A stretch of 29,611 nt of DNA from a virus. Shown piece by piece: positions 1-29,611 of this stretch (the stretch's first letter is position 1; each line of letters begins with the position of its first letter). Below the pieces are notes generated by a model. It ran no database searches. It had not been told where the DNA came from and saw only the letters and a list, made by a program, of their open reading frames with translations. The position numbers and the translations under genes are program-made. Location of the stretch: positions 1 to 29,611 of IMG/VR virus record IMGVR_UViG_3300027759_000310; one strand, written 5' to 3'.

Positions 1-201
1 GGCTGCAATGAGTTTATCTGCGTTCATCCAATAGCAATCCAGCCCCGGAATGTTCGACGGATTGGGCATGTTCGCATCGAACACGTTTGCCATCAGCACG
101 GGGCCCACCGTATCGACTGCACGGAGCGTCACGATGCGGCCGAAGCCCGTGCCCATGCAAGTAGAGAAGAACTGCTTACCGATATCGTTAGTATTAATCA
201 T
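1..201 (-). CDS. Unknown phage protein, 3' end outside window
   Basis: The frame is open from the ATG at 201 to the left edge, so 67 N-terminal residues are visible and the stop lies outside. The start is chosen because it sits 7 nt after a TATATT -10 box and no Shine-Dalgarno site is present, the leaderless pattern of this region. The protein is soluble-looking, with a motif GTGFGRIVTLRAVDTVGP near residue 18 and a Pro/Asn-rich stretch after it. I do not recognise the family. Confidence 0.75.
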   Translation of the reverse strand, partial: MINTNDIGKQFFSTCMGTGFGRIVTLRAVDTVGPVLMANVFDANMPNPSNIPGLDCYWMNADKLIAA

Positions 202-208
202 ATACTGT

Positions 209-236
209 AATATAACCTATATGTGCGTAAAGGGAA
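209..236 (-). promoter_or_regulatory. Promoter, TTCCCT class, for the gene at 201
   Basis: On the minus strand TTCCCT (236-231), 16 bp, then TATATT (214-209). The transcript is predicted to start within 1-2 nt of the ATG. Confidence 0.75.
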
Positions 237-252
237 GTGCTATTGGTCCGTC

Positions 253-295
253 GTTACACAATTGTTACAATTAGATTTGTTCGGGGTTTGTTCGG
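253..295 (-). promoter_or_regulatory. Tandem GTTACA and TTCGG direct repeats
   Basis: Read on the plus strand, GTTACA at 253 and 264 (11-bp period) is followed by TTCGG at 280 and 291 (11-bp period). The block starts 16 bp upstream of the -35 box. I infer a regulator-binding site. Confidence 0.6.
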
Positions 296-317
296 TGTTT
301 TATCACGGCGGGGCCCG

Positions 318-701
318 TTAGTCCATATCGAAGCCGTTGCCGAGAGCAGTGGCGACATAGCCGCCCAACGGCGCCCACGCAATATCCTGCGAGGCAATTG
401 CACTGGGCTTGGTGACGGCGATGAGCTTCTCGAGCGTCTGCATTTCCTTCGTGAGGACCGCCTGCCGTGCGTCGATCTGCGCAAGCTCTTGTCGGATAGA
501 CGCCACCCGCTGTGGGCCGTATTCTTCGACGGCACGAATGAGGTTAAAATCATTGCCGAATGACTGCGGCTGCGCAGCAATGGGTGATGGGGTTGCGTAT
601 TCGTCAGTGTGCATAATAGGAGATGCAAGTGGAAAAGTTTTTGGGGATGGCCGCCGATTCAGACTGAGCCAGCCGAGGTTGCGAGCACCAGGACCAGCCA
701 T
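318..701 (-). CDS. Unknown phage protein
   Basis: 127 residues. The ATG overlaps the stop of the upstream gene (TAATG at 703-699), so translation is probably coupled. The N-terminal 40 residues are Pro/Arg-rich and low in structure. Residues 60-95 form an amphipathic helix with coiled-coil character (RQELAQIDARQAVLTKEMQT). It is the last gene of the operon that starts with the AAA+ ATPase, so a shared role with that ATPase is possible. No family is recognised. Confidence 0.7.
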   Translation of the reverse strand: MAGPGARNLGWLSLNRRPSPKTFPLASPIMHTDEYATPSPIAAQPQSFGNDFNLIRAVEEYGPQRVASIRQELAQIDARQAVLTKEMQTLEKLIAVTKPSAIASQDIAWAPLGGYVATALGNGFDMD

Positions 702-1096
702 TAGACACTCTCCTTCGGAATAGAGGTCGGCTGTGTATGAACAACCTTGCGAGGCCGACCACGCTTCTTATATCCCGCCTGAATTGCATCTTCACGGACG
801 GCCAATTCTGTTTCCATGACGGTGCCTTCAAGCGGCATGTTGATACTCCAATCGAACTGCTCGACGGTAGCAAGTGTACCATAACTGCGGCGAGGATTAT
901 ACTGCAAGGGAGACTTCGGACCATAGATAATACTGGTCTGCTTGTCTACAAAATATTCGGTATAATCATCAATGAGGATGCGATCAAACTTTCTGCCGGC
1001 AAGAACATCGACGGCATCTTGATTCTTCATCAATACCTTTCGCAGGAGCGTAAGAAAGGTATCCATTTGCTCAACATACTTAATAGCGTTTTCCAT
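701..1096 (-). CDS. AT-hook protein downstream of AAA+ ATPase
   Basis: 131 residues, preceded by AAAGGA 9 nt before the ATG. Residues 110-117 read KKRGRPRK, a textbook AT-hook core (RGRP flanked by lysines) that binds the minor groove of AT-rich DNA. The rest is a helical N-terminus and a mixed middle that I do not recognise. It lies 27 nt after the ATPase gene with no promoter between, and that ATPase also carries an AT-hook, so the two probably act on DNA together. This last point is inference. Confidence 0.75.
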   Translation of the reverse strand: MENAIKYVEQMDTFLTLLRKVLMKNQDAVDVLAGRKFDRILIDDYTEYFVDKQTSIIYGPKSPLQYNPRRSYGTLATVEQFDWSINMPLEGTVMETELAVREDAIQAGYKKRGRPRKVVHTQPTSIPKESV

Positions 1097-1123
1097 GTGT
1101 GTTTCCTTTTTAGAGTTTAGAGT

Positions 1124-1957
1124 TTATCGAGTCTTCAGGAGAAGAACTCGTGCCATGCTTTCCCAATTGGTATTGGTCTTCACCAACTGTGCTGCCTTCA
1201 ACAACGTGCGGAGTGAAAGCTCACGCAGTTCATCACGATTCTTTCGAAGGAAGGACAACACTGCCTTGCCCTGCAGTGCGGTCAGTCCTTCCCGTTCAAA
1301 GATTTTACCAGCACTCGCAACGTGTTCGATCCAGACACCCAACTCGTTGCGGGAGTGCAGACGCAGATCCAAGTACAGACTGCGTGACATGAGTGCTTCG
1401 AAGTGCTGTGCATACTTGTTCTTGCCTTCGTCCACAAACCGCTGGAAGTCAAGGTTCGAAATGAAAATCATTGCACCAGAGAATTCGAACGACTGCGGTA
1501 CATCGTCAGCAATGAGTGCGTTGCTTTCCTTCATCCACGATACCTTACGAGTCTCCGACGAATCGCAGAGTACCTTCAGAATGTTGAGTGCATCTTCATC
1601 ATTGAAGAGACTGTCGGCGTCATCAAGGACGATCACCGAACCAGCCTTACGCATCCGGTAGGCCGTCTTGTACAGATTGACAGCGGAGATTGCACCCTTG
1701 ATAATCTCGTGCGGCGTATTGCTCGCACCAAGGATCTGCTCCACGGTATAGCTCTTGCCGACGCCGGGGGCACCCGTGACAGTCACCGCGCGAACATTCT
1801 TCGCAACGGCACCCTTCGTGAGAATCGAAAGAATACTAAACCGTTCCTTCAGATCGGTCAGGATCTCAGCGTCAGGACGGACGGGCACACTCTTGACACT
1901 ACGTGCAGCCACATCGGCCTTGCTCGGACGGCCACGCTTCTTCAAAACTACGGTCAT
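1124..1957 (-). CDS. AAA+ ATPase with N-terminal AT-hook
   Basis: 277 residues. An AT-hook (KKRGRPSK, residues 6-13) precedes a P-loop ATPase core: Walker A GAPGVGKS at 62-69, Walker B VIVLDDAD at 108-115, a sensor-1-like FISN at 165-168, and SRS at 191-193 that could hold an arginine finger. The C-terminal 70 residues are helical, as in an AAA+ lid. Such enzymes remodel protein or DNA complexes using ATP. The target is unknown. The ATG at 1957 has an AAGGA site in a short leader that starts at the promoter. First gene of a three-gene operon. Confidence 0.9.
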   Translation of the reverse strand: MTVVLKKRGRPSKADVAARSVKSVPVRPDAEILTDLKERFSILSILTKGAVAKNVRAVTVTGAPGVGKSYTVEQILGASNTPHEIIKGAISAVNLYKTAYRMRKAGSVIVLDDADSLFNDEDALNILKVLCDSSETRKVSWMKESNALIADDVPQSFEFSGAMIFISNLDFQRFVDEGKNKYAQHFEALMSRSLYLDLRLHSRNELGVWIEHVASAGKIFEREGLTALQGKAVLSFLRKNRDELRELSLRTLLKAAQLVKTNTNWESMARVLLLKTR

Positions 1958-1994
1958 GTTTTTTCCTTTTGTTTGGTGTTTTTGATCATACTGT

Positions 1995-2023
1995 AATATA
2001 ACCTATTAATAGACACTTGTCAA
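1995..2023 (-). promoter_or_regulatory. Promoter, TTGACA class, for the AAA+ operon
   Basis: Minus strand TTGACA (2023-2018), 17 bp, TATATT (2000-1995). Transcription would begin near 1988, giving a short leader with AAGGA before the ATG at 1957. Confidence 0.85.
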
Positions 2024-2040
2024 GTGCCCGATTGTAACGA

Positions 2041-2736
2041 TTATTTCGTGGAGATCACGAAACCGCTCGAATCCTTCTTACCTTCACCAAGTGCCGACAA
2101 CCCAACCCACACGCCAGTTTCATCCAGAAACCGCAGGTCATGTACGCGACCGTCAATCACCTTGCGGCCCTTGTACGTGGTGGGCAACGGCTTGTTCTTC
2201 GGAGTATCGAACACAATAGCCACGTTATATCCAGCGTCGAACATTTCCTGCACCTTATTATCGTTCGTCTCGCTACGGCTGAACGTCAGGTGGTAGTTGC
2301 TCGGAATGTTCTTGCGGTTCGTATGCTTCGTGTAATCATAGAATTGCACGGTAGGAAACATTTCCATAATGTTATCATATCCGAATACCCGCACCGTTTC
2401 CCAGCGAATGTCGCTCGTCAGGTTGAGACGGAACGACGGCACCATGCCCATGCGGTTTGCCCGACGCAGTGCGGCAAAAATATCTTTCACCATATCCTTA
2501 AGAAACGTCTCGCGTGCTTCGAAGAAGCGTTGCGTTTTTGCAATGCGGGATTCCTGCGTGCGAGTGAAGCGACCATGCCCCGAAGTGTAGAGACATGCAA
2601 TCGTGCATCCTTCCGACGCCGACGCACACACCTGATATCCACTAATCGTGGCGGGTGCGAAGTGTAACCCGAACGACAGGTAACCCAGGTCCTCGCCCTT
2701 CTCAAGCTTCGGATTCGATTCGGTGAACAGCGACAT
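2041..2736 (-). CDS. Gp88-family phage protein
   Basis: 231 residues. The pattern matches the Gene product 88 family of phages: a Cys-containing motif EGCTIACLYTSGHGRF (Cys44, Cys48, with Cys37 nearby), then Arg/Lys helices with KTQRFF and FLKDMVKDI, then RLNLTSDIRWE at about 103-113. The biochemical role of the family is not established. The cysteines could bind metal. The start at 2736 has a strong AAAGGAGA site. Monocistronic, with its own promoter. Length fits the family. Confidence 0.8.
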   Translation of the reverse strand: MSLFTESNPKLEKGEDLGYLSFGLHFAPATISGYQVCASASEGCTIACLYTSGHGRFTRTQESRIAKTQRFFEARETFLKDMVKDIFAALRRANRMGMVPSFRLNLTSDIRWETVRVFGYDNIMEMFPTVQFYDYTKHTNRKNIPSNYHLTFSRSETNDNKVQEMFDAGYNVAIVFDTPKNKPLPTTYKGRKVIDGRVHDLRFLDETGVWVGLSALGEGKKDSSGFVISTK

Positions 2737-2765
2737 GGTGCGTATCTCCTTTGAGTGTATACCTA

Positions 2766-2793
2766 AATATAACCTATTAATCGCCGAAGGGAA
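2766..2793 (-). promoter_or_regulatory. Promoter, TTCCCT class, for the Gp88-like gene
   Basis: TTCCCT (2793-2788), 16 bp, TATATT (2771-2766), then TAGGTATAC and a leader with AAAGGAGA. This leader resembles that of the gene at 12377. Confidence 0.75.
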
Positions 2794-2808
2794 GTGCCTA
2801 AAACCGTC

Positions 2809-2825
2809 GTTACACTTCCGTTACA
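2809..2825 (-). promoter_or_regulatory. Tandem GTTACA direct repeat
   Basis: GTTACA (plus-strand reading) at 2809 and 2820, 15 bp upstream of the -35 box. No TTCGG pair here. Confidence 0.55.
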
Positions 2826-2831
2826 ATTGGG

Positions 2832-3104
2832 TCACCCGCCCATTGCACGAAGCGTAGTGACCATGCCTTCGTAGTAATTAAGCTTTCGGATAATGTCGTT
2901 AATGAGCCGACGCTCGGCCTGTCGGCCCTTATCGTGGCCGTCGCCATATCCGGCCTTCTCGGCCTCGGCGGGAAGGTATGCCGTGCCGAGTGCACGATTC
3001 ACGCCTTCGTATGTGGCAGGGTAGTTATGGGTGCGCATGAACGCCACGACGGACTGAATCAGCGAGGCCCGTGCGGTCATGGTGGTTGCGTTGTTATTTT
3101 TCAT
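2832..3104 (-). CDS. Unknown small phage protein
   Basis: 90 residues from the second of two adjacent ATGs (3107 and 3104). The second is preferred because it lies 8 nt from the -10 box. The middle (HNYPATYEGVNRALGTAYL) looks like a small helical domain and the C-terminus is helical. No Shine-Dalgarno site, so a leaderless start is expected. No family recognised. Confidence 0.7.
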   Translation of the reverse strand: MKNNNATTMTARASLIQSVVAFMRTHNYPATYEGVNRALGTAYLPAEAEKAGYGDGHDKGRQAERRLINDIIRKLNYYEGMVTTLRAMGG

Positions 3105-3112
3105 CATACTGA

Positions 3113-3141
3113 ATAATAACCTATTAACAGACCAAAGGGAA
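3113..3141 (-). promoter_or_regulatory. Promoter, TTCCCT class, for the gene at 3104
   Basis: TTCCCT (3141-3136), 17 bp, TATTAT (3118-3113). The -10 box departs by a one-base shift from the usual TATATT. Confidence 0.65.
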
Positions 3142-3272
3142 GTGCTTAAGCAAAGATATTTGATTAAGTTTTCTTCATGTTCGTTGTCAAGGGGCAAACC
3201 ATCCTCGTTACACAATTGTTACAATCGCGACTTTCGGGGTTTCTTCGGGATGTTTTATCACAACGGAGGCGG
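3142..3272 (-). promoter_or_regulatory. Long spacer with repeats and a probable decayed promoter
   Basis: This spacer has a second CCCCTTGACA (TTGACA at 3190-3185) that lies exactly 16 bp from the GTTACA pair at 3207 and 3218, but the expected -10 position reads TTAATC. A short CATGAAGAA element follows. TTCGG pairs at 3233 and 3244, then TTTTATCAC. It looks like the remains of a promoter whose gene has been lost. Confidence 0.45.
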
Positions 3273-3440
3273 TTAGCCCCAATCAATCTCGCCTTGAATG
3301 GCTTCGATTGCGGCAATCGTCTCGCGCATCTCTACGCGGAGATCCTGCAGCTCGTCTAGCAGGCTGTCGCGCTCACGCTCGATTGCGTCGGCCTCGTGCT
3401 TCATGTTCTCGTAATGCTCCCACAATTCGGCAACCGTCAT
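3273..3440 (-). CDS. Small coiled-coil protein
   Basis: 55 residues, almost all one predicted coiled coil rich in Glu, Asp, Arg and Leu (ADAIERERDSLLDELQDL). The start at 3440 has GAGG 9 nt upstream and lies 4 nt after the stop of the preceding gene. Last gene of a three-gene operon. Function unknown. Confidence 0.75.
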   Translation of the reverse strand: MTVAELWEHYENMKHEADAIERERDSLLDELQDLRVEMRETIAAIEAIQGEIDWG

Positions 3441-3444
3441 GTGC

Positions 3445-3645
3445 TTAATCCTCGCTATAGGTTCCAGCGTACGGGCTGGGCTCGTCGTCGTACCAGCCCT
3501 GCGTGTCGATAGGCTCACCGTCTGTATCGTACTCGACGGCATCGTACACCTTGTCGGCGCAGATGTCTGAGCAGAAATCATTGTGGACCTGAAACGTGGC
3601 GATTTCGTACTCGCCGCACATCTTGCACATCGGGACTAGCGCCAT
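3445..3645 (-). CDS. Small zinc-ribbon-like protein
   Basis: 66 residues. Cys7-X2-Cys10 and Cys25-X3-Cys29 (FCSDIC) form a likely zinc-binding knuckle pair, and the remainder is acidic and Tyr-rich. GGAGG precedes the ATG, which starts 1 nt after the upstream stop. The gene at 11343 has a similar C-X2-C and C-X3-C layout. A structural or nucleic-acid-binding role is possible. No family named. Confidence 0.75.
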   Translation of the reverse strand: MALVPMCKMCGEYEIATFQVHNDFCSDICADKVYDAVEYDTDGEPIDTQGWYDDEPSPYAGTYSED

Positions 3646-3646
3646 A

Positions 3647-3874
3647 TTAGTTGGCCTCCGAGGTAGTGGGCTCGGAGATCAGCTCCGAGGCACCGGGGTA
3701 GGCCGCACGTGCGGCCGCGAGAGATTCGAAAGAATCCAGAAAGGTACGACGGGTGCGACCCGCCAGTACGGACGAGCGGGGATACACCCCATACTCGTAG
3801 ACGCCGTATACGTTACGGCAGTACGTTGCTCCCGCGGAGGGGAACTCGATTTGGAAATCGTTTGCTTTCTTCAT
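3647..3874 (-). CDS. Conserved small phage protein of unknown function
   Basis: 75 residues. The block YPRSSVLAGRTRRTFLDSF followed by AARAAYPGA resembles a pattern I recall from many small phage proteins of unknown function. First gene of an operon. The ATG is 7 nt after the -10 box with no ribosome-binding site, so translation is probably leaderless. Confidence 0.75.
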   Translation of the reverse strand: MKKANDFQIEFPSAGATYCRNVYGVYEYGVYPRSSVLAGRTRRTFLDSFESLAAARAAYPGASELISEPTTSEAN

Positions 3875-3881
3875 ATACTGT

Positions 3882-3909
3882 AATATAACCTATATATGAC
3901 CAAAGGGAA
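3882..3909 (-). promoter_or_regulatory. Promoter, TTCCCT class, for the operon at 3874
   Basis: TTCCCT (3909-3904), 16 bp, TATATT (3887-3882), ATG at 3874. Confidence 0.75.
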
Positions 3910-3935
3910 GTGCCTAGCTGAAAATAAATTATTAA

Positions 3936-3989
3936 ATCTTCTTCATGAAGAGATCTTCATCTTCGGGGTTTGTTCGGGATGTTTTATCA
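3936..3989 (-). promoter_or_regulatory. TTCGG direct repeat and CTTCATGAAG palindrome
   Basis: TTCGG at 3962 and 3973 (11-bp period) followed by TTTTATCAC, but the GTTACA pair is missing. In its place is an AT-rich stretch with the 12-bp palindrome TCTTCATGAAGA (3940-3951). A related TCTTCATG element lies at 3170-3180. Confidence 0.4.
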
Positions 3990-4000
3990 CGCAGCAGTAC

Positions 4001-4020
4001 ATATTCCCCGAAGGGAATAT
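4001..4020 (-). other. RNA hairpin with UUCG tetraloop at operon end
   Basis: ATATTCCC and GGGAATAT (8 bp) close on the loop that reads UUCG in the minus-strand RNA. It begins 1 nt after the stop codon at 4022. There is no U tract, so it fits an mRNA 3'-end stabiliser better than an intrinsic terminator. Confidence 0.6.
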
Positions 4021-4021
4021 C

Positions 4022-4201
4022 TTAGAATTCCTCTGCGCTAATATATTCGAATCCCTTGCGCGATACGGTGCCGACGAGCGACAGAAACTCACGCACCGAC
4101 GATGGCGAGCAGCCGGTAACCTCGTATACATGCACAATGTCGGCAAGCATATGGCCGGGCAGAAACTTGATCGTCATGCGCACATTGCTTAGGGCAGTCA
4201 T
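4022..4201 (-). CDS. Unknown small phage protein
   Basis: 59 residues, not previously obvious because it is short. The ATG at 4201 overlaps the upstream stop (TAATG). The sequence has a central CSPSSVREFLSLVG segment that may be a helix-turn-helix-like pair, but this is weak. Last gene of the four-gene operon that begins at 4925. Confidence 0.7.
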   Translation of the reverse strand: MTALSNVRMTIKFLPGHMLADIVHVYEVTGCSPSSVREFLSLVGTVSRKGFEYISAEEF

Positions 4202-4413
4202 TAGATAGGCTTCCAGTAAAGGGTAACTGAATGTACATCGTCACCCGCCATACGCTCGGTGCCGGTAATTTCGTTTTCTAGGTTATTGTGCTCGGTGAGA
4301 CTATTTTCCTCTGCAATCATGTCGAACGCTTCGTTTGCTGCTTCTAACCATGCAGAGGGAAAGACTTGCAACTGCGCCGGTTCACCTTCGATGAGCTCTA
4401 GTAGAATATACAT
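4201..4413 (-). CDS. Unknown small acidic protein
   Basis: 70 residues, acidic, with an N-terminal beta-like stretch MYILLELIEGEP and a helical middle (AANEAFDMIAEEN). The start at 4413 is 1 nt after the preceding stop with GAGGG upstream. An upstream in-frame ATG at 4437 lies inside the previous gene and is less likely. No family recognised. Confidence 0.7.
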   Translation of the reverse strand: MYILLELIEGEPAQLQVFPSAWLEAANEAFDMIAEENSLTEHNNLENEITGTERMAGDDVHSVTLYWKPI

Positions 4414-4414
4414 C

Positions 4415-4630
4415 TTAGTTGCCCTCTGCAAAAACACTGTGCCACGTATTCGGCATTATGCCCGTCTTGATAAACTCACGCTCATCGGCGGTGAGTGTAG
4501 GGAAAGCAACTTGAATCAACGCACCATTTTCCCATTTAGCAATGCCACGATCATACTCACGGTGCGTGAGCGGCAACTCCATCGTATTGAGTGTACCACT
4601 AAACGGGCACTTACGTTCTAGCAAAAGCAT
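4415..4630 (-). CDS. Unknown small phage protein
   Basis: 71 residues. The start at 4630 is preceded by AAAGGA and follows the upstream stop by 10 nt. The C-terminal half (FPTLTADEREFIKTGIMP) looks like a helical element with a conserved-looking ADEREFI turn. Function unknown. Confidence 0.7.
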   Translation of the reverse strand: MLLLERKCPFSGTLNTMELPLTHREYDRGIAKWENGALIQVAFPTLTADEREFIKTGIMPNTWHSVFAEGN

Positions 4631-4640
4631 ATTGATTCCT

Positions 4641-4925
4641 TTACCGTGCGTCGGCAATAAGGTGTTCGGCGATTTCGAACCAATCCACGCGACCGAGGAA
4701 TGATTCAGCGAGGTCACGGGCCATACCGTTCGGGACGGTGCCCAGTACGATTTCATCCACGTACTGCTCGACGTTTTCGGCGAGGCGTTCAACGTCGGCA
4801 ACTTCGTCGGTGTCAACGTCCTGCAGGTCGAACCCGAAATCTTCGAGCGTCAAGCCGTCGATGACTTCCAGCTGAATGCGCCACGTTTCGTAGTTCGTCC
4901 AGCCGTTGTAGCTTTCCGTGCTCAT
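4641..4925 (-). CDS. Conserved phage protein with YNGWTNYETW motif
   Basis: 94 residues. The N-terminal YNGWTNYETWRIQL motif (residues 5-18) recurs in a small protein family of many tailed phages and their hosts, function unknown (I associate it with DUF7249). The acidic C-terminal half is helical. AAAGGA precedes the ATG at 4925. An in-frame ATG at 4955 at the transcript start could give 10 extra residues. First gene of a four-gene operon. Confidence 0.8.
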   Translation of the reverse strand: MSTESYNGWTNYETWRIQLEVIDGLTLEDFGFDLQDVDTDEVADVERLAENVEQYVDEIVLGTVPNGMARDLAESFLGRVDWFEIAEHLIADAR

Positions 4926-4960
4926 GGTGTTTCCTTTGTTGGTGTTTTTGATCATACTGT

Positions 4961-4989
4961 ATTATAACCTATTAACAGACGAAAGGGAA
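4961..4989 (-). promoter_or_regulatory. Promoter, TTCCCT class, for the operon at 4925
   Basis: TTCCCT (4989-4984), 17 bp, TATAAT (4966-4961), the only perfect -10 box in this set. The leader begins ATGATCAAAAACACC, as at 1957. Confidence 0.75.
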
Positions 4990-5005
4990 GGGGTAACCCG
5001 AAATC

Positions 5006-5032
5006 GTTACAAACCGTTCGGGGCCTATTCGG
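5006..5032 (-). promoter_or_regulatory. GTTACA half-site and TTCGG direct repeat
   Basis: One GTTACA at 5006, 16 bp from the -35 box, then TTCGG at 5017 and 5028 (11-bp period). The second TTCGG overlaps the coding end of the upstream gene. Confidence 0.5.
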
Positions 5033-5198
5033 TTTCCGCCTTTTCGTACTCCCGCCAGATATAATCATTGGCGAGGTCGCGAGAGAAGAAACCGCCTTCC
5101 ATCACCTGTCCGGTGATGCGGTTCACGATAGCCCAACCCCGGCGGGAGTACGGGCAGGGACGAACAACATACTGCGAGAGTTTCGATGTGTTTTTCAT
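5025..5198 (-). CDS. Unknown small phage protein
   Basis: 57 residues, basic in the middle (YSRRGWAIVNRITGQVMEGG) and acidic at the C-terminus. The ATG at 5198 is 7 nt after the -10 box, with no Shine-Dalgarno site. Monocistronic. The fold could be a small beta domain. No family recognised. Confidence 0.7.
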   Translation of the reverse strand: MKNTSKLSQYVVRPCPYSRRGWAIVNRITGQVMEGGFFSRDLANDYIWREYEKAETE

Positions 5199-5205
5199 AT
5201 ACTGT

Positions 5206-5234
5206 AATATACCCTTATTATACCCGAAAGGGAA
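5206..5234 (-). promoter_or_regulatory. Promoter, TTCCCT class, for the gene at 5198
   Basis: TTCCCT (5234-5229), 17 bp, TATATT (5211-5206), ATG at 5198. Confidence 0.75.
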
Positions 5235-5250
5235 GGGGTAAACTGCCCTC

Positions 5251-5292
5251 GTTACACAACCGTTACAATTGCGCTTTTCGGGGTTTCTTCGG
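5251..5292 (-). promoter_or_regulatory. Tandem GTTACA and TTCGG direct repeats
   Basis: GTTACA at 5251 and 5262, TTCGG at 5277 and 5288, both with 11-bp period, 16 bp upstream of the -35 box. Confidence 0.6.
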
Positions 5293-5314
5293 GATGTTTT
5301 ATCACGGCGCAAGC

Positions 5315-5345
5315 AAAAATCCCCTCTAGGAATATAGAGGGGATT
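5315..5345 (-). terminator. Rho-independent terminator after tRNA-Lys
   Basis: An 11-bp perfect stem (5318-5328 with 5335-5345), a 6-nt loop, and a run of five T on the minus strand (5319-5315). It ends the transcript that carries the tRNA-Lys and the gene at 5880. The 125 nt between it and the tRNA hold no supported gene. Confidence 0.85.
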
Positions 5346-5470
5346 GCTCGGCTCCTGACCATTGCGGTGCAGGGGCCTTCACGCTCAAGATTATCATTCT
5401 TGCACCTTGCCGGTGGCGAGACTTGGCGGCGATTAACCCGCTGTTCCTCGCAAGCGATCCGTTGTTATAG

Positions 5471-5543
5471 TGCCCCGGGAGGGATTCGAACCCACGACCT
5501 ATTGGTTAAAAGCCAACTGCTCTACCAACTGAGCTACCGGAGC
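5471..5543 (-). tRNA. tRNA-Lys(UUU)
   Basis: 73 nt, full cloverleaf. Acceptor GCTCCGG with CCGGGGC (one G-U), loop CTTTTAA, T-loop TTCGAAT, A73. No encoded CCA. It stands alone, about 8.5 kb from the main array. A second tRNA-Lys(UUU) lies at 18835. Confidence 0.95.
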
Positions 5544-5554
5544 GTACTTGTCGA

Positions 5555-5599
5555 GCAGATGGTCAGCCGGTATTCACTACTCCGTATAATACCATCTGC
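5555..5599 (-). other. Long hairpin between small gene and tRNA-Lys
   Basis: GCAGAT with ATCTGC (outer) stacks on GGTATT with AATACC (inner), with an 8-nt bulge on one side. It lies 8 nt downstream of a stop codon and 11 nt before the tRNA. It may be a processing or mRNA 3'-end element. Confidence 0.5.
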
Positions 5600-5607
5600 C
5601 GACGATG

Positions 5608-5880
5608 TTACTTGATGTACGTGGCGGCCAAGTGCCCCGCCTTTTCGTTAATGCCGGCGTTAATCACCGACACGCTGACGCCCATCTTGTAGAGCATATC
5701 GGCGATCTGGTCACCAGTGGTGCCCGTCACATCCTCACCCTGCGTCGAAATCACAGCGGCGGCCTTTTCGATGGAAACGCGGATGCGTTCCAGAGCGCGA
5801 ATCTCCTTGGTGAGTGCCTTACGAGTGGCGGCCTTACGGATAGTAGCGGAAGCAGCGGCGGTCTTAGCGATCTTGGTCAT
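5608..5880 (-). CDS. Unknown basic small protein
   Basis: 90 residues. The first 35 are Ala/Lys/Arg-rich (KTAAASATIRKAATRKALTK) and recall a basic DNA-binding tail. The rest is helical and ends with a hydrophobic segment. AAGGA precedes the ATG at 5880. An in-frame ATG at 5940 without a good site would add 20 residues. The promoter is 180 nt upstream, so the leader is unusually long. Function unknown. Confidence 0.7.
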   Translation of the reverse strand: MTKIAKTAAASATIRKAATRKALTKEIRALERIRVSIEKAAAVISTQGEDVTGTTGDQIADMLYKMGVSVSVINAGINEKAGHLAATYIK

Positions 5881-6053
5881 CTTTTTTTCCTTTTGGAATT
5901 GGTATGGGTACTGCGGGAGAAAGTGCCGCCCTACATGCATGGTGCAGGGTCCGAACGTCTTTCGGTGCGTTCCACCGTTGAGGGTTGCGAGGTTGACCCT
6001 TCGGAGTCAAGAGCTTCGCGGTTTGTTTCCGTTTCTGTTGTCGTTTTAATTCA
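5881..6053 (-). promoter_or_regulatory. Unusually long 5' leader of the gene at 5880
   Basis: About 173 nt lie between the predicted transcript start and the ATG, against 0-35 nt elsewhere in region 1. It contains a hairpin pairing TTGAC with GTCAA around 5990-6009 and an ATG at 5940 in frame with the gene. It may regulate translation. Confidence 0.4.
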
Positions 6054-6059
6054 TACTGT

Positions 6060-6088
6060 AATATACACCGTTTTTCTCTGGAAGTCAA
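6060..6088 (-). promoter_or_regulatory. Promoter, TTGACT class, for the gene at 5880
   Basis: TTGACT (6088-6083), 17 bp, TATATT (6065-6060). Confidence 0.8.
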
Positions 6089-6103
6089 CCCCTTTCAAGA
6101 ATC

Positions 6104-6130
6104 GTTACAATTCCTTCGGGTTCCCTTCGG
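6104..6130 (-). promoter_or_regulatory. GTTACA half-site and TTCGG direct repeat
   Basis: GTTACA at 6104 (15 bp from the -35 box) and TTCGG at 6115 and 6126, 11-bp period. Confidence 0.5.
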
Positions 6131-6132
6131 TT

Positions 6133-6390
6133 TTACCAGCCCATCTGCTGGCGGGCCTTTCGCCCGGCCAACTGCTTGGGCGTGTGCTGGATCTGCGACC
6201 AGCCCGATGGCGTGAGCACGTTCAGCATATCCGAGCTGTAGACGCTACCCATTTCGGTAACGAACCCTTCCACGGTGCAGAGGCGAGTCTGCCCGTTCAC
6301 GAGATTGTCCTGCACGGTAGCGAGGAAACCGTTGCGCAGTTCGATCCGTGCGCCCTTCTTAACTTCGGAGATTTTCGTTGTGTTTGTCAT
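6133..6390 (-). CDS. Conserved small phage protein of unknown function
   Basis: 85 residues. The stretch KKGARIELRNGFLATVQDN and then VTEMGSVYSSDM looks like a small beta-barrel, and similar wording occurs in other phage proteins I recall without a function. The ATG at 6390 is 7 nt from the -10 box, so it should be leaderless. Monocistronic. Confidence 0.7.
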   Translation of the reverse strand: MTNTTKISEVKKGARIELRNGFLATVQDNLVNGQTRLCTVEGFVTEMGSVYSSDMLNVLTPSGWSQIQHTPKQLAGRKARQQMGW

Positions 6391-6397
6391 ATACTGT

Positions 6398-6425
6398 AAT
6401 ATAACCTATATAGTGCCAAAGGGAA
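6398..6425 (-). promoter_or_regulatory. Promoter, TTCCCT class, for the gene at 6390
   Basis: TTCCCT (6425-6420), 16 bp, TATATT (6403-6398). Confidence 0.75.
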
Positions 6426-6441
6426 GTGCCTAGCAGGAATC

Positions 6442-6500
6442 GTTACAATTGGATATTGTTACACAATCGTTACAATCGCGCCCTTTCGGGGTTTGTTCGG
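6442..6500 (-). promoter_or_regulatory. Triple GTTACA site plus TTCGG direct repeat
   Basis: GTTACA at 6442, 6458 and 6469 (the last two 11 bp apart), TTCGG at 6485 and 6496. The first half-site is 16 bp from the -35 box. This is the only triple site. Confidence 0.55.
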
Positions 6501-6527
6501 GTGTTTTATCATCGCGGGAACCGCACC

Positions 6528-6746
6528 CTAGTTACGGGCGCGATTCACGAAGCGCTTCAAGGTTTCGACTGCCTGCGCATTTTCGGGCCGTACAAACTCC
6601 AATCGGCCGGCAGTCTTATTATCGAAAATCATTGCGCCTACATACTTCTGCACGCCACTACAATTCACGCAGGTGTGCGTATCAGGCAGAATCTCTAACC
6701 GTTCAGCGCCGATCATCTGCTTACATCGTGCACAGGTACGGCTCAT
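6528..6746 (-). CDS. Small C4 zinc-finger protein
   Basis: 72 residues. Cys5-X2-Cys8 and Cys26-X2-Cys29, with RLEILPDTHTCVNC between and around them, match the C4 finger style of the DksA/TraR superfamily. The coiled-coil tip of DksA is absent. The ATG at 6746 overlaps the kinase-like gene's TGA (ATGA), so translation is coupled. A role in binding RNA polymerase or nucleic acid is possible but unproven. Confidence 0.75.
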   Translation of the reverse strand: MSRTCARCKQMIGAERLEILPDTHTCVNCSGVQKYVGAMIFDNKTAGRLEFVRPENAQAVETLKRFVNRARN

Positions 6747-7300
6747 GCAACCATCCACGAACGAATGCGCTCGGGCTTATTTCGATTGGTTTGATTGCGC
6801 CGCAGATCCACATCGATGAATACCGGATATTCCTCACCACGCTTGCCCTTCCATCCATAGTTGCCCGTATGGAGATCATCAATACCCAGTACTTCACCAA
6901 GAGTGCGAGCATGTTCTTCAAGGCGTGGCGTGATCCACTTCGACCGCTTCATGTCGATCTTTTCCTGAATGAGCACGGCAGTGTCGCAGATTGTAAAGAA
7001 ATGCGTTTCGGGAAAGTGGCGGGCATACTTTGGATTGACACGCATCTCACCAATGAAGTCTGCTTCGTCGGCAAGACTCTGCATAGTGGACTCATCCTGT
7101 GAAAACTTAATTACAAAGTCATCAAAGATTGCGGCAGTCCGATAGGCACCCGATTCAATCTGCACCTTACGCTTGAAGGTATCACACAGTGCATCATGCG
7201 TATTAACGCGACCGTCAATATAACTGCTACCCGATTCCAAGAGTAACGCAATGCCACTTGCAATTTCGAACGACCGATCACTCAGCACCTTCGACTTCAT
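6743..7300 (-). CDS. Protein kinase-like fold protein
   Basis: 185 residues, much shorter than a full kinase (about 250-300). The landmarks are in kinase order: Lys65 in FVIKF (as in the beta-3 VAIK motif), Glu79 in a following helix, D142-L-H-T-G-N147 as a catalytic loop, and FIDVD (161-165) in the place of DFG. This also fits aminoglycoside-phosphotransferase-like folds. No glycine-rich loop is obvious. GGAG precedes the ATG, which overlaps the previous TGA. The substrate is unknown. It is next to last in a four-gene coupled chain. Confidence 0.6.
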   Translation of the reverse strand: MKSKVLSDRSFEIASGIALLLESGSSYIDGRVNTHDALCDTFKRKVQIESGAYRTAAIFDDFVIKFSQDESTMQSLADEADFIGEMRVNPKYARHFPETHFFTICDTAVLIQEKIDMKRSKWITPRLEEHARTLGEVLGIDDLHTGNYGWKGKRGEEYPVFIDVDLRRNQTNRNKPERIRSWMVA

Positions 7301-7482
7301 CGAATCACTCCATTGTTGCGGTAGCGGTTAAGCTTATCCTCAGTGCGCTTGAGGGTAGCCATTCTGTTATTCACCTGAGGCTCACGACTCGAGCGCATCT
7401 TGCCCATGCTTGGGGCGTTGTCGTATGCTTCGGTAAGTTCGGCGTACAGTTCGTCAGTGGTCATATCGTATACGTTTTTCAT
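7297..7482 (-). CDS. Unknown small phage protein
   Basis: 61 residues, with an N-terminal helix MTTDELYAELTEAYDNAP and a basic C-terminal half. GAGGAAGT lies directly before the ATG, which overlaps the upstream TGA (ATGA). Function unknown. Confidence 0.7.
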   Translation of the reverse strand: MKNVYDMTTDELYAELTEAYDNAPSMGKMRSSREPQVNNRMATLKRTEDKLNRYRNNGVIR

Positions 7483-7655
7483 ACTTCCTCTAGTAAGTCA
7501 GGATAAAAGTCAGCAATCTCAGCCCGCAAATCTTCATCACTCAACTTCTCCAACGCACCTGCCAGACAATCATGTGCGTAACTTACGAGCGTATCCATAT
7601 CCATGCCATCCACGATGCGGTCTACATACTCGCTAATCAATTCGTCGTTCGTCAT
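7479..7655 (-). CDS. Conserved small phage protein, MTNDELISEY type
   Basis: 58 residues, fully helical and acidic. The pattern ELISEYVDRIVDGMDMDTL followed by LSDEDLRAEIADFYPDLL resembles a widespread small phage protein of unknown function that I recall from cyanophages and others. It starts 4 nt after the upstream stop and overlaps the next gene by 4 nt. Confidence 0.75.
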   Translation of the reverse strand: MTNDELISEYVDRIVDGMDMDTLVSYAHDCLAGALEKLSDEDLRAEIADFYPDLLEEV

Positions 7656-7659
7656 CTGA

Positions 7660-7956
7660 TTACCGCTTGTAAAGGTAGCTTCCGTAAGGGTCGGCAACCG
7701 CCGTCACCTTGTCCAATTCACGCAACAGATTAAACCGTGCATCCTTCGCAGGTGCGTTCCAACCTGCCGCCTTCAGCAGGTCGCCCGTAGACAGGTCCAC
7801 GAAGCTGTGCACCGAACGCCCAATGCGGGGCGGGTTAGAAGTGAAGACAACCTTGCCATACTTTCGGCCAGGAATGAACTCGACGGTTTCGTCCGTGAGC
7901 GTCTGCAAGTGGCCCAGATACTGGGCGATTGCTGCGGTGAGGTTGATGTTTGTCAT
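7660..7956 (-). CDS. Conserved phage protein, GRSVHSFVD motif
   Basis: 98 residues. RKYGKVV (31-37) and GRSVHSFVDLSTGDLLKAAGW with APAKDAR after it match a phage protein pattern seen in many T4-like and other phages, function unknown. The ATG at 7956 is 7 nt from the -10 box and is probably leaderless. First gene of an operon of five genes ending at 6528. Confidence 0.75.
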   Translation of the reverse strand: MTNINLTAAIAQYLGHLQTLTDETVEFIPGRKYGKVVFTSNPPRIGRSVHSFVDLSTGDLLKAAGWNAPAKDARFNLLRELDKVTAVADPYGSYLYKR

Positions 7957-7963
7957 ATACTGT

Positions 7964-7992
7964 AATATAACCTATTAACTGGCAGAAGTCAA
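7964..7992 (-). promoter_or_regulatory. Promoter, TTGACT class, inside the end of the upstream gene
   Basis: TTGACT (7992-7987), 17 bp, TATATT (7969-7964). The stop codon of the upstream gene (7977-7975) lies in the spacer. No GTTACA or TTCGG repeats here. Confidence 0.8.
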
Positions 7993-8187
7993 GGGGGTAT
8001 CGGAATATTTCGGCATCGGTGCATCACTGTAATTGTAATGGATAATGGCCGCCGCCTGCGCCACCATCGGCCCCATATACTTTATCCAACTGATGTCGGC
8101 GTTCTCGCCCTTGTCAAGTTCGGCGGCAAGTTCAAGCAACGACATGACGAGTGCTGCTTCACGGTAGGTATTCTGTGTGTTTGTCAT
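7975..8187 (-). CDS. Unknown small phage protein
   Basis: 70 residues. A helical N-terminal half (EAALVMSLLELAAELDKGEN) is followed by a hydrophobic patch (MVAQAAAIIHYNY), too short to call a membrane span with confidence. It starts 7 nt after the upstream stop, with no clear ribosome-binding site. Function unknown. Confidence 0.7.
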   Translation of the reverse strand: MTNTQNTYREAALVMSLLELAAELDKGENADISWIKYMGPMVAQAAAIIHYNYSDAPMPKYSDTPLTSAS

Positions 8188-8194
8188 ATATTGA

Positions 8195-8503
8195 TTAAAA
8201 CCAAGTCTGATGGTTTTCGGCAATGTGCTCACTGCCGTCATACTCCTCAATGTCCCAACCCTTCTCCTGCAGCCACATCGGCACTTCCACTACCTTCAGG
8301 TTTGCATATCGGCCGGACGCCTTCTTAGGGCCCAACGCTTCCACGACAGCAATCAAATCGGCGTCATCCCGCCCAATCTCATCGGCGTAGGTGGCGCGTT
8401 CATCGGCGGCAATGCCCTTCCGCTCACGGAACATGGCAATGGCTTCGTCCGACAGGTCAAACCCGCCGCAGCAGGTGTTAATCACAATCTTAAAAGTTTC
8501 CAT
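8195..8503 (-). CDS. Conserved phage protein, INTCCGGF type
   Basis: 102 residues. The start KIVINTCCGGFDLSDEAI, the middle DLIAVVEALG, and the end WDIEEYDGSEHIAENHQTW match a widespread small family in phages and bacteria with unknown function. The double Cys at 10-11 stands where other members usually have CYGGF. GGGAG lies upstream and the ATG follows the previous stop by 1 nt. Confidence 0.8.
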   Translation of the reverse strand: METFKIVINTCCGGFDLSDEAIAMFRERKGIAADERATYADEIGRDDADLIAVVEALGPKKASGRYANLKVVEVPMWLQEKGWDIEEYDGSEHIAENHQTWF

Positions 8504-8504
8504 G

Positions 8505-8681
8505 TTATCGTGCTCCCTTGCTGGCGCAGTATCCTTCGATGTGGTAATGATTGATTGCCTCTTCAGAGCTGGCCCACTCTTCCATTGCTTCGACGCTCTT
8601 AAAGGTTTTCTTGAATTCACGGCCCGGCCCGAAGCCGGTGTACTTGGTGCCAATCACGGTCACCTTCTGTGTGTTTTTCAT
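8505..8681 (-). CDS. Unknown small phage protein
   Basis: 58 residues, so easily missed. N-terminal beta-like stretch (KVTVIGTKYTGFGPG), then helices with EEWASSEEAI. Two ATGs are adjacent (8684, 8681) and the second is 8 nt from the -10 box. No Shine-Dalgarno site. First gene of a three-gene run with 8195 and 7975. Confidence 0.7.
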   Translation of the reverse strand: MKNTQKVTVIGTKYTGFGPGREFKKTFKSVEAMEEWASSEEAINHYHIEGYCASKGAR

Positions 8682-8689
8682 CATACCTA

Positions 8690-8718
8690 AATGTACCCTA
8701 TTAATGGGAGGAAGTCAA
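8690..8718 (-). promoter_or_regulatory. Promoter, TTGACT class, for the gene at 8681
   Basis: TTGACT (8718-8713), 17 bp, TACATT (8695-8690). Confidence 0.75.
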
Positions 8719-8733
8719 GTGGTAGTTGAAACC

Positions 8734-8760
8734 GTTACAAATCGTTCGGGTATTCTTCGG
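8734..8760 (-). promoter_or_regulatory. GTTACA half-site and TTCGG direct repeat within a gene end
   Basis: GTTACA at 8734 overlaps the stop codon of the upstream gene. TTCGG at 8745 and 8756 (11-bp period) lies in its last codons. The half-site is 15 bp from the -35 box. Confidence 0.5.
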
Positions 8761-8941
8761 TTTCTTCCGGCTGGTCGAAATCGGGGTGCGGGCCTGGCGC
8801 TCCCGTATAATACGGATTCCGTAACCATGTATCATACGGCGAAAGAATATACTCCACATTCGGGCGCTCCTCGCCATACGCCTCGGCGTACTGGTCGAGC
8901 GCACCACGGCGCCACTCGCTGTTACTCATTTCATATTCCAT
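8735..8941 (-). CDS. Unknown acidic small protein
   Basis: 68 residues, strongly acidic, Tyr- and Pro-rich at the C-terminus (GPHPDFDQPEETEEYPNDL). The ATG at 8941 overlaps the preceding stop (TAATG). Last gene of the operon with the two paralogues 8941-9382. Function unknown. Confidence 0.7.
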   Translation of the reverse strand: MEYEMSNSEWRRGALDQYAEAYGEERPNVEYILSPYDTWLRNPYYTGAPGPHPDFDQPEETEEYPNDL

Positions 8942-9159
8942 TAAGAGTTAGCCGCCATGTCCCAGAATTCACGGGCAGAATCGGATAGAGCGTCCCAATA
9001 CGTGACGCCCTCAACATACATGAGCGCATCAGTCAACCGCTGAAAGAAGATAGAATTACCGTCAACTAGCCGTTGCACTTCCCACTTGGCCAAGCCATAT
9101 CCGACAGGGACATCGCCTAAGGGGCGCACTTCGAAGTTTTTCGTAGTGAAGGCTTTCAT
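8941..9159 (-). CDS. Paralogue A of a tandem pair
   Basis: 72 residues. Its C-terminal two thirds align with the next gene: KWEVQ, LTDALMYVEGV, then SDSAREFWDMAANS. The pattern suggests one small mixed domain with a helical tail. It starts 1 nt after the stop of its paralogue. Function unknown. Confidence 0.75.
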   Translation of the reverse strand: MKAFTTKNFEVRPLGDVPVGYGLAKWEVQRLVDGNSIFFQRLTDALMYVEGVTYWDALSDSAREFWDMAANS

Positions 9160-9160
9160 A

Positions 9161-9382
9161 TTAGGACATTGCCACCAGATTCCAATACTGGCGGGCCTCG
9201 CTGGAAAGGTCGTCAAGGCGTTGCACGCCTTCCACCCACATGAGCGCATCCGTCAGATGCGTGTGCCACGTAGCCTTGCCATTGGCGTCGAGCACTTCCC
9301 ACTTCTCGCCGTAGAAGGTATGGAAGGGCAACGGGCGAAGGTTGTTGCCCGAGCGGGATTCGAATGTAGTGAAGTTTTTCAT
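9161..9382 (-). CDS. Paralogue B of a tandem pair
   Basis: 73 residues. KWEVL, LTDALMWVEGV and SSEARQYWNLVAMS match paralogue A at the same spacing, so a recent tandem duplication is clear. First gene of the operon. The ATG is 7 nt from the -10 box and has no Shine-Dalgarno site. Function unknown. Confidence 0.75.
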   Translation of the reverse strand: MKNFTTFESRSGNNLRPLPFHTFYGEKWEVLDANGKATWHTHLTDALMWVEGVQRLDDLSSEARQYWNLVAMS

Positions 9383-9389
9383 ATACTGT

Positions 9390-9418
9390 AATATACCCCT
9401 ATTACTGTCCAGAGTCAA
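9390..9418 (-). promoter_or_regulatory. Promoter, TTGACT class, for the operon at 9382
   Basis: TTGACT (9418-9413), 17 bp, TATATT (9395-9390). Confidence 0.8.
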
Positions 9419-9433
9419 GGGGCTAAAACTGTC

Positions 9434-9471
9434 GTTACAATTCCGTTACAATACCTTCGGGGTCTGTTCGG
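9434..9471 (-). promoter_or_regulatory. Tandem GTTACA and TTCGG direct repeats
   Basis: GTTACA at 9434 and 9445, TTCGG at 9456 and 9467. All four sites are in step with an 11-bp period. 15 bp from the -35 box. Confidence 0.6.
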
Positions 9472-9481
9472 GTGCGTTTTA

Positions 9482-9586
9482 TCATCGCGGATCGTCGCGC
9501 TGAACGATGTGCCGCCAAACTAATACCACGAATAGTACGGAGGCGACACACCATCCCACCACGAACATGCCGATTACTTTAAGCAT
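9482..9586 (-). CDS. 34-residue membrane microprotein
   Basis: One hydrophobic helix (VIGMFVVGWCVASVLFVVLV, residues 4-23) followed by a basic/acidic tail WRHIVQRDDPR. The ATG at 9586 overlaps the upstream gene by 8 nt. The stop TGA is followed at once by TAA. Too short for a family assignment. Confidence 0.6.
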   Translation of the reverse strand: MLKVIGMFVVGWCVASVLFVVLVWRHIVQRDDPR

Positions 9587-9725
9587 TAATGGCTGAAATG
9601 TCAAGACGCCGCAACTGCTCACGGTACGCCTGTAGGTATGCCTTGCCCCGTGCTTCGGCTTCCAGCTCGAGCGTGAGCAGCTCGGTGGACGAACTCTTCT
9701 TCAAAAACTCTTCATTGCTATGCAT
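9579..9725 (-). CDS. Small helical protein
   Basis: 48 residues, charged and helical (STELLTLELEAEARGKAYLQ). CGGAGTATAAC precedes the ATG at 9725. It sits between two tiny membrane-protein genes and overlaps the next by 8 nt. Function unknown. Confidence 0.65.
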   Translation of the reverse strand: MHSNEEFLKKSSSTELLTLELEAEARGKAYLQAYREQLRRLDISAINA

Positions 9726-9771
9726 GTTATACTCCGTTAGTATGTGTGCGAAAAGAAAACTGTTGCGATGG

Positions 9772-9867
9772 TTAGTCAATCGGCTTGTTTGAATCGTATG
9801 GCGGTGTGAGAACAAACACCAGACTTAACAGAAACCAACTGACGAGAACTTTTAGAACAAGTATCAT
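9772..9867 (-). CDS. 31-residue membrane microprotein
   Basis: A hydrophobic N-terminal helix (LVLKVLVSWFLLSLVFVLTP, residues 3-22) and a short polar tail. The ATG overlaps the SWIM gene's TGA (ATGA), so re-initiation would express it. It could also be a signal-anchor peptide. Confidence 0.55.
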   Translation of the reverse strand: MILVLKVLVSWFLLSLVFVLTPPYDSNKPID

Positions 9868-10184
9868 ATGGTATGTTTACAGTGTTTCCGAAAAGAAAAG
9901 CCAGCACACGTACAGGTGGGACGTTTGCCCGCCCATGTTTCTACGATGTAGATATCACCCTTGCTACCGTATGCGTACTCGGCGGTGAGTGGTCCACTTG
10001 CTACCGCCAGTAACGGCTTCATCCATTCGAAATGCTGGGGCTCAGTACCCACTGGAAACGCGCCACTATGGTCAACAATGGTATCACCCCACATGACTTT
10101 ATGCACGGTCCCAGCAGCGATCCTGGTGACGCCACGGGGCATTTCATAGACTGCAGGCGGATAGGTTGACCAGATTTTATACAT
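9864..10184 (-). CDS. SWIM zinc-finger protein
   Basis: 106 residues. The C-terminus reads CTCAGFSFRKHCKH (residues 91-104), the C-X-C-Xn-C-X-H signature of SWIM fingers, which bind zinc and often DNA or protein. The N-terminal part is beta-rich with GDTIVDHSGAFPVG. The ATG overlaps the upstream stop (TAATG). Its partner is unknown. Confidence 0.75.
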   Translation of the reverse strand: MYKIWSTYPPAVYEMPRGVTRIAAGTVHKVMWGDTIVDHSGAFPVGTEPQHFEWMKPLLAVASGPLTAEYAYGSKGDIYIVETWAGKRPTCTCAGFSFRKHCKHTI

Positions 10185-10420
10185 TAATCAATAATCTCAA
10201 CTTCGTTATCGGGGCAACCGTATCGAACAATCTTACACACATACACTTGCGGATACTCACCATCGTTCACGGCCAGTACCAAGGTATCGCCCGTGAGTGC
10301 GTAGGCCAGTGGTTCACTGCCCTCATCCGTAGTCACCTGCGTAATACATTCCCGCGTCATCTTCTTAATGTAATCGGCGGCGACCTTCACGCCGTTCCAC
10401 TCTCGCATCTGAATACGCAT
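10184..10420 (-). CDS. Unknown small phage protein
   Basis: 78 residues, with a helical start and then beta-like segments (YALTGDTLVLAVNDGEY, VYVCKIVRYG). GGAGGAAG precedes the ATG at 10420, which overlaps the previous stop. An alternative ATG lies at 10408. Function unknown. Confidence 0.7.
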   Translation of the reverse strand: MRIQMREWNGVKVAADYIKKMTRECITQVTTDEGSEPLAYALTGDTLVLAVNDGEYPQVYVCKIVRYGCPDNEVEIID

Positions 10421-10584
10421 TACTTCTTCCTCCCAAGTTTAAGTGCCTTCAACTGGGCCTTGAAGATGTCACGGCCCTTCTGCTTGTTTGCATGCCACAG
10501 TCCTTTCTTCTCATCCATCGCCGAAAGGAATTCGAACTGGGCTTCCATCATGAGCTTGTCATACGTCGAAAGAGCGGGAGTCAT
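10420..10584 (-). CDS. Small basic protein
   Basis: 54 residues, helical with a lysine-rich C-terminus (AQLKALKLGRKK). It lies 7 nt after the preceding stop and overlaps the next gene in TAATG. No clear ribosome-binding site. Function unknown. Confidence 0.65.
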   Translation of the reverse strand: MTPALSTYDKLMMEAQFEFLSAMDEKKGLWHANKQKGRDIFKAQLKALKLGRKK

Positions 10585-10591
10585 AGTATTA

Positions 10592-10792
10592 TTAAAGATT
10601 AAAGTATGCAGCAGGAACCGCAGATTTCAGAAACCCTTCGAAGTCAAAGCGAGGATGGTCAAGCTTCGCATCCTCGGCGATGAACTGTGCGAGGCGTGGC
10701 AGGATAAGGTCGGCGTCGATCCGGCCCTTCAGGTAGGCGTTCTGCGTGAAGGAAATCAACTGGGCGAGTGTTTCGTAGTCTTTTTTAGTCAT
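10592..10792 (-). CDS. Conserved small phage protein, MTKKDYE type
   Basis: 66 residues. The start MTKKDYETLAQLI and the end HPRFDFEGFLKSAVP match a small helical family found in very many phages, function unknown. The ATG at 10792 is 6 nt from the -10 box, so it should be leaderless. First gene of a run down to 9482. Confidence 0.8.
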   Translation of the reverse strand: MTKKDYETLAQLISFTQNAYLKGRIDADLILPRLAQFIAEDAKLDHPRFDFEGFLKSAVPAAYFNL

Positions 10793-10798
10793 ATACTA

Positions 10799-10827
10799 AA
10801 TATAACCTAGTCTAGTAGGAAAGGGAA
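10799..10827 (-). promoter_or_regulatory. Promoter, TTCCCT class, for the operon at 10792
   Basis: TTCCCT (10827-10822), 17 bp, TATATT (10804-10799). Confidence 0.75.
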
Positions 10828-10843
10828 GGGGCAACCGGCGGTC

Positions 10844-10860
10844 GTTACACGCCTGTTACA
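10844..10860 (-). promoter_or_regulatory. Tandem GTTACA direct repeat
   Basis: GTTACA at 10844 and 10855, 16 bp from the -35 box. No TTCGG pair. Confidence 0.55.
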
Positions 10861-10872
10861 ATTGGGACACCA

Positions 10873-11121
10873 TCACGACAGTACTGTCGTCTTCCACATT
10901 GCCACGAGCGCGGCGTGACCGGCGTGTGCGGCATCCTCTGTTTCGTATCGCTGGCCATCTACCTCTGACCAATCCGTCACGGTGCCGTCACTGTCCGCAC
11001 GAAACACCATTGATTCGTACATATGGCCACCAAACAAGTCTGGATAATTTTCTGCGCCGGGCAACTTCACAGTAGAGACAACATATCCGTCCACCACGGT
11101 ATGAGCAATTTGGTTTTTCAT
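10873..11121 (-). CDS. Conserved small phage protein, FGGHMYESMVF type
   Basis: 82 residues. The series VSTVKLPG, PDLFGGHMYESMVF, DWSEVDGQRYET and GHAALVAMW resembles a recurrent phage protein pattern of unknown function. It starts 1 nt after the preceding stop. Last gene of an operon of three. Confidence 0.75.
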   Translation of the reverse strand: MKNQIAHTVVDGYVVSTVKLPGAENYPDLFGGHMYESMVFRADSDGTVTDWSEVDGQRYETEDAAHAGHAALVAMWKTTVLS

Positions 11122-11122
11122 A

Positions 11123-11341
11123 TTACTGATATTCCACAAAGGTTGAAAGGTACTTCGTAATTTCGGCGTCATACCAACTTGGCCAACAATGGGCCCACTC
11201 GCGCCGATAGAGATATCCAGAGTTACCCGAATTCGGGCTGGGATCGTCTTCCCAAATAGATTGGATTACACCATTTCGATAAACCACTTCTGCCGTAATC
11301 GTATGGCCGCGGTCGCCAACCTTTGTAAAGGTCTTAGTCAT
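11123..11341 (-). CDS. Unknown small phage protein
   Basis: 72 residues. A beta-like start (GHTITAEVVYRNGVIQSI) is followed by an Asp/Pro/Asn/Gly turn region and a Trp-rich segment (WAHCWPSWYDAEI). It starts 1 nt after the preceding stop (TAATATG). Function unknown. Confidence 0.7.
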   Translation of the reverse strand: MTKTFTKVGDRGHTITAEVVYRNGVIQSIWEDDPSPNSGNSGYLYRREWAHCWPSWYDAEITKYLSTFVEYQ

Positions 11342-11342
11342 A

Positions 11343-11504
11343 TTACCGATGTACTCCGTTATATTCCATGTAGTTGGCACCTACTTCATAATCCTGCACA
11401 CACATCCAACTGCAGAATCCCATGTCCTTCAGCTGTTCACCGGCCGAGGTGAAGATCGTGCAGCGACACTGGCGGCACTTCGTTGATTTCGTTTCGTTTT
11501 TCAT
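11343..11504 (-). CDS. Small zinc-ribbon protein
   Basis: 53 residues. Cys10-X2-Cys13-X-Cys15 and Cys31-X3-Cys35 (FCSWMC) make a likely zinc site, laid out as in the gene at 3445. Two adjacent ATGs exist (11507, 11504). The second is 8 nt from the -10 box, without a Shine-Dalgarno site. First gene of the operon. Confidence 0.7.
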   Translation of the reverse strand: MKNETKSTKCRQCRCTIFTSAGEQLKDMGFCSWMCVQDYEVGANYMEYNGVHR

Positions 11505-11512
11505 CATACTGT

Positions 11513-11541
11513 AATATACCCTAGTGGGAGGGGAAAGTCAA
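11513..11541 (-). promoter_or_regulatory. Promoter, TTGACT class, for the operon at 11504
   Basis: TTGACT (11541-11536), 17 bp, TATATT (11518-11513). Confidence 0.8.
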
Positions 11542-11556
11542 GGGGAGAACCCCGTC

Positions 11557-11594
11557 GTTACAAGCCTGTTACAAACCCTTCGGGTTACCTTCGG
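11557..11594 (-). promoter_or_regulatory. Tandem GTTACA and TTCGG direct repeats
   Basis: GTTACA at 11557 and 11568, TTCGG at 11579 and 11590. All are in step with an 11-bp period, 15 bp from the -35 box. The last TTCGG overlaps the upstream gene's coding end. Confidence 0.6.
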
Positions 11595-11698
11595 TCCTTC
11601 CAATCGTAGTAGGCCATGAGTGCCGTTGCGGCAATCTGACTGACGCCCCACATAAGGGCAACGAGAAGTACGACGGCACCAATCACATACATGATCAT
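11585..11698 (-). CDS. 37-residue membrane microprotein
   Basis: A hydrophobic helix at 3-19 (MYVIGAVVLLVALMWGV) runs into a second short apolar stretch, and the tail YYDWKDRR is charged. It starts 1 nt after the upstream stop (TAATATG). Function unknown. Confidence 0.6.
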   Translation of the reverse strand: MIMYVIGAVVLLVALMWGVSQIAATALMAYYDWKDRR

Positions 11699-11699
11699 A

Positions 11700-11906
11700 T
11701 TAAGTATGAGCATATCCGTCCTTCTCGACACCAATCCACATGCCGTTTGCGTTAATCATCACCGAGTCATCACACCCAGGATGTACCGTCAACACATGCG
11801 GTAAATTCTGGCAAAGGGCAACTTTACACGCCGAGTCATATTGCTCAGTCGTCATGTGGGCGGAGAACCCAGACGGCCACACAAACTTATAGACTAACAT
11901 GCTCAT
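11700..11906 (-). CDS. Unknown small phage protein
   Basis: 68 residues with three Cys. Motifs are FVWPSGFSAHMTTEQYDSAC, then a hydrophobic ALCQNLPHVLTVHPGCDD. It follows the microprotein gene with GGGGAAAG as ribosome-binding site. Internal ATG alternative at 11900. Function unknown. Confidence 0.65.
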   Translation of the reverse strand: MSMLVYKFVWPSGFSAHMTTEQYDSACKVALCQNLPHVLTVHPGCDDSVMINANGMWIGVEKDGYAHT

Positions 11907-11907
11907 G

Positions 11908-11994
11908 TTACTTTCCCCATCCGAAGAATGATTCAAGGATGCCGTACACCACGATGAACATAAAGAACACACCACCTGCGACGATCACTGCCAT
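11908..11994 (-). CDS. 28-residue membrane microprotein
   Basis: Almost the whole peptide is one hydrophobic helix (VIVAGGVFFMFIVVYGI) with a FFGWGK tail. CGGAG lies upstream and the ATG is 1 nt after the previous stop (TAACATG). Function unknown. Confidence 0.55.
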   Translation of the reverse strand: MAVIVAGGVFFMFIVVYGILESFFGWGK

Positions 11995-11995
11995 G

Positions 11996-12163
11996 TTAGT
12001 TTATCTCCGTTTTAATCAGTTCGTAGTAATCATAGAAGTCATTCGACACCAACCACTCACCGTATGTTTCTGCGGCAACCACATCCGTGAACACCTTTTC
12101 GGTATCCGGCTGATGTGGCGCCGTCACCACATACTTCTCGTTGTTTTCGTTGTTTAAGTTCAT
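11996..12163 (-). CDS. Paralogue A of the MNLNNENN pair
   Basis: 55 residues. The first eight residues MNLNNENN and the C-terminal acidic segment (AYGEWLV-like, YDYYELIKTEIN) are shared with the gene at 12439. The ATG is 5 nt from the -10 box, the shortest spacing seen. First gene of a four-gene operon down to 11585. Function unknown. Confidence 0.7.
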   Translation of the reverse strand: MNLNNENNEKYVVTAPHQPDTEKVFTDVVAAETYGEWLVSNDFYDYYELIKTEIN

Positions 12164-12168
12164 ACTGT

Positions 12169-12197
12169 AATATAACCTATTAATGTTCAAATGTCAA
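12169..12197 (-). promoter_or_regulatory. Promoter, TTGACA class, for the operon at 12163
   Basis: TTGACA (12197-12192), 17 bp, TATATT (12174-12169). No GTTACA repeats nearby. Confidence 0.85.
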
Positions 12198-12206
12198 GGG
12201 GCAACT

Positions 12207-12377
12207 TTAATATTCAACAGGTGACTTAAGCGACGTTATGGTGTACCCTTCATTTCTGATAAGTTCCATCGACAGCGTATTGAAAACCCAGCGCGATGCC
12301 GTCGCCTCAGTGGAGAAGGGGCCGAAGAACTCAGCGGGGGCCATCGGGGTGCGGGCGCGAACACAAACCATGAACAT
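12207..12377 (-). CDS. Unknown small phage protein
   Basis: 56 residues. FFGPFSTEATASRWVFNTL in the middle, then a short beta-like end. AAGGAGA 8 nt before the ATG at 12377 gives a clear start, and the leader matches that of the Gp88-like gene. It lies between the two MNLNNENN paralogues. Function unknown. Confidence 0.7.
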   Translation of the reverse strand: MFMVCVRARTPMAPAEFFGPFSTEATASRWVFNTLSMELIRNEGYTITSLKSPVEY

Positions 12378-12403
12378 CGTTGCTCTCCTTGAGTGTATAC
12401 CGT

Positions 12404-12432
12404 AATATACCCTATTAACTACAGAAAGTCAA
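12404..12432 (-). promoter_or_regulatory. Promoter, TTGACT class, for the gene at 12377
   Basis: TTGACT (12432-12427), 17 bp, TATATT (12409-12404). Confidence 0.8.
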
Positions 12433-12438
12433 GGGGTA

Positions 12439-12624
12439 CTACAAAATTTCTTTTTCAACAATTTCGTAGTAATCGTAGTACTCATCAGACACCAACGACT
12501 CACCATATGCAACCGCGTTGTCACGGTTCGTGAACACCTTCACCGAATCAATCGACTCACCTTCGTAGTTCACTCCACCCATCACCACGTACACGTTCAT
12601 GTTGTTTTCGTTGTTTAAGTTCAT
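12439..12624 (-). CDS. Paralogue B of the MNLNNENN pair
   Basis: 61 residues. It shares the start MNLNNENN (identical DNA over the first 24 bases) and the end AYGESLVSDEYYDYYEIVEK with the gene at 11996. An internal ATG at residue 9 could instead be the start. The ATG at 12624 is 5 nt from the -10 box. First transcribed gene at the edge of the divergent region. Confidence 0.7.
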   Translation of the reverse strand: MNLNNENNMNVYVVMGGVNYEGESIDSVKVFTNRDNAVAYGESLVSDEYYDYYEIVEKEIL

Positions 12625-12629
12625 ACTGT

Positions 12630-12658
12630 AATATACCGTATATATGAGAGGAAGTCAA
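12630..12658 (-). promoter_or_regulatory. Promoter, TTGACT class, for the gene at 12624
   Basis: TTGACT (12658-12653), 17 bp, TATATT (12635-12630). Confidence 0.8.
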
Positions 12659-12667
12659 GGGGAGAAT

Positions 12668-12684
12668 TGTAACGGAACTGTAAC
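12668..12684 (+). promoter_or_regulatory. Inverted-orientation TGTAAC direct repeat
   Basis: TGTAAC at 12668 and 12679 (11-bp period). This is the same half-site as elsewhere but in the opposite orientation relative to the minus promoter, so it may serve the plus promoter at 12777. The rest of 12685-12776 holds a GAATCT/AGATTC hairpin (12704-12725) and no gene. Confidence 0.45.
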
Positions 12685-12776
12685 GGAGGTTTCTCGTAAC
12701 TGAAAGAATCTTAGTGCTGAGATTCGGCGGGTAGCCAATCCGCGGCACGAGCCTATTTTTTTCCGCTATAGCTCTT

Positions 12777-12805
12777 TTGTTATACGATAATTACCTATAT
12801 ATACT
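12777..12805 (+). promoter_or_regulatory. Promoter for the plus-strand gene at 12829
   Basis: TTGTTA (12777-12782), 17 bp, TATACT (12800-12805). Transcription would start near 12812. Confidence 0.65.
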
Positions 12806-12828
12806 ATATGCCTTCTGGAGACTTTTGT

Positions 12829-13104
12829 ATGATTCGACTCAAAGATTTATTGAGTATTGAGAACATTAAACCCGAAACAGACGCTCACGAAAAGGGAAGT
12901 GTGTGGGTGGTCAAACAATCTGGACATTATGGGGCAAAGAATACTTTTGGGGATGTGCGGTACTTTTCGAATCGTGATGACGCGTCGGCCTTTACCCAAG
13001 CACATACCCACCATGCCCACGATGTGCAACATCCGGAAAGAAAAAATCCAATTGACTATAAGCAAAAGTATGATCTACGGGAAACACAAAATCCCAAACC
13101 CTGA
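12829..13104 (+). CDS. Unknown protein, MIRLKDLL start
   Basis: 91 residues, the only plus-strand gene in the first 28 kb. The N-terminus MIRLKDLLSI recalls short openings seen in some T4-like phage proteins. A beta-like middle (SVWVVKQSGHYGAKN) is followed by a His-rich segment (QAHTHHAHDVQH) that could bind metal. GGAG is 8 nt upstream of the ATG. An earlier ATG at 12808 is too close to the transcript start to have a ribosome-binding site. Confidence 0.7.
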   Translation: MIRLKDLLSIENIKPETDAHEKGSVWVVKQSGHYGAKNTFGDVRYFSNRDDASAFTQAHTHHAHDVQHPERKNPIDYKQKYDLRETQNPKP

Positions 13105-13129
13105 AAATATTATGGTGTTTGGGATTTTG
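13087..13129 (+). terminator. Hairpin at the end of the plus-strand gene
   Basis: A 13-bp perfect stem (13087-13099 with 13117-13129) encloses the stop codon in a 17-nt loop. The U-rich part is inside the stem, so termination is likely but not certain. It could also end minus-strand transcripts. 13130-13220 has an AT-rich stretch with a T7 run and no gene. Confidence 0.5.
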
Positions 13130-13220
13130 AAAAAATTCCGGAAGAAAATTTTTTTCCTATATTACACAAATAGTATAAGGGGTATATAGGCTAACATCGA
13201 CATGAGTATATAACGGCGCA

Positions 13221-13391
13221 TTAATCCTCCATGAGTTCATCGTCGGTACATGGTACCAAACGGTTCTGAATGTCTACAAGATAGTAGGTATGTTGGCGCA
13301 CCTGTTCGATAACCTTGATGGTACCGAGTTGTCCGTTATAACTATCTTCGGAATGATCAAAAATTTTGACGGACTGATTTACGATAAACAT
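13221..13391 (-). CDS. Unknown small phage protein
   Basis: 56 residues. A small beta-barrel look: VKIFDHSEDSYNGQLGTIKV then TYYLVDIQNRLVP, of the kind used in KOW-like or SH3-like small domains (weak). It follows the gene at 13410 by 18 nt and lacks a clear ribosome-binding site. Confidence 0.65.
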   Translation of the reverse strand: MFIVNQSVKIFDHSEDSYNGQLGTIKVIEQVRQHTYYLVDIQNRLVPCTDDELMED

Positions 13392-13409
13392 GATAGCGTT
13401 AGATAAGGG

Positions 13410-14009
13410 TTATGTCCACAAACTTCGGCGAATTGCTAAGATATCTTCAAGTTTTGCATCAATAAGATTATTCTGTGTATTTTCTATTTCACGAATGGTA
13501 TTGAGCATTAAATTATATTGCGGATGAAACTTGTTCATATACCCGTCGCCAGTTATCATCTCATTCGTGGGATTGCTATTAACATCTACGAATATAAATT
13601 CTGGGTCTGTTGCCATTTCATAAGGGTCTTGCATCAGTGGGTATTCTTCGGTATACCACATATATAAATTTTTTGTCATTTCTGCGGTATCCCGTTGGTC
13701 CTGCTGGCAATCTGGTTCATTGATTGCCCAATCTAAATTTGCTAATCCAAGTTCACGGGAAAGTGTTTTGCGAAACTGTCTGGGTAACCACCGATGGCGT
13801 AATCGTGTCCATCTGCTATATTTTTTAGTATCCATTAATTCCATATGTGCACATTCGTTCTCGACATACTCACATAATAGCGTAAACATAGCTTCAAACA
13901 TCTTAGTATCGGTATCATACCATTGCCCACGGCGGAGCGCCGGCATCGTCAGAACATTATGCCCATAGCAGTACCGATGAATTTTTTGTAACAGATAACG
14001 AATTTTCAT
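13410..14009 (-). CDS. Conserved phage protein of unknown function
   Basis: 199 residues from the ATG at 14009. RGQWYDTDTKMFEAMFTLLCEYVENE (residues about 26-51 in overlapping short motifs) resembles a pattern in many phage proteins of unknown function. A basic segment (RLRHRWLPRQF) and an acidic C-terminal region follow. The reading frame stays open upstream through the tRNA-Val, but the start after that tRNA is preferred. The ATG follows GGTTATATT directly, like a promoter with its last seven bases deleted. Confidence 0.7.
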   Translation of the reverse strand: MKIRYLLQKIHRYCYGHNVLTMPALRRGQWYDTDTKMFEAMFTLLCEYVENECAHMELMDTKKYSRWTRLRHRWLPRQFRKTLSRELGLANLDWAINEPDCQQDQRDTAEMTKNLYMWYTEEYPLMQDPYEMATDPEFIFVDVNSNPTNEMITGDGYMNKFHPQYNLMLNTIREIENTQNNLIDAKLEDILAIRRSLWT

Positions 14010-14034
14010 AATATAACCTAGTTGAAGTGTACAG

Positions 14035-14107
14035 TGGGCAATGAGGGATTCGAACCCCCGACAACTCGGATGTAAACCGAGGACTCTAACCGCTGAGCTA
14101 ATTGCCC
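14035..14107 (-). tRNA. tRNA-Val(UAC)
   Basis: 73 nt. Acceptor GGGCAAT with ATTGCCC, anticodon loop TTTACAT, T-loop TTCGAAT, A73. Confidence 0.95.
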
Positions 14108-14180
14108 GAAATGATGTTGTGAAGTCTAGTCTACCAGTTCCCTTCACTTAAGGACACATCAAGCCAACTAACTTTAGTAA

Positions 14181-14258
14181 CGGGTCATAGGGGATTCGAA
14201 CCCCTCTGAATATCCGCAGTGACAGTGCGGCCGACTACACCAAGCAGTCCCATGACCC
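14181..14258 (-). tRNA. tRNA-Asp(GUC)
   Basis: 78 nt. Acceptor GGGTCAT with ATGACCC, anticodon loop CTGTCAC, G73 as expected for Asp. Confidence 0.92.
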
Positions 14259-14271
14259 TTTGCCATCGTCC

Positions 14272-15396
14272 TTACGGAACGATGACTGCCTTTGCTGACT
14301 TACTGACCATACCAATGGTTGCGGTAATATCGGAGGTACCAACCGATACTGCGGCCACCAATCCGTCAGTAGTAACAACTGCCTTCGTCAAGTCCGAAGA
14401 AGTCCATATTGGCAATCGACCATTCAATGCTGAGCCAGTCAATGCCACACTGTCTGCGTCGAACGCCTGTGCGAAGAACTGTCGCGTATTGCCAACCTTG
14501 ATATTTGCACTATCGGGAAGTACTCTAAGATACTGAATACCTGTTTCACTCACGGTCACATTGAGCAATCCAACCTTGCCTTCAACGACACAAGTAATGA
14601 TAGTCGTACCGGCGGAAATTCCCGTAAGAATGCCCGTAGACGATACGGTAGCCACGATATTATCTGTACTAGCCCATGAAAGAATACGCTGGTCCGTCGT
14701 CAATGTCGTACCACCTGCACTCTTCAAAGTATTCGACAACTGAATACTACGACCAATCTGTGCGGGCTTCAGTGTTGCCAATGTAACCGTGGATACGGGA
14801 ACCAATGAGGTCGTAACAATTAATGTAGCCGACTTGCCACTGGAAGTTGCCGTAATCGTAGACACACCCACGGATGTTGCGGTAATCAATCCCGATGGGC
14901 CAACACTAGCAACCGATGGATTACTGGAAGTCCATGTCACTGCATAGTTGGTCAATACATTGTTGGTAAGGTCACGCAACGTTGCGGTGGCCTGCACCGA
15001 CTGTCCTACGAAAAATGGCGATGGTACAAGTGCATTCACCGTCATAGACGCAACGGATGCGTCAGTCACAAAGATAGTTGCCGAGGCTGTTTTTCCTTCA
15101 ACGGTGGCTGTGACTGTTGCTTGACCCTTTGATAAGCCGATGACCACACCATTCGATACGGTTGCTACCGATGTATTGAATGACTGCCAGATAACTGCTC
15201 GGCCCGTCATCACTGAATCCCGTTGGTCCTTGACCGTTGGGGTAATGGTAATAGTGCGACCAACTTCAATCTGTGCGGCTGTAACATTAATGGATACCGT
15301 TGTAACCGCCGGTGCAACTAGCGTTGGGGCAACCACTGCATTATCACATGCGGCGAGACTGAATACTGCAATTGCTGCAAACAAAACTTTCTTCAT
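14272..15396 (-). CDS. Lipoprotein with four Ig-like (Big_2-type) repeats
   Basis: 374 residues. A lipoprotein signal MKKVLFAAIAVFSLAAC ends in the lipobox LAAC with Cys17. Four repeats of about 85 residues follow. Each has a VGxTVxxT-like opening, a WxSxxxxVATV-like core (residues WTSSNPSVASV in repeat 2) and a GxATITAT-like end, typical of bacterial group 2 Ig-like domains. The mature protein should be anchored in a membrane of the infected cell. Candidate roles are superinfection exclusion or surface modification. CGGAG precedes the ATG. The host-like repeats suggest gene transfer. It sits between tRNA-Asn and tRNA-Asp. Confidence 0.85.
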   Translation of the reverse strand: MKKVLFAAIAVFSLAACDNAVVAPTLVAPAVTTVSINVTAAQIEVGRTITITPTVKDQRDSVMTGRAVIWQSFNTSVATVSNGVVIGLSKGQATVTATVEGKTASATIFVTDASVASMTVNALVPSPFFVGQSVQATATLRDLTNNVLTNYAVTWTSSNPSVASVGPSGLITATSVGVSTITATSSGKSATLIVTTSLVPVSTVTLATLKPAQIGRSIQLSNTLKSAGGTTLTTDQRILSWASTDNIVATVSSTGILTGISAGTTIITCVVEGKVGLLNVTVSETGIQYLRVLPDSANIKVGNTRQFFAQAFDADSVALTGSALNGRLPIWTSSDLTKAVVTTDGLVAAVSVGTSDITATIGMVSKSAKAVIVP

Positions 15397-15408
15397 ATTA
15401 AACTCCGT

Positions 15409-15442
15409 TAAAATAAAAATTAATCTCATGTCGTATGAGATT
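15409..15442 (-). terminator. Terminator-like hairpin before the lipoprotein gene
   Basis: An 8-bp stem (15422-15429 with 15435-15442), then on the minus strand a T-rich run ATTAATTTTTATTTT. It ends 12 nt before the lipoprotein ATG, so it may attenuate read-through from the tRNAs. A second hairpin (CTGAACA with TGTTCAG) lies at 15452-15468. Confidence 0.6.
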
Positions 15443-15472
15443 GCCGTACCACTGAACAAAATGTTCAGCAAA

Positions 15473-15544
15473 CTCCCAGAGAGGGATTTGAACCCCCGAC
15501 CGAGCGGTTAACAGCCGCTAGCTCTACCGCTGAGCTATCTGGGA
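15473..15544 (-). tRNA. tRNA-Asn(GUU)
   Basis: 72 nt. Acceptor TCCCAGA with TCTGGGA, anticodon loop CTGTTAA, G73. Confidence 0.95.
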
Positions 15545-15558
15545 ATAGTGTTTCAAAA

Positions 15559-15632
15559 TCAGGTCGGAGAGATTCGAACTCTCTTCCCCCGCTCCACAGG
15601 CGGGTGCCCCTGCCATCTGGGCCGCGTACCTG
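15559..15632 (-). tRNA. tRNA-His(GUG) with bulged acceptor
   Basis: 74 nt. Anticodon loop CTGTGGA. The acceptor CAGGT-A-CG pairs with CGACCTG only if one A is bulged, and neither G-1 nor C73, the usual His identity elements, is present. It may be weakly charged or degenerate. Confidence 0.75.
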
Positions 15633-15635
15633 TTA

Positions 15636-15710
15636 TGGGTAGTGTGGGACTTGAACCCACAAGCTAATGTTTCTAAGACATTAAGGTATGCCAATTCCCT
15701 TCAACTACCC
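15636..15710 (-). tRNA. tRNA-Leu(UAG), short variable loop
   Basis: 75 nt. Acceptor GGGTAGT with ACTACCC, anticodon loop CTTAGAA. The variable region is only about 5 nt, unlike the long arm of most Leu tRNAs. Confidence 0.88.
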
Positions 15711-15744
15711 AGTTTTCTACTATGATTCGTTACAATTATATGTA

Positions 15745-15831
15745 CGGAAGATGAGGGATTTGAACCCCCGATACCTTTCAGTATGATAGTTTTCAAGACT
15801 ATTGCGATAAGCCAGACTCTGCCAATCTTCC
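15745..15831 (-). tRNA. tRNA-Ser(UGA)
   Basis: 87 nt. Anticodon loop CTTGAAA, long variable arm, G73. Confidence 0.95.
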
Positions 15832-15841
15832 TTACAAAATG

Positions 15842-15987
15842 TTATTAGATGTACGCAGAAAATTGACAAGATTTTCTGTACTTGTGAGGTCTGCGGTTTA
15901 CTATCTTGCTTAGTATCGTTGTCCTCAACGGCCTTGCGTCCTCTTCGGCATACAAGTGAATGCCCATTAGTCACACACATCTAATAA
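15842..15987 (-). ncRNA. Candidate structured RNA between tRNAs
   Basis: 146 nt closed by an 11-bp inverted repeat (15842-15852 with 15977-15987). Inside are four hairpins (plus coordinates): CAGAAAAT with ATTTTCTG (15856-15878), TACTA with TAGTA (15899-15915), CGTTG with CAACG (15917-15930), and GGCAT with ATGCC (15947-15964). The loop ACAAGT (15952) can pair with ACTTGT (15880) as a pseudoknot. There is no tRNA T-loop and no likely gene. It would be cut out when the flanking tRNAs mature. Confidence 0.55.
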
Positions 15988-15989
15988 AG

Positions 15990-16064
15990 TAGGGGCGGAG
16001 GGATTCGAACCCCCGACCTCTTCGTCCCAAACGAAGCGCGATAACCGGACTACGCTACGCCCCT
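15990..16064 (-). tRNA. tRNA-Pro(UGG)
   Basis: 75 nt. Acceptor AGGGGCG with CGCCCCT, anticodon loop TTTGGGA, A73. Confidence 0.93.
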
Positions 16065-16079
16065 ATAAGTTTACTACAA

Positions 16080-16163
16080 AGCTCCCGGTGGGATTCGAAC
16101 CCACAATGTTTCTTAAGTACTAGTTTACAAAACTAGGGCCATCAACCGTTAGGCGACAGGAGC
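16080..16163 (-). tRNA. tRNA-Thr(UGU) with long variable region
   Basis: 84 nt. Acceptor GCTCCTG with CGGGAGC, anticodon loop TTTGTAA. The variable region is about 15 nt (TACTTAAGAAACATT) instead of 4-5, and position 73 is U. Confidence 0.85.
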
Positions 16164-16192
16164 GGTCTTTCAATACTTCCATTCATTACATT

Positions 16193-16798
16193 CTATTCTC
16201 TTACAAATGCGGTTTCTTCGGGAGAAACGCCAATCTGTTCAACATAATACTTTTTATGATTCACATTTAAATTAATAGGCAAATCCCAATTTGTAAATGA
16301 ATCCTCATACCATCGTACACGATTATTAGGCATTGCAGCAAGATATCCTTCATCAGACAATAGCATATTGAAACTCTTATCTTGGTGTGGTGCATTCGAA
16401 TATCCATCACCGTCAAATTCAATAGCCCAACCTAATCCTCGTCCACGATATGTTTTGCCATCACTGTCACACCACTCAGCAGACATGCCGTCACAATATT
16501 TCATTTCGATAATGGAAAATTCTGTACCAAAACATCCCCATACCTGATGTTGGGTTAATCCTAATCCAGCTGGAATGTCAGCGGTAGGATCTTGTCCGAT
16601 AATCAATGCATGAATAGGAACTCCACGATATTGTGCACCACACTCTAATAAAATAGAAAAGGTAAGAGGCTGGCAAGGTTTACATGACACCGCATGAATA
16701 ACACACCTGTCAATACCAATTGCAGTATTATTAGTGACAAACCGACGACGAACATACCCATACAAATGTTGCGGCAATGAAGCAGTTAAACTATGCAT
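16193..16798 (-). CDS. Conserved phage protein, PNNRVRWYEDSFT type
   Basis: 201 residues from the ATG at 16798 (a GTG at 16879 would add 27). The C-terminal motif AAMPNNRVRWYEDSFT recalls a phage protein pattern of unknown function. YRGVPIHALIIGQDP and GRGLGWAIEFDGDGYSNA are other conserved-looking blocks. A T4-late-like box TATAAATA lies on the minus strand at 16826-16819. It sits between tRNA-Thr and an endonuclease gene. Confidence 0.65.
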   Translation of the reverse strand: MHSLTASLPQHLYGYVRRRFVTNNTAIGIDRCVIHAVSCKPCQPLTFSILLECGAQYRGVPIHALIIGQDPTADIPAGLGLTQHQVWGCFGTEFSIIEMKYCDGMSAEWCDSDGKTYRGRGLGWAIEFDGDGYSNAPHQDKSFNMLLSDEGYLAAMPNNRVRWYEDSFTNWDLPINLNVNHKKYYVEQIGVSPEETAFVRE

Positions 16799-16911
16799 AT
16801 TAAATATGTCTCTTAAATTATTTATATTACAATTCAGTATTGGACTTTCACCAATTAATTTCCTATTGAATAAGGACACCTCGTATCTTTGATTTACCGA
16901 ATTTAGATCAA

Positions 16912-17706
16912 TTAAACATTAAATTTATTAATTACATCAAGTGATTCAAGTATTTCCAATTTAATTGGATAATTTTTTGTCACTTCCGACATCTTGTGTT
17001 TTATTTTATCTGTCCAATAACCTTTTACTTCTATATACAAATCTTTGCTGGGAATATAAAAATCTGGATAGTATTTCTTTATCCTTCCTTGCATATCTAT
17101 ATATTCAAAATATTTAGTGTTATCACGAATCCATTCTATATTAAGTTCATCTAACCTTTTTGCTAACGCAAGTTCCCATGAACTATCCATCCAAATGTCT
17201 TTATACCACCCACCGTGATACCGACTTCTTCCCGAATATAATCGTTGCCCACCGCTTTTGTACGCTGCACATTTGGAGGTACAATACTTTGCCTGTTTCC
17301 AATGTTGTGAGAAAAATTCTGCTTGACACGAAGGGTTTTGGCAAAATAATTTAGGTAATTTTTTACGAAACTCTTCACTTTTCTTTTTATTCAACTTTAT
17401 AAGAAACTCTCTTGCCGCATTTTTACTTTTTTCAGTAGCAATTCTACTGTGAGAGCATTTCGTAGAACAATATTTCTTATGTTTGTTATTTCTGATGATG
17501 TGGGGTTTTGCTGTTTGTTCAAACGTAACTCCACATTTTAGACAATTCAATTGTAAAATAGATAGTTCTTTTGTTCGTGTTTTGTTTCGTTTTTCTCTTG
17601 CAAGTTTACTATTGGGATTCATATTGCATGACGCGGTATGACCGCCCATAGAAACTTTATTCTTGAAAAAGAATTCTTTGATGCAAAATTTACAGATTTG
17701 TCCCAT
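16912..17706 (-). CDS. Mobile-type PD-(D/E)XK endonuclease with zinc fingers
   Basis: 264 residues. An N-terminal finger CKFC...H...C, then CLKCG and YCSTKC, then FCQNPSC and YCTSKC are likely zinc sites. The C-terminal domain has WELALAKRLDEL, YYPDFYIP and YIEVKGYW, the order E, PD, ExK of a VSR-like PD-(D/E)XK nuclease used by free-standing homing endonucleases. GGAG precedes the ATG. It is AT-rich and lies inside the tRNA array, which fits transfer. The cleavage target is unknown. Confidence 0.8.
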   Translation of the reverse strand: MGQICKFCIKEFFFKNKVSMGGHTASCNMNPNSKLAREKRNKTRTKELSILQLNCLKCGVTFEQTAKPHIIRNNKHKKYCSTKCSHSRIATEKSKNAAREFLIKLNKKKSEEFRKKLPKLFCQNPSCQAEFFSQHWKQAKYCTSKCAAYKSGGQRLYSGRSRYHGGWYKDIWMDSSWELALAKRLDELNIEWIRDNTKYFEYIDMQGRIKKYYPDFYIPSKDLYIEVKGYWTDKIKHKMSEVTKNYPIKLEILESLDVINKFNV

Positions 17707-17776
17707 AATCTTCTCCGCTAAGTCCTACTATAAATAGTGTTTTAGAGTAGAAAAAGAGATTTGTAATGGTGTATAA

Positions 17777-17849
17777 AGTATCGGACGGGGCTTGAACCCG
17801 CAACATCCTGTGTGGAAGACAGGTACTCTGCCAATTGAGTTACCGATAC
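17777..17849 (-). tRNA. tRNA-Gly(UCC), first copy
   Basis: 73 nt. Acceptor GTATCGG with CCGATAC, anticodon loop CTTCCAC, U73. The 95 nt between it and the next tRNA contain a GTCTGG/CCAGAC hairpin and no gene. Confidence 0.95.
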
Positions 17850-17944
17850 GGCAGGGTCTTTTTCACGCAGTTCCCTCTCTTCGGTCTGGCATCACTCCAG
17901 ACGACTCCCGCTTGCCTTGACGCTGCTTTGGAGCCCTTTATCAG

Positions 17945-18018
17945 TGGTCCCTGTCGGACTTGAACCGACGACTCCCCGATTATGAGTCGGACATTCTAAC
18001 CATCTGAATTAAGGGACC
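17945..18018 (-). tRNA. tRNA with CAU anticodon, probably Ile2
   Basis: 74 nt. Acceptor GGTCCCT with AGGGACC, anticodon loop CTCATAA. Body features (GGxCCCTTA, TTCAAGTCC) are closer to Escherichia tRNA-Ile2, whose C34 is changed to lysidine, than to elongator Met. Its first 23 nt also encode the end of the endonuclease upstream. Confidence 0.85.
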
Positions 18019-18673
18019 ATACATCTGTAAACACCAACTGCTTGTTCTTTATTTTATCAATTTCTCTCTGCTTAAGGACAATTAAGTTATCAAGAGATTT
18101 CCACTTTGCCCTATCTCTATCTCGTTCATATCCCTTTACTTCAATATAACAATTAAATTCTGGTAAATAAAAGTCTGGATAATATAAATGTGTTGCGTTA
18201 TTCCATTCATAATCAAATCCAGTTATTGCATTCGTCCAGCTGATATTCTGTGCATCTAACCATTTTGCAGTTTCTACTTCCCAAGTACCTTTTAGTTTAA
18301 TTCCATTATAAACTATGATAGGAGTTCTGCCGGAGATATTACTTGCAGTATAACTATCTGGATTTCTTTGAACTGCCGCTCTCATAGATATTTTTAATTT
18401 TTCTATAGTTTCTGGCGACTTTTTCTTTCCTGAACTGGTTACAGATAATTTCTTACGAGTATCATCTGATACTATGTGTTCTTTACCCAACAGTTTAGCC
18501 TTTGTAAATTGATTTGTAGCTTGTTTGTCAATTAGCCCCAATTTAACTTTTTCGTGATAATCAATTAAATTAGATTTTAAAACTTGTCGATTGGGATTTA
18601 CTTTACACAGTCGTTCATGATTGCGTAAACTATTACCATTTTTACAAACTTTATTACAAAATGAACATTCCAT
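17996..18673 (-). CDS. Mobile-type PD-(D/E)XK endonuclease with NUMOD-like region
   Basis: 225 residues. A C2H2-like finger at the start (CSFCNKVC, then H, C) is followed by a NUMOD3-like stretch SDDTRKKLSVTSSGKKKS with a second S-E-IEKLKIS unit. The nuclease domain has GTWEVETAKWLDAQ, YYPDFYLP and YIEVKGYE. AAAGGAG precedes the ATG at 18673. The last codons and the TAG stop (17998-17996) lie inside the CAU tRNA, so the gene cannot be moved without touching that tRNA. Confidence 0.8.
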   Translation of the reverse strand: MECSFCNKVCKNGNSLRNHERLCKVNPNRQVLKSNLIDYHEKVKLGLIDKQATNQFTKAKLLGKEHIVSDDTRKKLSVTSSGKKKSPETIEKLKISMRAAVQRNPDSYTASNISGRTPIIVYNGIKLKGTWEVETAKWLDAQNISWTNAITGFDYEWNNATHLYYPDFYLPEFNCYIEVKGYERDRDRAKWKSLDNLIVLKQREIDKIKNKQLVFTDVWSLNSDG

Positions 18674-18747
18674 ACCAATCTCCTTTGAAGTACACATATA
18701 TAAGTAGCATGTATGTTTATCAAAGTTGACTACTCTAACCAACAAAG

Positions 18748-18821
18748 TGCGCCGGGTGGGACTTGAACCCACATATCGTCCGTATATAAGACGGATGCTG
18801 TCACCATTTAGCTACCGGGGC
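18748..18821 (-). tRNA. tRNA-Ile(UAU)
   Basis: 74 nt. Anticodon loop CTTATAT. Acceptor GCCCCGG with CCGGCGC has one C-C mismatch at the third pair. A73. Confidence 0.85.
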
Positions 18822-18834
18822 GTTGTACTACAAG

Positions 18835-18907
18835 TGCGTCCAGTAGGACTTGAACCTACAACTTACTGGTTAAAAGCCAGCTACTCTACCAATTGAGTTA
18901 TGAACGC
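18835..18907 (-). tRNA. tRNA-Lys(UUU), second copy
   Basis: 73 nt. Acceptor GCGTTCA with TGGACGC, anticodon loop CTTTTAA. Clearly different from the copy at 5471. Confidence 0.95.
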
Positions 18908-18915
18908 GTATTCAG

Positions 18916-19197
18916 TGCCCCGAGCCGGAATCGAACCGGCAAGCCTTGTGAGCGGGAGATTTTCTTACCACTATAACTTTCGCTACCGTTTCCGTTTGTG
19001 GTCTGGACTTTATCTTCACCTTCAACTTACGTTGATTAGGTGGGTGCCGTCAAGTCTCTACACGTTCCCTTTCGGGCTTCGCTCGGGGTTGCCATGTTAA
19101 AGGGTTCTCCGAGTTTGACACCATTCACACTAGATATTTCTATCTAGGTGCTCAAATTGTCTAAGTCTCCAGTGTTTACCGATTTCACCATCGGGGC
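18916..19197 (-). tRNA. tRNA-Leu(UAA) interrupted by a group I intron
   Basis: Exons 19197-19163 and 18963-18916 join to an 83-nt tRNA with acceptor GCCCCGA/TCGGGGC, anticodon stem GGAGA/TCTCC and loop CTTAAAA. The gap falls after U34 of the anticodon, the same place as the classic cyanobacterial tRNA-Leu(UAA) intron. Confidence 0.9.
18964..19162 (-). other. Group I intron (199 nt) in tRNA-Leu
   Basis: The 5' exon ends in CUU, which pairs with GAG inside the intron with a U-G pair at the splice site (P1). The intron ends in G. An R-like element (plus 19047-19063) and an S-like element AAGATAAAGTCC (19005-19016) are in the right order, and the 3' end has GGTAGCGAAAG, as in tRNA-Leu introns. 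No ORF inside. Self-splicing is inferred. Confidence 0.88.
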
Positions 19198-19214
19198 GTT
19201 GTTCGTACTCTTTT

Positions 19215-19243
19215 AATATAACCTATCAAACATTATCTGTCAA
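19215..19243 (-). promoter_or_regulatory. Promoter for the distal tRNA cluster
   Basis: TTGACA (19243-19238), 17 bp, TATATT (19220-19215). Its -35 box ends 1 nt from the tRNA-like element upstream, and it drives the split tRNA-Leu. Confidence 0.85.
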
Positions 19244-19244
19244 G

Positions 19245-19335
19245 TGGACGAGGCCGGATTCGAACCGGCTTCCTAAACACGGGGCTACCGTGTGGTGACT
19301 CCCACAGAAACGTCTTTCTGCACGTTACCTCGCCC
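19245..19335 (-). tRNA. tRNA-like element, no usable anticodon
   Basis: 91 nt with a good acceptor (GGGCGAG with CTCGTCC), T-arm (GCCGG, TTCGAAT, CCGGC) and A73. The centre folds into CAGAAA/TTTCTG and ACACGG/CCGTGT, and no 7-nt anticodon loop with U33 can be made. A degenerate tRNA or a processing guide. Confidence 0.5.
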
Positions 19336-19351
19336 AATTAATTTTGTCAAG

Positions 19352-19424
19352 TGGATCTTATCGGTATCGAACCGATTACCTTCTGCTTGCAAAGCAGACG
19401 TGCACCCATTTACACCTAAGACCC
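19352..19424 (-). tRNA. tRNA-Ala(UGC)
   Basis: 73 nt. Acceptor GGGTCTT with AAGATCC (one G-U), anticodon loop TTTGCAA. The 190 nt from here to 19615 hold only hairpins (for example AGAGTT/AACTCT near 19460 and a 6-bp closing stem 19526-19531 with 19578-19583) and no supported gene. Confidence 0.94.
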
Positions 19425-19615
19425 GTACAGTCAGTGACATGCTGATCAGGCGTGTCTTTAGAGTTGCGAACTCTTTCACCGAGGGACTGACCAGCTCCTC
19501 GTAAAATTTGATTACTGCATTTTATGTTGGGTAGCCGAGCGACCGGCCGACCAAGGTCTGACAGTTCGTAAACCGCCCCCAACATTGCGTCTATTAAAGA
19601 CTCATCAGAAATGCT

Positions 19616-19771
19616 TTACTTGATAGAATCGGCAGGAACCGAATCAACCGTAACATTAATGACTCCGGCACTATCAACCGTAGTAGTTGCGGCAGTATCC
19701 GTAACCGTCTCAGTCTTTGCACTGGAACATGCTGCCATCGTCATGACTGCGAAAACCATAAAAACTTTCAT
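19616..19771 (-). CDS. 51-residue lipoprotein
   Basis: The signal MKVFMVFAVMTMAAC carries a lipobox MAAC with Cys15, followed by a Thr/Asp/Val/Ala-rich tail of 36 residues. The mature peptide would be a lipid-anchored tail, comparable in size to small phage exclusion lipoproteins or outer spanins, but it lacks the Pro-rich pattern of Rz1. The leader after tRNA-fMet has a hairpin and T-run like that before the Ig-like lipoprotein. Confidence 0.75.
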   Translation of the reverse strand: MKVFMVFAVMTMAACSSAKTETVTDTAATTTVDSAGVINVTVDSVPADSIK

Positions 19772-19783
19772 GTGTATACCCAA

Positions 19784-19815
19784 AGAAAAAATTAATCATA
19801 CTCTAATCGGTAGAG
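19784..19815 (-). terminator. Terminator-like hairpin before the small lipoprotein gene
   Basis: A 5-bp stem CTCTA/TAGAG (19801-19815) is followed on the minus strand by a run of six T. Weak, but its place between a tRNA and a lipoprotein start matches 15409-15442. Confidence 0.4.
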
Positions 19816-19828
19816 CGTCCGTACTACA

Positions 19829-19900
19829 TAGCGGGAGACGGATTCGAACCGACGACCTCTTGGTTATGAGCCAAACGAGCTACCACTGCTCTATCCCGCG
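19829..19900 (-). tRNA. Initiator tRNA-fMet(CAU)
   Basis: 72 nt. Position 1 is C and 72 is U, leaving the end unpaired as initiators require. D-stem GAGC/GCTC gives the A11-U24 pair and the body closely follows bacterial fMet tRNA. The usual three G-C pairs of the anticodon stem are reduced (TTTGG/CCAAG). Confidence 0.92.
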
Positions 19901-19906
19901 TCAATA

Positions 19907-19978
19907 TAGGCCTACAGGGAATCGAACCCCAATATGTTGATTCAAAGTCAACCGTAATTACCGTTATACTATAGGCCA
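19907..19978 (-). tRNA. tRNA-Gln(UUG)
   Basis: 72 nt. Starts with U1 as Gln tRNAs do, anticodon loop CTTTGAA, A73. It abuts the next tRNA without a spacer. Confidence 0.92.
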
Positions 19979-20049
19979 AGCGATTTCAAAGAATTGAACT
20001 TTGACCACCAACGTGGAACGCTGGTGTGCTACCGTTACACTAAAATCGC
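19979..20049 (-). tRNA. tRNA-Gly(UCC), second copy
   Basis: 71 nt. Acceptor GCGATTT with AAATCGC, anticodon loop GTTCCAC (one G-U in the stem), U73. Confidence 0.88.
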
Positions 20050-20054
20050 ATGTG

Positions 20055-20165
20055 GGACGGGGATTGTTAGATACTTCCCACGGTATCTTGTAGGTTCCCC
20101 GAATATTGATAGCTAGTCAATACTTTTCCCGAACCTTTTCCACCACTGAGCTGGTGCGACCACTC
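20055..20165 (-). ncRNA. tRNA-like structured element
   Basis: The 5' part contains AGCTCAGTGGTGGA, close to a tRNA D-arm. After it come a hairpin ATTGA/TCAAT with a 7-nt loop, GGTTC/GAACC, and AGATAC/GTATCT. There is no T-loop or matching acceptor, so it is not a working tRNA as read. 20166-20238 holds nothing I can name. Confidence 0.4.
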
Positions 20166-20238
20166 ATGATTAAATGCGTAAACCATGAAACCGTATATGT
20201 TTTAGTTTAACGTCTACTCCATATAAAAACGGACGGGA

Positions 20239-20311
20239 TACCGCGTAGGGGAATCGAACCCCTCATCATTTGGATGAAAGCCAAAGGTCCAAGCCGATAG
20301 ACGGACGCGGC
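20239..20311 (-). tRNA. tRNA-Glu(UUC)
   Basis: 73 nt. Acceptor GCCGCGT with ACGCGGT, anticodon loop CTTTCAT, A73. Confidence 0.94.
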
Positions 20312-20413
20312 AAAGTGGTTCGTTTCGTGAACCAATCGTCGGAGTTTATAAGGGAAACTCGGGAAGTAAAACCATCAGTTGTCAAATAACGTGTCGTTCT
20401 TCACTACTCTTGT

Positions 20414-20442
20414 AATATACACTAGTGGTGGTCGTTTGTCAA
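20414..20442 (-). promoter_or_regulatory. Promoter for the central tRNA cluster
   Basis: TTGACA (20442-20437), 17 bp, TATATT (20419-20414). Between it and tRNA-Glu are two hairpins, TGGTTC/GAACCA and GAGTTT/AAACTC. Confidence 0.85.
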
Positions 20443-20499
20443 CCCCCTAGTTTTAATAACTATTTAATAAGTATGTTCTTTATTTATTTTAATTAATTA

Positions 20500-20572
20500 T
20501 ACCCCTGACAGGATTCGAACCTGTAACCGAGAGAGTAGAAATCTCTTGCGCTTCCAGTTGCGCCACAGGGGT
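20500..20572 (-). tRNA. tRNA-Arg(UCU)
   Basis: 73 nt. Acceptor ACCCCTG with CAGGGGT, anticodon loop TTTCTAC, A73. Confidence 0.92.
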
Positions 20573-20577
20573 AAAAA

Positions 20578-20662
20578 CGGAAGCGGTAGGATTCGAACCC
20601 ACGGTAGGTTTCCCTACAAGCGATTAGTAATCGCCAGCCTTAAGCCTCTCAGCCACACTTCC
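20578..20662 (-). tRNA. tRNA-Ser with anticodon ACU
   Basis: 85 nt, long variable arm, G73. Anticodon stem GGCGA/TCGCT and loop TTACTAA give A34-C35-U36. Bacterial Ser tRNAs for AGY codons normally have GCU. A34 is rare outside Arg(ACG). Confidence 0.85.
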
Positions 20663-20680
20663 AACAAATTAAACTTGACA

Positions 20681-20724
20681 ACAAAACCTCTTGGAGTCAT
20701 GTATTAAATGTACACTCCAAGAGG
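20681..20724 (-). terminator. Terminator of the lysis-like operon, overlapping a promoter
   Basis: An 11-bp perfect inverted repeat (20687-20697 with 20714-20724), 16-nt loop, then TTTTGTTGTC on the minus strand. Its arms also lie in and downstream of the promoter at 20707-20735. Confidence 0.7.
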
Positions 20725-20735
20725 CTGTTTGTCAA
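20707..20735 (-). promoter_or_regulatory. Promoter for tRNA-Ser and tRNA-Arg
   Basis: TTGACA (20735-20730), 17 bp, TACATT (20712-20707). Confidence 0.75.
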
Positions 20736-20748
20736 GGGGCCTATTTAA

Positions 20749-21342
20749 TTATGTTATATCTTTACTTTCTAATAAAGTTAAAGTAAATGAATTTCCATGA
20801 ATGACACTTGCTTTTTTACAAATATCCATAAACACATTAAAATCTTTAACTCTTTTAAATACGCAGCATCCTTCTGACCAGTTTTCAACGAACTCTGATT
20901 CAGTGGTTGGGTTAGACCGATGAATATTAATACCAAAAATTCCTGTATCTTTTGTGGTTTCATCAAATGTCATATCTTTATTTTTATCACGCCATACGGT
21001 AACCGGTTTTGCTTGTTTTAATGCTTCATACTTGCCTTGGTGTAATCCAATTGCATGCGACCCCCGATATTGAGCAGGAACTAATCGGGCAACGCCATTA
21101 GGATTATGGAATTCTTTCACGCCCTTAGTACCCGGATCAGTCGTACACGCCCATTCATGAAACTTCCAGACGCCATTCTCTTTATAGGATAGCGTCATCG
21201 TATCATCAAACACGTTCGTGACCTTCTTTCCCGTTGCAGAGTTTCTAATACCCACGATATTTAAATCTAAATTGTCCCCTTCAAACCATGCATAACTTTT
21301 TGCTTTTACTGCTTTTTCCACTTGTTCTTTTGTAACTGGCAT
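20749..21342 (-). CDS. Putative L,D-transpeptidase-like protein
   Basis: 197 residues, no signal peptide. GIFGINIHRS and then ENWSEGCCVF (His with a Ser-x-Gly-Cys after it) resemble the His...S-x-G-C catalytic layout of the YkuD or L,D-transpeptidase superfamily. The order and spacing fit, but one step of the usual pattern is changed. It would act on peptidoglycan crosslinks if correct. AAGGAG precedes the ATG at 21342. Last gene of the lysis-like operon. Confidence 0.55.
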   Translation of the reverse strand: MPVTKEQVEKAVKAKSYAWFEGDNLDLNIVGIRNSATGKKVTNVFDDTMTLSYKENGVWKFHEWACTTDPGTKGVKEFHNPNGVARLVPAQYRGSHAIGLHQGKYEALKQAKPVTVWRDKNKDMTFDETTKDTGIFGINIHRSNPTTESEFVENWSEGCCVFKRVKDFNVFMDICKKASVIHGNSFTLTLLESKDIT

Positions 21343-21355
21343 AATTTTCTCCTTG

Positions 21356-22471
21356 TTATTTTTTTTGGTTTTCGTTGTCTTGCGTGGCATATTTGATACC
21401 CATGATGGTACCAACTATGGAAAACGCATTCGTAAGTAATACGCTAAAAGTATTACTCCATGTAGAACCAATAACCTGTGTGTCCTTACCTGTCATCATT
21501 GCCGCCCAGTATAACGCAGTAGTAATAACCCCTACACCCATTATGACAGCCAATGCACACTTAACAATTACTTTTATCAACTCACTTTGACTTTTCTTTA
21601 TCATAAAATCCAAATCAGATAATGCAGCATTTTTTTCTATTTCTATGGAATCTTTAAGCAACTTGGAATTATTCAATTCTATCTGTAAATTTTTAGAAAG
21701 TTCATCTATCTTTGTTTTACTGTTGACTACCTCCGTAACATCTGTGGCAACTTTAATTACTTGTACCACATTGTTTTTGTTGTCATATACCGGATTATAT
21801 GATGCTTGTAAATATATAGGGGAACCGTCCACCTTTTTTCTTTCAAATACTCCGTCAAGAAACTTACCACGCTGCAAGGTGTCCCAAAATTTACTATATT
21901 CATCGGATTTTGAATACTCATATGTTACGAAAATACTATGATGTTTTCCAATAACTGCACTTTTTTCATTATGTTTATATCCCATAGTTTCTAAAAATAT
22001 AGAATTTACATCCAGTATGAATCCGTCAATATTAAACGTGATAATAGCACTACTTCTGTGAATTGCTGTGAGTTGTTGTTTATATTTCACAGTTGAAGTT
22101 ATGTCTGTGGCAACTTTCATAAATTTAGTAATATTACCACTTTCATCAAAAATAGGATTGTACGTGGCTTGAAGATAAATTAGTGAGCCATCTCGTTTTT
22201 TTCTTTCAAATTCTCCTTGATAATGTTTACCACTTTTTAATATAGCCCAAAACTTTTCATATTCTTCTGATTTGGCATAATCCTCGCACACAAATATACT
22301 ATGATGTTTGCCAATTAGTAGCTCATATTCGTCTACCCCGTACCCCATTGCTTTTAAGAAAATATCATTTACACCTAAAATGATTCCCTTGAGGTCAAAA
22401 TAAATGATGGCATTGCTTTTATTAATAGCCGCAAGTCTACTGTACAGTTCTTCTTTTGGTAAGTCTTGCAT
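21356..22471 (-). CDS. Membrane protein with two PAS domains
   Basis: 371 residues. Two PAS repeats (about 10-125 and 130-250) share I(I/L)xVNxIFLxxMGY, GKHHSIFV, SxEYxKFW, FERKKxDGSxIYLQAxYNP and KVATDxT, the wording of PAS sensors in chemoreceptor-type proteins. A coiled-coil linker (250-295) leads to two membrane helices (about 298-326 and 341-361). No kinase, GGDEF or MCP output domain follows. The second helix (TNAFSIVGTIMGIKYA) has a holin-like look. AAGG precedes the ATG at 22471. Confidence 0.85.
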   Translation of the reverse strand: MQDLPKEELYSRLAAINKSNAIIYFDLKGIILGVNDIFLKAMGYGVDEYELLIGKHHSIFVCEDYAKSEEYEKFWAILKSGKHYQGEFERKKRDGSLIYLQATYNPIFDESGNITKFMKVATDITSTVKYKQQLTAIHRSSAIITFNIDGFILDVNSIFLETMGYKHNEKSAVIGKHHSIFVTYEYSKSDEYSKFWDTLQRGKFLDGVFERKKVDGSPIYLQASYNPVYDNKNNVVQVIKVATDVTEVVNSKTKIDELSKNLQIELNNSKLLKDSIEIEKNAALSDLDFMIKKSQSELIKVIVKCALAVIMGVGVITTALYWAAMMTGKDTQVIGSTWSNTFSVLLTNAFSIVGTIMGIKYATQDNENQKK

Positions 22472-22474
22472 AAC

Positions 22475-22903
22475 TTACCTTGTTGGTTTAATATTATCGA
22501 ATACCCCTTTACTATTACGAATATCTAATAGCTCTTGTAGATTTTTTTGTTTTGTTCCACCGTCGTATTTCCACGCATAACCATTTTCAACCATTAATTC
22601 ATTTATACTTTTTACATCCTTCGATAGATATAACGTTCCTAATAATCTACCATATTTTTCGTCAGCATCTTTTTCGGTTTTTATACGAATAAGAGGTGCA
22701 TTAGTTAACGTAGTTTCCAGCCACTTTTTTGCATCTAATCCTAGTTGCTTTTCTTTTAAATCTTTGGTGCGACTTTCTGGGGTATCTATCCCCGCCAATC
22801 GAATAGTTGTAGTAACGCACAAATCAAATCCCAGATCAATTTCTACTTTAATCGTATCACCATCAACAACCTTTAATAATTTTTTAATTGCATATTCATA
22901 CAT
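22475..22903 (-). CDS. Thermonuclease (SNase) family protein
   Basis: 142 residues. VVDGDTIKV (12-20), the IRLAGIDTPESR motif with the key Arg and Asp, then EKYGRLLGTLYL and NGYAWKY match staphylococcal-nuclease homologues, Ca-dependent nucleases for DNA and RNA. No signal peptide is seen. The start overlaps the upstream gene by 8 nt, which implies coupling. It could degrade host DNA. Confidence 0.9.
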   Translation of the reverse strand: MYEYAIKKLLKVVDGDTIKVEIDLGFDLCVTTTIRLAGIDTPESRTKDLKEKQLGLDAKKWLETTLTNAPLIRIKTEKDADEKYGRLLGTLYLSKDVKSINELMVENGYAWKYDGGTKQKNLQELLDIRNSKGVFDNIKPTR

Positions 22904-23183
22904 CTGTATTCTCAGTTGATTCACGTTCTGCTTTAATTTTAGCAACAGGGGAAAACTTTTCTAACCCTGCAATGCCAAACGACCCAATTGTTAACATTAA
23001 AAATGAATTGTAAATATATTCTTTAATTTCTAAATGTTTTCCTTGAATGCCGGTTATTACATCCACACCAGCAATGGCTACCATGACCGCAAACGCCATA
23101 AACCCGATAATGGTTTTTTCGTTATAGTCGTTGGTGTCTTTGAAAATCTGTGTAAACCATTTCATAATCTTCTCCGTGTCCAT
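22896..23183 (-). CDS. Two-TM holin-like membrane protein
   Basis: 95 residues. An N-terminal cytosolic part, two helices (TIIGFMAFAVMVAIAGVDVI and YIYNSFLMLTIGSFGIAGL), and a charged C-terminus. Size and layout suit a class II-type holin. AGAGG precedes the ATG. The neighbouring lipase and wall-enzyme genes support this, but sequence alone does not prove it. Confidence 0.6.
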   Translation of the reverse strand: MDTEKIMKWFTQIFKDTNDYNEKTIIGFMAFAVMVAIAGVDVITGIQGKHLEIKEYIYNSFLMLTIGSFGIAGLEKFSPVAKIKAERESTENTDV

Positions 23184-23207
23184 GTTGGTACCTCTATTTG
23201 TTATTAG

Positions 23208-23969
23208 TCACACTGTGTCAGCTAATTGCATAGATAACCTTTCTACATATAACGTTGATGAATGGTCTGAAATATCGTTTTTTATTTTTTTAAGGAGTAC
23301 ATCGTGTATAGTTGTGTATATTTTTGTCATCCACGATTTTTGTGTAGTGTGTTTCTTCGGTACTTTAATGTGATGGCGAGTTCCACAGTGGTAATACCAC
23401 GGGGAAATTGGCACTTTTGTCACGATGTCACCAGCGTTTACCCACCGATGATGTTGTACTAATTTGTTAAACGCATTAATATAGGTACGATTTCCAACGC
23501 GGGGACTGCCATATGTAAATAATGCAGTTGGTATTGGCAGGGTATCATCAAGTGCAAATCTCCGTGCCATCAAGGTAGCCATTGCTGCACCTAAACTATG
23601 CCCCGTTAACCACAAATATTTTTTCTCATGGAGTGCGGTAACATGCTGCATTACCTGCGGCCATACTTTGTCGGTATACGTTCTGAATCCAATGTGTACT
23701 TGTCCGACGCCACCACGCGATGGGGCTAAATTAATACTTAAATCGGCAGAAATATCTGACCATTGACTTGGCTCCGTTCCACGACACACCACAATAATAT
23801 CAGTTGCATCTTCTACGACATATACATTACTGTCATCAGTTTCATAGTACGAACTTGTATATCCCAACTCTTCAAATAACTTATTTGCTATTGCAGGACT
23901 TTTGTAGGCAATATTACTTAATTGTGCAAATAATAGACTTTGTTCTGAAAAGGTTTTTGTTGATATCAT
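23208..23969 (-). CDS. Class 3 lipase
   Basis: 253 residues. The nucleophile elbow LTGHSLGAAM gives Ser125. VCRGTEPSQW (61-70) is the oxyanion region, FTYGSPRVGN (151-160) is typical of the family, Asp181 in VNAGDIVTKVP and His236 in SDHSSTLY complete a Ser-Asp-His triad. Phage lipases may break membrane or outer-membrane lipids at lysis. AGG precedes the ATG. No signal peptide is visible. Confidence 0.9.
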   Translation of the reverse strand: MISTKTFSEQSLLFAQLSNIAYKSPAIANKLFEELGYTSSYYETDDSNVYVVEDATDIIVVCRGTEPSQWSDISADLSINLAPSRGGVGQVHIGFRTYTDKVWPQVMQHVTALHEKKYLWLTGHSLGAAMATLMARRFALDDTLPIPTALFTYGSPRVGNRTYINAFNKLVQHHRWVNAGDIVTKVPISPWYYHCGTRHHIKVPKKHTTQKSWMTKIYTTIHDVLLKKIKNDISDHSSTLYVERLSMQLADTV

Positions 23970-23981
23970 GTCTTACCTATG

Positions 23982-24320
23982 TTAATGTTTTAACGGACCT
24001 CCGTGAATTTGTTCTAATAGTGCAATTCGTTTGTCTAATTCTGCCCGAGCAAGTGCGGCATCTTCTTTCATAACTGCGCGGGACGAAGCGGCTTCTGCCC
24101 GAATTTGTTCCATTGCTACCGTTGTTCCTTCTGACGGAATGGGTTTGTTTTCTGGGGTTACCACTACCGATACTTTACTTTCTAGTATCGTAATTTTTTG
24201 TGTCATATCTGCAAACGCCGTCCACAAATACGCAACACACGATAGTAAAATAGGTAATGCGGCAAACGTAAGTTTTTCAACCAATTCACTTTTAGTTTTT
24301 GCAGATTCTTCCTCTGACAT
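23982..24320 (-). CDS. Membrane-anchored coiled-coil protein
   Basis: 112 residues. One helix (ALPILLSCVAYLWTAFADM, about 21-39), then a long coiled coil (AAASSRAVMKEDAALARAELDKRI in short overlapping heptads). The layout matches an inner spanin or a holin partner, unproven. First gene of the operon after a terminator hairpin. GAGA precedes the ATG at 24320. Confidence 0.65.
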   Translation of the reverse strand: MSEEESAKTKSELVEKLTFAALPILLSCVAYLWTAFADMTQKITILESKVSVVVTPENKPIPSEGTTVAMEQIRAEAASSRAVMKEDAALARAELDKRIALLEQIHGGPLKH

Positions 24321-24344
24321 AATGAAATCTCAGTAAGTGATATA

Positions 24345-24395
24345 CAAAACAAAAAAGGTTCTATGTACTCTTTTTGTGAGTACACAGAACCTTTT
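24345..24395 (-). terminator. Terminator between tRNA-Arg and the lysis-like operon
   Basis: A long stem (24353-24370 with 24378-24395, one mismatch), a 7-nt loop and a run of T on the minus strand (24356-24351). It would stop read-through from the tRNAs. The operon start is probably just downstream, but no clear promoter is visible. Confidence 0.75.
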
Positions 24396-24426
24396 ATATA
24401 AATATAACCAAATAACTAATTAAACA

Positions 24427-24500
24427 TGCCCCGAGAGGGATTCGAACCCCCAACCGCCTGATCCGAAGTCAGATGCTCTATCCAATTGAGCTATCAGGGC
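24427..24500 (-). tRNA. tRNA-Arg(UCG)
   Basis: 74 nt. Acceptor GCCCTGA with TCGGGGC, anticodon loop CTTCGGA, A73. Confidence 0.95.
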
Positions 24501-24505
24501 GATAA

Positions 24506-24584
24506 GTCCGCGCGGAAGGAATTGAACCTACGTGTTACCGTCTACCCTTTCAACCGTGTATCAGACGGAGGGGATACGCGCGGA
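24506..24584 (-). tRNA. tRNA-like element with unusual core
   Basis: About 79 nt. A fine acceptor (CCGCGCG with CGCGCGG), A73, a T-loop TTCAATT and TA at positions 8-9. The core does not fold as D and anticodon arms. One reading gives CTGATAC (Ile GAU) with no D-arm, another a TTGAAAG loop with no stem. Degenerate or atypical tRNA. Confidence 0.5.
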
Positions 24585-24596
24585 TTACTTCTACTA

Positions 24597-24679
24597 TGGT
24601 ATCGGCAGGATTTGAACCTACAAGCTCTTGCGAGGGTTGATTTACAGTCAACTGAGCCAGCCAATTGCTCAACGACACC
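24597..24679 (-). tRNA. tRNA-Tyr(GUA)
   Basis: 83 nt. Anticodon loop CTGTAAA, variable arm present, acceptor GGTGTCG with CGATACC. Confidence 0.94.
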
Positions 24680-24689
24680 GTACTCCTAA

Positions 24690-24718
24690 AGTATAATTCC
24701 CCACCTGATACTTGTCAA
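24690..24718 (-). promoter_or_regulatory. Promoter for the Tyr/Arg tRNA cluster
   Basis: TTGACA (24718-24713), 17 bp, TATACT (24695-24690). An inverted repeat TTCCCCAC/GTGGGGAA (24697-24704 with 24719-24726) brackets the -35 box and may end the upstream transcript. Confidence 0.8.
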
Positions 24719-24759
24719 GTGGGGAACTAAACATTCATTAATTATGAATACTTATTCAA

Positions 24760-25020
24760 TTACACTGACGATTTCGTGACATTTTCGTATAAAGTCTCAT
24801 ATTCTTCGTGTAATGCCACTTCTTCACTAAAGTTCTGCTTGTGATACGTCTTGGCAAGTTTCGTGAATACCTTCTTATTCAGGTCTAATTCCTTGCAAAT
24901 ATCGTTTTTAATATTCTTCTGAAGGTCACGTTCTGCGTCCATGCGAGTAAGGGACGTGCTCATATCCTTAATTGCACCCATCAGTTTCAGTTTGTCGTTT
25001 GGATTCATTGTATTTAACAT
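24760..25020 (-). CDS. dsbA: DsbA-like late-transcription coregulator
   Basis: 86 residues, helical. The end LNKKVFTKLAKTYHKQN followed by HEEYETLYENV resembles T4 DsbA, a small double-stranded-DNA-binding protein linked to late transcription. Length agrees with T4 DsbA (about 89). Start at 25020 with GGTAAT upstream, alternative ATG at 25008. Own promoter at 25061. The match is from memory of the T4 sequence and needs a profile search. Confidence 0.55.
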   Translation of the reverse strand: MLNTMNPNDKLKLMGAIKDMSTSLTRMDAERDLQKNIKNDICKELDLNKKVFTKLAKTYHKQNFSEEVALHEEYETLYENVTKSSV

Positions 25021-25060
25021 ATTACCGTGCCGTAAATAGAGTTGATTACATCATACTTGT

Positions 25061-25089
25061 ATGATACTACAATGCTTTCAATTTGTCAA
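25061..25089 (-). promoter_or_regulatory. Promoter for the dsbA-like gene
   Basis: TTGACA (25089-25084), 17 bp, TATCAT (25066-25061), with the upstream gene's stop in the spacer. The palindrome ATCATAC-TT-GTATGAT (25050-25065) covers the -10 box and start, a possible operator. Confidence 0.75.
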
Positions 25090-26131
25090 CCCATATCTTT
25101 TCAGTTCTGGTTACATATAATCGTAACGCAATTCGTTGCCAATCTAACCACCCAAAATATTTTTCGTAAAATAATGTTCTACCCATAGTATCCGCAATCT
25201 TCTTTGCTTTTGTTGAATCTGCCACAAAGAACTTTGGCATCCAATCAATTTCTTTGGAGGTTACGATTGGAACATCTTCACTGACAAAATCTGCGGCAAC
25301 AATATTAAAGGTTTCTGAAAACGATACCTGTAATCCAATGTCCACTTTCTTAATTACCTGTAAAAACTCTTCACGGTCTAACCACCCATGCTCGACTAAT
25401 TCGTGGTGGCCACCAAGTCCATGAAAAAATGCCCGCAGATTTTTTAATACGGTATCACCCTTCCCTTCAACACGACCAGAATTAATGTGAAATCTGCACT
25501 TTAGTCCGTTGCGTTCGGCATATTCAACTGCCGCAGCTGCCTGCATCAAATGATTTTTCATAGGACGAATTGCACCAAAGCACCCAACATTAATAGTGCG
25601 TGTATGATTTGCAAGTTTACTATATTTTGTTGATGGTTTTATTGGATAAAAATTTGGTAAAAATATAATTTTACGGGCAAGTGATGGATGTAATGATGCC
25701 TCAAAATAATGTTCCAAGTCACGCTGTGCCAAATCCGAATTTGCTGACACATATACATTTTTTTGATGGATATATTTATTAATCCATTCAAATGCCACTC
25801 CTTCGTTTGCTAAAAACGGCAATTCACTATGCAATCGTACAATCCATTTTACGTCTGGGTGTAGTTTGCACAACACATCAAACTTTTCGGGGACAACCCA
25901 CAATGCTTCAATGATAACAATGTCAGGTTTATACTTGATGACTTCGGTGTGAATCTGATTGTTATCCACCACTTGTACTAAATCTGCCGTATAACCATTT
26001 TTAATCAGCATATCTTTTACAAACGTTGCAGAATTAAATAATCCTGAATGCTTTAGGATGGTTGATTCTCCACCGGATTGCTGACGCAATTTCAGTATAA
26101 ATAATACGCGAGGAGTTTTTTTGTGCGACAT
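25067..26131 (-). CDS. GT-B glycosyltransferase (group 1-like)
   Basis: 354 residues. The C-terminal half has CFGAIRPMKNHLMQAAAAV (a nucleotide-sugar domain opening), EHGWLDREEFLQVIKKVDIGLQVS and SETFNIVAADFVSEDVPIV, the E-x7-E region of GT4-type retaining glycosyltransferases. The N-terminal half is an alpha/beta acceptor domain. It may modify host surface sugars or phage DNA. The substrate is unknown. GAGA precedes the ATG. Confidence 0.8.
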   Translation of the reverse strand: MSHKKTPRVLFILKLRQQSGGESTILKHSGLFNSATFVKDMLIKNGYTADLVQVVDNNQIHTEVIKYKPDIVIIEALWVVPEKFDVLCKLHPDVKWIVRLHSELPFLANEGVAFEWINKYIHQKNVYVSANSDLAQRDLEHYFEASLHPSLARKIIFLPNFYPIKPSTKYSKLANHTRTINVGCFGAIRPMKNHLMQAAAAVEYAERNGLKCRFHINSGRVEGKGDTVLKNLRAFFHGLGGHHELVEHGWLDREEFLQVIKKVDIGLQVSFSETFNIVAADFVSEDVPIVTSKEIDWMPKFFVADSTKAKKIADTMGRTLFYEKYFGWLDWQRIALRLYVTRTEKIWVDKLKAL

Positions 26132-26184
26132 TGAAGTTCTCAGAGAGATAGTGGAATAACCAGTAATAAATAGTGACGGTTTAC

Positions 26185-26541
26185 TTATTTATCGAAATTT
26201 CTCCATCCAACTGGAAGAATACAATTACTCGGTGCGTTGATGAACAGTGGAGCAATATCAGCATCATCATATCCAGCCAATCCACATCCAACTCTAGTAA
26301 CTTGAAACATTAAATCTGGATTCAACACCGCATAATTAATAAACTTATCTACGTATTTTGTAATTTTATTCACCGGCAATGTGTTTAAGTTTTCGTCCTT
26401 TGTTGGAATAGCAAAACTGTTGCCTTGCATTCCAACTCCCTGCCCATAAATTGCCCCATGTTTTCTATATGCGGTCAGTGCGGCACCTTTACCATGCCGT
26501 CCCGCAAGATTACTTCCAAATACAAATATCTGATTTTTCAT
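26185..26541 (-). CDS. Macro-like domain protein (A1S_2505 type)
   Basis: 118 residues. VFGSNLAGRHGKGAAL at the N-terminus, IYGQGVGMQGNSFAIPTKD in the middle and VTRVGCGLAGYDDADIAPLF near the end match a phage-associated macro-like family that could bind ADP-ribose or a related nucleotide. AGGAGATAG precedes the ATG at 26541, which lies 17 nt after the tRNA-Cys. Confidence 0.8.
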   Translation of the reverse strand: MKNQIFVFGSNLAGRHGKGAALTAYRKHGAIYGQGVGMQGNSFAIPTKDENLNTLPVNKITKYVDKFINYAVLNPDLMFQVTRVGCGLAGYDDADIAPLFINAPSNCILPVGWRNFDK

Positions 26542-26558
26542 AACTATCTCCTGTGAAA

Positions 26559-26641
26559 AGGACGAGATCGGATTTGAACCGATGTGGGATTTCTCCAAGG
26601 GTTTTGCAGACCCGTGCCTTCAACCGCTCAGCCACTCGTCC
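26559..26641 (-). tRNA. tRNA-Cys(GCA) with a Ser-like body
   Basis: 83 nt. Anticodon loop CTGCAAA and U73, both Cys identity elements. The D-arm region (GTGGCTGAGCGGTTGAAGGC) and the 15-nt variable arm are those of a serine tRNA. Confidence 0.88.
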
Positions 26642-26646
26642 AGTAA

Positions 26647-26820
26647 CTATTTGACTATTTGAACTACTTTGTTTAATACGGTGATAATATTCTTTTGTGT
26701 TAACACTTCAGTATACATACCCACTACCACAACCAATCCAAGGACAACCCACCATGTTTTTAATAGGTCAAAGATGCCTCGGATAACTTCCATTATAATT
26801 GCGGTGCTTCGGTCTGACAT
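26647..26820 (-). CDS. Single-TM small membrane protein
   Basis: 57 residues. N-terminal polar helix, one membrane helix (TWWVVLGLVVVVGMYT, about 22-37), polar C-terminus. The start CCGAGAACTTAAATG closely matches the start of the glycosyltransferase gene, which suggests a common leader. Function unknown. Confidence 0.65.
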   Translation of the reverse strand: MSDRSTAIIMEVIRGIFDLLKTWWVVLGLVVVVGMYTEVLTQKNIITVLNKVVQIVK

Positions 26821-26866
26821 TTAAGTTCTCGGTAATATGAAATATAACTATGTCTATATAAATATC

Positions 26867-27229
26867 TCACCCAGTATATAAACTGTGTCTCACAGGCCTT
26901 CCCTCTTCATTAACGCACACAAATACCATTTCGTCAATATTAACGATAATCTTCTGCGTTGTCAAATCTCTTACTACAACTTCTACTGAAACGGAAGTTT
27001 TACCAACACTTTTTAGCGCAACGCCAATCTCAACAACATCACCCTGATACGCTGGGGCAATGAAGTTAATTGCAGAGATACTTTTTGTAACTACTCTGCG
27101 ATGATTGGTTTCAACGCCCACAAAAATGGCTGCTTCTTCGTCAATCCATGATAAGCATCGGCCTCCGAACAACGTGCCACCAGCATTTAAATCGCCGGGC
27201 TGAACCAATTTTCTGGTAAGAAATCTCAT
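26867..27229 (-). CDS. Acyl-CoA thioesterase (hotdog, YciA-like)
   Basis: 120 residues. PGDLNAGGTLFGGRCLSWIDEEAA (residues 11-34 in two overlapping motifs) and VTKSISAINFIAP match the hotdog-fold thioesterases of the YciA type (N...G..FGG..L..D). These hydrolyse fatty acyl-CoA. A few phages carry such an auxiliary gene, but it is unusual. No ribosome-binding site is visible. It follows the HExxH gene by 3 nt. Confidence 0.85.
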   Translation of the reverse strand: MRFLTRKLVQPGDLNAGGTLFGGRCLSWIDEEAAIFVGVETNHRRVVTKSISAINFIAPAYQGDVVEIGVALKSVGKTSVSVEVVVRDLTTQKIIVNIDEMVFVCVNEEGRPVRHSLYTG

Positions 27230-27232
27230 ATT

Positions 27233-27709
27233 TTATGTTGTCCGTTTTTTAGGTTCGTTGACGACTTGCACTGATGCAAACGCTGTAGTGACACGTTCAT
27301 ATCCTAACGCAACCAGTTCTGTTTGTACTGCTTCAATACACAACTTAGTTAGTAACTTCTCAAAGTCGGTGACCGTCGATTCTTCCAATTTTCTAGTCAT
27401 TTCCAACTTCTGTGGGTTTTTCCTGCACAACTCCTCCGTCCAATCAACTAGTGGCCATAAATGACAATGTACCATTTCATGGATTGCTGTTTGGATAATT
27501 TCATACTCCGACAATCGCTTAAATACCGTTAGATTTGCCCGAATACCTGCTTGCCTATATTCTGGATACGACTGACAATCGGCGGCACCTTTCATCTTTG
27601 CGGGAAACCGAATAGCAATTTTCCAATCACTCAGTCCAATAAGTGGTTGTACAATTTCAATCGTTTTAATAAATAATTGTTTTTTGGTGATACGCTTGGG
27701 AGGTTTCAT
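27233..27709 (-). CDS. HExxH putative zinc metalloprotease
   Basis: 158 residues. IHEMVHCHLWPLVD carries HExxH (about residues 77-81). EEST downstream could give a third ligand. The rest is helical and Lys/Arg-rich. Small single-domain proteins of this kind occur in many phages and the substrate is unknown. Start at 27709 with GGGA upstream. Confidence 0.6.
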   Translation of the reverse strand: MKPPKRITKKQLFIKTIEIVQPLIGLSDWKIAIRFPAKMKGAADCQSYPEYRQAGIRANLTVFKRLSEYEIIQTAIHEMVHCHLWPLVDWTEELCRKNPQKLEMTRKLEESTVTDFEKLLTKLCIEAVQTELVALGYERVTTAFASVQVVNEPKKRTT

Positions 27710-27737
27710 AAAATCCCGTTAGTTATGTGTGTATGAC

Positions 27738-27947
27738 TTATAATGGAGTAATATTATCCAATGTTTGAAGTATTTTTTTCTGTACTTTCTCAGTAGACTC
27801 TTCATATATATCTACAAGAGTGTATTCCACTTGCCATGCCCGAGTAAATAACTTTCTATTATACGCACGTTGTGTATACCATTTATATATGAAGGTAATG
27901 CACACAACAAATAATAGAATATTAGTTATTATTAAATAGTTTAACAT
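27738..27947 (-). CDS. Single-TM small membrane protein
   Basis: 69 residues. An N-terminal helix (LIITNILLFVVCITFIY, 5-21) then a charged cytosolic tail with a helical EESTEKVQKK. Transcribed from the promoter at 27974 with no obvious Shine-Dalgarno site. Function unknown. Confidence 0.7.
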   Translation of the reverse strand: MLNYLIITNILLFVVCITFIYKWYTQRAYNRKLFTRAWQVEYTLVDIYEESTEKVQKKILQTLDNITPL

Positions 27948-27973
27948 ATGACGAAGTTAGTGGTTGAGATTTA

Positions 27974-28002
27974 AGTATAATACATTGAACCGGAAATGTC
28001 AA
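27974..28002 (-). promoter_or_regulatory. Strong minus-strand promoter, divergent
   Basis: TTGACA (28002-27997), 17 bp, TATACT (27979-27974). It faces away from the promoter at 28022. Confidence 0.85.
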
Positions 28003-28021
28003 GTCTTTTTTAAAATACCTC

Positions 28022-28050
28022 TTGACAAATAGAATTACAGTAATTAAGAT
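28022..28050 (+). promoter_or_regulatory. Plus-strand promoter, divergent
   Basis: TTGACA (28022-28027), 17 bp, TAAGAT (28045-28050). It drives the operon at 28087. Confidence 0.7.
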
Positions 28051-28086
28051 TAGAATATCACTTACCATTAAACACAGGAGAACATT

Positions 28087-28299
28087 ATGGACGATGTAAA
28101 ATTAAACGAATATGTAGTATATGTCAAACTTACCATAGTGGGTGAAACGCCCGAAGATGCGTTGGATTATGCAACTAGTGCAATTGCATTCACTGATTTG
28201 CTTGAACAAGACGGAGTAGTGGGAATTGAACTTCTTGAAGACACCATTGAACTTGCGGAGGACGATGATGCCGGAGACGACTCGGAACATGGATACTAA
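28087..28299 (+). CDS. Acidic small protein
   Basis: 70 residues, strongly acidic at the C-terminus (EDDDAGDDSEHGY) with a beta-alpha start (YVVYVKLTIVGETPEDALDY). AGGAGAACATT precedes the ATG. Acidic phage proteins of this size sometimes mimic DNA or bind RNA polymerase, with no direct evidence here. Confidence 0.75.
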   Translation: MDDVKLNEYVVYVKLTIVGETPEDALDYATSAIAFTDLLEQDGVVGIELLEDTIELAEDDDAGDDSEHGY

Positions 28300-28537
28300 A
28301 CAGTATGTACGTAAAGTAAAGGCGGTGGCTGGAGAAATAGTATATGTAGTTGTTACATTAGTTGCGTTGGCAAAGTTGTTGCATGTTGGATATACCAAAC
28401 GCACAGAGTATAACGTGGCACGTAAAGACGCCATTTGCCCTGCGTTATTCAGTATTTCACGGTCGGCACGTGACACCCTTATTGTAATGAAATCTGAACC
28501 GTTGTGTAACGATTACGTCCTTTCCAATTTAAAGTAA
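28289..28537 (+). CDS. Unknown basic small protein
   Basis: 82 residues, overlapping the previous gene by 11 nt. A basic start (TKQYVRKVKAVAG) and a hydrophobic stretch (EIVYVVVTLVALAKLL) could be a membrane-associated helix. An in-frame ATG pair at about 28265-28268 has a better GGAG site and would add eight to nine residues. Confidence 0.6.
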   Translation: MDTKQYVRKVKAVAGEIVYVVVTLVALAKLLHVGYTKRTEYNVARKDAICPALFSISRSARDTLIVMKSEPLCNDYVLSNLK

Positions 28538-28595
28538 ACGTGTAGGGGATACTACTTATAGTTGTAAGGATATCCTACCATACTAGAGGATTACC

Positions 28596-28793
28596 ATGTT
28601 GAACAAACAAACTCTGACCGCAATAAGTAATACGTTATTGTTTATGTTCGGAACGATAGTCGGTGCGTTAATAGGGCACTCAGAAGTAAACTCGTTATTG
28701 GACCACAAACATATTATAGTTATTTTTATTGCATCGGGAATGTTTTTTTTAACAAACTATATCCCATGTCTGTTTAACCGGATTCACAAATAA
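28596..28793 (+). CDS. Two-TM small membrane protein
   Basis: 65 residues. Helices TLLFMFGTIVGALIG and IIVIFIASGMFFLTNYI with a short polar loop between. Holin-like in size, with no proof. GAGG 7 nt upstream of the ATG. An imperfect hairpin GTAGG...CCTAC (28542-28578) precedes it. Confidence 0.65.
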   Translation: MLNKQTLTAISNTLLFMFGTIVGALIGHSEVNSLLDHKHIIVIFIASGMFFLTNYIPCLFNRIHK

Positions 28794-28811
28794 GTTTTTC
28801 AATAAGGTTAT

Positions 28812-28827
28812 AGTGTTACGTAACACT
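28812..28827. promoter_or_regulatory. 16-bp palindrome upstream of the gene at 28842
   Basis: AGTGTTAC-GTAACACT is a perfect inverted repeat and contains the GTTAC half-site found as direct repeats in region 1. A larger inverted repeat TCAATAAG/CTTATTGA (28799-28806 with 28826-28833) encloses it. Confidence 0.5.
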
Positions 28828-28841
28828 TATTGAGATAACTT

Positions 28842-29183
28842 ATGATTCCGCAAGAATTTCAAACAGCTATGTATGCAGCAGGTGCCGGAACGGTCGTTGC
28901 GGCACTAGTTAAACTGTTTAATAAATTCGTAGAATCTAACGGTACTGACCTAGAAACTCATGTGGCTCTTAGAAAAGAATTACGTGAAGAATTGGATACT
29001 GTGAAAACTGAACTGCGTCTTATTCAAACAGAATTGGATACTTGGAAGTTAAAATATTTCGACCAAGTACAAGTAACTAATGAATTAAAATTAGAATTGA
29101 TTAGTTTGAGTGAAGAATTACGTGAATACAAACAAAGTACGGAGTGGACTGCAATTAAGTTAGACCCACCCCTTGACACATAA
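28842..29183 (+). CDS. Membrane-anchored coiled-coil protein
   Basis: 113 residues. An Ala/Val-rich helix (AAGAGTVVAALVKLF, 12-26) then a long coiled coil (LRKELREELDTVKTELRLIQ). Similar in design to the gene at 23982 and to inner spanins, but not proven. GAGA precedes the ATG. The stop overlaps the promoter of the next gene. Confidence 0.7.
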   Translation: MIPQEFQTAMYAAGAGTVVAALVKLFNKFVESNGTDLETHVALRKELREELDTVKTELRLIQTELDTWKLKYFDQVQVTNELKLELISLSEELREYKQSTEWTAIKLDPPLDT

Positions 29184-29201
29184 CACCTTACAAGGTATAA
29201 T
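29173..29201 (+). promoter_or_regulatory. Perfect sigma70-type promoter
   Basis: TTGACA (29173-29178), 17 bp, TATAAT (29196-29201), the exact consensus. It overlaps the end of the upstream gene. Confidence 0.9.
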
Positions 29202-29218
29202 ACATCATAGGAGCTCAC

Positions 29219-29611
29219 ATGAGCGTGTTTGAAACGGTTGTGGTAGTAATCGGCGTAATAAATATATTACTGTTGGCATTGACATTTTTAACGTATACAA
29301 GTTTAATATCAGCAAAAGTACATATTAATCAAATGCACGTAGGAATGTCATCAATCTTAGGAAAGGTTATGTCGTTGGAAATAGTAACATCAAAGATGGT
29401 CGCAGGATTTACCGAAGTGGTAACGTTGACAGAAGATATGATTGGTCGATTGGACATGCCTTCAGGTGGATACAGTAACCAAGTGTATAAGACGAAAGAT
29501 GGAAAGTATACCGCAAAGTCGCTCGATGAATTATTGGATAAAATAAGAGAAGATGAAGCAGAATCAGAATATTTTTCCGACACAGAGATTGATAAGTTGC
29601 GTGATATGTTT
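29219..29611 (+). CDS. Membrane protein, 3' end outside window
   Basis: 131 residues visible. An N-terminal helix (VVVVIGVINILLLALTFL, about 7-24) is followed by a polar, helical cytosolic part with coiled-coil character (SLDELLDKIREDEAESEY). AGGAG precedes the ATG. Function unknown. Confidence 0.75.
   Translation, partial: MSVFETVVVVIGVINILLLALTFLTYTSLISAKVHINQMHVGMSSILGKVMSLEIVTSKMVAGFTEVVTLTEDMIGRLDMPSGGYSNQVYKTKDGKYTAKSLDELLDKIREDEAESEYFSDTEIDKLRDMF

Follow-up and report, generated by a model that had tools for sequence, protein, structure and literature searches.

The ancient intron of cyanobacterial and plastid trnL(UAA) shares its host tRNA, its insertion site and its fold with an intron in the viral DNA analysed here, a 29,611-base IMG/VR record (IMGVR_UViG_3300027759_000310; hereafter the window). 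In the trees the two nevertheless came out apart, and P9 and the 3' end differ (AGAGAATG against GTGGTAAG). The gammaproteobacterial tRNA-Leu(UAA) introns, which lie in a tRNA-Gly, tRNA-Cys, tRNA-Leu cluster, share tRNA, site and helices with the window intron, the best at about 75% over the gene. Those introns lie in bacterial genomes, whereas the window intron resides in a phage tRNA array between phage-type exons. Azoarcus-type IC3 introns of betaproteobacterial tRNA-Ile(CAU) have the same compact core, in another host tRNA and in a separate clade. A 28-nt core stretch, GTGTAGAGACTTGACGGCACCCACCTAA, matches exactly between the window and two Azoarcus-type phage introns of 189–190 nt in viral CAU-anticodon tRNAs (L363 and L364). 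The tRNA-fMet introns of cyanobacteria, some of which encode an endonuclease, have a related core and supply the top cyanobacterial matches to the window, but they occupy a different tRNA and several are ~650 nt long. According to a 2014 review, every phage intron known by then was in a protein-coding gene (PMC3984707), in contrast to the tRNA location described here. In a marine podovirus, two group I introns were also seen at the capsid gene (L007, 1448–1628 and 2157–2337).

The default tRNA search returned 23 tRNA genes from the window, with tRNA-Leu(UAA) missing from the list. Once introns were allowed, ARAGORN called a tRNA-Leu(taa) gene in which 199 nt of intron follow gene position 35, which is U34; once joined, the exons take the standard tRNA-Leu(taa) fold. 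The call falls exactly where the first-pass annotation, made from the letters alone, had placed a tRNA-Leu(UAA) split after U34 by 199 nt (18916–19197, minus strand). The elements of the locus are as follows.

19163–19197, minus strand: tRNA-Leu(UAA) exon 1, 35 nt, ending in U34 (ARAGORN; layout as in the empty allele of related phages).
18964–19162, minus strand: group I intron, 199 nt, starting AGAC and ending GGTAAG (RF00028, ARAGORN, covariation, absence from 12 relatives).
18916–18963, minus strand: tRNA-Leu(UAA) exon 2, 48 nt up to the discriminator base, with no encoded CCA (ARAGORN).
19151–19153, minus strand: P1 guide GAG, pairing with exon 1 CUU (19163–19165), with U·G at the 5' splice site (paired in 65 of 65 introns).
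19126–19150, minus strand: P2 hairpin with a GAAA loop (two-sided changes at 10 of 10 pairs over 65 introns; present in the MFE fold).
19117–19122, minus strand: P3 5' strand GGUGUC, partner GGCACC at 19043–19048 (all 65 paired; covariation at 4 of the 6 pairs, with as many as 5 pair types).
19108–19113, minus strand: P4 5' strand, partner at 19082–19087 (its last pair is a mismatched A·C in the window; the sister intron of the related record G003 has G-C there).
19063–19081, minus strand: P6 and P6a hairpin (pair 83–99 is C-G, U-A or G-C in 65 of 65).
19052–19056, minus strand: P7 5' strand GACUU, the expected guanosine-binding helix, partner AAGUC at 19006–19010 (covariation).
19017–19042, minus strand: P8 hairpin (3 of the 4 basal pairs show covariation; pairing in 99.2% of cells).
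18967–19002, minus strand: P9 with P9a and a GAAA-capped P9b (fold, covariation, and a compensatory change from T178-A189 in the window to C178-G189 in the sister).
18964, minus strand: terminal G (omega G), from the sequence.
19215–19243, minus strand: sigma-70-like promoter upstream of the gene, TTGACA, 17-nt spacer, TATATT (11 of 12 consensus matches).

Sequence analysis confirmed that this minus-strand tRNA-Leu(UAA) gene is interrupted by a 199-nt group I intron. The group I identity proposed at first pass held: RF00028, Rfam's general group I model and the covariance model applied here, matched with 55.8 bits, above the gathering score of 50 (E 8.8e-12, whole window). The match spans 18983–19173, covering the bulk of the intron plus the last bases of exon 1, and Rfam reported no second group I intron in the 29,611-base record. 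From the DNA alone the intron border may move by one base, because intron and exon 2 each start with A. It was fixed at U34/A35 by the terminal-G and U·G rules for group I introns, and the existence of empty-site alleles in related phages supports the borders independently. This site is that of the cyanobacterial and plastid tRNA-Leu intron, in agreement with the first reading. The terminal G and P1 reported there were also recovered: the intron ends in G, and the final U of exon 1 is paired with G in P1, giving a U·G pair at the 5' splice site in all 65 aligned introns. No homing endonuclease ORF and no long ORF was found within the 199 nt, again as originally described. By homology the intron is of the compact bacterial tRNA type, IC3. 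It can be aligned over its full length with the tRNA-Leu introns of cyanobacteria and proteobacteria and fits one alignment and tree with the tRNA-Ile(CAU) introns; the class name IC3 for bacterial tRNA introns is that of Ikawa 2000, as cited in PMC3984707.

The fold was evaluated on an alignment of 65 non-redundant tRNA-Leu(UAA) introns with splice sites, from phages and bacteria. A P1 to P9 scheme of 53 pairs was drawn from the window sequence and then counted over the 65 rows; outer P8 stem pairs, put out of register by differences in length, were excluded when covariation was counted. Paired cells amounted to 96.0%, compared to 77.7% in shuffles, and two-sided changes were present in 38 of the 53 pairs. 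The covariation score was 0.524 (shuffle mean 0.171, no shuffle as high; slid controls ≤0.107) for a scheme taken from one alignment row, and kin sequences may beat shuffles; so large a gap, together with the pseudoknot, makes such an artefact unlikely. P7, which crosses P3, has A-U, U-A, C-G or G-C as its last pair in 62 of 65 introns. When the window intron was folded alone, most helices of the scheme were recovered (z −3.9, with 0 of 200 shuffles as stable). The P1–P9 fold predicted for the window intron is thereby shown by covariation, including the P3–P8 core on which the first-pass annotation had made the group I assignment depend (P3, P7 and P8 all covary over the 65 introns).

The same tRNA-Leu gene exists with and without the intron in related virus records. 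DNA searches found its exons adjacent in G005 and G002 and the intron in place in G003. Relatives obtained via a neighbouring protein gave few syntenic arrays; the DNA search of the same records revealed the empty sites. An exon-1 scan of IMG/VR gave 13 related contigs, 12 of them intron-free and one (G003) with the intron; several of the 12 are near-copies, and the gain-versus-loss argument is one of contig counting. The window and G003 introns are 92% identical, with 16 differences. Two of these constitute the compensatory change in P9b, and three more fall in helices with a standard pair kept. Another affects A55 of P4 (A55·C76), mismatched in the window and paired in G003; one breaks the P8 tip pair in G003, and nine are unpaired. 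The window exons share 93% identity with L354's empty allele and 92% with the intron-bearing sister, the empty alleles as a group lying at 89–93%. Gene order in G003 (Leu, Lys, Ile, Gly) is that of the empty alleles L350, L351 and L358. In the empty alleles L359 and L360, ~120 nt extra lie between tRNA-Leu and tRNA-Lys. G002 and G003 (L346 and L347) are 99.8% identical over 10.3 kb and split abruptly within the tRNA array at the tRNA-Gln gene, consistent with either array exchange by recombination or chimeric assembly of the contig. Across the intron, the two exons and tRNA-Lys, G003 follows the window without a break at 91%, and so the intron-bearing gene itself is no artefact.

We consider it very probable that a compact bacterial-tRNA-type group I intron was gained between U34 and A35 by the phage's own tRNA-Leu(UAA), from a donor that was probably non-cyanobacterial. 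Entry into the phage's own gene is favoured because the window exons side with the empty phage alleles. The folded intron is predicted to bind a guanosine in P7, and splicing would cut after U34 and ligate U34 to A35, yielding a normal tRNA-Leu with anticodon UAA. The tRNA-Leu gene of this phage lineage would have acquired the intron horizontally, most likely recently, at the same site and from another tRNA-Leu(UAA) gene. That gene probably belonged to a proteobacterium or a different phage and not to a cyanobacterium, though the placement is weakly resolved. Spread probably occurred either by homing with an endonuclease encoded elsewhere or by plain recombination between tRNA arrays, since the window copy has no endonuclease while some of its relatives in other phages do. 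The first-pass annotation had left the origin between an independent gain and a cyanobacterial or plastid-like source; independent gain by the phage lineage fits the 12 empty-site contigs and the phage-type exons, and the second option is disfavoured by the separate cyanobacterial clade.

The comparison for origin used clean tRNA-Leu(UAA) introns, 58 of them viral and 53 bacterial, mostly found by core pattern. In a tree with added gammaproteobacterial sequences, 49 viral introns and one intron from a Bacteroidota bin formed a clade (99/98). As phage tRNA arrays also appear to recombine, the window intron could be a member of this large clade, inherited by phage-to-phage transfer within it. 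The window and G003 introns, however, were placed outside the clade, on their own, and a single clade of all viral Leu introns was rejected (p 0.029). Such inheritance is therefore rather unlikely, while a phage donor from outside the large viral clade is possible. In an earlier tree the window had grouped with the gammaproteobacterial L159 intron and one virus (99/87), and this shift between trees reveals the weakness of its placement. Among 369 Gammaproteobacteria genomes, 16 matched the window intron at E ≤1e-8, nearly all in tRNA-Leu(UAA) and mostly beside tRNA-Gly and tRNA-Cys; the best match reached 75% over the whole gene (E 7e-47). Introns of Pelagibacter-type phages gave core matches in blastn but are located outside tRNAs, and were discarded.

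That the window intron descends, via a cyanobacterial host, from the ancient tRNA-Leu(UAA) intron of cyanobacteria or plastids appears improbable. The insertion site is identical, but U34/A35 is no cyanobacterial marker, because many other phyla have tRNA-Leu(UAA) introns there; bacterial carriers include Alpha-, Beta- and Gammaproteobacteria, Bacteroidota, Acidobacteriota and Cyanobacteriota, among others. An AU test with the window constrained to the cyanobacterial clade gave p 0.22–0.26, which accommodates such descent, although the constrained tree was 19–23 log units worse and the cyanobacterial Leu introns formed one well supported clade, with the window outside, in three trees. A cyanobacterial host is possible: two long proteins of G001, a record overlapping the window with 100% identity over 9.6 kb, have Microcystis phage Mel-JY01 as best or second-best match (41–42%). 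Against this, every inspected match of the window intron in 292 cyanobacterial genomes was inside tRNA-fMet, and the whole window gene had no match at E 0.001 in the L186 genome, which carries a Leu intron. The window exons are 60–66% identical to cyanobacterial tRNA-Leu. With the nearest bacterial matches gammaproteobacterial and the shared site uninformative, the source suggested at first pass was not supported, and a cyanobacterial donor of the window intron is judged unlikely from these comparisons.

Acquisition of a whole intron-bearing host tRNA-Leu gene, instead of intron entry into the phage's own, is disfavoured and highly improbable on exon identity: the exons are 89–93% like the empty phage alleles and less like every intron-bearing bacterial gene compared. 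Intron-bearing tRNA-Leu is known from bacteria of several phyla, in keeping with such a capture, and the tRNA-Lys downstream in the window and its sister is unlike that of two empty alleles, indicating that whole segments have been exchanged. Equally hard to credit is a non-splicing relic or assembly error, for which the A55·C76 mismatch in P4 could speak, given that G003 has the same gene and intron at 92% identity with mainly structure-keeping changes and that the catalytic core is intact in the predicted structure.

The virus is probably a contractile-tailed phage, as suggested by PHROG/Pfam matches of the window proteins, including a tail or head Ig-domain protein, and by a baseplate wedge protein encoded in G001. 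Among named phages, Microcystis phage Mel-JY01 and the 484-kb LR756508 give the closest matches (36–42%). The tRNA array is transcribed from the minus strand, and on that strand three sigma-70-like sites with TTGACA and a 17-nt spacer (20735–20707, 20442–20414 and 19243–19215) each lie ahead of a tRNA block; promoter-like sites overall occur at the shuffled rate, not above chance. A site similar to 19215–19243 precedes the gene in L350, L351, L353, L355, L356 and L358–L360. Next to it, 19244–19336 on the minus strand is a tRNA-like element with an 8-bp acceptor stem, a T arm and a long variable-type hairpin. It has a 7-bp hairpin with a 4-nt loop at the D position and no normal anticodon loop. 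Its fold gave z −3.1, with no ARAGORN call and a weak tmRNA-end match in Rfam.

At least 58 viral tRNA-Leu(UAA) introns were found, including those of a 735-kb phage and the cultured Agrobacterium phage Atu_ph07; the named carriers are LR756501 (735-kb), LR756511 (595-kb) and Atu_ph07. Clean tRNA-Leu(UAA) introns were present in at least 54 of at least 119 IMG/VR stretches with the core pattern, which is not a prevalence figure, the scan pattern being derived from the window intron. Three or more tRNAs accompany the intron in at least 34 of these carrier stretches. At least 8 have at most one, and so a few may be misassigned chromosomal contigs. ARAGORN also called introns in other phage tRNAs (Arg, Thr, Ser and others), a shifted border making the isotype unreliable for some non-Leu cases. 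Five viral Leu introns of 688–700 nt at the same site, three of them near-copies, contain an ORF with HNH residues, and all three such ORFs tested matched Pfam HNH. Rfam reported none of the introns of L002–L005 at E 0.01, so absence from Rfam carries no evidential weight. In Microcoleus phage My-WqHQDG, tRNA-Arg has an annotated length of 286 nt and an ARAGORN intron of 213 nt; the annotated length implies an intron, and at least one annotation pipeline has therefore reported such a gene. In Atu_ph07 the intron-bearing tRNA-Leu(UAA) lies at 2745–3106 of L003; the record annotates no tRNA there, and a short hypothetical protein that it does annotate, AUZ94936.1, overlaps the 3' portion of the gene.

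In the open-access literature, a search for later descriptions of phage tRNAs with a group I intron came up empty, which is weak evidence of absence as preprints and most subscription journals lie outside that search. The authors of tRNAscan-SE state that the tool was not designed for group I intron detection (PMC8450103), and the paper on the 735-kb phage has no mention of introns in its main text (PMC7162821). Together with the unannotated Atu_ph07 copy, this indicates that phage tRNA introns are easily overlooked. It is a long shot that phages hold a tRNA-intron pool of their own, in which the unspliced intron would hide the anticodon loop from host anticodon nucleases and so delay or protect the tRNA supply. 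The window intron, its empty-site relatives and the wider viral set show that group I introns also reside in phage tRNA genes. Phage tRNA genes may thus be a vehicle carrying tRNA introns between bacterial lineages, and matched intron-bearing and empty alleles make it possible to test its gain and any cost or benefit.
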